In this document: positions 1 to 64,000 of the stretch, one piece after another | How positions within the stretch are numbered: the first letter of the stretch is position 1 | How the letters are laid out: each line of letters opens with the position of its first letter | Assembly: GCF_030717995.2 (NCBI RefSeq) | Contig: NZ_CP157743.1 | Coordinates: forward strand, 4,366,501-4,430,500 | Length of the DNA: 64,000 nt | Direction of reading: 5' to 3' | From: Methylomarinum sp. Ch1-1 | GTDB lineage: Bacteria > Pseudomonadota > Gammaproteobacteria > Methylococcales > Methylomonadaceae | Made by a program: the position numbers and the translations under genes | The notes under the pieces: generated by a model | Databases searched by the model: none | What the model was told of the DNA's origin: nothing | Seen by the model: only the letters and a program-made list of their open reading frames with translations

Positions 1-44
1 ATCGTCCGGCCTGCATGCGCTATTTTCTGTAAATCCATAACCGT

Positions 45-1175
45 TTAAGACTGTCTAAATTCATCGGGCACCGGCACGTCGGCGGGCGGGTAAGGTTTTT
101 CCCAGCCGTTTTCGGAGGCCGCCTTTAACTGAAAAACATAGGCCAAGACCTGGGCGACAGCCAAAAAAAGACCTTGCGGAATTTCCTCGTTCAAATCGGT
201 GGAATAATACAAGGCCCTGGCCAGCGGCGGTGCGGCCACCAACGGCACATCGGCCGCCAACGCCGCGTTACGGATTTGCGCGGCGATCAGGTCGACGCCC
301 TTGGCGACCAATACCGGGGCGCCGCTGCCGTTTTGATCATATTTCAACGCGACGGCAAAGTGACTGGGATTGGTCACGATCACATCGGCCTTCGGCACCT
401 CGTCCATCATGCGACGCTGGGAAATTTCCATCTGCATGCGCCGGACCCGCCCCTTGACCTCGGGACTGCCTTCCGATTCCTTGTTTTCGTCCTTCACTTC
501 CTGCTTGGTCATCTTCAGCTGGCGCTTGTTATTCCATAACTGATAAGGCACATCGACCAGCACCACCAATAACAACGCCGAACTCAGGATCAACAGGCAA
601 CGAACGATAATGTCGGCGGAACGATAAATGGCTCGGTCCACCGGCAAATTATTCATCGCGACCAGTTCATCTCGATATACATTGAACAAGGCGCCGGCGA
701 CGATGAATACCAACGTGACTTTGAGCAGGGCCTTCAACAGTTCGACCAACCCCTGAATGCCGAAGATTTTCTTCAGCCCCTTCAACGGATTGAATTTCGA
801 CAGCTTCGGTTGCATGGCCTCGCCGCTGAAATTCCAGCCGCCCATCAACATCGGCGTGATCAGCGCCGCCACCGCCAGCACCAACGCGAAGGGCGCAATC
901 AACAGAATGCCATCGCTCATGCTGCGGCCGAAGTGACTGAGCGGACTGCTCGGGTCGAAAATAACTTCCCGGGACAAGCGAAACTGTCGCTTCATGATCT
1001 CAGCCAGACCGCGAGCCATATAGCCGCCCATGAAAATGAACAGCACCGAACTCGTGATCAACGAGACAAAGGTGTCCAACTCCTTGGAACGGGGGACTTG
1101 GCCTTTTTTACGCGCGTCTTCAAGACGCTTACTGGTGGGCTCTTCGCTTTTGTCTTGCCCTGAATCTTCAGCCAT
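45..1175 (-). CDS. flhB: Flagellar export gate/switch protein FlhB
   Basis: 376-residue inner-membrane component of the flagellar type III export gate; it switches substrate specificity from rod/hook to filament proteins. The basic N-terminus, four hydrophobic stretches (roughly residues 35-55, 90-112, 145-165, 187-210) and a cytoplasmic domain fit the family. The autocleavage motif is N269-P270-S271-H272, at the usual position but with Ser where most FlhB have Thr (NPTH). It is the last gene of the fliLMNOPQR-flhB run, its start directly abutting the fliR stop. No terminator is visible in the 44 bases beyond its stop; flhA would be expected further on. Length is normal for the family. Confidence 0.97.
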   Translation of the reverse strand: MAEDSGQDKSEEPTSKRLEDARKKGQVPRSKELDTFVSLITSSVLFIFMGGYMARGLAEIMKRQFRLSREVIFDPSSPLSHFGRSMSDGILLIAPFALVLAVAALITPMLMGGWNFSGEAMQPKLSKFNPLKGLKKIFGIQGLVELLKALLKVTLVFIVAGALFNVYRDELVAMNNLPVDRAIYRSADIIVRCLLILSSALLLVVLVDVPYQLWNNKRQLKMTKQEVKDENKESEGSPEVKGRVRRMQMEISQRRMMDEVPKADVIVTNPSHFAVALKYDQNGSGAPVLVAKGVDLIAAQIRNAALAADVPLVAAPPLARALYYSTDLNEEIPQGLFLAVAQVLAYVFQLKAASENGWEKPYPPADVPVPDEFRQS

Positions 1176-1949
1176 TTATAACCTCAGTAAGTCGCTGACC
1201 AGGGTAAAGCCGTCATGCAAAATCGTGGCGAAACCTTCCAACATGTCCGCCAAGGTAACCCAGATCAGCACCATGCCCAGCATGATGGTAATCGGAAAAC
1301 CGACCCCGAAAATCTGTAACTGGGGCGCCGCCCTTGAGGCCACGCCAAAACTGATATGGACAAACAATATCGTCACCATGACCGGCAACGCCAATAAAAC
1401 GCCGCCGGCGAAAATTTGACTGCTCCAGGCAATCAAGCGCCATAAATCCGACTTTTGCAAACCGATTTCCGCCACCGGCAACGTGGTGAAACTCTGCGCA
1501 AGCATTTCGATCAACAACAGATGACCGTTTACCGCCAGAAATAACAGGCTGGCCGAAATCACAAAAATCTGCGCCACGACCGGCACCTGTATGCCGGTGG
1601 CGGGATCGACCAGAGAGGCAAACCCCAGCCCCATGCTGTAAGCGATCGACTGTCCCGCCACCAGCATCACCGAAAACACCATTTGCAGAATAAATCCAGC
1701 GCTGACGCCCAAGGCCATTTGCTGTATCGCCACGACGAAGCCTTGATAACTGAACAATTCGATAGCCGGCATCGGCGGCAACACCGGCACAATCACGCCG
1801 GTAATCAGCAACGACGCCATCACCCGGATTCTGGCCGGCAGCGCTTGTACGCTGAGCACCGGGGCGACCAAGAACATCGAGCTGATGCGAAAGAAGGGCC
1901 AAATAAACGAGGCCAGCAAGCCCAGCAGTTGATCCTCGCTGAAGTTCAT
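1176..1949 (-). CDS. fliR: Flagellar export gate protein FliR
   Basis: 257-residue polytopic inner-membrane protein of the FliPQR export gate at the flagellar base. Start chosen at the ATG at 1949 (MNFSEDQLLGLL), which overlaps the fliQ stop as ATGA. The frame stays open upstream to about 2270, but that extension lies inside fliQ/fliP and does not look like FliR. At least five strongly hydrophobic segments are visible, and the C-terminal LVSDLL-type tail resembles the family. The overlaps imply translational coupling with fliQ. Confidence 0.95.
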   Translation of the reverse strand: MNFSEDQLLGLLASFIWPFFRISSMFLVAPVLSVQALPARIRVMASLLITGVIVPVLPPMPAIELFSYQGFVVAIQQMALGVSAGFILQMVFSVMLVAGQSIAYSMGLGFASLVDPATGIQVPVVAQIFVISASLLFLAVNGHLLLIEMLAQSFTTLPVAEIGLQKSDLWRLIAWSSQIFAGGVLLALPVMVTILFVHISFGVASRAAPQLQIFGVGFPITIMLGMVLIWVTLADMLEGFATILHDGFTLVSDLLRL

Positions 1950-2215
1950 CCTATCAGGCTGGGAATTTCTCTGACCAAGCCCTGAAAATAGTCGATCAGC
2001 ATTTGCAGCATGCCGGGGCCGGCAATCATCAAGACAATAATGATCGTCGCCAGCTTGGGAATGAAAGTCAAGGTTTGTTCCTGAATCGAGGTTGCGGCCT
2101 GAAACATCGACACCAGCAGCCCCACCGCCAGCGACGACAACAGTATCGGACCGATGATTTTCACCGCCACCCAGACCGTTTCCTGGGCGATGACAGAAAT
2201 GGTCTCCGGCGTCAT
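1946..2215 (-). CDS. fliQ: Flagellar export gate protein FliQ
   Basis: 89 residues, the standard size for FliQ, with two long hydrophobic helices (about 15-40 and 50-75) joined by a polar turn containing EQTLTFIPK, a recognisable FliQ signature. It forms the export-gate pore with FliP and FliR. Its stop overlaps the fliR start by four bases and it begins 9 bases after the fliP stop, inside the flagellar operon. Confidence 0.95.
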   Translation of the reverse strand: MTPETISVIAQETVWVAVKIIGPILLSSLAVGLLVSMFQAATSIQEQTLTFIPKLATIIIVLMIAGPGMLQMLIDYFQGLVREIPSLIG

Positions 2216-2224
2216 GCTTCCCCC

Positions 2225-2974
2225 TTAAATATAAAAACTGGCGGCCAGCATTTCCAGCACCAAAGACCAACCGTCGGCCAACACGAACAGCATGATTTTA
2301 AACGGCAACGACACGATCATCGGCGACAACATCATCATCCCCATCGACATCAACACGCTGGCGACGACCAGGTCTATGACCAGAAACGGCAGAAAAATCA
2401 GGAAGCCGATCTGAAAAGCCGTTTTCAATTCGCTGGTGACGAAAGCCGGCAGCAACAGCGAAAACGGCACATCGGCGATCGACTCGAAATCCTCCCGACC
2501 GGATATGCGCATAAACATTTCCAGATCCGCCTCGCGGGTCTGCCTAAGCATGAATTCGCGGAACGGCTCGGAGGCCTTCTCCAAGGCCGTAGTCACATCG
2601 ATTTTTTCTTCCAGATAAGGCTGCACCGCATTCTCGTTGACCTTTTCCACCACCGGCATCATGATGAAAATAGTCAAAAACAGCGACAAACCTAGCAAAA
2701 CCTGATTGCTGGGCGCCTGCGCGGTGCCGATGGCCTGTCTCAACAGCCCTAACACGATCATGATCCGGGTAAACGAAGTCATCGTTAACAACAATGCCGG
2801 CAACAGCGTCAGCATCGTCATCAGCGCCAGGACCTGAATCGTCACGGTATAAGTCTGGCCTCCCTGCGGATCGGTCGTGACGGTCACCGCATCGATGCCG
2901 GGGGCCGCCCACGGCGCCGTCTCGGGCCATAAGCCCGCCGCCAGCAGCAAGGCAATCCGACAAAGTTTATTCAC
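2225..2974 (-). CDS. fliP: Flagellar export gate protein FliP
   Basis: 249-residue core subunit of the export gate. It has an N-terminal cleavable signal-like segment (residues 1-24), a periplasmic stretch ([10 protein letters not shown]), then hydrophobic helices with the conserved [18 protein letters not shown] and [18 protein letters not shown] regions characteristic of FliP. The start overlaps the fliO stop by eight bases. Full length and intact. Confidence 0.96.
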
Positions 2975-3398
2975 CGCTCTTCCCCTTCATTGCCTGTAAC
3001 AATTTATGAGCGAAAGCGCCGCCGTCTGCCGGTTCCTGAAACAAGCGTTCCTCTCCTTCCAGCTCCATCAATTTGTCTATTTTTCCCGGCGTGACGCCCA
3101 ACAACAGCTGTTTGTCGCCGACCTTGATCAACACCACCTTCTCCCGCATGCCCAACGAAAGTCCGGCCAGCACGGTCAGATTACTGCGTCCGGCGCCTGA
3201 CCATTGCCCACTCTTACGAATCAGCCAAATAAATAGAAAGAACAGCGCCAATACCAGTAACAAACTGAAGGACCAGTTTAATGCGTCGTTGTAGGACAAA
3301 GTCTTGGCGCTCGGCTTCAACGGCAAGTCCTTATTCTCGGCCAAGGCGACGCTGGCAAACCCCAGCACACAGAACAAAGCAAGCAGTCGAGTCAGCAT
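2967..3398 (-). CDS. fliO: Flagellar biosynthesis protein FliO
   Basis: 143 residues: a signal peptide (about 1-20), a single transmembrane helix near residues 43-62 followed by basic residues, and a small cytoplasmic domain with the [19 protein letters not shown] stretch seen in FliO/FliZ family proteins. FliO is a chaperone for assembly of the FliP ring. The family is poorly conserved, so the call rests partly on position between fliN and fliP. Its start shares one base with the fliN stop. Confidence 0.9.
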
Positions 3399-3859
3399 CA
3401 GCCCAGCTTTTTCACGCGTTCCGAAGGACTGATCACATCGGTCAAACGGATACCGAATTTATCGTTGACCACGACCACTTCGCCATGCGCGATTAAGGTG
3501 CCGTTCACCAGCACATCCATCGGCTCGCCTGCCAGACGATCAAGCTCGACTACCGATCCCTGATTGAGCTGCAACAAATTTCTAATGTTGATTTTGGTGC
3601 GTCCTATTTCCATCGAGATGGTAACCGGCACATCGAGAATGACATCCAACTTCAGTTCATCGCCATTGACGTCCAGAGCCGAGTCATTATTCTGGCCGTC
3701 TTCATCAAATTCAGGAAATTCCGCCGAGTCAAACGACTCACCGCTTCCACCTTGGGCCTGTTCCTTCATCGCATCACCCCAATCGGCTTCGGCGCCCGAC
3801 TGTTCATCCATCGCAGCGGCCCAATCGTCGCCTAATTCGTCATTCTCGTTTTCACTCAT
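3398..3859 (-). CDS. fliN: Flagellar motor switch protein FliN
   Basis: 153 residues. The first ~70 are an acidic, low-complexity region (rich in D, E, G, Q); the last ~80 form the SpoA/FliN domain with LDVPVTISMEIGRTKI and LDRLAGEPMDVLVNGTLIAHGEVVVV. It makes up the lower part of the C-ring with FliM and FliG. A 137-bp spacer (3860-3996) separates it from fliM, larger than any other gap in this operon; I see no clear terminator or promoter in it. Confidence 0.95.
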   Translation of the reverse strand: MSENENDELGDDWAAAMDEQSGAEADWGDAMKEQAQGGSGESFDSAEFPEFDEDGQNNDSALDVNGDELKLDVILDVPVTISMEIGRTKINIRNLLQLNQGSVVELDRLAGEPMDVLVNGTLIAHGEVVVVNDKFGIRLTDVISPSERVKKLG

Positions 3860-3996
3860 AACCTTACCCGATCTGTGTTAAAGCACTCGCTTGCATGCAA
3901 AATCTTCCTCGCCGCCTGAGATACGGCCCCCGATTGACTCTCCGATAAATCTCGCTTCCTCGCCGCCAGTCTATCAAAAACGATTATCGAGGGTCT

Positions 3997-4977
3997 TTAC
4001 AGGGAATCCTGAGTTAGTTTTTCTAAAATCTGTATCGCGTAATTACCGTCCGACAACCCCAATTTGCCTTTGAAGACAGGCACATTTTCGGCCGCCAGCA
4101 CCACCGTTTCCGACATCTCGATGGGAATGACGTCGCCTTTTCGCAGCTTCATCACGGTTTGTAGGGTCATTTCCTTTTCCACCAATACACTGTTCAGCTC
4201 TACCTGACTGCGCATCACTTCACTGCGCAAGGATTCCCGCCAACGCCCATCCACTTCGCCGCGATCACTGGTCACCGCATCGAGCAGTTCTCTGATGGGC
4301 TCGATCATCGTATAAGGCATGGCGATATTCAGATCGCCGCCCCCCCCTTCCAGTTCGACATGAATCGTGGAAATAACGACAATCTCGGACGGGCTGACGA
4401 TATTGGCGAACTGGGGATTGACCTCCGAATTCATATAGCCGAACTCCATATCCATTACCGGTTTCCAAGCCTCTTCCAAGTCCTTGAAAATAATGTCGAT
4501 AATCAATCGGATCACGCGCATTTCGGTCGGCGTGAATTCTCTGCCCTCTACCTTGTTATAAAACTGACCGCCGCCACCAAAGAAATTATCCACCGCGGTA
4601 AAAACCAACCGTGGCTCCATCACAACCAGGGCGCGCCCCCGTAACGGAGACATGCGAATAATGTTCAGGTTGGTCGGTACAAACAAACTTTGAATAAACT
4701 CGGAAAATTTCTGGACTTGTATGCCCGATACCGAGATTTCAGCTGAGCGCCTGAGAAAATTGAATAAAGAGATACGGAAATAACGGGCGAATCGTTCATT
4801 AACCATTTCCAGCGTTGGCATCCGCCCGCGGACGATGCGCTCCTGGCTGGTAAAATCATAGACCCGCGCGCCTTGTTCGCCCTCTTCCTCAGCCGCCTCG
4901 GTCTCAACCTCGCCATCATCGACGCCATGCAGCAGCGCGTCGATCTCGTCTTGCGATAAAAGATCTGCCGTCGACAT
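3997..4977 (-). CDS. fliM: Flagellar motor switch protein FliM
   Basis: 326 residues. The N-terminal LLSQDEIDALLHG is the CheY-P-binding peptide; the central CheC-like domain (about 45-230) contains FGGGGQFYNKVEGREFTPTE, and the C-terminal SpoA domain follows (about 245-320). FliM is the C-ring subunit that takes the chemotaxis signal from CheY and changes rotation direction. It begins one base after the fliL stop, so it is cotranscribed with fliL. Confidence 0.96.
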   Translation of the reverse strand: MSTADLLSQDEIDALLHGVDDGEVETEAAEEEGEQGARVYDFTSQERIVRGRMPTLEMVNERFARYFRISLFNFLRRSAEISVSGIQVQKFSEFIQSLFVPTNLNIIRMSPLRGRALVVMEPRLVFTAVDNFFGGGGQFYNKVEGREFTPTEMRVIRLIIDIIFKDLEEAWKPVMDMEFGYMNSEVNPQFANIVSPSEIVVISTIHVELEGGGGDLNIAMPYTMIEPIRELLDAVTSDRGEVDGRWRESLRSEVMRSQVELNSVLVEKEMTLQTVMKLRKGDVIPIEMSETVVLAAENVPVFKGKLGLSDGNYAIQILEKLTQDSL

Positions 4978-4978
4978 A

Positions 4979-5494
4979 TTATTGCATCACGAACGCAGTG
5001 AAAAAGATTTCTTTGACAGCGTTTTTGCCGGTCATTTTTTTCATGACTTTCCCCGTCTCCTCAAGTATCTTGGCGCGTAATTCATTTTTACCTTCGGTCA
5101 GCTTTAATTTATCGGCGCCTGCCGCGCTAATCGTCATCAATAAATTATTAATAATCATAGGCTCATGTTTTTCCAGGGCTTCCTCGGCCTCTTCATGATC
5201 GACTAAAAAAGCCACCCGAATTTCGATCAGATTGGCGCTGCTGCCTTTGGGAAAATTTACTCGCAAAGGCTGCTCGAGCTCATAGTAAATAAATTCCTGA
5301 GCAGTTGCTTCCGCATTCTCGTCCGCATGGGCCTGCTGCCCAAGCGCTTCACTTCCGTCACCCTTTAGGACCGATTTATCTTTGATGAAAAATACCGCGA
5401 CTCCGCCCGCAATGATCAACAGCAACACAATGATGATCATCATCAGTATTCTCGACGATTTTTTTTCGCCTACATCCGGATTTTCTTCCGCCAT
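4979..5494 (-). CDS. fliL: Flagellar basal body-associated protein FliL
   Basis: 171 residues: short cytoplasmic N-terminus, one transmembrane helix (about 16-37, MMIIIVLLLIIAGGVAVFF), then a periplasmic domain with LRVNFPKGSSANLIEIRVAF and a C-terminal TGKNAVKEIFFTAFVMQ typical of FliL. FliL surrounds the stator units and supports torque. First gene of the operon; a sigma-54 promoter lies about 30 bases upstream. Confidence 0.94.
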   Translation of the reverse strand: MAEENPDVGEKKSSRILMMIIIVLLLIIAGGVAVFFIKDKSVLKGDGSEALGQQAHADENAEATAQEFIYYELEQPLRVNFPKGSSANLIEIRVAFLVDHEEAEEALEKHEPMIINNLLMTISAAGADKLKLTEGKNELRAKILEETGKVMKKMTGKNAVKEIFFTAFVMQ

Positions 5495-5521
5495 TCTGGT
5501 AACCTGCGATTAAGAATTCAT

Positions 5522-5538
5522 AAGCAATCTATGTTCCA
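5522..5538 (-). promoter_or_regulatory. Sigma-54 (-24/-12) promoter of the fliL operon
   Basis: Read on the minus strand the sequence is TGGAACATAGATTGCTT: GG and GC dinucleotides separated by exactly 10 bases, close to the consensus TGGCAC-N5-TTGCW. The GC element is about 30 bases upstream of the fliL ATG, giving an expected start of transcription near 5512 and a short leader. In Pseudomonas and Vibrio this operon is RpoN/FleQ-dependent (known), so the position makes biological sense. Assignment is by eye. Confidence 0.72.
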
Positions 5539-5597
5539 AACAAAAAAAAGAACCTATAGATCAGTAAGTTAGAATTTCCACAACAACAAAAGCCGCA

Positions 5598-5666
5598 CTA
5601 ACTATTCAGTATCTTTCAGGGTTTAGGCAGTAGTTCATTGATAAAACTACGCTGAATAATTATTAC
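5598..5666. repeat. Short miniature element with GTAACTATTCAG-type ends
   Basis: About 69 bp beginning TAACTATTCAGTATCTTTC and ending in the inverted CTGAATAATTATTAC. The inner stretch (TTTAGGCAGTAG...TTGAT) matches the ends of the larger elements at 26046-26202 and 42990-43367. It lies roughly 60 bp upstream of the sigma-54 promoter of fliL, where enhancer sites would be expected. The rest of the 5495-6006 gap holds only that promoter and the sqr-operon terminator; nothing else was recognised in it. Confidence 0.7.
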
Positions 5667-5963
5667 CCCTTATTTTCATCGACAAGGTAATCAGCAACGG
5701 CAGTTTGGAAATTTTCCTGCTTTGTCGCGGGGGTCGACCACCGCCACAACAAATCGAGGCAAGTCATTAATCTGAATATTCTAGCAGATCGCCGCGATTT
5801 ATTAACCGAGCGCATGAAACAAAATAGTAGGCGTAATAATCTGCACGGCATCGAAAAAACCGGCAACGTAGATTAGGATTCACGACAGCATGAACGCCAT
5901 CGAGAGCAAAAGAAATGATGACTAAGCACACAAAAATAGTGATAGCCACTAAAAAGTAGATAG

Positions 5964-5994
5964 GCGGGAGAATGGCATGGGGCCATTCTCCCGC
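5964..5994 (-). terminator. Terminator hairpin after the sqr-DUF2892 pair
   Basis: Perfect 13-bp stem GCGGGAGAATGGC / GCCATTCTCCCGC with a short loop, 12 bases beyond the DUF2892 stop. On the minus strand it is followed by CTATCTACTTTTTAG, a modest T-run. Confidence 0.7.
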
Positions 5995-6006
5995 TGTGAT
6001 AGCCTA

Positions 6007-6207
6007 TTAAAACGCCGTGCCCGACTTGACGCCCATTTTTTTCAGGATGATCGCTAACGGACAAAAGCCGGTAAATGACGATTGCAACAAATTAGCACCG
6101 ACAAAGGCGGTAAACCATAGCCAGTACAGGGAATGCCATACCGCCAAGCCCACGCTGACTAGAATAAACGTTCCGGCAATCGCCAGAACCCAACGATCGA
6201 TAGTCAT
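6007..6207 (-). CDS. DUF2892 (YgaP-like) small membrane protein
   Basis: 66 residues, two transmembrane helices (about 7-25 and 29-48) with the family signature: N-terminal [16 protein letters not shown], central [17 protein letters not shown] and terminal [10 protein letters not shown]. This domain occurs alone or fused to rhodanese domains and is repeatedly found next to sulfur-metabolism genes (known of the family); here it directly follows sqr with a 9-bp gap, so a role in sulfide/sulfane sulfur handling is inferred. The biochemical function is unknown. Confidence 0.88.
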
Positions 6208-6216
6208 TGCTCGCTC

Positions 6217-7491
6217 CTATTTTAAGCGCACGACCCCCATCAGCTTCAGCATCAATCTTTCATAGAAAGGTTCGCTGATGCCCTTTCTGACCTTGCGCAT
6301 GAAGTATTTCTCAAAGCCTATTTTTGCCATATGCACCCATTTTCCTTGGCTGGCCCAAGTGGTGTTTCTAGGTGGAATCTGCGGCACCGCCAAAAATGCG
6401 ACACCGGTATCACCGAGATCCGCCAGGCACAGCGCGCTCAAGCTAGGCACATCGCTGGGTTCTTTACCGGCCAATTCATCGCGAATATTATGTGCCGTCG
6501 CCGTCACCATAGACTCGATCATATAGCCGGTTTTAGGCGTACCCACCGGTAATGGCGTTTTTTCCACCGGCGGCAAGGCGATACAGACGCCTACCGAATA
6601 GATGTTTTTGAAGGTCGGATTACGTTGATGCTCGTCAACGATCACGAAACCACGCGGATTCACCAGACCTTCCGCTTTGACATTACGCACCGCGTCAACA
6701 CCGGTAAAGGCCGGCAACATCATCGAATGCTTGAATGGCAATTCGTGTTTGGCCTTTTCCTTGCCATTTTCATCGACTTCGGTCACATACATCATGCCTT
6801 CCTCGATACGATCGACCTTGGCATTAGTGATCCATTTAATCGTTTTATCCCTTAATGCGCTTTCCAACAAGCCCTTGGTGTCTCCGACCCCGCCTAGTCC
6901 TAGATGACCGATATAGGGCTCCGAGGTAACGAATGTCATCGGTACCTGGTGGCGAATTTTACGTTTGCGCAATTCGGTTTCAAGAATCATCAAATATTCA
7001 TAAGCCGGACCGAAGCAAGAAGCCCCCTGTACGGCGCCGACCACAATCGGTCCCGGATCGTCCATGAATTTTTCCCAATCCTGAGCCGCAATGGCGGCAT
7101 GATCGACATGACAAACCGAGGTGGTATGACCTTCCGGCCCCAAACCTGGCACTTCATCAAACGCCAGACGAGGACCTGTGGCGATGATTAAGTAATCGTA
7201 TTCAACCGTAGAGTCGTCGGCTAAATGCACCTTGTTGTTTTCAGGGTCTAATTTAACGGCAGCTTGTTGAATAAATTCGATGCCTTTTTTCTTCATCACC
7301 GGCGCCAACTCGATTTTCAGGTCTTCCGGTTTACGCCATTTGGGGGGAACCCAAGGGTTCGATGGTACAAAATGAAAAGTCGGTGAATCGGAAATCACGG
7401 TAACCTGATGATTTTTACCCACCACCTCCTTCATTTCGTAGGCCATAGGCACACCCCCTATTCCGGCGCCTAATACTACAATTCTAGCCAT
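6217..7491 (-). CDS. sqr: Sulfide:quinone oxidoreductase (FAD-dependent)
   Basis: 424 residues. N-terminal FAD-binding Rossmann motif GAGIGGVPMAYEM, second nucleotide-fold motif YDYLIIATGPRLAF (about 98-111) and a C-terminal amphipathic tail. Cysteines at 127, 159 and 355 line up with the three essential cysteines of SQRs (127/159/353 in Rhodobacter); a further Cys is at 303. It would oxidise sulfide at the membrane and pass electrons to quinone. It forms an operon with DUF2892 and is divergent from the sensor kinase at 7708. Some flavocytochrome c subunits look similar, but the cysteine pattern favours SQR. An AT-rich palindrome lies upstream. Confidence 0.88.
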   Translation of the reverse strand: MARIVVLGAGIGGVPMAYEMKEVVGKNHQVTVISDSPTFHFVPSNPWVPPKWRKPEDLKIELAPVMKKKGIEFIQQAAVKLDPENNKVHLADDSTVEYDYLIIATGPRLAFDEVPGLGPEGHTTSVCHVDHAAIAAQDWEKFMDDPGPIVVGAVQGASCFGPAYEYLMILETELRKRKIRHQVPMTFVTSEPYIGHLGLGGVGDTKGLLESALRDKTIKWITNAKVDRIEEGMMYVTEVDENGKEKAKHELPFKHSMMLPAFTGVDAVRNVKAEGLVNPRGFVIVDEHQRNPTFKNIYSVGVCIALPPVEKTPLPVGTPKTGYMIESMVTATAHNIRDELAGKEPSDVPSLSALCLADLGDTGVAFLAVPQIPPRNTTWASQGKWVHMAKIGFEKYFMRKVRKGISEPFYERLMLKLMGVVRLK

Positions 7492-7609
7492 AACACTCTC
7501 CTCATGATATTTTTTTACTTATTCGGACCGTACTTATCGTGCCAGTGCTCATAGCACTATACAACAGAAAAAGCCACCGAATATGATTTTTTTTAAAGTA
7601 ATACGCATT

Positions 7610-7633
7610 TTTAGAATATTAGAATTCTCTAAA
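7610..7633. promoter_or_regulatory. Possible operator: AT-rich imperfect palindrome
   Basis: TTTAGAATATTAGAATTC followed by TCTAAA: TTAGA/TCTAA arms around an AGAATTCT core, in the 216-bp gap between divergent sqr and the hybrid kinase. AT-rich palindromes upstream of sqr genes are bound by ArsR-type sulfide sensors (BigR/SqrR) in other bacteria; the exact published spacing is not matched here, so this is only a candidate. Confidence 0.25.
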
Positions 7634-7707
7634 GTACTCAAGCATAATTTAATTTTCCTTCTCCTTCCTTTATGATGCTGACAATTACCGTTAACGATTA
7701 ACTTCAT

Positions 7708-10374
7708 ATGCATCTGAAAATCAATTTCAAAGGGATAAGATTTCGATTATTCATCCTGGGTGTCGCTCCCGCCCTGTTATTAGTTATTTCGCTGACTTAT
7801 TATTTTATTGAACACCAGTTTCATTATCTTGAGCAGTCCTTGAATGAACGCGGCAGAACGATCTCCAAGCAACTGGCTGTGGCCAGTATCTACGGGGTAT
7901 TCTCCGCTAACAAACCGATGCTGCAAGAACTCTCAAACGACTTGTTGAAGGAAAAGGATGTCGTTTTTGTCAGCATCAAAAATACGCAAGGTGAATCATT
8001 GGCGCTAGCCAGCCATATTCTTCGAACAGAAACGGGGAATATACGAATTTTCGACTCGCCCGTTAAAATTCAACTATTACAGCAAAGCGCGGCCGACATG
8101 GATCTCAGTCTCTTTGATTTTGCTGAAAAAGACGCTGAAAAAAAAATCGGTTCCGTGGAAATCGGCCTAGGGCTGGATAATATCAAGAGAGCCCAGCAAC
8201 GCTTTTTGCTGAATAGCCTAACCATTATCAGCGCCTGCTTTATATTCGCCACGCTGTTCGCCCTTCGTCTGGGCAAGGTCATCAGCTCCCCGATTATTAA
8301 CTTGACCGAGGTCGCCGATGATTTGGCCAACGGCAACATGGATGCGCGAGCCAAGAAAACCGGCACCACCGAAATTGCCACGTTATGCGATAGCTTCAAT
8401 GCGATGGCCATCGGCCTGCAGCAAACGCAAAATTACCTATTGCAGCAAGTTGATAACGCCGTCAAAGAACTGACCTTGGCGATGCAGACCCTGGAAGAAA
8501 AAAATCAGTCGCTGGAAAAAACCACTCAACTGGCTGTCTCCCAAAACGAAACCAAATCGCAGTTTCTCGCCCATATCAGCCATGAAATTCGCACACCGAT
8601 GAACGGCATTATCGGCTTCATCGACTTGCTCACCCAGTCGGAACTGACTCCCAGGCAATTGGAACAAGCCTTACTGATCAAGACCTCGGCCAGCAATCTA
8701 CTGACGATCGTCAATGAAATCCTCGATTTTTCCAGCATCGAGACGGGAAATTTCAAAACCGAAACCATCACCTTCAATATCCGCGAATGCATTGAAAACA
8801 GCATTACCTCGATTCTTCCTCGCTCCGATAAAATCCAGATCATTATCGATATCGCCCCTCAAACGCCGACCCTGATCAACAGCGACCCCATCCGTATCCG
8901 CCAAGTCATCACCAACCTGGTCGGAAACGCCTGTAAATACACTAAACAGGGCCATATTATCATTCGCTGCACCTTCACCAGACAGTCCAGACTGTTTATC
9001 TCGGTATCGGACACCGGCATCGGCATCGCCGAAGAAGTGATCAAGGACCTGTTTCATCCCTTTTTACAAATCAGCGAATACGCGGTTGATAACGAACTGG
9101 GAACCGGTCTCGGCTTAACGATATCGAAAAACATCATTGAAAGGCTGAAGGGGCGGATCGACGTCCGCAGTCGCCTCGGAGAAGGCTCTGTATTTTGGTT
9201 TGATATTCCGGTCAACGCGGCTCTGGAGCCGCCGAGAAAGAAAGCCGACACCCTGGTTACATTGGTCGACCCGTTTAGATTGAGACGTAAGGCGCTGATC
9301 AAACAATTGAACTATCTAGGTTATAGAAACCGATGTTTTAATACGATCGAAGATTATCAGGCGTCTATGGAAACACGCCAGGACATTATTTTATACGCCG
9401 CTCCCGAACACATAAACAGCGATGATGACTATCATGTCGAACTCGCTAGAATAAGGCCCTATACAAAAGGCGCTAGCGTGATATTTATCACCCATCAATT
9501 ATTGAATTCGGGCACGATAGAATCTCTGGCTCTGCCATGCCGTTCGGGTTTTCTGCAACAACTGATAGAAAACACAACCACGCTGTCAGCACCTGTCCCA
9601 GCAGAAGCGGCTGATAATGCCCAGGCCATTCCTCAACAAACATTTCCGATCTTCATCGCCGATGATAATGAAATTAACCGTCTGTTGCTTAAATCGCAAT
9701 TGGAAAAGCGATCCGATGACATTACCCTGGCCGAAGATGGAAAACAGGCGCTCTCTTTATTACAACAAAACAAATATGGTTTGATCTTGCTGGATCTACA
9801 AATGCCGTATTACAACGGCTTGGAACTGCTGGAAAAGATCAAGCAGTCGAATTGCATCAATCACAATACGCCGGTCATCGCCATCACCGCCCACGCCCAG
9901 AGCCACCAACGCAAGAAATTGATCGACGCCGGTTTTGATGAATGCTTGATTAAACCGGTACTGCTGGAACAATTAGACGAGGTCCTTAATGTATGGCAGC
10001 CGATAAAAAACAACAACGTCAACAAACAAAGTCCGGTCCACGCCTATATCGAGCAGATGCTGGAAAAAACGATGCACAATAAAGACTTGGCGAATGTGTT
10101 GTTTAACAAGTTGTTTTCCGAATTACCGGAACAAATAGACGTTATCAAGCAAGCGCTAGAGCAAACGGATTGGACGTCGGCAAAGGATGTAACCCATAAG
10201 CTCCATGGCTCGGTTGGGTTTTGCGGCTTCAAGGACTTACAAAATGCCGCTCATCGGCTGGAGACCCATTTGAGCGACGGTGAGATTGAAGCGGCATTGA
10301 GCAGTTTTGCGACGCTGCAGCGACAAATCGACCACTTTATCGGCCTAGAACAGGCCATTCTGCAAAACCTTTAA
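7708..10374 (+). CDS. BarA-like hybrid sensor histidine kinase (HK-REC-Hpt)
   Basis: 888 residues. Two membrane helices (about 11-28 and 170-188) bracket a periplasmic sensor; a HAMP linker follows (about 190-245), then a coiled coil, HisKA with phospho-acceptor His292 (SHEIRTPMNGIIGF), HATPase with NLVGNACKYTKQG and DTGIGIAEE / GTGLGLTISKNI boxes, a degenerate receiver-like stretch (about 510-610, no acidic triad), a true receiver with Asp696 (LILLDLQMP), and a C-terminal Hpt with His830 (HKLHGSVGF). This is the BarA/GacS architecture, so the output is probably a GacA/UvrY-type regulator and CsrA pathway; no partner is encoded nearby. The signal is unknown; divergence from sqr hints at a redox or sulfur link (inference). 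Confidence 0.88.
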   Translation: MHLKINFKGIRFRLFILGVAPALLLVISLTYYFIEHQFHYLEQSLNERGRTISKQLAVASIYGVFSANKPMLQELSNDLLKEKDVVFVSIKNTQGESLALASHILRTETGNIRIFDSPVKIQLLQQSAADMDLSLFDFAEKDAEKKIGSVEIGLGLDNIKRAQQRFLLNSLTIISACFIFATLFALRLGKVISSPIINLTEVADDLANGNMDARAKKTGTTEIATLCDSFNAMAIGLQQTQNYLLQQVDNAVKELTLAMQTLEEKNQSLEKTTQLAVSQNETKSQFLAHISHEIRTPMNGIIGFIDLLTQSELTPRQLEQALLIKTSASNLLTIVNEILDFSSIETGNFKTETITFNIRECIENSITSILPRSDKIQIIIDIAPQTPTLINSDPIRIRQVITNLVGNACKYTKQGHIIIRCTFTRQSRLFISVSDTGIGIAEEVIKDLFHPFLQISEYAVDNELGTGLGLTISKNIIERLKGRIDVRSRLGEGSVFWFDIPVNAALEPPRKKADTLVTLVDPFRLRRKALIKQLNYLGYRNRCFNTIEDYQASMETRQDIILYAAPEHINSDDDYHVELARIRPYTKGASVIFITHQLLNSGTIESLALPCRSGFLQQLIENTTTLSAPVPAEAADNAQAIPQQTFPIFIADDNEINRLLLKSQLEKRSDDITLAEDGKQALSLLQQNKYGLILLDLQMPYYNGLELLEKIKQSNCINHNTPVIAITAHAQSHQRKKLIDAGFDECLIKPVLLEQLDEVLNVWQPIKNNNVNKQSPVHAYIEQMLEKTMHNKDLANVLFNKLFSELPEQIDVIKQALEQTDWTSAKDVTHKLHGSVGFCGFKDLQNAAHRLETHLSDGEIEAALSSFATLQRQIDHFIGLEQAILQNL

Positions 10375-10381
10375 CGAATTT

Positions 10382-10413
10382 GTTACTATTCAGTATCTTT
10401 CGGGTTTTAGGCA
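10382..10413. repeat. One-ended fragment of GTAACTATTCAG-type element
   Basis: GTTACTATTCAG followed by TATCTTTCGGGTTTTAGGC, the same end as the copies at 26202 and 43367 read in the opposite direction. It directly replaces the last ~10 codons of the SLC13-type transporter gene, so it marks the 3' break of that pseudogene. Confidence 0.75.
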
Positions 10414-11156
10414 ACATCAACACGCTGACGGTTACAACCAGAATTTCCATTGGCAACCCCAGACGTCAATAGTCGCCAAAACGAAAGCCGCCAGGCCCGA
10501 GAATCAACAGGTTGTTCTGATGGCCTATCGGAGTCAGAAACGCGCATGATGCACCTATCGCAACCGCCATCAAAAACGGATCGGCACTGGTTTCGAGATT
10601 TGCGGCGGTGCTCAGCGCTATCGGACTCATCACCGCCGCGGTAGCGGCATTGTTCATGAAGTCGGACAAGGTCATCGTGACTATTAAGATCAGCGCCAAC
10701 ACCATCAGCGGGCTTTCTTGACCGATGCTGCTCAACAACCATTGGGAGCCCCGATCGGCCGCGCCGGTCGTCGTCATGGCGCCGGCCACCGGAATCAATG
10801 AAGCCAACAACAAAATCACCGGCCCATCGATAGCATCATAAATATTCCGCGCCGGCACTATTCTCAGCACGGTAAACAGCAGAGCGCCGGCGGCAAAGGA
10901 GATTGCCGCGGATAACAACCCCAGGGCGGCGCCTCCAATCGCCATGGTCATCACTATCGTGGCAATGGCCAATTTACGTTTATCCCGGATATGGATGGCG
11001 CGTTTGGCCAGAGGCACACAGCCGAATTCGTCGGAGAAACCGGACAAAGCTTCCAGCGGACCTTGCAGTAATAGAACATCGCCCGCCATGATTTTAGTGA
11101 ACCGCCGCCGCTTGATTGAACTCCGCCCCTGCCGAGAAATAGCCAGCAGATTGAGA

Positions 11157-12828
11157 GTAATTATTCAGACACCCTAACAATTGGCAAGGCCGGTACCGGC
11201 AAGCCTGACCGCTGACTTGCGATCACTTGTGCCAAATAAATCCACGGTGACTGATTTCTTTTGCGGCAGGTTTCAATGACGCTGATTAAAATAGCGAACA
11301 CACGCGTCCCATTTTCCGAGCGCGTGCCATAGCAAATGCCGCGTAAAATAACCCAGTGGCGCAACGCTCGCTCCGCTTCATTATTCGTTAAGGGCTGATG
11401 CGGTTGATCCAGAACTTGGAAAATAGCTGTCCAGTCATTTAGCATTTCCGTGGCTAATGCTGCTGTTTTCTTATGTTCATGGGTTTTCATTTGTATACAC
11501 ATCTGCTGATAGAGCAGTAATTGCAGGCGATAAGTTTCAGAAAGTGGCGTATCAGGTGGTGTTATTCGCGCTTTGCGTACCGCACCTATCAACACAGCCA
11601 GTAAATCGTGCGTTTGTTGACCAAAAAGCTGGGCGTCTCTGTTTAAGCTTTCATTGAGCCCTTTCGCTTTACGCAGAAGATGAGCCCAGCAACGTAACCG
11701 ACTCAGATATTTGCGATAAACCGTGTAGCCATCGCTCATTAACCAACCATTAAAGTCGTCGCCTAAAAGATTTTCCAATAATTCAGCGCTACGCGTAGCA
11801 ATCCAATAGGCTGTGACGCGATTCGTACTGAACACCCATAACCAAAGAAAAGTCGTGTGCTCCATCCAGGAGGTTTCGTCTACATGCAGCAATTCGCTGT
11901 TAATGATTTCTTGTGCAAACTCATCTTCAAGCGGCATAGCCGCTGCGCCACTTTCATGCAGGGTATTATTGATGGTGCCAACACTTAATTTAATACCTAA
12001 CCAGTCATATAAAATTCCTGAATACGCTCACGCGATAGGCGCATACGGTAGGCAAGACAAACAATCATTGCTGCCAGTCCAGGCCCCACTAAACGCCATT
12101 CAGTTCGGCTAATACCCGGCAATTGAGCATGACTGCTACGACTGACTTCTTTGCGCGTGATATGTCCATTGGCGCACACTACTTCATAGAGAGTGTGCTT
12201 GGTATGGGTGACTAGAATGCCTGGATGCTCAACATCGCCCCATTCGACATTGATTGTTTCATACGCGGCATAGGCGATAGCATGACGCGGCTCTAATGTT
12301 TGATGGCAGCAGGCACATATTTCAGGGTAATGATCTTGATAGTGGGTAATGGCTAGCTTTTGTGTCCGGCCAAAGCCTTGTGCGCCTGGTTGTTTGCCGG
12401 GTTTGCGGGGTTCTTGATGTTCATTGTTAGGATCAGCGGACTGTTGCTGATCTTTTTTAGAAGGCGACGGGGGGGTGACGGTGTCTTCCGTTTCAGCAGA
12501 CTTATCGATCTCCGTTTGTTCTTGATCGTTTGTATTATCTGTAGCTGCTTTATCCCAAGGCGCTTCGCTGCTAGGTGGACGAGAGCTGTTGCGCGAATTT
12601 TGGCTTAAGCGCTCACGCGCTTCTTTTAGGTCGTTAAGTAACTTAATCGATAGGTAACGTAATTCCTCTTCCGGTAAATTGAGAAGCTCGTCTTCATCGA
12701 TTTGGCTTAGGTCCTGGTTACTGAGTTGCATGGGATAAATACTAAGGCTTCTTAATGGATTTGTACAATGTTCTTGTGTCGGTTTGTCAATTATTTTGTA
12801 TTTTCAGCTAGGGTGTGTGAATACTTAC
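11157..12828 (-). mobile_element. IS66-family insertion sequence (single-transposase, ISBst12-like)
   Basis: 1672 bp with 22-bp imperfect terminal repeats: left GTAATTATTCAGACACCC..., right (inverted) GTAAGTATTCACACACCC..., 19 of 22 matching. Flanked by an exact 8-bp target duplication, gattgaga, at 11149-11156 and 12829-12836. GTAA ends and 8-bp duplications are IS66 hallmarks (known). Only a transposase gene is present, with no tnpA/tnpB accessory genes, as in the short ISBst12-type subgroup. Inserted in the SLC13-type gene; excising it with one copy of the duplication rejoins the reading frame (RYGLN-LLAISRQG). Confidence 0.93.
11161..12731 (-). pseudogene. IS66-family transposase, frameshifted
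   Basis: Two frames make up one ~523-residue IS66 transposase. The N-terminal part (11997-12731) has an acidic leucine-rich start, SRNSSRPPSSEAPWDK, a charged linker and a zinc-finger-like CACCHQTL. The C-terminal part (from about 12013 to 11161) has the DDE core: VDETSW, MSDGYTVY and NNEAERALRHWV. They are separated by loss of one T in the A4/T4 run at 12011-12014; adding it restores QEFLYDWLGIKLSVGTINN. A sequencing error or programmed shift is possible, but inactivation is simplest. The stop codon lies inside the left terminal repeat. Confidence 0.9.
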
Positions 12829-13339
12829 GATTGAGACCATAACGGCTGCTTAATCGAATATTATTGGCGGAACGACCAATCAGGCTGGAACCCGGCCTGA
12901 CGACCGCTTCCAGCAAGGCTGTTTCTTCGCTCTCCCCTTCGCCCTTATCGTCGTCGTTTTTTTCATTGCCAGCCGTTTTCCGTGGGATGGAGTCCGTCCC
13001 GGTATCCGCTACGGTGTCTTTCTGAATTTCAAGACCAAGACTGGAAAGCGCCGTCGCCAATGACTGCGACTCGGCTTCGATCACCAGAATGTCGCCGGCG
13101 CGGAGCCGCCGCCCCGGATTTGGAGCGATCACCCGGAACTTGTTGCGCACCATGCCGACAACCTGGGCGTCGGCATCATCGAGAGTTTGCTCAATCTCTC
13201 TCAGCATTCGGCCGTCCGCCTTGCCGTTTTCGCTGACATAGGCTTCAGTCAGATAAGTCCCCGTATCGAATGTAAGCGATCCTTTTTGCGCTCTAAGGAA
13301 CGAGTATGAAATAACTTTCCCAAATGTCGGAAGAGGAAT

Positions 13340-13696
13340 CGGTGGCTCGATTGACAGGTGTCGGCGGCATGGCAGATTTTTTCCTCCTGCAAAATCTGCA
13401 TTTCCACCATCCCTGGCGGGCAGATAGCCGCCGTCAAGCCTACGCCGCACAAGGCAGCAATTCAGTTTGAGTATTTTTGCGGTGTTTAGGGCATGGAGTG
13501 TGTCTGTCGAGGAGCGCCGTTCACCCAGCACCTAAATTATGCTGGAATGTAAAATATAGTCCAGTAGCCATGGAATTTAGGTGCTGGGTGAATATATCCC
13601 TATAGGCTTGGATGCGACATCCCTGTCGCATACACTTCTTCCACAAGCAATTGATAGTAAAAGAAATATTATCTCAGTATCAAGCTGAATAGTTAC
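13340..13696. repeat. Composite miniature-element cluster (chimeric copy)
   Basis: Four blocks in a row. About 13345-13454 contains TGCAAAATCTGCATTTCCA and TACGCCGCAC, matching 43100-43185. From 13455 a CAGCAATTC end leads into the right half of the 9-bp-TSD family (GTGTTTAGGGCATGGAGTGT). 13520-13592 is the palindromic module with TTCACCCAGCACCTAAAT arms. 13593-13696 is the half of the 43380-43613 element that ends CAAGCTGAATAGTTAC. The mix of two families on either side of a shared module suggests recombination. The remaining 13697-13840 shows nothing further. Confidence 0.75.
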
Positions 13697-13844
13697 TAAC
13701 CGCGCACAGTGGGCTGACAGTTCGGGGAGTGAAATCAACATGCAAGACTTCGACTTGTTGTGTTTCTATCTATTCGGCCCGCCTACTCGACTATTGACCG
13801 GATTGCCGCTACAAACCTCGCATTGCCATGATTCTAGCAGGCAT

Positions 13845-13871
13845 AAAAAAAGCCCTGAACGGGCTTTTTTT
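13845..13871 (-). terminator. Intrinsic terminator of fimV
   Basis: AGCCC-TGAAC-GGGCT hairpin flanked by A7 and T7 on the plus strand, 23 bases beyond the fimV stop. The symmetrical A/T tracts allow it to work in either direction. Confidence 0.85.
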
Positions 13872-13893
13872 GGGTATTTTGACATCTTTGTGA

Positions 13894-16734
13894 TTATTGC
13901 AGCTGTTCCAGAATGGCCTGAGCAGCTTGTTTTTGCTGATCATTACCTTTTTCCTGTACCTCTTCGGCTATCGATTTTGCGGATTCTTCATCCCCCATAT
14001 CGATATAGGCCTTGGCTAAATCGATCTTCGTTTCAAACTCATCCATATCGGTTAAGTCAGCCACACCACCTTGCTCGCCCTCTTCCTGTTCCGAAGAACC
14101 CGAAAATGTCGTGTCATCGAAATCAAAGTTGAATTCGAAATCATCCTCGCTATCGTCTTTCAATTCAGCATCTGCGCTTTTCTGTTGCGTATCCGGCGAC
14201 TCGCTGGTCGTTGAAAAATCGAAGCTTTCCAGCGTTTCCGTTTCATCGCCGTCATCAGGCAAATCCAAATTCAATCCGCTATCGTCTACATCGCCAGCTT
14301 TCTGTTCAGTCTCGGTACTGAAATCAAAATCAAACGATTCAATTTCATCCTCCGCCTTCGAAGCGATAGCGGCCTCATCGCCGCTAACTTTCTGTTCAGT
14401 CTCCTCGGTGCTGAAATTAAAATCAAACGATTCAATTTCATCTTCGGTCTCCGACACAATGGCCGCCTCATCATCGCTTTTTGGCTCAGGCTCGGATAAT
14501 GAGCTCAGATCAAATTCGACGCCTTCCAATTCCTCTTCTGCTCGGTCAGTCTCGTCTCCGGCATTTTGTTCATCGCTGCCGCCCGTGATTTCCGGTTCGG
14601 CAAACGAACTCAGGTCAAAATCTAAATCCTGATTGTCGGCCAGCGCTTCCTCGCTATCGAGTTTGAATTCCTCTTCATCCGCGACGGACTCACCAAATGA
14701 TGCTAAATCGACGTTTCCTTTACCGATCTCATCCTTATCTTGTTCAGGCTTGGCTTCGGCTTGATCAGATGACTCCAACTCATCGGATTCAAGTTCAGCG
14801 CTGTCAAAATCAGCCTCGTCAGAGTCTTTGGGCTGCGCCAATACCGCGGAATCGGGAATGATCTCATTCGCCATTTCCAGCACCTTGGACCAAAATGCAT
14901 GATCCTCATGCAACCCTGCCTTGACCAACTCCAAGGTATACTCTTCAAAAGCTTCCTTGTTTTCATTGGCATAAAAGATTTCCAATAATTTGAGCTTGCA
15001 ATCCTCACGATCCGGTTCGTCTTTGATCGCCTGACGCATTAATTCTTCAGCCTGTTGATATCGTCCGTATGCCAAATAAACATCGGCTTCGGAAATAGGG
15101 TCGACTTCATTCTGATCGGTTTCGAAGGCATCGAAATCGCTGGGGGTAAACTCGCTCAGGAACGAACTTTCCCCGACCGTACCGACATCATAGGCCGGCG
15201 TATTATCGTCGACATTCAACACGGAAACATCGGAATCCGGCATTCTGATTTCACTGGATGACGCGAACATGCTTTCCGCTTCCGCCTCTTCCTCAACCTT
15301 ACGTTTGCGCCACCATAACCCCAAAACACCCAATATCGCCACGCCTAGGCCGCCCACCAGCAAATAATAGTTATCCGCAAAAAAACTGGTTTCAGCTTGC
15401 TTAGACGGGGCTGATTTAGCCTTCGCTTTAGGCTTGGCTTTTTCAACCGGCTCGGGTTGCGGTGCGGGTTTAGGCTGATCGACCGGCTTGCTTTGCTGAG
15501 CCGGTTTAACCGTCTCCTCGGCCGTTCTTACCTGCTCCGTCGTCGCGGCTTGAGTCTGCTGTTGTTCCAGCAATTGTTTATTCTGTAAAGCGGCAAGCTG
15601 CTCATCTTTCATGACCAGCAGCTTTTGCATCATTTCCAATTGCTGCTCTAGTTTCTCCAAGCGCGCCTGCATGGCCAGGTTACTGGTCTGTTCGGTCGAC
15701 GGCTCATCTCCCGTCTCGTCGACAGCCGCCGTTTCCTCAGAAACTTCGGGCTCGGCTATCGCCGCCTCGGGCGAGCCTTCCTCCGGGGCCTGTTCTGCAG
15801 CTGCCTGTTGCTCCGGCGTGACGACAACTTGCTCTTCAACTTCGGCTTCGACCGGCGCAACTAATTCCAGTTGACTTGCCTCGGCCTGCTGTTCCGCTTC
15901 GGCAACCGACTCTTGAGCCGGCTTCTGTTCAACCGCCGCCTTCCATGCTTGGTTTTGTTGCTTGAACAACTGAAAAGCCTGTCTTTTAGACAGCTTGATT
16001 ACCGCCTCGCGATCAGGAATTTCAAGCGTGCTTCCAGACATCAAGGCGTTGACATTGTCTTGATAAAAGGCGCGCGGATTAGCCTGATAGATCGCCATGA
16101 CCATTTGCTCGGTGGCGATATCAGCCGATGGTTTAACGTTTTCCGCGATACTCCACAAGGTGTCCCTGGGCGTTGTTGGTCCATAACTGTCGACCGCGAC
16201 CTTCCCAACCGCCTCGGTGGAAGTGTTAATGGCCGGAGCGGGCTGTGCTGACAACGATTCCTCGACGACCGGAGTTGTTTGTTCGTCAACCCCGGGCGCT
16301 TGCACGGCTTTTTCGACAACCGGAATCACCGGCTGCTGATAAGCCGCCGGCGGATCGATTAACACAGTGAATTCACGATACAGATTGCCTTTTTCCCAGC
16401 TCACTTCCACCAGAAAATCCAGAAAAGGTTCTTTCAACGCCTCGTTGGAACTGAGTTTGACCACGACGGAGCCATTAGGCTGCACCACGGTATCGAATTT
16501 GATTTTCGACAGAAAATAGCTCCATGGCACGCCGACTTCATCAAATTTTTCCGGCGGCGCCAATCTTACCTGGATATCGGCAGGATTTTCATCGGCGGAC
16601 AACAACAGGTCAATCTCGGCATTGAGTTTTTGATTAAGGGCTGAATGCAATTTAAGATCGCCAATTCCCAAGGGCTGTGCACTAGCCGGTGCCAGTAACG
16701 ATACAACCGCTAAAGTTTTAGTTAAATTGCGCAC
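13894..16734 (-). CDS. fimV: Pilus assembly / peptidoglycan-associated protein FimV
   Basis: 946 residues with the full FimV plan: signal peptide (1-19), the conserved periplasmic domain (LGIGDLKLHSALNQKLNAEI ... ), a LysM-like segment (about 190-240, DTLWSIAENV ... LEIPD), a Pro/Glu/Gln-rich stretch and coiled coil (about 345-375), one transmembrane helix (about 457-476), an acidic cytoplasmic region and the C-terminal FimV domain (KIDLAKAYIDMGDEESAKSI). FimV organises type IV pilus assembly and polar cAMP signalling in Pseudomonas. The cytoplasmic region carries near-duplicate units (IESFDFNFSTEETEQK and IESFDFDFSTETEQK; bases ~14290-14480). Downstream of asd, as in many Gammaproteobacteria. 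Confidence 0.95.
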   Translation of the reverse strand: MRNLTKTLAVVSLLAPASAQPLGIGDLKLHSALNQKLNAEIDLLLSADENPADIQVRLAPPEKFDEVGVPWSYFLSKIKFDTVVQPNGSVVVKLSSNEALKEPFLDFLVEVSWEKGNLYREFTVLIDPPAAYQQPVIPVVEKAVQAPGVDEQTTPVVEESLSAQPAPAINTSTEAVGKVAVDSYGPTTPRDTLWSIAENVKPSADIATEQMVMAIYQANPRAFYQDNVNALMSGSTLEIPDREAVIKLSKRQAFQLFKQQNQAWKAAVEQKPAQESVAEAEQQAEASQLELVAPVEAEVEEQVVVTPEQQAAAEQAPEEGSPEAAIAEPEVSEETAAVDETGDEPSTEQTSNLAMQARLEKLEQQLEMMQKLLVMKDEQLAALQNKQLLEQQQTQAATTEQVRTAEETVKPAQQSKPVDQPKPAPQPEPVEKAKPKAKAKSAPSKQAETSFFADNYYLLVGGLGVAILGVLGLWWRKRKVEEEAEAESMFASSSEIRMPDSDVSVLNVDDNTPAYDVGTVGESSFLSEFTPSDFDAFETDQNEVDPISEADVYLAYGRYQQAEELMRQAIKDEPDREDCKLKLLEIFYANENKEAFEEYTLELVKAGLHEDHAFWSKVLEMANEIIPDSAVLAQPKDSDEADFDSAELESDELESSDQAEAKPEQDKDEIGKGNVDLASFGESVADEEEFKLDSEEALADNQDLDFDLSSFAEPEITGGSDEQNAGDETDRAEEELEGVEFDLSSLSEPEPKSDDEAAIVSETEDEIESFDFNFSTEETEQKVSGDEAAIASKAEDEIESFDFDFSTETEQKAGDVDDSGLNLDLPDDGDETETLESFDFSTTSESPDTQQKSADAELKDDSEDDFEFNFDFDDTTFSGSSEQEEGEQGGVADLTDMDEFETKIDLAKAYIDMGDEESAKSIAEEVQEKGNDQQKQAAQAILEQLQ

Positions 16735-16805
16735 TTCGCTCTCCTACAAATATATTGACCACAGTTCTTTACCGAGAATAACCAAATATACTGGGTAAGC
16801 TTAGC

Positions 16806-17828
16806 CTAGATGTAATTTTTTACCAGCTCTTCTGCAATTTGTACGCTATTTAATGCCGCGCCCTTGCGCACATTGTCACCAACCACCCATAAATCAATGC
16901 CTTGCGCATGAGAAATGTCCTCGCGGATACGGCCGACGAAAACGTCATCTTTGCCTGACGATTCAGTCACTGCGGTAGGATAGCCGCCATCGACACGATC
17001 ATCGAGCACGGTAACGCCCGGGGCGTTCAACAATAATTCCCTGACTTTTTCGGCCGAAATCTTGGCCTTGGTTTCGATATGAATGGCCTCGGAATGGCCA
17101 TAAAACACCGGCACCCTAACGGCTGTCGGGTTGACTCTTATCGTTTCATCGCCGAATATCTTCCGGGTTTCCCATACCATTTTCATCTCCTCCTTGGTAT
17201 AGCCGTTATCCATGAACACATCGATTTGCGGCAATACATTGAAGGCGATCTGTTTCGGATAGGCCTCGGCTTTGACCGGCTTGCCATTCAGCAAGGCTGC
17301 TGTTTGCGAGGCAAGTTCTTCCATCGCTTCTTTGCCTGACCCGGAAACGGCCTGATAGGTGCTGACGTTGATGCGGTCGATACCGACGGCATCGTATATC
17401 GGCTTCAGCGCCACCAGCATCTGAATCGTCGAACAGTTGGGGTTGGCGATGATACCGTGTTTCTTATAGTCGGCGATCTTATCCGGGTTCACTTCCGGCA
17501 CCACCAGCGGAATCTCATCGTCATAGCGGAACTGCGAGGTATTGTCGATCACGACACAACCGGCGGCGGCCGCTTTAGGCGCATATTCCGCAGAGATCCC
17601 GGCGCCGGCCGAAAACAGGCCGATCTGCGCCTTGGAAAAATCGAATTCCGCCAGGTCTTCGACCTTAATCGAACCGCCCTTGAAGGCGATGCGTTTACCG
17701 GCCGAACGCTTGCTGGCTAATGCATAAACGTTACCGACCGGAAAATTTCTTTCTTCCAGGATCGACAACATGACTTCCCCGACCGCGCCGGTTGCACCGA
17801 CAACAGCCACATCATAGGTCTTAGACAT
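16806..17828 (-). CDS. asd: Aspartate-semialdehyde dehydrogenase
   Basis: 340 residues. N-terminal NADP-binding GATGAVGEVML, catalytic Cys132 in NPNCSTIQ, and the C-terminal region with SGKDDVFVGRIRED and DNVRKGAALNSVQIAE. It reduces aspartyl phosphate to aspartate semialdehyde, feeding lysine/diaminopimelate, threonine and methionine synthesis. It starts two bases after the leuB stop, so it is in the leu operon, an arrangement common in Gammaproteobacteria. Confidence 0.97.
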   Translation of the reverse strand: MSKTYDVAVVGATGAVGEVMLSILEERNFPVGNVYALASKRSAGKRIAFKGGSIKVEDLAEFDFSKAQIGLFSAGAGISAEYAPKAAAAGCVVIDNTSQFRYDDEIPLVVPEVNPDKIADYKKHGIIANPNCSTIQMLVALKPIYDAVGIDRINVSTYQAVSGSGKEAMEELASQTAALLNGKPVKAEAYPKQIAFNVLPQIDVFMDNGYTKEEMKMVWETRKIFGDETIRVNPTAVRVPVFYGHSEAIHIETKAKISAEKVRELLLNAPGVTVLDDRVDGGYPTAVTESSGKDDVFVGRIREDISHAQGIDLWVVGDNVRKGAALNSVQIAEELVKNYI

Positions 17829-17830
17829 AA

Positions 17831-18916
17831 TTACGCTCCGTTTTTTAAGGCATTTACGACTGCGTCACCCATTTCCGCAGTACTGACTTTTTGCTTTCCC
17901 TCCGAATAAATATCGGCGGTTCTGATGCCGGCATCGAGGGCCGCATTGACGGCTTTTTCGATGCGATCGGCGGCGGTCGCTTCGGCGAAGGTGTAACGCA
18001 GCATCATCGCCACCGACAGGATCGTCGCCAGCGGATTGGCGACGCCCCGCCCGGCGATATCCGGCGCCGAACCGTGTATCGGCTCATACATGCCTTTGCC
18101 GTTCGCATCCAACGACGCGGAAGGCAGCATGCCGATAGAGCCTGTCAACATCGCCGCGGTATCGGACAATATGTCGCCAAACATATTGCTGGTCACCATC
18201 ACGTCAAACTGTTTAGGCGCCCTCACCAATTGCATCGAGGCGTTGTCGACATACATGTGACTAAGCTCGACATCGGGATACTCCTTGCTCACCTCGGTCA
18301 TCACTTCGCGCCACAATTCGGTGCATTCCAACACATTGGCTTTGTCGACCGAACATAAGCGCTTGTTCCGCTTCTGGGCGATGGAAAAAGCCGAATGGGC
18401 GATACGGCGGATTTCCGATTCGCTGTAAACCAGCGTGTTATAGCCTTGCTTTTCGCCGTTTGCCAAGGTTCTGACCCCTCGCGGTTGACCGAAATAGATC
18501 CCGCCAGTCAGCTCCCTGACGATCATCAAATTCAGCCCGGAAACAACTTCGGCTTTCAAGGTCGAGGCGTCGGCCAATTGCGGATACAGAATCGCCGGCC
18601 GCAGATTGGAAAACAGTTCCAATTCGGAACGAATGCCCAGCAGCCCGCGTTCCGGACGAACGGCGTGCTCCAAGGGCTCCCATTTCGGCCCGCCGACCGC
18701 GCCCAACAACACCGCATCGGCGGCCTTGCATAAATCCAGCGTTTGCTGAGGCAGCGGCGTGCCGTGCTCATCATAAGCGCAGCCGCCGATCAGCCCGCTC
18801 TCGAACTCCAACCCCAAATCCATATCGGTGTTCAGGCACTCCAATACCTTGACGGCTTCCGCAACGATTTCCGGGCCGATGCCGTCCCCCGGCAAAATGG
18901 CAATTTTTCTTGTCAT
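17831..18916 (-). CDS. leuB: 3-Isopropylmalate dehydrogenase
   Basis: 361 residues. The family landmarks are [20 protein letters not shown] at the start, [10 protein letters not shown], the Arg-rich substrate site [13 protein letters not shown], and [20 protein letters not shown] for NAD and metal binding. It catalyses oxidative decarboxylation in leucine biosynthesis. A 215-bp transposable element sits between it and leuD upstream, so it may be separated from the leuCD transcript or depend on read-through. Confidence 0.97.
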
Positions 18917-18952
18917 CTATATAAAACCTTTATTCAATTTATTTATTCATCC

Positions 18953-19167
18953 CAGCAATTCCCGATTTTGATAATAAAGAGGGATTGAGGTGTGTTTGGC
19001 GAGGATGTCGGCGGCAGGGAGTCCGACGTCAAGCCCCAAGGATTCACCCAGCACCTAAATTCCATGCCTTTTGGGCTACATTTACATTCCAGAATAATTT
19101 AGGTGCTGGGTGAACGCCGTTCCACGACAGACACTCCCCTCTAAAACGCTCAAACGGGGAATTGCTG
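18953..19167. repeat. Miniature element (CAGCAATTCCC ends) with 9-bp target duplication
   Basis: 215 bp from CAGCAATTCCC to GGGGAATTGCTG. Flanked by exact direct repeats tattcatcc at 18944-18952 and 19168-19176. It contains GAGGTGTGTTTGGCGAGG, GTCGGCGGCAGGGA and, nested at 19043-19114, the palindromic TTCACCCAGCACCTAAAT module. It lies inside the leuCDB-asd operon, in the gap between leuD and leuB; nothing else is visible in that 338-bp gap. Confidence 0.88.
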
Positions 19168-19254
19168 TATTCATCCTGAGCGCCGCGCAGAAATCCTCCA
19201 GGTAGGCTGAGTAAAGCGCTCGCGAAACCCCGCGCTGCGACGACGGCGTAGGCA

Positions 19255-19890
19255 TCAATCGGCGAACAGCCACGGCGCTCGTTTGGCCCGCTCCGACTCA
19301 TAGGCCTTTATTTCATCGGCATGCTGCAAGGTCAGAGCGATATCATCCAGGCCGTTCACTAAACGATGTTTGCGGGATTCATCGATCTCAAAAGAGATGA
19401 CCCGGCCCGCCGGTGTGGTGATGGTTTGTTTTTCCAGATCGATCGTCAAGCGATAGCCATCCTTGACTTCCTGGAACAAACTGTCGACGACCTTGGCATC
19501 CAGCACAATCGGCAGAATGCCGTTCTTGAAACAGTTGTTGTAGAAAATATCGGCAAAACTGGGCGCGATGATCGCTCTGAAACCATAATCCTCCAACGCC
19601 CAAGGCGCGTGTTCACGCGAAGAACCGCAACCGAAATTTTCCCGCGTCAGCAGAATTTCCGCCCCCTGATATTGCGGCTGATTCAGCACAAAGTCCTTAT
19701 TCAAGGGTCGGTTGCTGCAATCCATTTCCGGCTCGCCATGGTCCAGATAACGCCATTCGTCGAACAGATAGGGGCCGAAACCGGCGCGACGGATCGATTT
19801 TAAAAATTGTTTTGGAATGATTGCGTCGGTATCGACATTGGCTCTGTCCAACGGCGCCACCAGCGCGGTTAAGGTGGTGAAAGCTCTCAT
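19255..19890 (-). CDS. leuD: 3-Isopropylmalate dehydratase small subunit
   Basis: 211 residues, typical of the proteobacterial Leu[15 protein letters not shown] near the start, the conserved [19 protein letters not shown] and [17 protein letters not shown]. It is the swivel domain of isopropylmalate isomerase, partner of LeuC, with which it overlaps by four bases. The frame is intact. Confidence 0.97.
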
Positions 19891-21305
19891 TGCGCGTCTC
19901 CCGCCAGTTCGGCAACATTGACAAAATGACCGGTAATCGCCGCGGCGGCGGCCATCGCCGGACTGACCAGATGAGTTCTGCCGCCATAGCCCTGCCGTCC
20001 TTCAAAGTTACGGTTGGAAGTCGAGGCGCAACGTTCGCCCGGCTCCAGACGGTCGGCATTCATCGCCAGACACATCGAGCACCCCGGCTCACGCCACTCG
20101 AAACCCGCTTCTATAAAGACCTTGTCCAAACCTTCTTGCTCGGCCTGTTGCTTGACCAGCCCCGACCCGGGCACCACCAGCGCCTGTTTGACATTGTCGG
20201 CGACCTTCTGACCCTTGGCAACCGCAGCTGCCTGGCGCAAATCCTCGATGCGGGAATTGGTGCAGGAACCGATAAACACCTTATCGACGTGAATGTCGGC
20301 GATCTTCTGACCCGCTTTCAAATCCATGTATTCCAGCGCTCGCTGCATGCTTTGCCGCTTGACCGGGTCGGCTTCCGCAGCCGGATCAGGCACGACTTCA
20401 TCGACCGCGACCACCAATTCCGGCGATGTTCCCCAGGTCACCTGAGGCTTGATCGCGGCGGCATCCAGCTCGATGACCTTATCGAACACCGCGTCGTCAT
20501 CGGAATGCAGTTTTTCCCAGGCTCGCACCGCCATATGCCAGTGCTCGCCCTTCGGCGAAAACGGTCGATCGCGGTAATAATCGATCGTCGTGTCGTCCAC
20601 GGCAATCAGACCGGCGCGCGCGCCCGCTTCGATCGCCATGTTGCAGACCGTCATCCGTCCCTCCATCGACAATGCGGTGATCGCCTCGCCGGCAAATTCG
20701 ATCGCATAACCGTTGCCGCCGGCGGTGCCGATCTTGCCGATGATAGCCAGCACGATATCCTTGGCCGTGACGCCTGGCCCGACTCGACCATTGACCTTGA
20801 TCAGCAGATTTTTCGATTTTTTCTGTATCAAGCACTGGGTCGCCAACGCATGCTCGACCTCCGAAGTACCGATGCCGAACGCCAGCGCCGCCGAAGCGCC
20901 ATGGGTGGAAGTGTGCGAATCGCCACAGACCACAGTCATGCCCGGCAGTGTTGCGCCCTGCTCGGGCCCGACCACATGGACGATGCCCTGACGCACGTCG
21001 CTCATGTCGAACTCGGTAATGCCGAACTCGGCGCAGTTTTTATCCAGCGTTTCCACCTGCAAACGCGAAACCGGATCGGCGATACCCTGCTCCCTGTCGG
21101 TCGTCGGCACGTTATGATCGGCGACCGCCAGATTTCTGGCCGTGCGCCATGGCTTTCTGCCGGCCAAACGCAAGCCTTCGAAGGCTTGCGGCGATGTCAC
21201 TTCGTGCACCAACTGCCGGTCGATGTAGATCAAGGAAGATCCGTCCTCTTCGCTATGGACAACATGATCGTCCCATAATTTGTCGTATAAAGTTTTACCT
21301 GCCAT
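19887..21305 (-). CDS. leuC: 3-Isopropylmalate dehydratase large subunit
   Basis: 472 residues, aconitase family. Ligands for the [4Fe-4S] cluster are in [14 protein letters not shown] and GCSMCLAMN; the substrate-region [11 protein letters not shown] is present. It isomerises 2- to 3-isopropylmalate with LeuD. It appears to be the first gene of the leu operon. The 271 bp between it and adk (21306-21576) contains no gene I can support; leuA is not nearby. Confidence 0.97.
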
Positions 21306-21576
21306 CGTTCTCTGTTTAACTTGTTAATGTGTTCAAGCGGTCGACAAAAGTCTTGCTATTGCTGAATGCGACAGCGCAAACCTAAAAATATTCATTATTC
21401 CTTGCGCGGTTTAAAGACCTCGCGCTCTAGCCGGAAAGCGCCGTCTATGTGTCGCTGAGTAAGATGGGAAGAACGCTCGCCGAAAAAACCCATCGGAAAA
21501 ATGACTATCTTGCGCTCTCCGCCCGCTCTACTCAAATAGCGTTTAAAGCAGCATCCTAAGAATTAACGAGATCGTC

Positions 21577-22341
<765 letters not shown>

Positions 22342-22348
22342 TTATCTC

Positions 22349-22377
22349 TTGTCAAAATGAGCAATTTTCCTTATTCT
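22349..22377 (+). promoter_or_regulatory. Sigma-70-type promoter of the CBS-domain gene
   Basis: TTGTCA at 22349-22354 and TATTCT at 22372-22377 with a 17-base spacer, about 30 bases upstream of the ATG; a ribosome site AGGAGT follows at about 22398. Confidence 0.5.
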
Positions 22378-22408
22378 TGTTCAGCTAATTTAAACCAGGA
22401 GTACTTTC

Positions 22409-22876
22409 ATGCGCGTTGAAGAGTTAATGACTTCAAAAGTTTTTACCGTGGCCCCCCACGACATGATCGATCGAGTGTTCTTTTTGATTCATTACGAAAA
22501 AGTCCGCCATTTGCCCGTCGTTGAAAAAGGCAAAGTCATCGGCATCGTATCCGATCGCGACATGTATAAGGCATTAGGGCCTAAAAGCAATTCCAATGCG
22601 ATTGAAGCAAACACCGCCAGCACCGAGCTGCATGTCATCCCCAAAAAGGTGATGAATATCATGCGTCGAGGCGTGTTAACCGTCGAACCGGATACCCTAG
22701 CCTCCGACGCCGCCGGCATCATGGCGGAACACAAGGTCGGCGCCCTGCCCGTCATTAAAGATGAAAAGCTGGTTGGCATTTTGTCGGCCACCGACATTTT
22801 GCGCGTATTTTCAAAACTGGAACACGCCCGTGAAGAAAGGGAAAAACGCATTGCCGAAGGCGTCAGCCATCAATAA
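22409..22876 (+). CDS. Tandem CBS-domain protein
   Basis: 155 residues forming one Bateman module: CBS1 about 1-60 (MRVEELMTSKVFTV ... VIGIVSDRDMYKAL) and CBS2 about 78-140 (MRRGVLTVEPDTLASDAAGI ... LVGILSATDILRVF). Stand-alone CBS pairs bind adenosine nucleotides and usually regulate partner proteins; the partner here is unknown. Monocistronic, with its own promoter and terminator, divergent from adk. Confidence 0.88.
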   Translation: MRVEELMTSKVFTVAPHDMIDRVFFLIHYEKVRHLPVVEKGKVIGIVSDRDMYKALGPKSNSNAIEANTASTELHVIPKKVMNIMRRGVLTVEPDTLASDAAGIMAEHKVGALPVIKDEKLVGILSATDILRVFSKLEHAREEREKRIAEGVSHQ

Positions 22877-22883
22877 CAACAAA

Positions 22884-22906
22884 GCCTCCGCGAAGGAGGC
22901 TTTTTT
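22884..22906 (+). terminator. Intrinsic terminator of the CBS gene
   Basis: GCCTCC-GCGAA-GGAGGC stem-loop followed by T6, eight bases after the stop codon. The next gene starts only 10 bases further on. Confidence 0.9.
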
Positions 22907-22915
22907 ATTGCAACC

Positions 22916-23494
22916 ATGAATCCCGATCTCGTCGTGGCGTCGACCCGAGAATGGCTCAAATCATTCATCATCGACTACAACATCTGTCCGTTTGCGCGGC
23001 GCGAATACGAGAGAAACCGCATCCGATACGCCGTCGTCGAGGATCTCGACTGGGGAGACTGTCTGACCCGGCTAGTCGGCGAATGCCATATCCTCGACAC
23101 CGATCCGGATACGGAAACCACGTTGATCATTTTTCCGCAAACGCTGCATGACTTCGATGCCTATCTTGACTTCCTCGGCCTCGCAGAACGACTGCTGGTC
23201 GATCAGGGTTATGAAGGCGTTTATCAGCTGGCCAGCTTCCACCCGCACTACCGATTTGCCGACAGCGACGATAAAGACCCGGCCAACTACACCAATCGTT
23301 CGCCCTATCCGATGCTGCATCTGATCAGAGAAGCCAGCATCGAACAAGCCTTACGGCATTACCCCCATCCGGAAAACATTCCGGAGCGCAATATAAGGCT
23401 GACCCGACAAATGGGCTTAGACAAACTGCAAAGGTTGCTGCAACAGTGCCGCCAAACTGCGGCTAAACGCGATAACTCAGAGACACAGAGCTAA
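22916..23494 (+). CDS. DUF1415 family protein
   Basis: 192 residues matching the DUF1415 pattern: WLKSFIIDYNICPFARREYE near the N-terminus, a central TLIIFPQTLHDFDAYLDFL, and the YQLASFHPHYRFADSDDKD motif followed by TNRSPYPMLHLIRE. Function is unknown; the conserved Cys/His and acidic residues suggest a soluble enzyme or metal protein (inference). The start is at the ATG immediately after the CBS terminator. Confidence 0.85.
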   Translation: MNPDLVVASTREWLKSFIIDYNICPFARREYERNRIRYAVVEDLDWGDCLTRLVGECHILDTDPDTETTLIIFPQTLHDFDAYLDFLGLAERLLVDQGYEGVYQLASFHPHYRFADSDDKDPANYTNRSPYPMLHLIREASIEQALRHYPHPENIPERNIRLTRQMGLDKLQRLLQQCRQTAAKRDNSETQS

Positions 23495-23500
23495 AAACAG

Positions 23501-23628
23501 CCTAGGAGCCCGTCCGAGAACTAACGTTTAACTCATTCACGTCAATATATAGCGTCTGTAAATAATCATTAAACACTGAATATTGTGCCTAGAAAGCTGA
23601 GATTGCTATTCTCGGACAGCCTCCTAGG
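23501..23628. repeat. 128-bp miniature inverted-repeat element (possibly IS5-like)
   Basis: Ends CCTAGGAGCCCGTCCGAGAA and, inverted, CCTAGGAGGCTGTCCGAGAA (18 of 20 identical), with a non-coding AT-rich interior. If the outer CTAG is a 4-bp target duplication, the element would start GAGSCYGTCCGAGAA, similar to ends seen in some IS5-family groups. No transposase inside. Located just after DUF1415. Confidence 0.7.
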
Positions 23629-23694
23629 GACCTCAGGGCTACCTCATTAAATGAATGAGTAGCAAAACAGAAAATTAGCAACAAATACGCCTAA

Positions 23695-24252
23695 AGTAAG
23701 TTAAACGTTTAGGGTGTGTTAAATAACCCGCCACGCGCGCAGGTTTTTGGCGGCTTGCTTCGCGAAGCCGCCCTACGATGCGGTAGGGTGTGCTGACGAG
23801 AGGAAGCGCACCATTTTTGATGCGCTTCACACTGTTCAGCACATCCGAAGGCAAGGCTACATTGGCATGCAACAGGATTCGCCGCCAGGCAATCCGCCTG
23901 GATACGCACAACGGCCAATTTTGTCCCGGTGGCGGTTTTTGGCGGCTTGCTTCGCGAAGCCGCCCTACGATGCGGTAGGGTGTGCTGACGATAGGAAGCG
24001 CACCGTTTTTGATGCGTTTCACACTGTTCGGCACATCCGAAGGCAAGTCAGTGCTTTGCGTAGGAGCGCCGCCTTCGGCGCGAAAAGAGCCATTCGGCCC
24101 GAGGGCGGGCCTCCTACGGGCAGTCGCCCTTGGCGCGAAAAGCAAGTAGTCCGCTGTCGCTATGCGAAATGCAGGTCAACGAGGCCCTGAACGAATTAAC
24201 CGTGACTAGAGTAAGTTAAACGTTCGGGGCGGGTTAAATAACCCGCCCCGCC
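23695..24252. repeat. Intergenic repeat block with paired 114-bp direct repeats
   Basis: Bounded by near-identical sequences starting AGTAAGTTAAACGTT and ending TTAAATAACCCGCC (23695 and 24210). Inside are two direct copies of a 114-bp unit at 23742-23855 and 23934-24047, starting GGTTTTTGGCGGCTTGCTTC and each containing a GAAGCGCA/TGCGCTTC-type hairpin. A REPIN follows at 24060. No convincing gene is present in the whole 23495-24387 gap. Confidence 0.8.
24060..24117. repeat. REPIN (two inverted REP sequences, GTAG type)
   Basis: GTAGGAGCGCC-GCCTT-CGGCGCGAA at 24060-24084 faces an inverted REP at 24093-24117 (on the minus strand GTAGGAGGCCCGCCCTCGGG). GTAG plus a GC-rich imperfect palindrome is the REP signature, and a head-to-head pair is a REPIN. 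Such units are mobilised by RAYT transposases (known); none is encoded in this window. Confidence 0.7.
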
Positions 24253-24387
24253 CTGATGGATGGCGCGATATTAACCAATCTGTTGATTCAGGTATTTTTT
24301 AATGAGGGAGCCCTGGACCTGGGTTTACCCGTCACATATAAAATGACTGAGTACTAGCAGCAACTTTCTATGCCTCTGCGCTGAGTA

Positions 24388-25227
24388 CTATTTATAGTAA
24401 TCGAACTTATCGCCCTTCTTTTTCTTAGCCTTTTCTTCCGCCTCTCTTTCCTGCTTTGCCTTCAGCGCTTCCCGTTGCCTGTCGATTTCGGCGGCAATCA
24501 TCGTGTCATAATGGCGTCTCAGCGTAGAATCGGTCGGACGCGGCGGCAAATCCAGCTTGACTTCGTCCACCTTCTTAAGTCCTCGACGAGTTCTACGGTC
24601 ATTTTCCGCCGCTTCCGCCAACTTGACCGCGACGCTGCCGAGAAATTCATGAAACCATTGAGCATCCTTTACCGGAGCCATGTCGGGATCGTTCATCACA
24701 TCCTGCTCATCCGGCAAACTGCCGCATTCCTTGGCCAATTCCAACGCCGCGCGGCAGGCCTCGTGATCATCACGCAAGGCATGGATACAAGCCAGGTTAT
24801 AAGCCGCACTGCCTTTTTGAATATGCCCAGCTTTTTCAAAGAATTCGATCGCCTTGTCATAAAGCGGATCCTCCGGCTGTGCATTATTCAGACGCGCCAA
24901 CTCCATATAAGCAAAGCCGCCGTCAATCGCGCCGCCCAGATGATTAGGCGAGGCCAGCAGACAAAAAGTAAACTTGTTTACGGCATCCTCATATAGGCCT
25001 ATAGCCTCGTCCTTCCCCTTGTTTTTGGCGTGATGCAGCTGGGCAAATCCCCAATTATGCAATGCATCGGCAAGAACCGCGTCACCGGCAACCACTTTGG
25101 CAAAACCCTGATAGGCGCTCTTATAAAGCTGATCGGCCTTGCCGCCTTCGCTGTTGCGGGCTTCGGCGACATGTTTAATGGCGGCTTTTAAGGTGGAACT
25201 CTTAGAAAACGGAGGGAATAACGACAT
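24388..25227 (-). CDS. TPR-repeat protein of unknown function
   Basis: 279 residues, no signal peptide, predicted cytoplasmic. Helical TPR-like repeats cover about 10-190; the segment AAYNLACIHALRDDHEACRA ... NDPDMAPVKDAQWFHEF matches the 'TPR end-of-group' pattern. The C-terminus is highly charged (EREAEEKAKKKKGDKFDYYK). It is divergent from the DUF2288 gene. Probably a scaffold; no function can be assigned from sequence. Confidence 0.8.
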   Translation of the reverse strand: MSLFPPFSKSSTLKAAIKHVAEARNSEGGKADQLYKSAYQGFAKVVAGDAVLADALHNWGFAQLHHAKNKGKDEAIGLYEDAVNKFTFCLLASPNHLGGAIDGGFAYMELARLNNAQPEDPLYDKAIEFFEKAGHIQKGSAAYNLACIHALRDDHEACRAALELAKECGSLPDEQDVMNDPDMAPVKDAQWFHEFLGSVAVKLAEAAENDRRTRRGLKKVDEVKLDLPPRPTDSTLRRHYDTMIAAEIDRQREALKAKQEREAEEKAKKKKGDKFDYYK

Positions 25228-25321
25228 GAATACTGTTCCTCATTAACTGGTGGTAGTTGTAGTTATTGTTTTAAAATAAGCGCAGATAGTACAACAGCAT
25301 ACAGCATCAGAGAAAGCTTAA

Positions 25322-25648
25322 ATGAGCGAAGCCGAGATAAATATCGAAAAAGAAAAAGTCAACCTGGAAACATCATTGATCCCCTGGTCGCAATTACAGC
25401 GTTTTTTCGCCGCCGGGCTGGCCATACATGTCGCCAATGATATAGATTTGGTGGAAGTGGCTTACCAATTTTCCCAGGACAACAAAGCCCAGGTACAACA
25501 ATGGATGCAACAAAATAAGGTCGGCCATGTCAGCGACCAGCAGGCGGCGGAATGGATACAGCATAACAGCGAAGTCTGGGCGGTGGTCGTAAAACCTTGG
25601 ATCCTGGTGCAGGCGCAAGAAGGAACAAGCACAGCGTCACCCGCCTAG
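25322..25648 (+). CDS. DUF2288 family protein
   Basis: 108 residues with the family core: IPWSQLQRFFAAGLAIHVA, DLVEVAYQFSQDNKAQVQQW and a terminal VWAVVVKPWILVQ. Small soluble protein of unknown function, found in many Proteobacteria and Cyanobacteria. It is followed by 25649-25928, in which I see no gene or clear element. Confidence 0.85.
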   Translation: MSEAEINIEKEKVNLETSLIPWSQLQRFFAAGLAIHVANDIDLVEVAYQFSQDNKAQVQQWMQQNKVGHVSDQQAAEWIQHNSEVWAVVVKPWILVQAQEGTSTASPA

Positions 25649-25928
25649 AGAAAGCTAAGCTTGCGTTATCAGGACGAAATGCGATTACGCGCCAGCAAAC
25701 CGCATTTCGACTACTATATCGAAAACCCTCACATCCCAAAGGCTCTTCTTGCAACGATCCTGGGAGAATCCGCTCGGATTATTCCGGTCATGGCGGATTG
25801 CTGACGCGAATCCGCCTTACAGCTTTGAAAAGCATTGCCATTAACGTTCAATACAGTACAAATATATCGGCAATTATGAAAGTAAGTGCAGATTTAGCCG
25901 CGCAATGCGAATAAATTCGCATCTATCT

Positions 25929-26202
25929 CAGCATTTCCCTTTGGTGTTCAAAAAGGGCATGGGGTGTGTTTGGCGAGGATGTCGGCAGATAGGATGCGGT
26001 CGTCAAGCTCCAGCACCTAAATTCCATGGCTACTGGACTATATTTGTAATTATTCAGCGTATTTTTATCAGAGGGAGTAGGCTATTGATTTATCGGGCTG
26101 TCTGCAACAGGACGTTGCAGTCAGAGCTTACATGGAAGTATTCACGCGTCCCGAGAAATCAATAACCTACTGCCTAAAACCCGAAAGATACTGAATAGTT
26201 AC
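25929..26202. repeat. Nested miniature elements
   Basis: The left half of a CAGCATTTCCC-type element (25929-26045; GTGTGTTTGGCGAGGATGTC) runs into half of the palindromic module (CCAGCACCTAAAT) and is then cut by a GTAATTATTCAG...CTGAATAGTTAC element at 26046-26202. The missing right halves are not found beyond, and the flanks of the inner element do not match, so a deletion or recombination followed insertion. 26203-26295 shows nothing. Confidence 0.78.
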
Positions 26203-26295
26203 TCTAAAATAAACGCAAGCCTGTGCCGCGCAAGCCCGAACGAGGCCGACATAAATGGCCATCCTTACGTTTCGTCGGGGCTATGCGTATCGTCT

Positions 26296-26838
26296 TCAGT
26301 CTAAGCCCAGCTCCGCACGATGCTCATCTTTCAGCTGCACATAATGACGGGCCGAATACTCCAGGAAGCGCTTTTCTTCATCGGATAGCGGCCTCACCTG
26401 CTTGGCCGGCGCGCCGACATACAGATAGCCGCTCTCCAGTTTTTTACCGGGCGGCACCAACGCACCGGCGCCCAGCATGACATAATCTTCCAACACCGCG
26501 CCATCCATGATGATCGCACCGATACCGACCAGACAGTAATCGCCGACGCTACAGGCGTGCACGACGGCCCTATGACCGATGGTCACGCAGCGGCCTATTG
26601 CCAACGGATAACCCTGCGGTGAAAAATCGCCGGCATGGGAGACATGCAACACCGAGCCATCCTGTACATTGGTTTGCGCGCCTATGCTGATGCTTTCCAC
26701 GTCACCGCGCACCACGACGGTCGGCCAGATCGAAACGTCATCGCCCAGCGTCACGTCGCCGATGACGACGGCGCTGTCATCGATATAGACATTGTTGCCT
26801 GTTTGCGGGTGCTTATCTTTAAATTTTCTAATCGCCAC
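26296..26838 (-). CDS. Gamma-carbonic anhydrase-like protein (YrdA/CaiE/PaaY type)
   Basis: 180 residues, left-handed beta-helix built from hexapeptide repeats (VVIGDVTLGDDVSIWPTVVV ... ). The metal-binding histidines are in GSVLHVSHAGD and CVTIGHRAVVHACSVG, and the C-terminus is a helix that packs the trimer. It may be a zinc/iron carbonic anhydrase or an inactive homologue. Named YrdA in E. coli, with function uncertain there. Divergent from lemA with a transposable element in the shared upstream region. Confidence 0.88.
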   Translation of the reverse strand: MAIRKFKDKHPQTGNNVYIDDSAVVIGDVTLGDDVSIWPTVVVRGDVESISIGAQTNVQDGSVLHVSHAGDFSPQGYPLAIGRCVTIGHRAVVHACSVGDYCLVGIGAIIMDGAVLEDYVMLGAGALVPPGKKLESGYLYVGAPAKQVRPLSDEEKRFLEYSARHYVQLKDEHRAELGLD

Positions 26839-26869
26839 ACTCTCTCCGAATTTTAACTATACTTTTATG

Positions 26870-27041
26870 CAGCAATTCCCACTTTGGCGTTCAAAAAGGG
26901 CATGGGGTGTGTTTGGCGAGGATGTCGGCAGCAAGGATGCTGCCGTCAAGCCCCCAGGGATGGGTTTACAGCGCTCCTCGACAGACACACCCCATGCCCT
27001 AAACACCGCAAAAATATTCAAACTGATGATGGGAATTGCTG
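26870..27041. repeat. Miniature element (CAGCAATTCCC ends), 9-bp duplication, no inner module
   Basis: 172 bp from CAGCAATTCCC to GGGAATTGCTG, flanked by exact acttttatg repeats at 26861-26869 and 27042-27050. This copy lacks the palindromic module (the site reads GGGTTTACAGCGCTCCTCG uninterrupted), so it serves as the empty-site form of the family. It occupies most of the space between yrdA-like and lemA starts. Confidence 0.9.
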
Positions 27042-27076
27042 ACTTTTATGACTCATAACATTAACGACGGGTTACC

Positions 27077-27652
27077 ATGCTGGTTTTCAGCGCCGTTTTT
27101 TTCGGCATTATCGCTCTACTGATCATATATGTCATCGTGACCTATAACGGCCTGGTCAGTTTAAAACATAATACCGCAAAGGCCTGGTCCAATATCGATG
27201 TATTATTAAAACAGCGCCATGACGAACTGCCCAAGCTCGTCGAAGTATGCAAACAATACATGCAATTTGAACAGACTACGCTGGAAAAAGTCATTCAGGC
27301 CCGCGCCGGCATCGCCAGCGCCCAGGAACATGGCGACATCAAGGCGCTGGGCGCGGCTGAAACACAATTACGTCAAGGGCTGTCCGGTTTGTTCGCGGTC
27401 GCCGAAGCCTATCCCGAACTCAAGGCCAATCAGTCTTTTCAGCAACTGCAGCAACGCATCACGGCCCTGGAAAACGACATCGCCTTCAGACGCGAATTTT
27501 ACAACGAATCGGCCAACCAAAATAATATCCGCATCGAACAATTTCCGGATCTGATCATCGCCAGGCTATCCAACTTCCAGGCCTTCGATCTGCTGGAATT
27601 CAGCGAAACGGAAACCCAGGACGTCGACGTGGAATCTCTTTTCAATGCATAA
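27077..27652 (+). CDS. lemA: LemA family protein
   Basis: 191 residues: one N-terminal transmembrane helix (about 3-22), then a four-helix cytoplasmic domain with the LemA signatures YNGLVSLKHNTAKAWSNIDV, LLKQRHDELPKLVEVCKQYM and REFYNESANQNNIRIEQFP. Function is unresolved in bacteria; LemA genes often sit beside membrane stress or protease genes. First gene of a three-gene operon (12-bp and 1-bp gaps). The last ~17 residues are acidic and not typical. Confidence 0.92.
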   Translation: MLVFSAVFFGIIALLIIYVIVTYNGLVSLKHNTAKAWSNIDVLLKQRHDELPKLVEVCKQYMQFEQTTLEKVIQARAGIASAQEHGDIKALGAAETQLRQGLSGLFAVAEAYPELKANQSFQQLQQRITALENDIAFRREFYNESANQNNIRIEQFPDLIIARLSNFQAFDLLEFSETETQDVDVESLFNA

Positions 27653-27664
27653 ACCGAGGTAGAC

Positions 27665-28678
27665 ATGGCTTTTATCGACGGCATCAAACGCCAGCTTCGC
27701 TCCGTCATCGAATGGAAAAATCCGCATCCCGATGCGCTGTTGGTGCAATGGACCGAAAACGGCGACGAAATCAAGAACGCCTCCAAGCTGATCGTAGGCC
27801 CCGGCCAAGGCTGTATTTTCGTCTATGAAGGCAAGGTACAGGCGGTCATCGACGAACAATGCCTGATCGACCTGGAATCCGACAACATTCCGTTCTGGAC
27901 CACGATCAAAAAATTCATGCAGTTTTTTGAGAGCGAACACAAGGTCGGCATCTATTTCTACCGCAAGAATAAAATCCTCGATCAAAAATGGGGGACGTTG
28001 TCGCCGATCAAATACGATGACCCTAAATACAAGTTCCCGGTCGGCCTGAAAGCCTTCGGCAATTACAGCTACCTGGTTCACGACCCCAAGGCCTTTTTCG
28101 TCAGCGTAGTCGGCAGCCACAATGAATTCTACATCGATGATTTCCGCCGGGTGATGTCGGCGCGGATCATCGATCCGATTTCCGACTACCTGGCCGAAAG
28201 TCGCTACAGCTATGCCGAAATCGACGCCAACCGGGAGGAAATCGGCCGCGGCATCTCGATCAAACTGTCGATCGCCTTCCGCAAACTGGGTTTCGACATC
28301 ACCGATTTCCGCATCGAAGGCACCGACTTCGACGAAGACACCTTAAAACGGATCAATCGCATCGCCGACCTCAGCGCCGAAGCCCAAGCGGCGCAGGCGG
28401 TAGGCCTGGATTACGTCAAGGTCCAGCATCTGGAGGCGATGCGCGAAGCGGCGCGTAACGAAAGCGGCGGCGCCGGAATGGGCATGGGGCTGGGCGCCGG
28501 CATCGGTTTCGGTCAGAGCATGGCGCAATCGATGGCCGATACCCCCAGCGCATCGACGACCCAATCGGACGACGACCCGATGGCGAAACTAGCGCAGTTG
28601 AAGAAAATGTTCGAGGCGGAGCTGATTTCCGCCGCGGAATACGCCGCCAAGAAAAAGGATATACTGGATAAACTCTGA
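27665..28678 (+). CDS. SPFH-domain protein with C-terminal SHOCT motif
   Basis: 337 residues. The first ~240 match the SPFH group often labelled 'virion core protein-like' (LIVGPGQGCIFVYEGKVQAV, a central band-7-like fold, FDITDFRIEGTDFDEDTLKR). No obvious N-terminal membrane helix. A Gly/Met-rich linker (about 263-290) leads to a SHOCT domain (DPMAKLAQLKKMFEAELISA). SPFH proteins form large oligomeric rings on membranes. Tightly linked to lemA and the zinc-ribbon gene; that trio suggests a shared membrane-associated complex (inference). Confidence 0.85.
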   Translation: MAFIDGIKRQLRSVIEWKNPHPDALLVQWTENGDEIKNASKLIVGPGQGCIFVYEGKVQAVIDEQCLIDLESDNIPFWTTIKKFMQFFESEHKVGIYFYRKNKILDQKWGTLSPIKYDDPKYKFPVGLKAFGNYSYLVHDPKAFFVSVVGSHNEFYIDDFRRVMSARIIDPISDYLAESRYSYAEIDANREEIGRGISIKLSIAFRKLGFDITDFRIEGTDFDEDTLKRINRIADLSAEAQAAQAVGLDYVKVQHLEAMREAARNESGGAGMGMGLGAGIGFGQSMAQSMADTPSASTTQSDDDPMAKLAQLKKMFEAELISAAEYAAKKKDILDKL

Positions 28679-28679
28679 C

Positions 28680-29336
28680 ATGGCTCGTTGTAAAAGCTGT
28701 TCGGCGCCGTTACTGGCCAACACCACTCTATGCCGCTATTGCGGCGTCCGTAATGACATCGATTTACACGGCAGGCATCAATACAGTCTGCATAGCTCGC
28801 AATCGAAACGGCTTTGCCCCGAATGCAACGAGCATCTGCAGACCATCGATCTGAATCTGAACGGACCTTTCCTGATTGAACGTTGCGAGCAATGTTTCGG
28901 TCTGTTCTTCGATCCCGGCGAAGTCGAAATACTGCTGGAAAGCTCGGTTTCCAATGTGTTCGACATCAATCACCAGTTGCTGCACAACATCAATAAGGAC
29001 CGCTATCGGGACAAGCAAGTCAAATATTTGAAATGCCCGGACTGCCAAATCTTGATGAATCGGGTCAACTTCGGCCACCGCAGCGGCGTCGTCATCGACC
29101 GCTGCAAGAAACACGGCGTCTGGCTGGAAAGCGGCGAAATCACCCACCTGATGGAATGGAAAAAAGCGGGCGGCCAGATTCTGCACCGCCAGAACAGCGA
29201 AGAAAAACCCAACAAACGCAGAACCGTCAATCGAACCATAGCATCTCGTCATATTAGCGATTATAGCTATGCGATGGATTCGGAGCCGGACCTGATCCAG
29301 GCCGTTTCGGATCTGGTTTCCAGATTGTTCAACTGA
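28680..29336 (+). CDS. Protein with a short zinc ribbon and two TFIIB-type zinc ribbons
   Basis: 218 residues. Residues 1-25 hold a CKSCSAPLLANTTLCRYCG zinc ribbon. Two zf-TFIIB-like units follow: CPECNEHLQTIDL ... CEQCFGLFFDPGEVEILLE (about 42-85) and CPDCQILMNRVNF ... CKKHGVWLESGEITHLMEW (about 121-162), where the last ligand pair is C-x2-H. The C-terminus is short and probably helical. Starts one base after the SPFH stop. Likely a metal-binding partner of that protein; not a transcription factor by itself. Confidence 0.85.
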   Translation: MARCKSCSAPLLANTTLCRYCGVRNDIDLHGRHQYSLHSSQSKRLCPECNEHLQTIDLNLNGPFLIERCEQCFGLFFDPGEVEILLESSVSNVFDINHQLLHNINKDRYRDKQVKYLKCPDCQILMNRVNFGHRSGVVIDRCKKHGVWLESGEITHLMEWKKAGGQILHRQNSEEKPNKRRTVNRTIASRHISDYSYAMDSEPDLIQAVSDLVSRLFN

Positions 29337-29344
29337 GGCTTTAC

Positions 29345-29374
29345 CTGACGATATCGAACGTTTATCGCCAGGTG
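29345..29374 (+). terminator. Possible hairpin after the lemA-SPFH-zinc-ribbon operon
   Basis: CCTGACGATA and TATCGCCAGG pair with one internal mismatch around a 9-base loop, starting about 10 bases after the stop. It lacks a T-run, so it could be an RNA end or just a hairpin. The rest of 29375-29675 holds no recognisable feature. Confidence 0.35.
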
Positions 29375-29675
29375 GAGCCTTTATAAACCAGCAATTCCTA
29401 ACTAGCGCGCCACTATTTCTGCGAAAGCTTGTTTTGGGCATCCCAGCCCAAGCAAGCGGCAGAAATTACGTGGCGATTATTGCCTCCGGCGGCCCCGATT
29501 CGTCCTGCGTCCGTGCCACTTCGCCATATCATCGTAAACTCGATACTGGCTCCGTCGCACTCCCACAAATGACTTGACGGCGTTTCGGGAGACCTTTTAT
29601 TTTGTCTCCACCTTCGCTCTCGCTTCGATTCCGACAAAACAATCGGCCCTACGCCTATCGGGGACTAAAAATCTT

Positions 29676-31730
29676 ATCGGGTCAGAGGGAGCCGCAGCTC
29701 CCGTCTGCCCACAGAACCGTGCGTACGGGTCCGTACACGGCTCCTCACGTAAGACGAATCCATTGAGATACCTCAAACCAATGCGCTAACTGTCGGTCGG
29801 ATCGTATTTCCTGTCCCATCAGGTTGATAAACCAACTGTTCGGATAGGCTCTCGTCACCGCTCGGGTTGCGGAAAGCGCCCACCGTTTCTTGTTGGAAAA
29901 GACCGTCTGGGCGGCTTGCTTTCGCGGTACGCCCCGTTTGACCAGGTTTCGATACAGATGCTGTTTCCGCTTCTGCTGACTCACCAGCCTCGCTCGTAAT
30001 CGTCGCCGGATATGGGCTTCGATTTTCCTCAGCTGGGACGGGTATTGGGTCAAGCTGTAGTAGTTGGCCCAGCCCACGTACCACTGATTAAGGTCGGCCA
30101 GGGTGTGATTCAGCGTCTGATGGGTGCCTCGCGGCGTTAAGGCTTTGACTTTACTCATGGCCGTTTGCAGGGCTTTGTGCGCAATCGCTACCGTCCCGTC
30201 GACCACGGTAAAGCCTAAGAACTTTACCGCATCGGATTTAGCCACTTGGCTTTTCTCCCGGTTCACCTTCAGTTTCAGCTTGTTTTCGATGAATTGGCTG
30301 ACTTTCTCCATCACTCGCTCCGCCGCCTTTTGCGACCCAACGAAAATGTTGCAGTCATCGGCAAACCGACAAAATTCCAGTCCGCGCTTTTCCAATTCCT
30401 GATCCAGTTCGTCCAGAACAATGTTGCTCAGCAAGGGCTTAACGGTCCGCCCTGCATCGCACCTTCCTTGTTGGGGTTGACGACGCCGTTGATCATCACG
30501 CCACTGCGCAGCATCATGCCGATCAAGCGCAAGATGCGTTTGTCGGCGATCCGTTGCCCCATCCGGCCAATCAGCCGGTCGTGGTGAATACGATCGAAGA
30601 ACTTCGATAAGTCGATGTCCACCACATAGGGTTTACCGCTTTCCACGATCCGTTGCGCCGCTTGCACCGCTTGGTGTTGACTCCGTCCCGGACGAAAGCC
30701 ATAGCTGTGCCCTGAAAAATGCGGATCAAAGATCGGTTCCAGCAACAATTTCAGGGTCGTCTGTACCACACGATCCCGCACCGTCGGTATGCCGAGCAGA
30801 CGTACGCCCTTGCCGCCAGGCTTAGGTATTTCCACTCGGCGAACCGGCGAGGGTTGGTAAGTCCAATCCTGCAATTCCTGTTGCAGACGACTTAGCTCTT
30901 CGTCTAAACGGGCTTCAAAGTCGGCTATCGTGACCCCGTCAATGCCGGGTTTGCCTTTGTTCTTCTTCACCTGTTCAAATCCCGCACTCAAATACAACGT
31001 TGAGCACAGTTGGTCAAAGAGTCTTGGTTCCTCAATCAATCGGTCATGTTCGTTCATTTCACTTTTTTCTCTCTCTTGCAATGGCCTTTCTTCAATCTCG
31101 CGCAATCGATTCGTTCACTGTTTACGACGCGAATAGTCGATTGCTCCTGTCAGGCTGATCTCAGACCCTCAGTTTATAATCAACGGCCATGGCCGCTTAC
31201 GTGTTCCACCCTTCACCTCCAACTTCCTGTCACTGGTTCGATGTTTTTCCCTCAGCTATGTCACCATAACCTCATCGGCATCGAACTTTACGATTACTAC
31301 GGCTTCATCTGCAGACCCTCGGTTCATCACGTCAGCATTACTGCTGCGCTTAGGGCTTAAGGTGTCGCAGTTACACCGACCCGAAGCCGACGGCCCTTCA
31401 CTGGGTAAGATAGTCAACTTTATCTCGGTCCACCTACCTTCAATACAACAGCAAGTTACGGTGAGAATATCGGACTTCGGTGGACGCGGGCACCTCATCC
31501 TCTTGCTGCCGCCTTACGAAGGTTCACTCTCGTTTAGGTGACCGATTCGGCTAGAGCTTCTTTCAGATTCCGCATTGGCTCTCGGTAACCGTGCTTCCCT
31601 GTTGGGTAGCTACCGGGAGTTTCTTTGGACACCCTTGCTTTCGCCTACTTCTTCCCTTCTCACAGGGCAAAGGCTGGACTTTCACCAGCTAGCTGACTAC
31701 CATGCCAGTCACACCACTTCGCTGGCGCTC
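29676..31730 (-). mobile_element. Group II intron with reverse transcriptase
   Basis: About 2.05 kb. The 5' part contains GCTGGTGAAAGTCCAGC, the usual domain I motif; the reverse-transcriptase gene lies in domain IV. Domain V is at 29714-29743 (GAGCCGTG ... CACGGTTC stem with bulge and tetraloop), followed by a domain VI hairpin (GGGAGC-TGCG-GCTCCC) and the 3' end CTGACCCGAT. The 5' end probably begins GAGCGCCAGC (31730), not the canonical GTGYG. The edges are by eye, within a few bases at the 3' side and less sure at the 5' side. Confidence 0.85.
29745..31105 (-). pseudogene. ltrA: Group II intron reverse transcriptase/maturase, frameshifted
   Basis: The N-terminal part (30428-31105; in-frame ATG at 31057, or TTG at 31105) has RT blocks including GKPGIDGVTIADFEARL, VRDRVVQTTLKLLLEPIF, SYGFRPGRSQHQAV and VVDIDLSKFFDRIHHDRL. 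The C-terminal part (29745-30434) has CRFADDCNIFV (the catalytic FADD box) and the maturase X domain, with no HNH endonuclease. They are joined by QGGPLSPLLSN, but one C is missing in the CCC run near 30448, giving SPC-stop. Without functional RT the intron could still splice only if maturase is supplied elsewhere. Confidence 0.9.
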
Positions 31731-31745
31731 CGTTTCCAAGATTTT

Positions 31746-31972
31746 CAGCGTTTGAATAACTAAAAGGGCTTGGGGTGTGTTTGGCGATGATGTCGGCGGC
31801 AGGGAGTCCGCCGTCAAGCCCCCAAGGATAGGTTTACCCAGCACCTAAATTTCCATGGCTACTGGACTATATTTTACATTCCAGCATAATTTAGGTGCTG
31901 GGTGAACGGCGTTCCTCGACAGACACACCCCAGGCCCTAAACACCGCTAAAACGCTCAAATGGGAATTACTG
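31746..31972. repeat. CAGCAATTCCC-family element containing the palindromic module
   Basis: Contains GGGGTGTGTTTGGCGATG, GTCGGCGGCAGGGAGTCC, a full TTTACCCAGCACCTAAAT...ATTTAGGTGCTGGGTGAA module (31836-31906), CCTCGACAGACACACCCCAG and the terminal GGGAATTACTG. The left end is eroded (CAG-CGTTTGAATAAC, missing CAATTCCC) and no target duplication is visible. It lies between the group II intron and the peroxidase gene. The rest of the 31106-32070 gap is the 5' part of the intron. Confidence 0.82.
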
Positions 31973-32070
31973 ATTATAAACCACATTTTACAAATACTGA
32001 TGGCGGCGTTATAGTCAAGCGAAAGCCGTCCGTTAATGCTGGCTTCATTCTCTCAAGCGAGGAGGTTCGT

Positions 32071-33252
32071 ATGCGCCTTATCCTGACCTTAACGCTCAGC
32101 GTCACGCCGCTGTTTGCTTTCAGCCAGAATTCCGTAACCTCCTCAACCGCCGAACCGCCGCCGGTGAGCAGCGCGGCCCAGCCCAGCGACACCCCGTTAC
32201 TCGGCTTGCCGCCGGTGCCGATCCCGACCGATAATCCGCAGTCCGCCGAAAAAATCGCGCTGGGCGACAAACTCTATCACGATCGCCGTTTTTCCGCCGA
32301 CGGCAACGTCAGCTGCGCCACCTGCCATGCCGAAGAAAAAGCCTTCACCGACGGACTGCCAGTCTCCACCGGTCATCACGGCCTGCAAGGCACCCGCAAC
32401 GCCCCGACCGTGCTCAACGCGGCCTTTTACACGTCTCAGTTCTGGGACGGCCGGGAGCCCGACCTGGAAAGCCAATCCAAACAACCGTTCATCAATCCCG
32501 TCGAAGGTGGTCTGAAAAACCATCAACCGATTCTGCAAATCGTCCGCAGCGATCCCGACTATAAAGCCGCCTTCGTTTCGGTATTCGGCGTCGGCGGCGA
32601 GCAATTGACGATGGATCATGTCGCCAAGGCCATCGCCAGCTTCGAGCGCACGCTGGTGTCCGGCGATTCGCCGTTCGATCGTTATTATTTCAACAACGAC
32701 AATAGCGCCTTGAGCGAAGCCCAGGTCCGCGGCTTCCAACTGTTCATCGGCCAGGGCCGTTGCGTCTCCTGTCACACCATCGAACAGGACAGAGCGCTGT
32801 TCACCGACAGTCGCTTTCATAATATCGGCATCGGCATCAATTCCATTCAACAGGATGTGCCGCGCTTGGCGACGGCGTTCCTGGAGGCGAAAAATCAAGG
32901 CGAGGAGGTCGACACCATGGTCTTGACCAATAGAAAGTCTTCCGAGCTGGGTCGATTTGCCGTGACCGACCGGCTCAGCGAAATGGGCGCCTTTAAAACG
33001 CCGACTTTGCGCAATGTCGCATTGACCGCGCCGTATATGCACGACGGCAGCCTGAAAACCTTGAAAGAAGTCGTGATTCACTATAACAACGGCGGCGTGA
33101 CGCCGGCCGGCGCCAAGGTCAACGCCTTCCTCAGCGGCGGCATCCGCCCTCTGAACCTGACCGACGCGCAAATAGACGACCTGGTCGCTTTTCTGCAAGC
33201 CCTGACCAGCCCGCAGATCGCCCAGCAAACGAAATCCGCGACGCCTCAATAA
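32071..33252 (+). CDS. Diheme cytochrome c peroxidase family protein (MauG/CcpA-like)
   Basis: 393 residues from the ATG at 32071, preceded by GCGAGGAGG at the right distance; the frame is open 37 codons further upstream through repeat sequence. It has a signal peptide (1-17), a Pro/Ser-rich linker, heme-binding CATCH (82-86) and CVSCH (231-235), and a C-terminal YMHDGSLKTLKEVVIHYNNG typical of the family. Periplasmic peroxidase reducing H2O2, or a MauG-type oxidase; methanotrophs carry several copper-regulated relatives (known). Heads a cluster with a phosphoesterase and a small cytochrome. Confidence 0.92.
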   Translation: MRLILTLTLSVTPLFAFSQNSVTSSTAEPPPVSSAAQPSDTPLLGLPPVPIPTDNPQSAEKIALGDKLYHDRRFSADGNVSCATCHAEEKAFTDGLPVSTGHHGLQGTRNAPTVLNAAFYTSQFWDGREPDLESQSKQPFINPVEGGLKNHQPILQIVRSDPDYKAAFVSVFGVGGEQLTMDHVAKAIASFERTLVSGDSPFDRYYFNNDNSALSEAQVRGFQLFIGQGRCVSCHTIEQDRALFTDSRFHNIGIGINSIQQDVPRLATAFLEAKNQGEEVDTMVLTNRKSSELGRFAVTDRLSEMGAFKTPTLRNVALTAPYMHDGSLKTLKEVVIHYNNGGVTPAGAKVNAFLSGGIRPLNLTDAQIDDLVAFLQALTSPQIAQQTKSATPQ

Positions 33253-33266
33253 GGGAGACCAGGACC

Positions 33267-34343
33267 ATGAAAAAAATCAACAAAAGCCGCCGCAATTTCA
33301 TCAGAAACAGCGGCGCCCTGGCGTTGGGCGGCACGCTGCCGATCAGCCTGGTCGAGCTGGCCTTTGCCGACAGCGACCAAGACTTCACCTTCGCCTATAT
33401 CTCCGACGCCCATATCCAACAGATCAAAGGCAGCCGTTTCGTTAGAAACTGGGACCGGGGACTGATCCGCGCCGTCGCCGAAACCAATTTGCTGAGGCCG
33501 AAACCGGATTTCGTCATGTTCGGCGGCGACCTAGCGCAATTAGGCAAGCCGGCCGAACTGGACCATGGCGCCGAAATCATGTCGGCGCTGCACCATGATG
33601 TCAAGTATGTGATGGGCGAACACGATTACTACCTGGATCTGGGCGCCTATTGGGAAAAACTGTTCGGGCCGCAATATTACAGCTTCGATCACAAAGGCGT
33701 ACATTTCATCGTGCTGAACAGCATCCTGACCTACGACGACTGGACCTATCATCGCTGGCCCAGCGCCGAACAACGCATGGTGGAAATGGCCGGACTGGAC
33801 AATCCGAACGGCTCGCCGTTTATGGTCGGCGAACAGCAGCGGCGCTGGCTGAAGAACGACCTGACCAAGGTCAAAAAATCCACACCGATCGTGGTCTTTT
33901 CCCACTCACCGCTGCAGAAAATCTACAAGGGCTGGAATTTCTGGACCGAGGATGCCGAGCAGGTCCAAGCGTTACTGCGCCCCTTCGATAAGGTTTCGGT
34001 GATTTACGGCCACGTACATCAAATTCAATATAATCAAATCGGCAATATCAGCTTCAACTCGGTGATGGCGACCGCCTGGCCGTGGCCCTATCCGGGCTCA
34101 TACGCGCAGGCCGAACAATATCTGCCGAAACTGACCGTGCCGATGAATCGCGCCGACCCGTTCTTCGAGCGGGATGCGACCGGCTGGCAGTTCATCAACC
34201 TGAACGACGGTCGTGTCGACCTCCATTTCACCCTGTATAACAACGAAGACCGCAGCGTACGCTTCAGCCAAGTCAATAAACAACCGGAGGACATACACTA
34301 CCAAGACGAAGAGACGCGCATTCCGCCGCAAAAACATTATTGA
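33267..34343 (+). CDS. Tat-exported calcineurin-like metallophosphoesterase
   Basis: 358 residues. The N-terminal KSRRNFIRNSGALALGG is a twin-arginine signal followed by a hydrophobic stretch, cleavage near 34. Metallophosphatase motifs in order: SDAHIQQ, GGDLAQLG, GEHDYY (His in place of the more usual GNHD Asn), FSHSPL and YGHVHQIQYN, giving a dinuclear metal site. 14 bases after the peroxidase stop, with RBS GGGAGACC, so same operon. Substrate unknown. Tat export implies folding, and metal loading, in the cytoplasm. Confidence 0.88.
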   Translation: MKKINKSRRNFIRNSGALALGGTLPISLVELAFADSDQDFTFAYISDAHIQQIKGSRFVRNWDRGLIRAVAETNLLRPKPDFVMFGGDLAQLGKPAELDHGAEIMSALHHDVKYVMGEHDYYLDLGAYWEKLFGPQYYSFDHKGVHFIVLNSILTYDDWTYHRWPSAEQRMVEMAGLDNPNGSPFMVGEQQRRWLKNDLTKVKKSTPIVVFSHSPLQKIYKGWNFWTEDAEQVQALLRPFDKVSVIYGHVHQIQYNQIGNISFNSVMATAWPWPYPGSYAQAEQYLPKLTVPMNRADPFFERDATGWQFINLNDGRVDLHFTLYNNEDRSVRFSQVNKQPEDIHYQDEETRIPPQKHY

Positions 34344-34435
34344 TAACCTCAGCTCGGGATAAAAGATTCATATATTGCAAAGGATTAAGACGTTGTCAGG
34401 CAGCTCTGGAAGTAGTGTCCGCGGCATGGCGGTTT

Positions 34436-34487
34436 TTGTTTATTTAGGTGCTGGGTGAACGGCGTCTTCTGGAAGAGCGACCTGATA
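34436..34487. repeat. Fragment of the 43380-43613-type element
   Basis: GTTTATTTAGGTGCTGGGTG then AACGGCGTCTTCTGGA and a GATA tail: the right half of the module plus the flank seen at 43539-43590. No ends or target duplication; a remnant between the phosphoesterase and cytochrome genes. Confidence 0.65.
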
Positions 34488-34577
34488 ACGGCTGGTTTCT
34501 TAACCCGAACTCAGGTTATTGATAGCGCTCAAAAAGCGTCGGTCCCGAAATCAAGAATCCTTTTCAAGGAGTACACG

Positions 34578-34991
34578 ATGGCAACTTTTCAACGCAAAAA
34601 AACGCTGCTCGGCTTAGGCTTCTTCGCCCTTATGGTCTCGTTCTCCACACAGGCAGACGAGTTCAGCGAAAGCGATATGCAGCGCTGGCAACAGCAATTT
34701 ATGGACACGGTCAAACAGGGCCGGGAATTATGGACCAGCGGCGAACTGGGCGGCAACGGCGTGGCCTGCGCGCAGTGCCACCCGAATGCCGCCAACACCC
34801 ACCCGGAAACCTACCCCAAATTCCAGCAGCAAATCGGCAAAGTGGTGTCGTTATGGGAAATGATCAATTGGTGCCTGCGCAATCCGCTGGAAGGCCAGCC
34901 GCTGGACGCCGACGACCCAAAGATGACCGCGTTGCAGGCCTATGTGACCCATGAGCGGCGCGGCGTGAAACTGGAACCGGGCAAACATTGA
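34578..34991 (+). CDS. Small monoheme c-type cytochrome
   Basis: 137 residues from the ATG at 34578, chosen because AAGGAG lies 9-15 bases upstream and a signal peptide follows (KKTLLGLGFFALMVSFSTQA, mature from about residue 25). A single heme site, CAQCH; the distal region LWEMINWCLRNPLEGQPLDA probably supplies the second heme ligand from a Met or the Cys. The sequence ends PGKH. It resembles short SoxX/SoxA-like or generic electron-carrier cytochromes and may feed electrons to the peroxidase (inference from proximity). Confidence 0.85.
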   Translation: MATFQRKKTLLGLGFFALMVSFSTQADEFSESDMQRWQQQFMDTVKQGRELWTSGELGGNGVACAQCHPNAANTHPETYPKFQQQIGKVVSLWEMINWCLRNPLEGQPLDADDPKMTALQAYVTHERRGVKLEPGKH

Positions 34992-35195
34992 TGCGGTTTG
35001 CTGCGTTAATGCTCAGCCACTGTTCGATAAGCGTAGTGGTTTAATATCCGCCAACTTGTCGTCTGGATGGTGTTGTGCAGCGTCATCCAGACAGACTCAT
35101 CATACGGATATTCTCCTGGTGCGCCTCCTTTCGTCGACACAACCGACATTATTTGCCCGGAAATCCATGAAGGCCGAGAAATGTTCGGATCGACC

Positions 35196-35336
35196 TCACC
35201 ATCCCGACTCGTCGTCATCATAGCCTTTTGCCTTGTAGTCTTTGGGAACTTTCGGTTTTTCAGCGGTTCTTAGCAACACGAACGCGCCGCCGAACACCAG
35301 AATGAGCGCTAAAAACAGGAAAAAAATCAATTTCAT
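35196..35336 (-). CDS. 46-residue single-pass membrane protein
   Basis: Minus-strand gene MKLIFFLFLALILVFGGAFV..., with an excellent ribosome site (AGGAGAGG five bases before the ATG at 35336). One transmembrane helix (about 3-22) followed by a short basic, Pro/Lys-rich segment and an acidic end (YDDDESGW). The hydrophobic-then-charged layout, strong Shine-Dalgarno and clean stop support a real gene. I do not recognise a family. It lies opposite the peroxidase/cytochrome genes, convergent with them. Confidence 0.7.
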   Translation of the reverse strand: MKLIFFLFLALILVFGGAFVLLRTAEKPKVPKDYKAKGYDDDESGW

Positions 35337-35377
35337 GGTCACCTCTCCTAAGACAATGCGGCAACTTCCAATTTGGA

Positions 35378-35530
35378 GTCACTATTCAGCTTGATACTGA
35401 ATAGTTACAATCTGGATAACGAAGAGGGCCTGGGGTATATAGCGAGGATGTCGGCGGCAGCCCCCACCCCCTAAATTCCATGACTTTTGGGCTACTATTT
35501 CATTCCAGGATAATTTAGATGTTGGGTGAA
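35378..35530. repeat. Solo end-to-end terminal repeats plus eroded miniature element
   Basis: 35378-35408 is just two GTAACTATTCAG-type ends back to back (CACTATTCAGCTTGATACTG followed by AATAGTTAC), as if an element had lost its whole interior. Directly after it is a decayed CAGCAATTCCC-family copy (GATAACGAAGAGGGCCTGGG, GCGAGGATGTCGGCGGCAGC) ending in a mutated module (AATTTAGATGTTGGGTGAA). The 34992-35571 gap otherwise holds only the 46-residue gene. Confidence 0.7.
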
Positions 35531-35571
35531 GTGATAAAATAGCCTGCATTTTTTTAATCATAGAAACACTC

Positions 35572-36912
35572 ATGAAACAAGTCGAACTTCTTTCGCCAGC
35601 CGGCACCCTCAGAAACATGCGTTACGCCTTCGCCTTCGGCGCCGATGCGGTCTACGCCGGACAACCGCGTTATAGTTTACGAGTGCGTAACAATGACTTC
35701 CTGGAACGAAATCTGGCCAAAGGCATAGACGAAGCCCACCGATTGGGCAAGAAATTCTTTCTGGCCGCCAATGTTATTCCGCATAACGCCAAAATCAAAA
35801 CCTTCATGGCCGATATGGAGCCGATCATCGCGATGCAACCGGATGCGCTGATCATGGCCGACCCCGGCCTGATCATGATGACGCGGGAAAAGTGGCCGGA
35901 CATGCCGATCCATTTATCGGTGCAGGCCAACACCGTCAACTACGCCAGCGTCAAGTTCTGGCAAAGCATGGGCGTGGAACGGGTCATTCTCTCTCGCGAG
36001 CTGTCGCTGGACGAGATCGCCGAAATCCGCCAGCAATGCCCCGACATGGAACTGGAAGTGTTCGTCCACGGCGCCTTATGCATTGCCTACTCCGGCCGCT
36101 GCCTGCTATCCGGCTATTTCAATCACCGCGACCCCAACCAGGGCACCTGCACTAATTCCTGCCGTTGGAAATACGACACCCTGCCCGCCCATGAAAATGC
36201 AGAAGGCGATTATGTCATGGACAGCGCGGCGCTGTCGCTGTCCGACCTCAACCATGCCAGTTGCGGCGGCGCCGAACGCCACCCCCTGGCCGACAAAGTC
36301 TACTTTCTGGAAGAGGAAGGCCGCAAAGGCGAATTGATGCCGGTAATGGAAGATGAAAACGGCACCTACATCATGAACTCCAAGGATCTGCGCGCTATCG
36401 AACACGTCCAACGTCTGGTTGAAATCGGCGTCGATAGTCTGAAAATAGAAGGCCGCACCAAATCGCATTTTTATGTCGCCCGTACCGCCCAAGCCTATCG
36501 CATGGCGATCGATGACGCCTTGGCCGGACGTGAATTTCAGCCGCAATTGCTAGGCGTGCTGGATAACCTGGCCAACCGCGGCTACACCGACGGCTTTTAT
36601 CAGCGCCATCACACCCATGAGCATCAGAATTACATCACCGGCTATTCGAAAAGTCATCAACAACAATTCTGCGGCGAAATTAGCGGTTATGATGCCGAAA
36701 AAGGCATGGCGGAAATCAAGGTGAAAAACAAGTTCGCCGTCGGCGACCGGTTGGAAATGATTCTGCCACAGGGCAACCGCGACATCGTCGTCGAACGCAT
36801 GGAGGATATGTACGGCCATGCGATGCAGGAGGCCGCGGGCGGCGGTTACGAAGTCAAAATTCCGTTGCCGGAAGTGGATAGCCAACACGGCCTGCTGGCC
36901 CGTTATTTTTAA
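35572..36912 (+). CDS. trhP: U32 family tRNA hydroxylation protein TrhP (YegQ)
   Basis: 446 residues. N-terminal LLSPAGTLRNMRYAFAFGAD and the U32 signature ELEVFVHGALCIAYSGRCLLSGYF, with the cysteines of GTCTNSCRW completing the likely Fe-S site. YegQ/TrhP takes part in forming 5-hydroxyuridine at tRNA position 34 (known in E. coli), not proteolysis as the old name implies. RBS is weak. The RND adaptor begins seven bases downstream. Confidence 0.92.
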   Translation: MKQVELLSPAGTLRNMRYAFAFGADAVYAGQPRYSLRVRNNDFLERNLAKGIDEAHRLGKKFFLAANVIPHNAKIKTFMADMEPIIAMQPDALIMADPGLIMMTREKWPDMPIHLSVQANTVNYASVKFWQSMGVERVILSRELSLDEIAEIRQQCPDMELEVFVHGALCIAYSGRCLLSGYFNHRDPNQGTCTNSCRWKYDTLPAHENAEGDYVMDSAALSLSDLNHASCGGAERHPLADKVYFLEEEGRKGELMPVMEDENGTYIMNSKDLRAIEHVQRLVEIGVDSLKIEGRTKSHFYVARTAQAYRMAIDDALAGREFQPQLLGVLDNLANRGYTDGFYQRHHTHEHQNYITGYSKSHQQQFCGEISGYDAEKGMAEIKVKNKFAVGDRLEMILPQGNRDIVVERMEDMYGHAMQEAAGGGYEVKIPLPEVDSQHGLLARYF

Positions 36913-36919
36913 CGGTTTG

Positions 36920-38167
36920 ATGCCGAAAATGAAATTTAGCAGCCTCCTTACGCTAAAGCGCCTGTTGCCGCTGTTAATCATCGCCGGCGGCCTCGTCGTC
37001 TTCGCCATGCTGACGGCGACAGCCCCCGGTTCGCCGGCCGTCCCGGTCCAGGAGCGCAGCTGGTTGGTCGATGCGATAAAGGTCCGTCCTCAACAATTGG
37101 CGCCGACCCTAACGCTGTACGGTCAGATCGAAACGCCTGCGCTGGTCAAACCCGCCGCTCCGTCCAAGAGCCGAGTCACGACGATCAGCGTGCGTGAAGG
37201 TGATGCGATCAGCACCGGGCAATTGCTGCTGGCACTGGATGAGCGGGATTTCAAACCGCGACTGGTTCAGGCCGAAGCGAAGGCCGAGGAATTGCGGGCC
37301 TTGATTGACAGCGAGCGACTCAGGTTTCGTAACGATCAAATCGCCATCAAGCACGAACAATCGATACTGCAATTACAGCAGTCCTCGGTAGAACGGGCGA
37401 AAAAGCTCAAGCGACAGAAATTGGGTTCGACCGCGGCGCTGGAAGAAGCCCAGGAAGCCTTGAAACGTCAACAATTGGCCTACAGAAGCCGGAAATTGGC
37501 TGTCGACGATCATGGCGCCCGCCTGCAGCAATTAAAGGCTAAACTGGCCCACGCCGAAGCCGACGTCGAATTGGCCGCGCTGAACCTAGAACGCAGCTGG
37601 GTCATCGCGCCCTTCGACGGCTTCGTCGAAAAACTGTCGGTCGCATCGGGCGATCAGGTCAACGAAGGCCAGGTCTTGTTGACCCTGTATCCCAGCGATC
37701 AGCTGGAATTGCGCGCCAAAATCCCTGCCGCCTTTCAACATGAAATCCAACATGCCTTAGTCGCCGGTTCTCCATTGATGGCCGTAGCTGAATATGCCGG
37801 CGCCCGCTTACAACTACAAATGGACCGTCTTTCCGGCAAAGCCGACAGCCGCGGCATAGACGCGCTGTTTCGCATTCAGGACGGGCAACAATGGCTCAGG
37901 CTGGGCGCCACGGTCAGCCTAACATTGCAACGACCGGCGCAAGACGATGTCATTCCGCTGCCCTACCCGGCCATTTACGACAACAACCGCGTTTTCCGGA
38001 TCATCGACCGTCGCCTGCAGGCCATCGATGTCCAGATCCTCGGCGAATACCAGCGGGACAATCAATCCTGGCTGCTGGTGCAAAGCGAAGACTTGCAGGC
38101 GGGCGATGAGATTATCACGACACAATTGCCGGGCGCGGTCAGCGGCCTGAAAGTCGACGTCAAATAA
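36920..38167 (+). CDS. RND efflux periplasmic adaptor (MFP/HlyD family)
   Basis: 415 residues from ATG 36920 (MPKMKFSSLL; 36929 is an alternative; the open frame further upstream overlaps trhP). One N-terminal membrane anchor (about 14-36), then lipoyl half-motif (VREGDAISTGQLLLALDERD), a long alpha-hairpin (about 85-195), second lipoyl half (SWVIAPFDGFVEKLSVASGD) and a beta-barrel. Bridges the inner-membrane pump to an outer-membrane channel. The stop overlaps the pump start by one base (TAATG). No TolC-type gene is nearby. Confidence 0.92.
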   Translation: MPKMKFSSLLTLKRLLPLLIIAGGLVVFAMLTATAPGSPAVPVQERSWLVDAIKVRPQQLAPTLTLYGQIETPALVKPAAPSKSRVTTISVREGDAISTGQLLLALDERDFKPRLVQAEAKAEELRALIDSERLRFRNDQIAIKHEQSILQLQQSSVERAKKLKRQKLGSTAALEEAQEALKRQQLAYRSRKLAVDDHGARLQQLKAKLAHAEADVELAALNLERSWVIAPFDGFVEKLSVASGDQVNEGQVLLTLYPSDQLELRAKIPAAFQHEIQHALVAGSPLMAVAEYAGARLQLQMDRLSGKADSRGIDALFRIQDGQQWLRLGATVSLTLQRPAQDDVIPLPYPAIYDNNRVFRIIDRRLQAIDVQILGEYQRDNQSWLLVQSEDLQAGDEIITTQLPGAVSGLKVDVK

Positions 38168-41100
38168 TGAAGCATCAGTCCGATTTACTGGGTTTCTTCG
38201 CCCATCACAAGGTAGCCGCCAACCTGTTGATGATCATGATGATCCTCGGCGGCCTGTTTGCCTTGCATAAACTGACCGTTCGCTATTTTCCCAATTTCGA
38301 TCTAGATGTCATCACGGTAAGCGTAGTCTGGAACGGCGCCAGCGCCGAAGACGTCGAGACCGCGATCACCATTCCGCTGGAACAAAACCTCAAATCGATC
38401 GACAACCTGCACAAGATGACTTCGACCTCGACCCAGGGTCTGGCCACGATCACGCTGGAACTGGTCGAAGGCACCGACACCATCGACGCCTTGAATCAAG
38501 CCAAGCAGAAAGTCGATGAATTCCGCAACCTGCCAGCCGACGCCGAGGAACCCAGCGTCATCAATGTGGCTCGTTACGAGCAGGTGGCCAGAATTCTGTT
38601 ATACGGCCCGGCAGAACCAGCCGAATTACGCATTCTGTCCAACCGCTTCGAACAGGAATTGCTCGACAGCGGTATCGATAAGGTCGATGTCGCCGGCCTG
38701 CCGGAACAGGAAATCGCCATCCAGATCAACCATAACGATCTGCAACAGCTCGGCATCAGCCTGGACCAGGTCGGCCAGCGCATCCAGCAACTAAGCCAGG
38801 ATATTCCGGCCGGAACCTTTGGCGAAGCCGATAACGCCACTGAGCTGCGCAGCCTGGATCAGCGCCGCAGCGAATTAGGTTTTCATTCGCTGCCCATCAT
38901 CAGCGACTCGACCAGTCGTATCAACCTGGGCGATATCGCCGTGATTAAACGCCAGGATGAAAAAGGCGGCGTGACCTTGTCGGTGGACGGCAAACCGGCG
39001 GTGGAATTGGTCATTCGCAGTTCCGATTACGGTGACGCCTTCGAATCCGCCGAGATTTTCCAACGCTGGCTGCAACAAACCAGACAAGGACTTCCGCCGG
39101 GCGTCAATCTATACGTCTACGATCAAAGCTGGCGACTGATCAAGGATCGTATTTCTCTGCTATTGAAAAATGGCGGCGGCGGTTTGCTGTTGGTGGTCGC
39201 CATCCTCTACCTGTTTTTAAGCACCCGGGTCGCGTTGTGGGTCGCGGTCGGCATTCCGGTATCCTTCATGGCGACGTTGCTGATCTTGTATGGCGTCGGC
39301 GGCAGCATCAACATGATCAGCCTGTTTGCCCTGATCATGGCGCTGGGCATCATCGTCGATGATGCGATAGTGGTCGGCGAGGACGCTCTGGCCCATTACC
39401 AGGCCGGCGAGCAGCCATTGATGGCCGCGGAAGGCGGCGCCCGGCGCATGCGCGCTCCGGTGATCGCCTCCTCGTTGACCACGATTGCGGCGTTTATTCC
39501 GCTGATGCTGATCGGCGGCCCCATCGGCAACATCCTGTTCGATATTCCGCTGATCATCGTCGCCGTCATTATCGCTTCGGTCATGGAAAGTTTTTTTGTA
39601 CTGCCGGGTCATTTACGCCATTCCTTTGTGCACATGGCGCGTATCGAACAAGAAAGCTGGCATAAACGTTTCAATGACCATTTTGAACACGTCAAAAATG
39701 TCTATTTCAAAAAACTGGTTAAGTTGACGCTGCATCACCGCGCCATCGCCCTCAGCCTGGTGATTGCCCTGCTGATCACGGCGCTGGGTTTACTGGCCGG
39801 CAAGCGACTGAAGTTTCATTTTTTCCCGTCTCCGGAGTCAGCCATACTCTATGTCAATGCCGGCTTCGTACCCGGCACGCCCAAGCAACAAGTCGACCGC
39901 TTTCTAAGCCACCTGCGGCAAACGTTGACCGAAACGGATCAGGCGCTCAGCGCACAAGCGCTGGTTTTGAAAGCGATTAGCCGGCATGGCGGCAGCCTTT
40001 CCAATAAAGGCAGAGCGGCGCATAGCGGCGATCATCTGGCCTCGATGATACTGGAACTGGAAGAACCGGATCGACGGACAGTGCGCAACAACGACTTCAT
40101 CAAGGCCTGGAAACAGCGTATACGGAAACCGGCCGGCCTGGATGTCTTCACGATCACCAGTCGCTCGGTCGGCCCGCCCGGCCGCGACTTGTCGGTCAGG
40201 CTGACCGGCAACACGCCAGAGATATTAAAACAAGCTGCGTTGGAATTTGCCCAGACCATACGCTCGATTCCAGGCGTCAGCGATATAGAAGACGATATGC
40301 CCTACGGGCGCAATCAACTGGTTTACAAACTAACGCCGGCCGGAGAGGCGCTAGGCTTAACGGTGGCCGATCTGGGCCGACAATTACGCACGGCCTTTGA
40401 AGGTCGGCTGATACAGCTGTTTCAGGACGGCCTGGACGAGGTGGAAGTCAGGGTCAAGTTGCCGGAACAGCAACGACAAAGTCTGAATGCGCTGAATCAG
40501 CTGGAAATCCGTTTAGCCAACGGCAACAGCGTACTGCTGAGCAATGTCGCAGAATGGCGCTCTAAGCGCGGCTTTGAAATTCTCCGTCACGCCGAAGGCA
40601 AGCTGGCCGTTGAAATATCGGCCGAGATCGACAGTAAGATCAACAACGCCGAGCTAATTATCGACTCCCTGCGGCAAACTCTGATGCCGCAACTGGCCTC
40701 CCGCTACGACATTCAATATTCCTTCGAGGGGCGCTCTGCCGACCAAGCCGAAACGATGGCCGACATGCGCTATGGCCTGATCATCGGTTTGACTCTGATT
40801 TATCTGGTGCTGGCCTGGGTGTTCGCCTCCTATGGCTGGCCGCTGGTGGTCATGAGTGCGATCCCGTTCGGTTTGATCGGCGCCCTCTTCGGTCATTTGT
40901 TCATGGGCATCGATCTGACTATTCTGTCGCTATTCGGTTTCTTCGGTCTGTCCGGCATCGTCATCAACGACTCCATCATTCTGGTCAACTTTTATCAGCA
41001 CCTGATTCAACAAGGCATGAGCACTCACGACGCCTTGGTCGAAGCATCCTGTCGACGTTTACGGGCGGTGCTGTTAACCTCACTGACGACCATTGCCGGT

Positions 41101-41280
41101 CTAGCGCCGCTGCTGTTCGAGACTTCGTTGCAGGCACAGTTTTTAATTCCGATGGCCACCGCAATCGCCTTCGGGCTGATATTTTCCACGGTGCTGGTGC
41201 TGCTGGTCATTCCGGTTTTATTATCCTATCATGAGGATTTGCATGGCTTTTTTGTTCGTTATAAAGAAAAACTGTTATAA
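38167..41280 (+). CDS. RND-type efflux permease (AcrB/MdtB-like)
   Basis: 1037 residues with twelve predicted membrane helices in two repeats, each followed by a large periplasmic loop. Proton-relay segment FALIMALGIIVDDAIVVGEDA (TM4 region) and the matching LFGFFGLSGIVINDSIILVN in the second half are diagnostic. N-terminal FAHHKVAANLLMIMMILGG is typical. Substrates cannot be predicted; the acidic DD pair in TM4 fits a drug/organic pump of the HAE class better than a metal pump. Confidence 0.93.
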   Translation: MKHQSDLLGFFAHHKVAANLLMIMMILGGLFALHKLTVRYFPNFDLDVITVSVVWNGASAEDVETAITIPLEQNLKSIDNLHKMTSTSTQGLATITLELVEGTDTIDALNQAKQKVDEFRNLPADAEEPSVINVARYEQVARILLYGPAEPAELRILSNRFEQELLDSGIDKVDVAGLPEQEIAIQINHNDLQQLGISLDQVGQRIQQLSQDIPAGTFGEADNATELRSLDQRRSELGFHSLPIISDSTSRINLGDIAVIKRQDEKGGVTLSVDGKPAVELVIRSSDYGDAFESAEIFQRWLQQTRQGLPPGVNLYVYDQSWRLIKDRISLLLKNGGGGLLLVVAILYLFLSTRVALWVAVGIPVSFMATLLILYGVGGSINMISLFALIMALGIIVDDAIVVGEDALAHYQAGEQPLMAAEGGARRMRAPVIASSLTTIAAFIPLMLIGGPIGNILFDIPLIIVAVIIASVMESFFVLPGHLRHSFVHMARIEQESWHKRFNDHFEHVKNVYFKKLVKLTLHHRAIALSLVIALLITALGLLAGKRLKFHFFPSPESAILYVNAGFVPGTPKQQVDRFLSHLRQTLTETDQALSAQALVLKAISRHGGSLSNKGRAAHSGDHLASMILELEEPDRRTVRNNDFIKAWKQRIRKPAGLDVFTITSRSVGPPGRDLSVRLTGNTPEILKQAALEFAQTIRSIPGVSDIEDDMPYGRNQLVYKLTPAGEALGLTVADLGRQLRTAFEGRLIQLFQDGLDEVEVRVKLPEQQRQSLNALNQLEIRLANGNSVLLSNVAEWRSKRGFEILRHAEGKLAVEISAEIDSKINNAELIIDSLRQTLMPQLASRYDIQYSFEGRSADQAETMADMRYGLIIGLTLIYLVLAWVFASYGWPLVVMSAIPFGLIGALFGHLFMGIDLTILSLFGFFGLSGIVINDSIILVNFYQHLIQQGMSTHDALVEASCRRLRAVLLTSLTTIAGLAPLLFETSLQAQFLIPMATAIAFGLIFSTVLVLLVIPVLLSYHEDLHGFFVRYKEKLL

Positions 41281-41296
41281 TTTTAGGCCCATTTAA

Positions 41297-41794
41297 ATGG
41301 TTAATATCATGTCATTAGCTACAGCGGACCTTTGTGATCAGTTTTCCGAGCAGGAAAATTTCCAGATTGCCGAGCCGACGTTTCAGGCATTCGGCAAGAA
41401 CAAGGCTTTCAACGGTCAAATCACCACGATGAAGGTGTTCGAAGACAATTCCCTGGTGCGCAAGACCTTGGAGGAAAAAGTCGATAACAGGGTTTTGGTC
41501 ATCGACGGCGGCGGCTCCCGCCGTTGCGCGCTGCTCGGAGACAATCTTGCCGGACTGGCCTGTCGTAACGGCTGGCAGGGCATCATCGTCTACGGCTGTA
41601 TCCGCGACTCCGCAGCCATTAACCAGCTGCCGATCGGAATTAGGGCGCTGAGCACGCACCCGTTGAAAAGCCATAAGCGCGGACTAGGCGACCGCGATGT
41701 CATGATTAATTTTGCCGGCATTCATTTCAAGAAAGACCAATATTTATATGCCGATGAGGATGGAATTATCGTCTCGGACGCAAATTTGGGTTAG
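41297..41794 (+). CDS. rraA: RraA family protein (ribonuclease E regulator / aldolase fold)
   Basis: 165 residues (an alternative start at 41309, MSLATADLCDQF, matches usual RraA N-termini better). Core motifs: GGGSRRCALLGDNLAGLACR and the metal/substrate-site GIIVYGCIRDSAAI. RraA modulates RNase E; close relatives are hydroxy-methyl-oxoglutarate aldolases, so an enzymatic role cannot be excluded. Sits between the RND pump and ispH, 16 and 38 bases away. Confidence 0.9.
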   Translation: MVNIMSLATADLCDQFSEQENFQIAEPTFQAFGKNKAFNGQITTMKVFEDNSLVRKTLEEKVDNRVLVIDGGGSRRCALLGDNLAGLACRNGWQGIIVYGCIRDSAAINQLPIGIRALSTHPLKSHKRGLGDRDVMINFAGIHFKKDQYLYADEDGIIVSDANLG

Positions 41795-41832
41795 AATCCC
41801 TATATCTATTAACCTAGTAAAAGACTCAAGAT

Positions 41833-42783
41833 ATGCAAATTGTTCTCGCTAACCCCCGTGGTTTCTGCGCCGGCGTCGACCGCGCCATTGAAATTGTTGA
41901 CCAGGCCCTAGAGGCATTCGGCGCGCCCATCTATGTTCGCCATGAAGTCGTACATAACCGCACCGTGGTCGATGGTTTGAAAGAAAAAGGTGCGATCTTC
42001 ATCGAAGACCTGACCGATGTGCCGGTCGGCTCTTACTTGATCTTCAGCGCTCATGGCGTCTCCAAGAAAGTTCAACAGGAAGCCAAGGATCGTGATTTGA
42101 CCGTGTTTGATGCAACCTGCCCGCTGGTTACCAAAGTCCATATGCAAGTCGCCAAACACGCCAAACAAGACCGGGAAGTGATCCTGATCGGCCATGCCGG
42201 CCACCCGGAAGTTGAAGGCACGATGGGACAATACGAAAAATGCACCAAGAACGGCGACATCTATCTGGTGGAAACCCCCGAAGATGTCAAAAACCTGAAG
42301 GTCAACAACCCGGAAAACCTGGCTTATGTCACACAAACAACCTTATCGATGACCGACACTAAGATCATGGTCGATGCGTTGAGAGCGACTTTTCCGTCGA
42401 TTCAGGAACAGAAAAAAGATGACATCTGCTACGCCACTCAGAACCGTCAGGATGCCGTGCATGACCTCGCGGAAAAATCCGATCTGATTTTAGTCGTCGG
42501 CTCGCCCAACAGCTCCAACTCCAACCGCCTGCGTGAAATCGCCGAGCAATTGGGAAAACCGGCTTATTTGATCGACACCCACAAGGACCTAAAACGGGAA
42601 TGGCTCGATGGCATCGATGTGGTCGGGGTGACGGCCGGAGCTTCGGCGCCGGAGGTTCTGGTTCAGGAAGTCATCTCTCAGCTTAAGCAATGGGGTGGAG
42701 ATTCGATCGCCGAGAACAATGGCATCGAGGAAAAAGTCGTCTTCTCGCTCCCCAAAGAACTGAAAAAACACTTAGAAGCCTGA
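41833..42783 (+). CDS. ispH: 4-Hydroxy-3-methylbut-2-enyl diphosphate reductase
   Basis: 316 residues. Fe-S ligating cysteines in [28 protein letters not shown] and [14 protein letters not shown]; the HEVVHN and [14 protein letters not shown] motifs are intact. It makes IPP/DMAPP in the last step of the MEP isoprenoid pathway. Standard length; its [4Fe-4S] cluster makes it a client of the iron-sulfur operon nearby. Confidence 0.97.
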
Positions 42784-42790
42784 TAACTTG

Positions 42791-42816
42791 GCCTCTCCTG
42801 TTCGATTGGGAGAGGC
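42791..42816 (+). terminator. Hairpin after ispH
   Basis: GCCTCTCC and GGAGAGGC (8-bp perfect stem, 10-base loop) start seven bases past the stop. No T-run follows, so termination efficiency is uncertain. 42817-42989 holds nothing I recognise. Confidence 0.5.
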
Positions 42817-42989
42817 TAACTCCATACAGTTCAATCGTGAGCCTCCAGGCCTTTTCTGTTTGTTTTCTTCATCCACCGTTGCGCAAGGTAGCCCCTAGGC
42901 ATGTATAGTCCATGCTGAATATAGAACAGTTTGTATTCGCTGTTGATCGTTGCATTGAACAATCGGTGGGCTAGCAATGTCCCGCAAAA

Positions 42990-43367
42990 GTAATTATTCA
43001 GCGTATTTTTATCAGAGGTGGGTAGGCTATTGATTTATCGGGCTGTCTGCAACAGGCAGATTTTTGCTCTGACCGCCAAGGAAGGCGGAAATGTAGAAAC
43101 TGCAGGAGCAATTTTCTGCCTGCAAAATCTGCATTTCCATCGTCCCTGACGGTCAGACGTTGCAGTCAGAGCTTACGCCGCACAGGGAAGTGCAAGTGCC
43201 GCGTGAGGCAGGATGCCGTTAGCTGCCATGGAAGTATTCACCCAGCACCTAAATTAACGAAGATTATTAATCATAACCAATAACCTAGGGTATTTAGGTG
43301 CTGGGTGAACGCATCCCGAGAAATCAATGACCTACTGCCTAAAACCCGAAAGATACTGAATAGTTAC
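42990..43367. repeat. 378-bp composite element with GTAATTATTCAG / CTGAATAGTTAC ends
   Basis: Begins GTAATTATTCAGCGTATTTT, contains TAGGCTATTGATTTATCGGG, CTGCAAAATCTGCATTTCC, CAGACGTTGCAGTCAGAGCT and the palindromic module (TTCACCCAGCACCTAAAT at about 43231, centre unlike other copies), and ends CCGAAAGATACTGAATAGTTAC-like. A shorter version lacking most of the middle is at 26046-26202. No matching target duplication is seen. Confidence 0.8.
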
Positions 43368-43379
43368 CCTAATTATTTA

Positions 43380-43613
43380 GTAACTATTCAGCTTGATACT
43401 GAGAAAATTTTTCTTTTACTATCAATTGCTTGTGGAAGAAGTGTATGCGGCAGGGATGTCGCATCCAAGCCTATAGGGACATATTCACCCAGCACCTAAA
43501 TTCCATAGGCTAATGGCTGCGATAAATCATCTTCGTTTATTTAGGTGCTGGGTAAACGGCGTCTTCTGGAGCAAGTAACTGATAGTGAAAGTATTTTTAT
43601 ACTGAATAGTTAC
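43380..43613. repeat. Complete 234-bp IS66-type miniature element with 8-bp duplication
   Basis: Ends GTAACTATTCAGCTTGATAC and (inverted) GTAACTATTCAGTATAAAAA. Flanked by the exact 8-bp repeat attattta (43372-43379 and 43614-43621). Interior non-coding, with a CACCTAAAT...ATTTAGGTG module at about 43486-43556. The terminal 12 bases differ by one from the left end of the IS66-family element at 11157, and the duplication length is the same, so transposition by an IS66-type enzyme is strongly suggested. Confidence 0.9.
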
Positions 43614-43643
43614 ATTATTTATTCATTTTTGCCGAAAAAAAAT

Positions 43644-43671
43644 TTAACATAGAAAAAAATAGCGCTAGAAT
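43644..43671 (+). promoter_or_regulatory. Candidate promoter of the rhodanese-hslR pair
   Basis: TTAACA and TAGAAT separated by 16 bases, 50 bases before the ATG, in an A/T-rich tract (a poly-A stretch lies between). Ribosome site AAGGAG at about 43708. Confidence 0.4.
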
Positions 43672-43720
43672 ATTAAATCTCTCTAATATTCAAACTTTTT
43701 ACATCTCTAAGGAGCTCACT

Positions 43721-44080
43721 ATGACCAAGACCGCTATGGACCTTGTCGCCGAAGCCAAACAAAAAATCACCGAAGTCTCTGTTGAAACTGCAAAAAGCAA
43801 GCTGTCAAGCCGCCCGATTTTGGATGTCCGGGAGCCGGGCGAATTCGCTGCCGGACATTTGCCCGGCGCCATCAACATTCCGCGCGGCGTGTTGGAATTT
43901 AAAATCAGCGCCGACCCGGTTCTGCATAATAAACAAGACGAGGAAATCATCGTCTACTGCCAGACCGGCGGACGTTCGGCCCTGGCTGCCGAAGCCTTAC
44001 ATAAAATCGGTTATGACAAGGCGGTCAGCATGGAGGGCGGTTTTAAGGCGTGGACGGATAATGGCTATGAGCTCGGCTGA
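43721..44080 (+). CDS. Rhodanese-domain sulfurtransferase
   Basis: 119 residues, single rhodanese domain after a ~28-residue helical lead. Catalytic Cys80 in YCQTGGRSAL; N-terminal rhodanese box ILDVREPGEFAAGHLPGAINIP. No signal peptide, so cytoplasmic. It overlaps hslR, and the neighbourhood includes iscSRA and cysE; a persulfide-carrying role is plausible but inferred. Confidence 0.9.
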   Translation: MTKTAMDLVAEAKQKITEVSVETAKSKLSSRPILDVREPGEFAAGHLPGAINIPRGVLEFKISADPVLHNKQDEEIIVYCQTGGRSALAAEALHKIGYDKAVSMEGGFKAWTDNGYELG

Positions 44081-44465
44081 ACAAGAATCGCTACGCATCG
44101 ATAAATGGCTGTGGGCCGCGCGTTTTTTTAAAACGCGCAAGCTCGCCGCCGACGCCGTTGCCGGTGGCAAGGTCCACCTTAACGGCCAGCGTTGCAAGCC
44201 GTCCAAGGAAGTCAAACCCGGCACTCACTTGCACATCAGCAAGGACCATTACAGCTGGGACATTACCGTGACCGGCATTAACCGCCAGCGCCGGCCCGCC
44301 AACGAAGCAACGTTGTTATATCAAGAGGACGAACAAAGCCTAGCGAGGCGTAGGGAGCAGATCGCCGTGCAAAAACAACAGCGAGCCTTGATGGACCATT
44401 CGGAAAGAGAGCGCAGACCCAATAAAAAACAACGCCGACAAATTCATCGCTTTAAACAGGGCTAG
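44061..44465 (+). CDS. hslR: Heat-shock protein 15 homologue (S4 RNA-binding)
   Basis: 134 residues from ATG 44061 (a second ATG at 44067 is equally possible), overlapping the rhodanese stop. S4 domain RIDKWLWAARFFKTRKLAAD ... VHLNGQRCKPSKEVKPG, then a basic C-terminus (RRPNKKQRRQIHRFKQG). Hsp15 rescues stalled 50S subunits carrying nascent peptide-tRNA (known in E. coli). The open frame upstream of 44061 is out of frame with rhodanese and not used. Confidence 0.9.
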   Translation: MAMSSAEQESLRIDKWLWAARFFKTRKLAADAVAGGKVHLNGQRCKPSKEVKPGTHLHISKDHYSWDITVTGINRQRRPANEATLLYQEDEQSLARRREQIAVQKQQRALMDHSERERRPNKKQRRQIHRFKQG

Positions 44466-44549
44466 CAAGGGTAGGCTTTCTGGGTTCTTGGCGGAGCTCA
44501 TGAATTTCCATCACCACCCTCCCTGGTGGTTAACTGAATAGTCAGGATG

Positions 44550-44873
44550 CTAAACAGAGAAACTTTCTCCGCAACCACAGGTGCCCGTTACATTCGGATT
44601 ATTGAATTTAAAGGCCTCATTGATGCCTTCTTTGGCATAGTCCAATTCTATCCCTTCCAGCTTCTCCAGATCACTATTTTTGACGATCACTTTCACGCCG
44701 AATTGTTCAAAAACGCTTTCATCCTCACCCAACTGATCGGCATAATCCAGCACATAGGCAAAGCCCGAGCAACCCGAGGGTTTGACGCCTAATTTGAGCC
44801 CGATGCCGGAACCCCGTTTCTGTAATTGTTTCTGAATTTGCGTTGCCGCATTCGCTGTCAATGTGATAGCCAT
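44550..44873 (-). CDS. iscA: Iron-sulfur cluster assembly protein IscA
   Basis: 107 residues, A-type carrier. Three conserved cysteines: Cys35 ([14 protein letters not shown]) and Cys99/Cys101 ([12 protein letters not shown] at the C-terminus). Transfers Fe-S clusters to client proteins. 24 bp downstream of iscS on the same strand. The intervening iscU usually found between iscS and iscA is missing. Confidence 0.93.
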
Positions 44874-44897
44874 TTACACCTCTGTAAAAATCTAAGT

Positions 44898-45998
44898 TTA
44901 AAATAGACCGTTTAAAACCGAGATAAATTCAATAACGTCCTGTTCAGAACTATCTTTACCCAAACTGATACGAATTGCGCCTTTTGCGGTCGATTCGTCC
45001 ACCCCCATCGCCGTCAAAACCGGACTAGGCTGACCGCCCGCGGCAGCGCAGGCCGACCCACTGGAAACCGCAATATTTTTTCGATCCAACTGCATCAATA
45101 GCATTTCCCCGTCCATCCCTGCTATCGACATCTGCACGGTATTCGGCAGTCGTTCCGCTTCCCGGGAAAAAATAACCACGCCGGGCAGTTCCAGCAAGGC
45201 TTGTTGCAATTGATCGCGCAATAACAATGCCTTTTGCCGGCGCTCCGCCATTTCTGTTTTGGCCAGCTCCGCAGCTTTGCCGAACCCTACAATAGCGGCG
45301 ACATTCTCCGTCCCGGAACGACAATTATTTTCCTGTCCCCCGCCCAACAGCAACGGCTTAAGATCAAACCCTTTCGCCGCGAGCAACGCCCCGCAGCCCT
45401 TGGGTCCATAAATTTTGTGACTGGATAGCGACATCAGATCGATCCCCAATTCGGCAAAAGATACCGGAATCTTTCCCAATGCCTGCACGGCGTCGCTATG
45501 CACCGTGACCCCCAAGGGCTTGAGTCTTGCGCTTAAGGCGGCTATGTCCTGAATCACGCCGGTTTCATTATTAGCCAGCATAATGGAGACAAAATCATTG
45601 TTTTTCAACGCCAAGCTATCGATAGCCGAGGTTTTTACCCGCCCCATTTCGTCGACTCCGATCAGATTGATTTGTTGAAAACGATCCCTCCGGTTCATCA
45701 ATGGCTCGATAATGGAGGGATGTTCGATGGCGGAAACCGCCACGTTGGCATCGTTGGGGATATTGTTTAAGGCGAGATTATTGGCTTCGGTCCCGCCACT
45801 GGTAAAAACCACCTGCGATGGATGCACGTCGACCAAGGCGGCAACTTGTTCGCGGGCTGTCTCGATTGCGCTGCGCGCAATTCGTCCGAGGCGATACAGG
45901 CTGGACGGATTGCCGTAAAAAGACTGTAGATAAGGCAGCATCGCCTCCAACACCCGCTCGTCGAGCGGAGTCGTGGCGTTATGATCGAAATAGATCAT
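44898..45998 (-). CDS. iscS: Cysteine desulfurase (IscS/NifS-like)
   Basis: 366 residues, shorter than E. coli IscS (404) and nearer NifS/SufS-like group I forms in length. PLP Lys195 (SSHKIYGPKGCG), HxD site VTVHSDAVQALGKI, catalytic Cys317 in VSSGSACAAAG. Releases sulfur from cysteine for Fe-S clusters and thio-modification. It begins at the base after the iscR stop, so the two are translated from one mRNA. The C-terminus lacks the IscU-docking extension of canonical IscS, consistent with no iscU here. Confidence 0.92.
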   Translation of the reverse strand: MIYFDHNATTPLDERVLEAMLPYLQSFYGNPSSLYRLGRIARSAIETAREQVAALVDVHPSQVVFTSGGTEANNLALNNIPNDANVAVSAIEHPSIIEPLMNRRDRFQQINLIGVDEMGRVKTSAIDSLALKNNDFVSIMLANNETGVIQDIAALSARLKPLGVTVHSDAVQALGKIPVSFAELGIDLMSLSSHKIYGPKGCGALLAAKGFDLKPLLLGGGQENNCRSGTENVAAIVGFGKAAELAKTEMAERRQKALLLRDQLQQALLELPGVVIFSREAERLPNTVQMSIAGMDGEMLLMQLDRKNIAVSSGSACAAAGGQPSPVLTAMGVDESTAKGAIRISLGKDSSEQDVIEFISVLNGLF

Positions 45999-46484
45999 TT
46001 AAACCGGAATATTTTCCTGTTTGCTTTGAATCTCGATCGTCTGTTCGAGGTCTCTATCCTGGCGCTTGGCTACTTCAGAAACCAGTTCTCTTTCCAGCAA
46101 GGACCCCAAACTGATGCCCCGCAAATAACCCCGAATCTGATCGCTGAGCCCCATCCACAAGTCATGAGTCAAGCAATGCTGATTATTCTGGCAATTGCCT
46201 TTACCGCCGCATTTCGTCGAATCGACCTGCTCATCTACGGCGGCAATAATTTCGGCTATATTAATTTCTTCGGCGCAGCGGCTCAGTTTATAGCCCCCTC
46301 CGGGGCCTCTGACCCCTTTAACCATGCCGGCTTTACGCAGACGAGCAAATAACTGCTCCAGGTAAGATAAAGAAATAGTTTGTCTGGTCGCGATATCAGT
46401 CAACGTTACCGGTCTACTTTGGCTATGAAAAGCCAGATCCAGCATCGCGGTCACCGCATAACGCCCTTTAGTTGTTAGTCGCAC
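45999..46484 (-). CDS. iscR: Fe-S cluster-responsive regulator IscR (Rrf2 family)
   Basis: 161 residues. Rrf2 winged helix (about 1-70, MRLTTKGRYAVTAMLDLAF) with the cluster ligands Cys92, Cys98, Cys104 and His107, exactly the E. coli IscR positions and spacing. It represses isc genes when holding [2Fe-2S]. Its own promoter overlaps a type 1-like IscR box. Upstream gene is cysE on the same strand. Confidence 0.95.
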   Translation of the reverse strand: MRLTTKGRYAVTAMLDLAFHSQSRPVTLTDIATRQTISLSYLEQLFARLRKAGMVKGVRGPGGGYKLSRCAEEINIAEIIAAVDEQVDSTKCGGKGNCQNNQHCLTHDLWMGLSDQIRGYLRGISLGSLLERELVSEVAKRQDRDLEQTIEIQSKQENIPV

Positions 46485-46519
46485 TGAAAGATCCTTATAT
46501 ACCTAATGAATGTAAGGAC

Positions 46520-46554
46520 ACTATAATAAAACCTAGTATTTTAGTCAACTATTC
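46520..46554 (-). promoter_or_regulatory. iscR promoter overlapping an IscR type 1-like box
   Basis: On the minus strand TTGACT (46548-46543) and TATAGT (46525-46520) are spaced by exactly 17 bases. ATAGTTGACTAAAAT, covering the -35, matches the first half of the type 1 IscR motif (ATASYYGACTRWWWYAGTC...); the second half is weaker (ACTAGG). The autoregulation expected of IscR fits. 36 bases separate the -10 from the ATG. Confidence 0.6.
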
Positions 46555-46578
46555 AGATGCAATTTTTTGATCCTCGAC

Positions 46579-46600
46579 AGGTTATTGATTTATCAGACTG
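46579..46600. repeat. Remnant of the TTATTGATTTATC repeat
   Basis: AGGTTATTGATTTATCAGACT resembles TAGGCTATTGATTTATCGGG in the elements at 26077 and 43023 and a copy at about 60501. No ends are seen. The rest of the 46485-46757 gap holds the iscR promoter and nothing else recognised. Confidence 0.4.
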
Positions 46601-46757
46601 TTTGCATGATCCATTGCCCCCCTGCTAAAGAGCATTTATTTAGTGAGTCCGGACCCAGTTTTTGCTGATTAACAGCCTAAGCGACTATGCCTTGCAGGCC
46701 GCCAGTTAGTGAATAATTGAATGCTGATGCTGCGTGATTAAACCGAACTCGGGTAAT

Positions 46758-47510
46758 TTAATCATTATCCTTGATGGCATAATTATCCAACTCGGGAATC
46801 GCCTGTTCATTATATTCTATGCCGGCTTCATTCAGCACTCGCTTCATCCCTTCTAACTGCTTATCCATTTGATGGATATGATCAAGCATGTGATTGATCG
46901 CATTAGCGACCGGATCCGGCATATCGGCAGTGGCTCCATAGGCGTCAAAGCCCATTTTAGTCGCGATCTCATCGCGATTGGCCACCTTCCTCTTGGCCTT
47001 ACGCTCGATAATATGCGCGGGGATGCCCACCACGGTCTTACCAGCCGGCACCGGTTTCACCACCACCGAATTTGAACCGACCCGAGCGCCTTCACCGATT
47101 TCAATCGGCCCCAGCACCTTGGCGCCGGCGCCGATGACGACGCCATTACGCAAGGTCGGATGGCGCTTGCCTTTATTCCAGGTTGTGCCGCCCAGCGTCA
47201 CGCCATGGTAAATGGTGCAGTCATCGCCTATCACCGCCGTTTCACCGATCACGACCCCCATGCCATGATCGATAAAGAAACGCCGGCCTATGGTTGCCCC
47301 CGGATGAATTTCTATTCCGGTCAGCCACCTGCCGATATGAGAAGTAAAGCGCCCCAGCCAGCGAAACCCGTGTCGCCAGCAAGCATGGCTCAAACGGTGT
47401 ATCAGCAGCGCATGGAATCCGGGATAAGCGGTGACTACTTCAAATACCGATTGTGCGGCCGGGTCGCGATCAAAAACGCAGTTAATTTCTTCTTTGATTC
47501 GGTTAATCAT
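46758..47510 (-). CDS. cysE: Serine O-acetyltransferase
   Basis: 250 residues from ATG 47510 ([20 protein letters not shown]), which aligns with usual CysE N-termini; two further in-frame ATGs upstream would overlap trmJ more. An alpha-helical N-domain (ending [15 protein letters not shown]) precedes left-handed beta-helix repeats with the catalytic [17 protein letters not shown] and HGVTLGGT. It makes O-acetylserine for cysteine synthesis. The longer C-terminal tail (about 200-250) is unusual and predicted helical. Cysteine supply next to iscS is sensible. Confidence 0.93.
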
Positions 47511-48243
47511 TTCCTTTCTTGACATTATGATTTTGGGAAAAGCGTAGGATTCCTCTGAGTATATCCAATTCTTTAACATCTAGATGTGTGCGATTAAAAA
47601 TCCTCCGCAGACGCCGCATGATGGTTTTTGACTTATCGGGATGCAGAAAACCGATATCTTGCATCGTTTGATGCAGATGCTGATAAAAAAATTCCATTTG
47701 CTCCGCGGTCGCCAATGGATCTGCGCCTCTATCCCCTATCTCGGGCTGCCGATAGTCACCGGCAGCGATAAACAATTCATAACAAACCACCTGCACCGCG
47801 GCGGCCAAATTCAGTGAACTGAAATCCGGATTACAAGGGATACGCAGCAAATACTGACACAAATCCAATTCATGATTCTTCAATCCGGAATTTTCCCGTC
47901 CGAACACCAGCGCAATACGAACATCGCTGAACGCAGCGGAGACAAATTTTTCCGCACATTCCCGAACCGCCAGTTCCGGCCAACTGATGGTCCGATCCCG
48001 GGCGCTGGCGCCGACGACGACATGACAATCGGCAACGGCCTGCTCCAACGTCTCACATCTTTCCAGCGAACTCAAGATATCATTAGCGCCGGAAGCACGC
48101 GCCGTCGCATCGGCGCTTGGAAAAATCTTAGGCGCAACCAAACAAAGATTCTCCATGCTCATATTCTTCATCGCTCGCGCAACGGCACCGATATTGCCTG
48201 GATGCGATGTTTCCACCAGCACAATTTTAAATTTAGACAGCAA
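47503..48243 (-). CDS. trmJ: tRNA (cytidine/uridine-2'-O-)-methyltransferase TrmJ
   Basis: 246 residues, SPOUT fold. N-terminal [20 protein letters not shown], motif [20 protein letters not shown] and C-terminal knot [22 protein letters not shown] are classic. Methylates ribose at tRNA position 32. Its C-terminal codons overlap cysE. trmJ next to suhB (divergent) and iscR is a conserved gammaproteobacterial arrangement. Confidence 0.95.
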
Positions 48244-48314
48244 TGGCGTAACCCGTGTTAAAAATCGATGATTCTATCAAAAATGCATTTATGCAGCGTA
48301 TTTTTGAGCAAAAG

Positions 48315-48470
48315 AAGCAATTCCCAATTTAGATAACAAAGAGGATCTGGGATGTGTTTGACGAGGATGTCGGCGGTAGGGATACCGCCGCCAAGCCCCC
48401 AAGAATGGGTTCACCCAGACCCTAAACATCGCTAAAACGCTCGAAATACTCGGCCTGAGAATTGCGAAAA
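48315..48470. repeat. Decayed CAGCAATTCCC-family element
   Basis: AAGCAATTCCCAATTTAGAT at the left, GATGTGTTTGACGAGGATGT and GTCGGCGGTAGGGATACCGC inside, and a degenerate GAGAATTGC at the right. No palindromic module (reads GGGTTCACCCAGACCC) and no clean duplication. It lies between divergent trmJ and suhB, in the promoter area. Confidence 0.7.
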
Positions 48471-48549
48471 AGCTAAGAATACATAATCGTTAGACACAAA
48501 AATTTGCTATCCTATAGCCATTATCCAATTGCTCTATAAAAATCAATCT

Positions 48550-49344
48550 ATGCACCCAATGCTTAATATTGCCGTCCGTGCGGCAAGAAACGCCGGCGAT
48601 CTGATTCAACGTTCCGCCGACAATGTTGGTCAGCTGACCATTAACAAGAAAAGCCAGCACGATTTCGTTTCGGAAGTCGACTTTCAGGCCGAACAGGAAA
48701 TCATCAAAGTCTTACGCGCCGCCTTTCCCGACCATGCCATTCTGGCCGAGGAAAGCGGCGAACATGAAGGCAATGATCACCAGTGGGTCATAGACCCGCT
48801 GGACGGCACCACCAATTTCCTCCATGGTTTTCCCCAGTATGCCGTCTCTATCGCGTTAAAAGTCAAAGGTAAAATCGAACTGGGTGTCGTCTACGACCCT
48901 TCCAGAGACGAATTGTTTACCGCCGAACGCGGCGGCGGAGCCATGCTGAATAACCGTCGTATCAGGGTGGGTCGACACGCCAGTCTGCAGGGCGCCTTGC
49001 TGGGCACCGGATTTCCGTTTAAAAGCGATGAATATCTGGATTCCTATCTGGCGATGTTCCGCCCCCTATGCACCGCCACCTCCGGCATAAGACGCGCGGG
49101 ATCGGCGGCCCTCGACCTGGCCTATGTGGCCTGTGGGCGACTGGATGGTTTCTGGGAAATCGGTTTACAGGAATGGGACATGGCGGCCGGTTTGTTGTTG
49201 ATTCAGGAAGCCGGCGGCGTGGTCACCGATTTTTCCTTCAACAACAAATACCTGCAATCCGGCAACGTCATTACCGGCAACCCAAAAATGCATCAGCTGA
49301 TGTATCAGAAAATCGAGCCACACGTCCCCGACAAATTGAAATAA
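48550..49344 (+). CDS. suhB: Inositol-1-monophosphatase SuhB
   Basis: 264 residues from ATG 48550 (MHPMLNIAVRAARNAGDLIQ). The metal-binding EES of ILAEESGEHEGN and the motif WVIDPLDGTTNFLHGFPQ, plus WEIGLQEWDMAAGLLLIQEAGG, mark the IMPase family. In E. coli SuhB also joins the rRNA antitermination complex with NusA. Position next to trmJ supports SuhB rather than CysQ. Confidence 0.95.
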   Translation: MHPMLNIAVRAARNAGDLIQRSADNVGQLTINKKSQHDFVSEVDFQAEQEIIKVLRAAFPDHAILAEESGEHEGNDHQWVIDPLDGTTNFLHGFPQYAVSIALKVKGKIELGVVYDPSRDELFTAERGGGAMLNNRRIRVGRHASLQGALLGTGFPFKSDEYLDSYLAMFRPLCTATSGIRRAGSAALDLAYVACGRLDGFWEIGLQEWDMAAGLLLIQEAGGVVTDFSFNNKYLQSGNVITGNPKMHQLMYQKIEPHVPDKLK

Positions 49345-49357
49345 AACCAAATCAGGC

Positions 49358-49392
49358 AAAGGGTATGAAGCGCATACCCTTTCGTCTTTTAT
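49358..49392. terminator. Bidirectional terminator between suhB and tpx
   Basis: AAAGGGTATG-AAGCG-CATACCCTTT: a 10-bp perfect stem, with CGTCTTTT to the right and A-rich sequence to the left. It serves suhB (+) and the convergent tpx (-), whose stop it touches. Confidence 0.8.
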
Positions 49393-49892
49393 ATATCCTT
49401 CAATGCGTCCCAGACTTCCTCATAGTTAGGCTCGTCGGCGATTTCACTGACCAACTCGGTGTAAACGACCTTGTCGTCCTCATTGAGAAGCACAACCGCA
49501 CGCGCGGTCAGACCGGCCAGCACGCTGTCGGTTAATTCAACGCCATAATCCTTGCCGAAGCTGGACCGAAACGTCGATAACGGAATGACATCCTTGATGC
49601 CTTCAGCTTCACAAAAGCGGCTCTGGGCAAAAGGCAGATCGGCCGAGATCACCAAAACCACGGTATTTTCCAAGCGGGCGGCCTTCTCGTTGAATTTCCG
49701 GGTAGATGTCTGGCAGGTCGGCGTATCCAGACTAGGCACGATATTCAATACTTTCCTTTTGCCGGCATAATTGGCTAGAGACACTTCCTTCAATCTGTTG
49801 CTGACCAACTTGAAATCGGGCGCCTGACTGCCGACCGCCGGCAGATCTCCTGACGTGTGAATGGGCTTGCCTTGGAAAGTAATTGTTGCCAT
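49389..49892 (-). CDS. tpx: Thiol peroxidase
   Basis: 167 residues, atypical 2-Cys peroxiredoxin. Peroxidatic Cys60 in [18 protein letters not shown], resolving Cys94 in [13 protein letters not shown]-terminal VTFQGKP-like start ([13 protein letters not shown]) is typical of Tpx. It reduces alkyl and hydrogen peroxides using thioredoxin. 17 bp downstream of der, possibly cotranscribed. Confidence 0.95.
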
Positions 49893-49909
49893 CTCTCTTC
49901 ACCTTTAAA

Positions 49910-51307
49910 TTAGGGTCTCTTTCTTTTTTTGAAACCGGCCAGTCGTTTACGTTTTTTCAACTGACGCTCGGTTAATTTGTTTTTCTGTCCCTGAAACGGG
50001 TTCTCCGGCGACTTGAACACCAGCCTGACCGGCGTCCCTCTCAAGCCCAGTTGCTCACGATAATAATTCATTAAATAGCGCTTATAGGAGCCCGGCAAGG
50101 AATCGGTCTGTACGCCATGCACCACCACGACCGGTGGATTGCGTCCACCCTGATGGGCATATTTCAGCTTGATTCGGCGCCCTCGCACCATAGGCGGCTG
50201 ATGAGCCGCCAACGCATCGTTGAGGATACGCGTCAGAATCGGTGTCGACATGTCTATCATCGCCGCCTCATACAAATCATGCACCACATCGAACAGTTTT
50301 CCGACACCACTGCCATGCAATGCCGAAATCGGGTGTTTTTCGGCGAAATCCAAAAACGGCAGCTTGATCTCGATCTGTTTTTTGATCATGTCCTTTTGCT
50401 CGGGGCTAATGCCGTCCCACTTATTCAGACCGATAATCAAGGCCCTGCCGGCTTCCAGCACCAAGCCCAACAAATGCGCATCCTGCTCGGTGACGCCCTC
50501 GCGGGCATCGATCAGATAGATCACGACATTGGCTTTTTCGATCGCCTGCAGCGACTTGATGATGCTAAATTTTTCTATCGCCAACGAAACCTTGGCTCTG
50601 CGCCGCATGCCGGCGGTATCTATCAGGGTAAATTTCTGCTCATTGCGCTCGAACGGAATATAGATGCTGTCCCGTGTCGTCCCGGCTTCATCGTAGACGA
50701 CGACGCGTTCCTCGCCGAGCAGACGATTGACCAGCGTCGATTTACCGACATTCGGTCGACCTACGACGGCGATGCCGATGCCCTGATCTTCCTCTTCGAC
50801 CTCTTCCTCAACCTCCTCTGGCAACAGTGCATCGATACGCGCCAACAGCTCCTTGACGCCCCTTCCATGCGAGGCGGCAATCTGTACCGGCTCACCTAGC
50901 GCCATGTCATAAAAATCGGCACAGGCCAAGTCGGCATTGATGCCGTCTATTTTATTAGCGACCAGAACCACCGGCTTATCGAGCTTGCGCAATGTATCGG
51001 CAATCTCCTGATCGGAAGCGCTGAGGCCGGCCCGGGCATCGACCATAAAAAAGACGACATCCGCTTCCTGCAACGCGGTTTCCACCTGTTTTCTGGCAAA
51101 GCCTTCTATGCCGTTGCCGTCATCGGCAATACCGCCTGTATCTACGACCAGACAATCACGCTTGCCTCGTTTGACGCGTCCATACTGCCGATCGCGGGTC
51201 AAACCGGGATAATCGGCAACCAGTGCTTCCCGGCTGCGGGTTAAATAATTGAATAAGGTGGATTTGCCGACATTAGGCCGGCCGACCAGTGCGATAACAG
51301 GTAACAT
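49910..51307 (-). CDS. der: Ribosome-assembly GTPase Der (EngA)
   Basis: 465 residues from ATG 51307 ([20 protein letters not shown]); the frame extends 49 codons upstream into bamB, not used. Two tandem GTPase domains, each with GRPNVGKST (about 8 and 181), DTGGIADDG / [11 protein letters not shown] switch II, and NKxD; a C-terminal KH-like domain follows, with a basic tail [20 protein letters not shown]. Essential for 50S maturation. TAATG overlap with the bamB stop. Confidence 0.97.
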
Positions 51308-52527
51308 TATTTTTTTCTTACTTTGTAAGCGGCCAAGGTGCCGTCTTTTGCATAAATATAAACGGTATTGTCGACCACTACCGGCCGAGCCTCGATCGCC
51401 GCCTCCGTCACCTGCGTGCGCCCTAATTGTCTGCCGTCGCTCCCCGCCAACCAATGGACATAACCGGCAAAATCGCCGACGACGACAAAATTATCATAGG
51501 CGACCGGCGTCGTCAGTCTGCGGAAACGCAGTGCATCTTGCTTCCATAGCGCCGCGCCGTTGCGCTGGTCCAGCTGCCAGACATCGCTGCTGCTATCGCT
51601 GACATAGAGATAGCGCCAGTCGTAGCTGATGCCGGAATAGGAAGAAACGTCTTCGTTATGCCACAGCACGTCGCCATCGATCTCCAGCACCGCCGAGGTG
51701 CCGCCCTGATAACTGGCGATGAAAATAACGCCTTCGGTCGCCACCGGGTCCACGTCCAGATCGACTAGACGCTCGACTTCCGAGCGACCGCTGGGTATCG
51801 CGATACTGGTCTCCCAGATATTCTTGCCATCGTCGAGTCGCAACGCCATGATCTTGCCATTGGCATAGCCGGCGATCACATTGTCTTCGACGATGATCGG
51901 GGAGCCGGTGCCGCGAATGCTCAAGGCCGGCACATTGCGTTCGAACACCCATTGTTGACTGCCGTCCTTTTCACTGAGCGCGATAATCTTGCCATCGATG
52001 GTGCGAACAAGGACCTTGCCTTGTGCGATCACCGGGACCGCCAGCACCTCGCTGGAAACCTCCGTGACCCATTTTTGCTCGCCGCTGTCGATATCGAAGG
52101 CAACCACTTCGGCGTTGCTGGTCCCCATGATCACCGTTTCGATGCCGCTGCCCGGACCGGCTGAAAAGGCGAAATCGGTTTCCGTTTCCCAAACCACCTC
52201 GCCGGTTTGACTGTCCCTAGCGATAATCAAGCCTCCGCGATCCGCGCTTAAAACCTTGCCATAACTGACCGAGACAGCCAGCTTCAGGTACTGGTCATCG
52301 GTCCCATCACCGGTGCTTTCCCGCCATAAGCGTTCGATTTCGATTTCCGCTTCGTATTCGGTTAACGGCGCAGGCGGTTCGGTATTATCCTCACCTCCCA
52401 GGAAATAACTGCTGGCGCTGCCGACCAGCTCCTTGCCGGCCTCAAGCGCGGCACAACCGTTCAGCAACGGCAATGCCGCCCACAACAAAGGCAACAACAG
52501 TTTAAGAAGCTTATGGTTTTTCAGCAT
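51307..52527 (-). CDS. bamB: Outer membrane assembly lipoprotein BamB
   Basis: 406 residues. Lipoprotein signal with lipobox LLNGC (Cys25), then an eight-bladed beta-propeller of PQQ-like repeats ([51 protein letters not shown] at the end). Works with BamA in beta-barrel insertion. The 236-bp gap to yfgM (52528-52763) is unusual for this operon and holds nothing recognisable. Confidence 0.95.
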
Positions 52528-52763
52528 GATGGAATTTTTCGGGGTAAAACTTTCAACATAGGGCCGTTTATTCTCAATACTGTTAAGCGACTACCGATCA
52601 AGTCCGCACCGCCAGCAGTACGAGATGAATGGATATATCTTTCCTTGACCGGGCGCCGATAAACCCGGAACCGGATCCATCGGCGTATCCTCAAGTTAAA
52701 AGCATCATTTCTTTTCCTTGCTGGGAAAAGAACGAATCGGGGAGCATTCAATAAGAAATTGCG

Positions 52764-53417
52764 TTAGGGCGCAGGATTTTCAACAATTTCCGCCGCGCTT
52801 ATGTCATCCAGTTTGAACTGCAATAACGGCGAACCCTGCCCTGACCTCAAGGCGCTTTGATAGGCGGTTCTAGCCTCGCCCAGACGCTCCATCGCGACAT
52901 ACAAATCCCCTTTCAGTTCTTGATAACTGGCGCCAAATCCCTCGGTCGCCGTCGGATCGGCTTCCGCGATCAGCTTCAATCCTGCTTCATAGTCGCCAGT
53001 CGCCAACATTAACCTAACCAATCTGATCCGGGCAACATTTTTGAGCTCATCACTATCCGCATTTTGCATCAGTTGTTGTAATGACGCTTTAGCGGCTTCC
53101 AGGTCGCCCTGTTCCACCTTACTTTTAGCCAACATCAAGCCGGCAAATGCCGAATAAGGCGTTGAGTCGTATTGCTCGGACAGGCGTTCAGCGATTTTCT
53201 CCACCGACTGATGCTTGCCTTGCTCGGCCGCTTCCAGCAATTGTTGATACTGGGCGGATGCCTGATTCAGCTTATCTTGCTGATAACTGCGCCAGAAATT
53301 CCAGCCACCGACCAGAACCAATGCCGCGACTACCCCGGCAATCATAGACCCGCCATTGGTTTTCCACCAGCGCTTTAAGGCTTCGACCTGTTGTTCTTCT
53401 GTCTCGTATATTTCCAC
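52764..53417 (-). CDS. yfgM: YfgM family ancillary translocon protein
   Basis: 217 residues: cytoplasmic N-terminus (EIYETEEQQVEALKRWWKTN), one membrane helix (about 24-42) and a periplasmic TPR region. In E. coli YfgM with PpiD assists proteins emerging from SecYEG. Gene order hisS-yfgM-bamB-der is conserved in Gammaproteobacteria. Confidence 0.93.
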   Translation of the reverse strand: MEIYETEEQQVEALKRWWKTNGGSMIAGVVAALVLVGGWNFWRSYQQDKLNQASAQYQQLLEAAEQGKHQSVEKIAERLSEQYDSTPYSAFAGLMLAKSKVEQGDLEAAKASLQQLMQNADSDELKNVARIRLVRLMLATGDYEAGLKLIAEADPTATEGFGASYQELKGDLYVAMERLGEARTAYQSALRSGQGSPLLQFKLDDISAAEIVENPAP

Positions 53418-53446
53418 GGTTTTTCTCTATCGTTTTCTTTAAAAAT

Positions 53447-54754
53447 TCAGCTTGCCGAACGGCTATTCCTACGCGCCAGCCAGCCTTTTAAAGCTCCAAC
53501 CAGCTCGGGAACGGGCATATTCTGTTGCTCCTCTCCGGTACGCAACGGCTTCAGACTGACTTCACCGCGCGCAGCTTCCTCATCGCCGATGATCACGGCG
53601 TATTCGGCGCCGCTTTTATCGGCTTTCTTGAACTGACTCTTAAAACTTCCGCCACCGCAATGCACCTGCAGTTTCAGACCACTCAGTTCCGTTCTGAGCT
53701 GTTCGGCGACACGCATGCCGACTTTTTCCGCGTCCGTTCCAACCCGAATCATATAGGCGTCTACCATCGGATCGACCTTGAAATCGGCCTGCATTTCCAC
53801 CAGCGCCAACAACCTTTCCATGCCCAAGGCAAAACCGATCGCATGATTGGTTTTGCCGCCCAATTGTTCGATCAGGCCGTCATAACGTCCGCCGGCGCAA
53901 ATCGTCCCCTGCGCGCCCAATTCATCGGTAACCCATTCAAAGACCGTTTTGCCGTAATAATCCAACCCGCGCACCAAACGTGAATTCAAGACATATGAAA
54001 CGCCTAGATCATCCAGGGTCGCCGTCAATGCATGGAAATGGTTGCGGCTGTCTTCGCCGAGATAATCCATCAATTCCGGCGCCTCGGCGATCAGTTGCTT
54101 CATGTCCGGATTTTTGCTATCCAGAATTCTCAGCGGATTGGTTTCCAGCCGGCGTAAACTGTCGTCATCCAATAGCTCCAGATGGGCCTTGAAGTAATCG
54201 ACCAATTTTTCCCGGTAAGCGGCCCGCTCCTCGCTGGTGCCCAATGAATTCAGCTGCAGTTCGACCTTGTTGCGGATGCCCAGTTTTTTCCACAAACGTT
54301 CACTGAGTAGAATCATTTCCGCATCGATATCCGGACCGGCCATGCCGTAAGTTTCCACACCCAACTGATAAAACTGACGGTAACGGCCCTTTTGCGGTCG
54401 TTCATGTCTGAACATCGGCCCGCAATACCACAGTCGATGAACCTGATTATGCAACAAACCATGTTCTAGACAAGCCCTTAAACAACCGGCGGTTCCTTCC
54501 GGCCTTAACGTCAACGAGTCGCCATTACGATCGTCGAAGGTATACATTTCCTTTTCGACGATGTCGGTGACTTCGCCGATGGAGCGCTTGAACAATTCGG
54601 TTTTCTCAACGATCGGCAAACGTATTTCCTGATAGCCGTAACTGTCGACGACCTCTCTGATAGCTGCTTCAACCTTATGCCAACGTGGAGAATGTTCCGG
54701 TAGGATATCGTGCATCCCACGGATAGCCTGAATTGCCTGCTGTTTTTTTGCCAT
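53447..54754 (-). CDS. hisS: Histidine-tRNA ligase
   Basis: 435 residues, class II synthetase. Motif 2 region [20 protein letters not shown], histidine-binding [16 protein letters not shown], motif 3 [14 protein letters not shown], and the C-terminal anticodon domain with [13 protein letters not shown]. Charges tRNA-His. Located between pilF and yfgM as usual. Confidence 0.97.
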
Positions 54755-54789
54755 TGAGTCGTTTACGAATTGTACTTGAAAAAAACGGG

Positions 54790-55557
54790 CTAACGATTAA
54801 CCGCCGTTCTGACCTGCTGCGCCTGCTCGGATCCGGGGAACAAGGTCAATAATTGCTGCTGATATTTTTCGACTAGCTTCCGGTTTCCCAACGCCCTCTC
54901 CGTCTGGACGGCTATCCAAAGAGTCTTAGGGGTATGCTGGGAAACGCCGAGATAACGTTCGAGAAAAGCCCGAGCCGACATATAATTTCTTTGCTGATAA
55001 CTGATGCGCTGCATTTCCAACAATGCCGGCGCATAATCGGGTTGCAACTCCAAGGCCTGGCGAAATGCCCGTTCGGCTTGCTCGGACTGATTCAGTTGCA
55101 CATAACAAAGCCCTAAGTTGGTAAAAGCAATCCATTTGCGGTTATTCAACGGCATTTGCACCGTTTGCTCCAACAAAACCACGCCCTCGCTATAATTTCC
55201 TTGCTCGCAAAGGAAGCGACCGTAGTTATTTTTGCTGCTGGGGTTATCAGGGTCTAGCGCCAATGCCTCTTGATAATACTCGCGGGCCGCTCCGAATTGC
55301 TCGATGCGCTCATGCAAAACGGCCAGGGCATTGTATATATTGGCATTTCCGGAATCCAATTCCCGAGCTTTTTCCAACTTTTCCTTGGCCACTTGCAACA
55401 TGCCCATATCCAGATAACGCGTCCCCATCTGCAAATTAAGCGCCGCCTGCTCCTGATCACTGAGCGCATCCTTGCTACCGGAACTCGACACGCACCCCCC
55501 CAGCATCGTGCAAAATGCGCCGATCGCGACTAATTTAACGGCTTTAATTAGCAACAC
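54790..55557 (-). CDS. pilF: Type IV pilus biogenesis TPR lipoprotein PilF (PilW)
   Basis: 255 residues. Lipobox MLGGC (Cys22), then six TPR repeats (about 40-245; e.g. [19 protein letters not shown]-like and [18 protein letters not shown]). It is the pilotin for the secretin PilQ. Starts within the last codons of rlmN (14-bp overlap), in the conserved ndk-rlmN-pilF-hisS arrangement. Together with fimV it implies functional type IV pili. Confidence 0.93.
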
Positions 55558-56659
55558 GCTCCGCCTCCATCTGTCGAATTTTCAAGTGCCTTCGGCTCTT
55601 ATCTTTAACCTGCCCGACCAATTGACCGCAAGCGGCATCGATGTCGTCACCGCGGGTTTTGCGTATCGTCGTGACGATCCCGGCTTTATGCAAACGATCG
55701 CGGAAGCGTAAAATCGTTTCCGGCGAGGAACAACGGTAATGCGATTGCGGAAAAGGATTGAACGGAATCAGGTTGACTTTGGAAGGCACATGGCTCAACA
55801 GAGTGATCAGCGCCTTCGCATCCTGAACGGTATCATTGATGCCGTCCAACATCACATATTCGAAGGTGATGTGTTTACGCGGTCCTCGTCTGGCGTAATC
55901 GCGACATGCCTCCATCAGTTCTTGCAACGGATACTTCTGGTTGATCGGCACCAACACGTCGCGCAACTTATCGGTAGCGGCATGCAATGACACCGCCATG
56001 CTGACGTCGCAGACCTCATTCAAGCGCCGCATCGCCGGCACAACGCCGGAAGTGCTGACGGTGACCCGCCGCTTCGACAAACCGTAACAGAAATCATCCA
56101 TCATCAAGTTCATCGCGGCAACGACATTATCGAAATTCAATAAGGGTTCGCCCATCCCCATCATCACGACATTGGTGATTCTGTTATGGGCGCCCAGCCT
56201 TTTTTGCGCCACATACAGCTGACCGATAATTTCGGAAATCTTTAAGTTGCGGTTAAAGCCTTGCTGCGCAGTTGAGCAAAACGTGCAAGCCAGCGCACAG
56301 CCCACCTGAGAAGAGACGCACAGGGTGCCGCGTTTTTCTTCGGGGATGAACACCGTTTCGACCCGGTTACCGCAGCTCATCTGTATGGCCCATTTACAGG
56401 TGCCGTCGCTGGCTTTTTGTTCGACAATAATCTCCGGCGCCTTAATGCAGCAACGCTCTTTCAGCCAGGCGCGCAGCGATTTGCTCAGGTTGGTCATTTG
56501 ATCGAAATCCTCGACCCCTTCCTGATAAATCCATTTCAGCAACTGAGTCGCCCGAAACGGTTTTTCTCCCATCTCGACAAAAAAGGCCTGCAGACCTTTT
56601 CTGTCGAAATCGAGAAGATTGATTTTTTCCGACTTAACGGATGCGTTCGCAGATTTCAT
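55544..56659 (-). CDS. rlmN: 23S rRNA/tRNA adenine C2-methyltransferase RlmN
   Basis: 371 residues from ATG 56659 ([18 protein letters not shown]); a longer frame enters ndk and is not used. Radical-SAM motif [14 protein letters not shown] (CxxxCxxC), [12 protein letters not shown], and the C-terminal PHSHYRCS-like [18 protein letters not shown] plus late Cys in AACGQLVGQ that takes the methyl group. Modifies A2503 of 23S rRNA and A37 of some tRNAs. Start overlaps ndk by 26 bp. Confidence 0.95.
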
Positions 56660-57065
56660 CTTCTGAGAAAAAGAAAGCGATTTCTTCTTTCGCGGTTTCC
56701 GGAGCATCGGAACCGTGTACCGCATTTTCGTCGATGCTTTGGGCGAAATCGGCGCGTATGGTTCCAGGCGCGGCTTCCGCAGGATTGGTTGCGCCCATCA
56801 GTTCACGATTTTTCAATACCGCGTTTTCTCCTTCCAATACTTGCACCACTACCGGGCCTGAAATCATGAATGACACCAGATCATTGAAAAAAGGACGTTC
56901 TTTGTGAACAGCGTAAAAACCTTCCGCCTGTTCTTTTGTCAATTGCAGCATTTTGGATGCCACGATTCTCAGGCCGTTTTTTTCGAAACGGCTGACAACT
57001 TCACCAATGACATTTTTGGCGACCGCATCAGGTTTAATAATTGAGAACGTACGTTCAATTGCCAT
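56634..57065 (-). CDS. ndk: Nucleoside diphosphate kinase
   Basis: 143 residues from ATG 57065 ([20 protein letters not shown]). The catalytic His lies in [20 protein letters not shown]; the [18 protein letters not shown] nucleotide-site is intact. It equalises NTP pools. Short AT-rich leader upstream; secF ends 107 bases before. Confidence 0.97.
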
Positions 57066-57171
57066 TTTTTTCAAACTCCAGTTTGCTTAAGTAAAAATAA
57101 AATAATCGACCATTATAGCGAATAAGCTTTTCAAGCTATATTTTTTTTGCCGGTGCCGTGCCGAGCGCCTT

Positions 57172-58098
57172 TTAAGGCATCTCATCGATATCTACACCTT
57201 CCTTTTCCGGAATCATCAGGTCATCTTTGCTGATCCCTAAGGCCAATACGACGGGGCTGGCGACATAAATCGACGAATAAGTCCCGATCACCACGCCGAT
57301 CAACAAGGCCAAGGCGAAGTTATGAATGATCTCGCCGCCCAGGAAGGCCAGCGCAAGCAGCACCAGCGCCGTCGTCAGCGAGGTCATCAACGTCCGGTTC
57401 AAAGTCTGATTCAAGGAGGCGTTCATGATTTGTTCCGAATCGCCCTTGCGCAACTTGCGAAAGTTTTCCCGGATGCGGTCATAGACCACGATGGTATCGT
57501 TCAACGAGTAACCGATGACCGCCAAAATGGCCGCCAATACCGTCAAGTCAAACTCCATGGCAAACGCCGAAAAGACGCCCAGTGTGATAATAACGTCGTG
57601 GACTAACGCGGCAACCGAACCTAATGAAAATTTATACTCGAAGCGCCAAGCCACATATATCAATATGCCAAATACTGAATACAGCAGTGCTAAGCCGCCA
57701 TCTTCGGCCAGATCATCGCCCACTTGGGGTCCGACAAATTCAACCCGGCGCAGTTCCGCCGGATCGGCGACATTCTTATTGATCGCTTCCAACACTTGCG
57801 TGCTAAGCTCAGAGCTGCTCAGATTTTCATCGGGTTTGATCCGAATCAACACATCCTTTGCAGTACCAAAATTTTGCACTGTCGCATCGGCGAATCCGGC
57901 TTCATCCAGCGAGGCGCGTAAAGCCGACAAATCGGCCGCTTGATCATAGCCGACTTCCACCAACGTGCCGCCGGTAAAATCGATGCCCAGTTTCAAGCCG
58001 TTTAGCGCTAACGAAACGATCGACATCACCAACAGCAAACTGGAAAAAATCAGCGCCAGTTTACGCTTGCCTAAAAAATCAATTTCTTGTTTAAACAT
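57172..58098 (-). CDS. secF: Protein translocase subunit SecF
   Basis: 308 residues, six membrane helices. Signature KLGIDFTGGTLVEVGYD after TM1, SDEL-less periplasmic domain, and VIGYSLNDTIVVYDRIRENFR in TM4-5. Partners SecD to use the proton gradient in late protein export. The start is 44 bases after the secD stop. Confidence 0.97.
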   Translation of the reverse strand: MFKQEIDFLGKRKLALIFSSLLLVMSIVSLALNGLKLGIDFTGGTLVEVGYDQAADLSALRASLDEAGFADATVQNFGTAKDVLIRIKPDENLSSSELSTQVLEAINKNVADPAELRRVEFVGPQVGDDLAEDGGLALLYSVFGILIYVAWRFEYKFSLGSVAALVHDVIITLGVFSAFAMEFDLTVLAAILAVIGYSLNDTIVVYDRIRENFRKLRKGDSEQIMNASLNQTLNRTLMTSLTTALVLLALAFLGGEIIHNFALALLIGVVIGTYSSIYVASPVVLALGISKDDLMIPEKEGVDIDEMP

Positions 58099-58141
58099 GT
58101 TCTTCTTTTATCTGTAGGTCTTTATGTAAGGGCTTGCGTCA

Positions 58142-59989
58142 TTAAATCGACAGTTTTTCAACCCGGCGATTACCGTAGAGCCAATTAATCAACATCCGGG
58201 TTCCCATGATCGCGGTAAACATCGACGTCAGGATACCGATCGACAGAGTCACGGCAAAACCCTTAATCGGGCCGGTGCCAAAGCCGAACAACACCAATGC
58301 GACCAGTAAAGTCGTAATATTGGCATCCAAAATGGTCACAAAGGCCTTCTCATAACCGGTGTAGATACTGGACTGAGGCGTATTACCCACACGGATCTCC
58401 TCCTTGATCCGTTCGAAAATCAGCACGTTGGCATCCACGGCCATGCCCACCGTCAAAACGATACCGGCGATACCCGGCAAGGTCAGCGTCGCCTGCAGCA
58501 GCGACAGCAGGGCGACGATAGCGACCAAATTAAACGCCAGCGCGACATTGGCCACCAAGCCGAAAACCTTGTAATAAACGCCCATAAACACCAGCACCAA
58601 CAACAGACCGACGACGACCGACATCATGCCTTTGTCGATATTGTCCTGCCCTAGGCTAGGTCCGACGGTGCGTTCTTCGACGATATCAACCGGCGCCGCC
58701 AGCGCGCCAGCCCTCAATAACAACGCCAGGGTTCTTGCCTCCTGGGTACTGTCCAGGCCCGTGGTTTGGAAACGTTTGCTGAAGGCATCACGGATGGTCG
58801 CCACGCTGATGACCTTTTCCTCTTTGACCTTATGCCGAACTTTTTCGCCATTGACGACTCGCGTCTCGGTTTTATATTCGATGAACACGACCGCCATCGG
58901 CTTGCCGATATTAGCCTGGGTCATCTTGCCCATTTTCTTGGCGCCGACTCCATTCAAGGTAATAAAAACCGCGGCCGAACCGTTCTGATCCAGACCGGAA
59001 GAAGCGTCGACAATCTGATCACCGGTGACGATTACTCGACGCTTCAGCAGAATGGGGTTGCCATTCTTTTCGTAATATAAACGGCTGCCGACCGGCACTC
59101 GCCCCTGCACGGCTTTCGCTACATCATGTTCGACATCGACCAAACGGTATTCCAGCGTCGCCGTCGTGCCGAGAATTTCCTTAGCCCGGGTGGTATCCTG
59201 CACGCCAGGCAACTGAACGACGATGCGGTTGTCGCCCTGTTGCTGAATCACCGGCTCCGCGACGCCGATTTCGTTGACCCGGTTACGCAACGTAGTTATG
59301 TTTTGCGCCAGGGCAAATTTCTTGATTTCCCTTAACTCATTTTCGCCAATCGTCGCGTTGAATTCGAAACCTTCCTCCGATTCGACGACATCGAGATTGC
59401 GAAAATCTTTGGCCATCAGATCCAGAGCGGCGAGCTTGTCATCGGCGTTTCTAAGCACAACTTTGATCGCGCCCTCTTCATTGCTCACCGAGCGGTAACG
59501 CACCTTGGCCGCGCGCAAGGCCGAACGAATATCGTTGTTGTAACGCTCTTCGGCTTGCTTGATCGCCGCCTTCATATCCACTTCCAACAAGAAGTGCACG
59601 CCGCCGCGCAAATCCAGTCCCAGATACATCGGCTCAGCCCCCAACGCGCTTAACCAGGCCGGAGTCGCCGGCGCCAGATTTAGCGCCACGGTGACATCGT
59701 TGCCCATTTTGTCGCGCAACATATCGGCCGCCTTCAATTGGTCATCGGTATTTTTAAAACGGGCTAAAATCCGGCCATCGGCGAATTCGAACGACTTGAC
59801 CGCTAAACCAGCGCTTTTAATACTGGCCTCGACTTCATTCGCCTGCGTCTGCTCAAGCGGCGTTACCGTCGAAGAAGATAATTGCACCGAAGGGTCGTTA
59901 CCGAACAGATTGGGCAACGCATAAATAATTCCGATCAACAGAACGATCAGAATCAGAGTATTTTTCCAAATAGGGAACCGGTTTTGCAT
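58142..59989 (-). CDS. secD: Protein translocase subunit SecD
   Basis: 615 residues. TM1 (about 10-27), large periplasmic P1 domain beginning LGLDLRGGVHFLLEVDMKAA, and five C-terminal helices with the GIAGIVLTVGMAVDANVLIF segment conserved in RND-type transporters. Same strand and operon as yajC and secF. Confidence 0.97.
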   Translation of the reverse strand: MQNRFPIWKNTLILIVLLIGIIYALPNLFGNDPSVQLSSSTVTPLEQTQANEVEASIKSAGLAVKSFEFADGRILARFKNTDDQLKAADMLRDKMGNDVTVALNLAPATPAWLSALGAEPMYLGLDLRGGVHFLLEVDMKAAIKQAEERYNNDIRSALRAAKVRYRSVSNEEGAIKVVLRNADDKLAALDLMAKDFRNLDVVESEEGFEFNATIGENELREIKKFALAQNITTLRNRVNEIGVAEPVIQQQGDNRIVVQLPGVQDTTRAKEILGTTATLEYRLVDVEHDVAKAVQGRVPVGSRLYYEKNGNPILLKRRVIVTGDQIVDASSGLDQNGSAAVFITLNGVGAKKMGKMTQANIGKPMAVVFIEYKTETRVVNGEKVRHKVKEEKVISVATIRDAFSKRFQTTGLDSTQEARTLALLLRAGALAAPVDIVEERTVGPSLGQDNIDKGMMSVVVGLLLVLVFMGVYYKVFGLVANVALAFNLVAIVALLSLLQATLTLPGIAGIVLTVGMAVDANVLIFERIKEEIRVGNTPQSSIYTGYEKAFVTILDANITTLLVALVLFGFGTGPIKGFAVTLSIGILTSMFTAIMGTRMLINWLYGNRRVEKLSI

Positions 59990-60073
59990 TTTTTTTCCAT
60001 CAATAAAACAGCTATGGCCCGGCGGCTAAAAATGAGCGGCCAGGCCATCTGCGGTTAAAATAAAGCTCGTAAA

Positions 60074-60433
60074 TTATTTGTTTGGCTTCGAGACTTTTTT
60101 ATTCAATGCTTTATAGGTGCCTTTAGGCATCATATTGGCGATCGCGTGGCGCTGTACCTGGATAAAGCTGTTGTCGGCAACTTCCAGTTTGACGAAGTTT
60201 TCATCCAAATCCTCCACCTTGCCCAAAATACCGCCCGAGGTCACTACTTCGGCGCCCTTCGATAGCGCGGCCAACATTTGCTTTTGCTCTTTATTGCGCT
60301 TGGATTGAGGGCGAATAAACAGAAAATAGAAAAAAATCAAAATTCCCAACGGGAATATCATGCCCTCAAATCCTGGTTGTTGAACCGCGGGGGCCGCCGC
60401 TTCAGCCATCGCATCAGAGATAAAGAAACTCAT
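60074..60433 (-). CDS. yajC: Sec translocon accessory protein YajC
   Basis: 119 residues from ATG 60433 (MSFFISDAMAEAAAPAVQQP), four codons after another in-frame ATG. One membrane helix (about 26-44, MIFPLGILIFFYFLFIRPQS), then the YajC core KRNKEQKQMLAALSKGAEVV. Binds SecDF. Upstream, tgt is separated by an enlarged, repeat-filled gap of 430 bp rather than the short spacer common elsewhere. Confidence 0.94.
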   Translation of the reverse strand: MSFFISDAMAEAAAPAVQQPGFEGMIFPLGILIFFYFLFIRPQSKRNKEQKQMLAALSKGAEVVTSGGILGKVEDLDENFVKLEVADNSFIQVQRHAIANMMPKGTYKALNKKVSKPNK

Positions 60434-60496
60434 TGTAATCCTCAATTGTTATCGTTATATAAAATTTAAATCGTTATTCTGCGTTATTTGCAGAAA

Positions 60497-60760
60497 AGGG
60501 AGTAGGTTATTGATTTATCGAGCCGTCCGCAACAACCAAATCTTTGCTCCTGCAAAATTGACATGTCCACTCTCCCTGGCGGTCTACCTCATCGGTTCCC
60601 GACCGGTGCGGCATTTCCACCCTCCCTGGCGGTCTACCTCACCGGCTCCCGACCGGTGTGGCATTTCCACCCTCCCTGGCGGTCTACCTCACCGGTTCCC
60701 GACCGGTGTGGCATTTCCACCCTCCCTGGCGGTCAGACGTTGCTGATAGCGCTTAGTGGG
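60497..60760. repeat. Repeat remnant plus three 50-bp tandem repeats
   Basis: 60500-60535 resembles TAGGTTATTGATTTATCGAG-type sequence of the miniature elements. From 60573 a 50-bp unit (TCCCTGGCGGTCTACCTCAT...) is repeated at 60573, 60623 and 60673 with few changes, plus a truncated fourth start at 60723. Each unit contains an ACCGGTTCCCGACCGGT-like palindrome. TCCCTGGCGG also occurs in the elements at 13390 and (as TCCCTGACGG) 43140. Nothing coding is apparent in 60434-60863. Confidence 0.85.
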
Positions 60761-60863
60761 ATATCTACCCCCATCCCTGGAAATCAATGACCTGCTGAAA
60801 AAAACTGCAGAATGCCAAGCTGGATACAATCTCGCTCGGCATTCAAGCAGAAAAATCTCGTTA

Positions 60864-62030
<1,167 letters not shown>

Positions 62031-62099
62031 CTATTATATAAGACTGACAAAAAATCTGTCAGTTATACTGACGGCAAAAACATCTGCAGCAAACTTTCC

Positions 62100-62142
62100 C
62101 AGCTTGAGCATTTTTGCTGTGTTTAGGGGCATTTAGGTGCAG
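62100..62142. repeat. Small fragment of the CAGCAATTCCC-family element
   Basis: CAGCTTGAGCATTTTTGCTG then TGTTTAGGGGCATTTAGGTG is like the right end of the elements at 13455 and 31972 with a piece of the module. No ends or duplication. The rest of 61980-62275 holds the tgt upstream region. Confidence 0.45.
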
Positions 62143-62275
62143 GGAGAAGACAAAGCCATCGTTTTAACGCCCCTGGGATCTGTCGGGCCGTATCGGCGTC
62201 GCCGTCAATGTCTCGAGATTGGCGTTGTCGAAAGCCTCTGCTGACGATTCATCCATTTCGAACCATAGAAAGCCC

Positions 62276-63091
62276 TCAACTGGCGACAGACAAAGGCGGT
62301 GTGCGTGGTCTGCCGGGATCTGAATCTCCCCATTCTTTATCCAGATAACCGAGCAAGGCCTCATTGATCTTGCTCTTCTTATTTGCGACGCCTTGGTTGC
62401 CGAAGAGACGGTTGAATTCGAACACATATGGATGAGAACCGACCATCGCAATATCAAAACCACCATAGTTAATTTCCAGGCTCCGCGCCAGACGCCTGAC
62501 CAAGCGCCGCGCTTCAATCGGCACAACGGCGTCTTCAATTGTCCCGCCCCTCGCGATATTGTTGTAGAAACCGCCCTCAGCTTGCAGCCGCCAGTAGCCA
62601 TAAACGACCCTGTCGCCCACCCAGATCACCCTTAGGTCTCTATCTATCTCCAGATATTCCTGAGCATAAATGACCGGCGCCACCTGCAAGTACTGCCGCC
62701 ATTGCTGTTGGGTTTCGATTAAATAGACACCCTGCCCCATACTGCTTTTAGGAATCTTGGCGACGAACGGCAGGTGCATTTGTTCCCATATCCGCTCGGC
62801 ATTAACAGTCGAATTGGCTTCTATCAACGTAAACGGCACATTGGCCGGCGCCACCGTCTTGAAGCAGCGCGTCATTTCAATCTTATTGTGTCCGATCAAA
62901 TAAGTCGCCTGATTGGGAAATATCCGCGCCTTCAAGCCATAGATCAGTGGATTGAGCTGCCAGTATTGAGGAAATAAAACACCATCCGCATCTACAATGG
63001 TATCGAGCTTGACAAACATGAGCTCGGGTTTGATATAAGTTTGATTTGGAATACCCAATGTCCGTAAAGCATCAAATGAAATCAGTTTCAT
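62276..63091 (-). CDS. RimK-like ATP-grasp protein
   Basis: 271 residues. Central ATP-grasp region with LPFVAKIPKSSMGQGVYLIE (Lys/Gly-rich loop), IYAQEYLEIDRDLRVIWVGD and the metal-binding YVFEFNRLFGNQG. The N-terminal ~80 residues look like a pre-ATP-grasp fold. RimK relatives add amino acids to proteins or small molecules; no substrate gene lies beside it. It is divergent from the Mut7-C gene with 175 bp between starts. Product is a ligase by inference; partners unknown. Confidence 0.75.
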   Translation of the reverse strand: MKLISFDALRTLGIPNQTYIKPELMFVKLDTIVDADGVLFPQYWQLNPLIYGLKARIFPNQATYLIGHNKIEMTRCFKTVAPANVPFTLIEANSTVNAERIWEQMHLPFVAKIPKSSMGQGVYLIETQQQWRQYLQVAPVIYAQEYLEIDRDLRVIWVGDRVVYGYWRLQAEGGFYNNIARGGTIEDAVVPIEARRLVRRLARSLEINYGGFDIAMVGSHPYVFEFNRLFGNQGVANKKSKINEALLGYLDKEWGDSDPGRPRTPPLSVAS

Positions 63092-63266
63092 CTCAACATC
63101 GCTAAAATCAGTAACCGGGCGATTTTAAGTCGCGTTTAAAGTTTTTCAAGCTTTTTATTGAGCCGGGTCATAAAATAATTTCGAACTGCCCATAATCTCA
63201 CACCCCTATGCATGGACGAACAGGGCGATTGATACGAGCTTAAAAGCCAATTAGCCATGAACTAAT

Positions 63267-64000
63267 ATGCCTACACTGCATTTAAGATTTTATGAAGAAC
63301 TGAACGATTTCCTCCGGCCTGAACAACGTAAAACCGAATTTTTGCATACCCTTAACCGTAACGCTTCGGTCAAGGATGTCATCGAATCGCTAGGAGTTCC
63401 GCATACCGAAGTGGAATTGATCCTGGTCAACGGCGTCTCTGTCGATTTTTCCTATGCCGTACAAGATAACGACCGCATCAGCATTTATCCGCAGTTTGAG
63501 AGTCTCGATATCAGCCCCCTTCTGCGCTTGCGGGACAAACCGCTGCGCCAGCCCCGTTTTGTCGTTGACAGCAACTTGGGCCGTTTAGCGCGCTATCTGC
63601 GCCTGCTAGGTTTCGACTGTCTTTACCGCAATGATTATCGGGATGTTGAAGTCGCTGAGATAGCCAACCGGCAGCGGCGCATCGTCTTGACCCGCGATCG
63701 CCTGCTGCTGCGCCGAAAAATCATCACGCACGGCTATTTCGTCCGCGCGTCGCTGCCGCGGGAACAAGTCAAAGTAATCCTGCGCCGCTTCGACCTTTAT
63801 CGAGCCGTTAAGCCTTTCAGCCGCTGTATGCGCTGCAATAGCGTCTTAGTCGACGTCAATAAGAAACAAGTATTGGAACGTCTGGAGCCCCTGACCCGAG
63901 AACATTATCGTGACTTCAAAAGATGCGATCGCTGCGGCCAGGTCTATTGGCGGGGCAGTCACTATGACAGGGCCCAACTATTGTTGAAGGAACTCATCGA
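63267..64000 (+). CDS. Mut7-C RNase-fold protein with N-terminal ubiquitin-like domain (partial)
   Basis: First 244 codons of a gene cut by the window end. An N-terminal ThiS/MoaD-like (Mut7-C ubiquitin) domain (about 1-80: LHLRFYEELNDFLRPEQR ... ) is followed by a PIN-like Mut7-C domain (from about 93: RFVVDSNLGRLARYLRLLGF, with acidic residues and TRDRLLLRRK), and a C-terminal zinc ribbon with two CxxC pairs (CMRCN and CDRCG). Predicted RNA-processing nuclease. Start is the ATG at 63267; no clear Shine-Dalgarno. Confidence 0.85.
   Translation, partial: MPTLHLRFYEELNDFLRPEQRKTEFLHTLNRNASVKDVIESLGVPHTEVELILVNGVSVDFSYAVQDNDRISIYPQFESLDISPLLRLRDKPLRQPRFVVDSNLGRLARYLRLLGFDCLYRNDYRDVEVAEIANRQRRIVLTRDRLLLRRKIITHGYFVRASLPREQVKVILRRFDLYRAVKPFSRCMRCNSVLVDVNKKQVLERLEPLTREHYRDFKRCDRCGQVYWRGSHYDRAQLLLKELI

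Follow-up and report, generated by a model that had tools for sequence, protein, structure and literature searches.

The window, by which we mean the whole stretch of 64,000 nucleotides of Methylomarinum sp. Ch1-1 DNA analysed here, contains a MITE of 234 bp that begins with GTAACTATTCAG, terminates with CTGAATAGTTAC and is bracketed by an exact 8-bp duplication of ATTATTTA (Table 1), just as a sequence-only reading of the locus had claimed in describing a complete miniature element. Its two inverted ends are identical at 12 of 12 positions, its length leaves no room for a transposase gene, and a single long hairpin is predicted when it is folded as single-stranded DNA (-43.1 kcal/mol, z = -7.4). 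The same reading had called the ends IS66-type, which is borne out by their GTAA start and by the strict 8-bp duplications. Both of these features are common to the MITEs described here and to the single-ORF members of the IS66 family, which we take to be ISBst12-like; the MITEs differ from the family in having no transposase, and canonical IS66 ends are instead of the GTAAG type.

Table 1. Features in the window; position 1 is its first nucleotide
Feature	Position	Strand	Remarks
Given MITE, family B	43380..43613	+	234 bp; GTAACTATTCAG at both ends
Target duplication, left	43372..43379	.	ATTATTTA, 8 bp
Target duplication, right	43614..43621	.	ATTATTTA, 8 bp
Hairpin repeat nested in given MITE	43488..43556	+	69 bp, CCCAGCACC...; missing in 165-bp family B copies
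Family A MITE	42990..43367	+	378 bp; internal modules and nested hairpin; duplication absent (4/8)
Family A core MITE	26046..26202	+	157 bp; duplication absent at site (2/8)
Micro element	35378..35408	+	31 bp, barely more than two ends; flanks AATTTGGA / AATCTGGA, 7/8
Family B MITE, left part	13593..13696	-	hairpin repeat and other repeats replace right part
Family A remnant	5598..5663	+	short, decayed; both ends present (1 mismatch each)
Family A right end	10382..10411	+	no partner; 1 mismatch
ISa, IS66-family insertion sequence	11157..12828	-	1672 bp; ends GTAATTATTCAGACACCCTA / GTAAGTATTCACACACCCTA; GATTGAGA duplication on both sides

The terminal sequence GTAAYTATTCAG, with at most one mismatch, is found at 13 sites in the window, versus a mean of 0.29 and a maximum of 4 in 100 shuffles. 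The copy starting at 26046 had been said to agree in all twelve terminal bases, and it does start with GTAATTATTCAG, a 12/12 end match, but no duplication flanks it there (2/8). Other repeats lie among these elements. A 69-bp hairpin repeat (CCCAGCACCTAAATT...AATTTAGGTGCTGGG) occurs at 43488-43556, 43241-43309 and 13524-13592 of the window as well as elsewhere, is nested within MITEs of both families described below, is preceded by TTCA or TTTA, and shows no duplication. Its arm has 162 exact matches in the genome, which also contains 15 matches to PF01797, and on these grounds the hairpin is possibly a REP-like element. REP palindromes and REPINs are moved by Y1 tyrosine transposases, and the nested hairpin may be one of them, given its many copies, the lack of any visible duplication and the presence of PF01797; the MITEs differ from such elements in their 8-bp duplications and IS66-type ends. 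A mosaic repeat family (GGTGTGTTTGGCGAGGATGTCGGCGGCAG...) is present at 18966-19114, 26883-27022, 31751-31960 and 48328-48442, adjoined by the hairpin in several places, and a diverged relative of family A, made of tandem 50-bp modules without canonical ends, lies at 60474-60805.

Across the 4.77-Mb genome there are 302 exact GTAAYTATTCAG ends (163 forward and 139 reverse) and no occurrence of the reversed pattern. Flanks were read in a non-random sample of 595.6 kb (12.5% of the genome), composed of 100 listed places, the IS66 loci, further listed ends and the window, which covers 119 of the 163 forward and 83 of the 139 reverse exact ends. A partner lies within 800 bp of 93 of the 119 sampled forward ends, and the tabulation of duplications that the sequence-only reading had proposed gives, for these pairs, 64 at 8/8, 8 at 7/8, 6 at 6/8 and 15 at less, the partner with the best duplication being chosen where several were possible; shuffled right flanks yield a mean of 0.74 perfect pairs and a maximum of 6. 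The ninth base agrees in just 4 of the 64 perfect cases, which sets the length of the duplication at 8 bp, and the duplicated targets have a G+C content of 30%. The 26 forward ends with no partner within 800 bp comprise 7 left ends of ISa, one MITE split by the IS66-type element ISX, and 18 ends for which no partner was found.

The interiors of the two MITE families, A and B, are unrelated. Family A has the ends GTAATTATTCAGCGTA... and GTAACTATTCAGTATCTTTC... and a core of 157/158 bp, with 31 copies in the 156-158-bp class that carry a duplication of at least 6/8, and its longer copies, in which about 50-bp tandem modules vary in number and hairpins are nested, reach 715 bp. Family B, to which the given element belongs, has the ends GTAACTATTCAGCTTG... 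and GTAACTATTCAGTATAAAAA... and measures 165 bp, or 234 bp where the 69-bp hairpin is present. A hybrid of 429 bp at 1759479 has one family B end and one family A end, and since its duplication is perfect (8/8) it suggests that a single enzyme handles both families. There are also six micro copies of 31-53 bp with little beyond two ends. Opinion can be divided evenly on whether these are larger copies internally deleted after insertion rather than mobile units, a side question compatible with every driver considered below: their sequences are family B ends joined together and a duplication would survive deletion too, although five of the six cluster at 49-53 bp and, among the six, two have 8/8 duplications and one 7/8 (the others being one at 6/8 and two with none).

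An IS66-family element with an 8-bp duplication had been claimed at 11157, and ISa indeed spans 11157-12828 with an 8/8 duplication of GATTGAGA. Its left end is GTAATTATTCAG and its right end GTAAGTATTCAC. The agreement of terminal bases had been given beforehand as eleven of twelve; the left end is 12/12 identical to the family A left end, and the right end agrees with GTAACTATTCAG at only 10/12. After the outer 12 bp both ISa ends continue with ACACCCTA, which the MITEs do not have; among 151 genomes of the same bacterial family the ISa-type ends are GTAANTATTCA, then mostly (G)ACCCC-like bases. The transposase frame of the ISa copy in the window is split into two ORFs. The genome holds 12 full-length copies, 11 of them with 8/8 duplications, and three copies outside the window retain an open 547-aa frame. 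The copies are nearly identical (median divergence 0.06%, maximum 0.3%, 66 pairs), and ISa is a recent arrival or burst. Minus-strand ORFs at 10466-11089 and 12791-13531 flank the window copy and may be one gene split by the insertion.

The MITEs may share ends with an autonomous element of this genome: they have 12 bp in common with one end of ISa, and the better match, ISb (described below), was not found there. In one alternative reading the resident ISa would drive families A and B, its outer 12 bp being sufficient and its intact copies acting. The identity of its left end with the family A left end (12/12) and its 12 full-length copies with the duplications and open frames just described are in keeping with this, as is base 8, which is T in those family A homologues that were read from genomes G063, G015 and G041 and in the ISa-type elements read from G063 and G015. 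Six family A cores share one sequence but occupy six sites, each with a different 8/8 duplication; they appear to have been moved fairly recently, and ISa could be the mover. Cross-mobilisation of the MITEs by ISa is possible; moreover, two of the three 93-bp elements read from G040 begin with GTAATTATTCAGACCC, like ISa-type ends. Nevertheless, at the ISa right end two of the 12 bases differ, bases 13-20 mismatch, and ISa's own two ends conserve ACACCCTA. ISa copies are also roughly 100-fold less diverged than the family A cores, whose median pairwise divergence is 5.7% (465 pairs), and the ends of family A homologues in G004, a genome of the same genus, match another subgroup, ISb, rather than ISa. 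As a driver of both families ISa is therefore considered unlikely, and the earlier view of it as the parent type is not upheld: its ends match for 12 bp on the left and 10/12 on the right and then diverge to ACACCCTA, its copies are near-identical where family A cores are diverged, and a match to both ends, extending inward in some copies, is seen in ISb, which the searches of this genome did not find.

ISb is our own label for a second single-ORF IS66 subgroup, the transposase of which has about 24% identity to that of ISa. ISa, ISb and the plasmid element ISc all match PF03050 and score above the NCBIfam IS66 cut-off of 180 bits, ISb with 284 and 300 bits. The ends of ISb are GTAAYTAYTCAG on both sides, mostly followed by C, as exemplified by the 1766-bp element of G058, in which both ends and an 8/8 duplication were read. 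At least 80 ISb loci occur in the named genomes scanned; both ends and the duplication are readable at 35 of the 80 listed loci, and all 35 duplications are 8/8. Among these 35 elements, GTAAYTATTCAG stands at both ends of 17 (8 of which come from a single Paraglaciecola genome) and GTAACTACTCAG at both ends of 12, the other 6 being mixed, and hence the two 12-bp ends of the given element correspond to a natural ISb end pair. A truncated ISb of G004 starts with GTAACTACTCAGCGTAAAT and is identical over 19 bp to one end of the family A homologues there. On a matrix of 144 MITE ends, in which family A predominates with 56 of 72 elements, the scores over 20 bp are 18.5 to 25.9 for six ISb ends, compared with 2.1 and -10.9 for ISa, -1.5 and -13.2 for ISX, -20.9 for one ISc end, and -36.6 and -27.9 for two canonical IS66 ends; over the first 12 bases alone the ISa left end, at 22.2, equals the ISb ends (15.0-22.8), and the difference sits in bases 13-20. 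Base 15 is T in 143 of the 144 MITE ends and was dropped as a marker of ISb because it varies among ISb copies and among the MITEs of relatives. ISb-type elements occur well outside the methanotrophs, in Marinobacter, Paraglaciecola, Desulfocapsa and Desulfatitalea records (loci L242-L321), and at one locus of G001 (L192, 1282-1310) a 29-bp sequence in which 5 bp separate two ISb-type ends adjoins an ISb end.

In the genome of the window, an ISb protein query returned ISc at 34% and ISa at 27% identity among the 10 of 24 candidates scored, no ISb was found among the PF03050 candidates (28/28 scored), and searching the 595.6 kb and the plasmid stretch again likewise gave distant matches only. 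With no ISb found, the genome offers no direct parent-derivative pair, and the MITEs look orphaned. The subgroup match and this failure to find ISb are direct observations, as are the ends, the duplications and the copy number; kinship to ISb is claimed for the ends of the MITEs, and their mobilisation by an IS66 transposase is putative.

The PF03050 search of the genome recovered ISa, ISX, ISc on contig C1 and a remnant at 4322390, the last of which has 26-30% identity to ISa and ISb alike over longer pieces. ISX encodes 543 aa, has the ends GTAACTTCTCAA and passes PF03050, with an NCBIfam IS66 score of 121 bits, under the cut-off of 180. A 1.87-kb segment with exact MITE ends and an IS66 transposase (L046) was considered as a parent and rejected, as it is a family A MITE into which ISX, a separate insertion sequence, has inserted with a duplication of its own, GGTTTTAG. 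ISc was rejected as well, its ends being of the GTAACTACTC(A/G)CCCC type and the one scored end a poor match. Canonical IS66 elements of the family genomes, from which both ends and an 8/8 duplication were obtained at 14 of 30 loci, have GTAAG-type ends, mostly GTAAGCG.

Other insertion sequence families can also make 8-bp duplications, and a non-IS66 transposase could in principle drive the MITEs. At least 20 such ends, in either base-8 form, are present in 40 of 151 genomes of the bacterial family, and 7 of these 40 have no PF03050 match, which speaks for such a driver. A PF03050 match is found in 33 of the 40 end-rich genomes versus 52 of the 111 others (Fisher p = 8e-5), an association taken as no more than supporting, because canonical IS66 elements also fall under PF03050 and repeats go missing from draft assemblies. 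The longer segments (0.8-6 kb) with such ends and a duplication of at least 7/8 in the 595.6 kb number 12, namely 11 copies of ISa and the family A MITE bearing ISX, and no better-matching non-IS66 family, which the sequence-only reading had named as grounds for abandoning the IS66 assignment, appears among them. IS66 elements in relatives also have the identical 12 bp, and a driver from outside the IS66 family is accordingly regarded as very improbable.

Homologues of family A are found in 20 of the 151 genomes, including that of the window, with up to five places scored per genome. Those of G004 have 79-80% identity over the full length, and those of G015, G041, G063, G080 and G094 have 81-89% within bases 1-119, over all or part of that range. 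In G004, the five copies read have C at base 8 of both ends, and three have 8/8 duplications. Among 39 stretches of other genomes, picked for paired ends or family A homology, 30 contain an element whose duplication is at least 7/8 (14/19 and 16/20). The elements of relatives, which come from G004, G011, G015, G019, G020, G040, G041, G045, G062, G063, G067, G084 and G125, are 73-188 bp long and often have unrelated interiors, the single exception in length being a 533-bp tandem array in G084 (L361, G084:C144:369-1101), with three MITE copies at a 195-bp period and one perfect 8-bp duplication outside. From the ISa-like starts in G040 it follows that the ISa and ISb subgroups may both have been sources of MITEs.

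It is tentatively proposed, with more doubt than confidence, that one IS66-type terminal signal repeatedly yields MITEs with unrelated interiors, and that across the bacterial family their ends follow the resident transposase. The two same-genus genomes would fit this proposal, as the family A interior is kept between them (79-80%) and base 8 of the ends is T in the genome of the window (302 T, 3 C) and C in G004 (118 C, 2 T), where the ends match the ISb remnant for 19 bp. The proposal is weakened by base 8 itself, for which no more than 7 of 10 genomes show agreement with their resident ISb (G001, G004, G006, G019, G067, G100 and G112, but not G010, G021 and G058), which is not significant; the comparison covers genomes with a readable ISb end and at least 20 ends, G024, G037 and G145 (10 ends or fewer) being left out, and the counts for G100 and G112 include the ends of ISb itself. 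If the proposal is true, MITEs track successive IS66 helpers through terminal changes.

Taken together, the element at 43380-43613 is probably a non-autonomous IS66-type MITE whose ends are best fitted by ISb-like elements, whose helper is missing from the genome, and which is thus orphaned together with the other MITEs. An IS66-family DDE transposase would act in trans, recognising some 12 bp at the termini (GTAAYTATTCAG), and would duplicate 8 bp of the target on inserting the MITE. The ends of families A and B are interchangeable in spite of their unrelated interiors. The driver would be a single-ORF ISb-like transposase, which we infer has since been lost from the genome, and the MITEs would be mostly old copies, decayed in part, among which at least one sub-burst is more recent. 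ISa, a recent arrival that has the outer 12 bp in common with them at one end, might cross-mobilise them or might not.

Some similarities exist with MITEPsy1 and MITEPsy2 of Pseudomonas syringae, which are likewise short, non-coding and multicopy and have inverted ends in common with an insertion sequence; they are linked to ISPsy2 (listed as IS5?) and ISPsy30 (Tn3), with a 4-nt or unknown duplication and six and two copies, respectively (PMC3189936). In the portions consulted of that paper and of PMC9769881, PMC3281130, PMC8741817, PMC9208149, PMC5665950 and PMC7031236, no description of an IS66-driven MITE was found, and a search for mention of IS66 in PMC10969869 and PMC3852290 gave no match; within the literature thus searched in part, no case of IS66 transposases driving MITEs was encountered. 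The IS66-type MITEs described here are numerous, have strict duplications and occur in many genomes of a single bacterial family, some copies being as short as 31-53 bp and the terminal signal varying. They make the minimal IS66 end directly testable, and likewise whether one IS66 subgroup can mobilise elements of another and what becomes of MITEs left without a helper.
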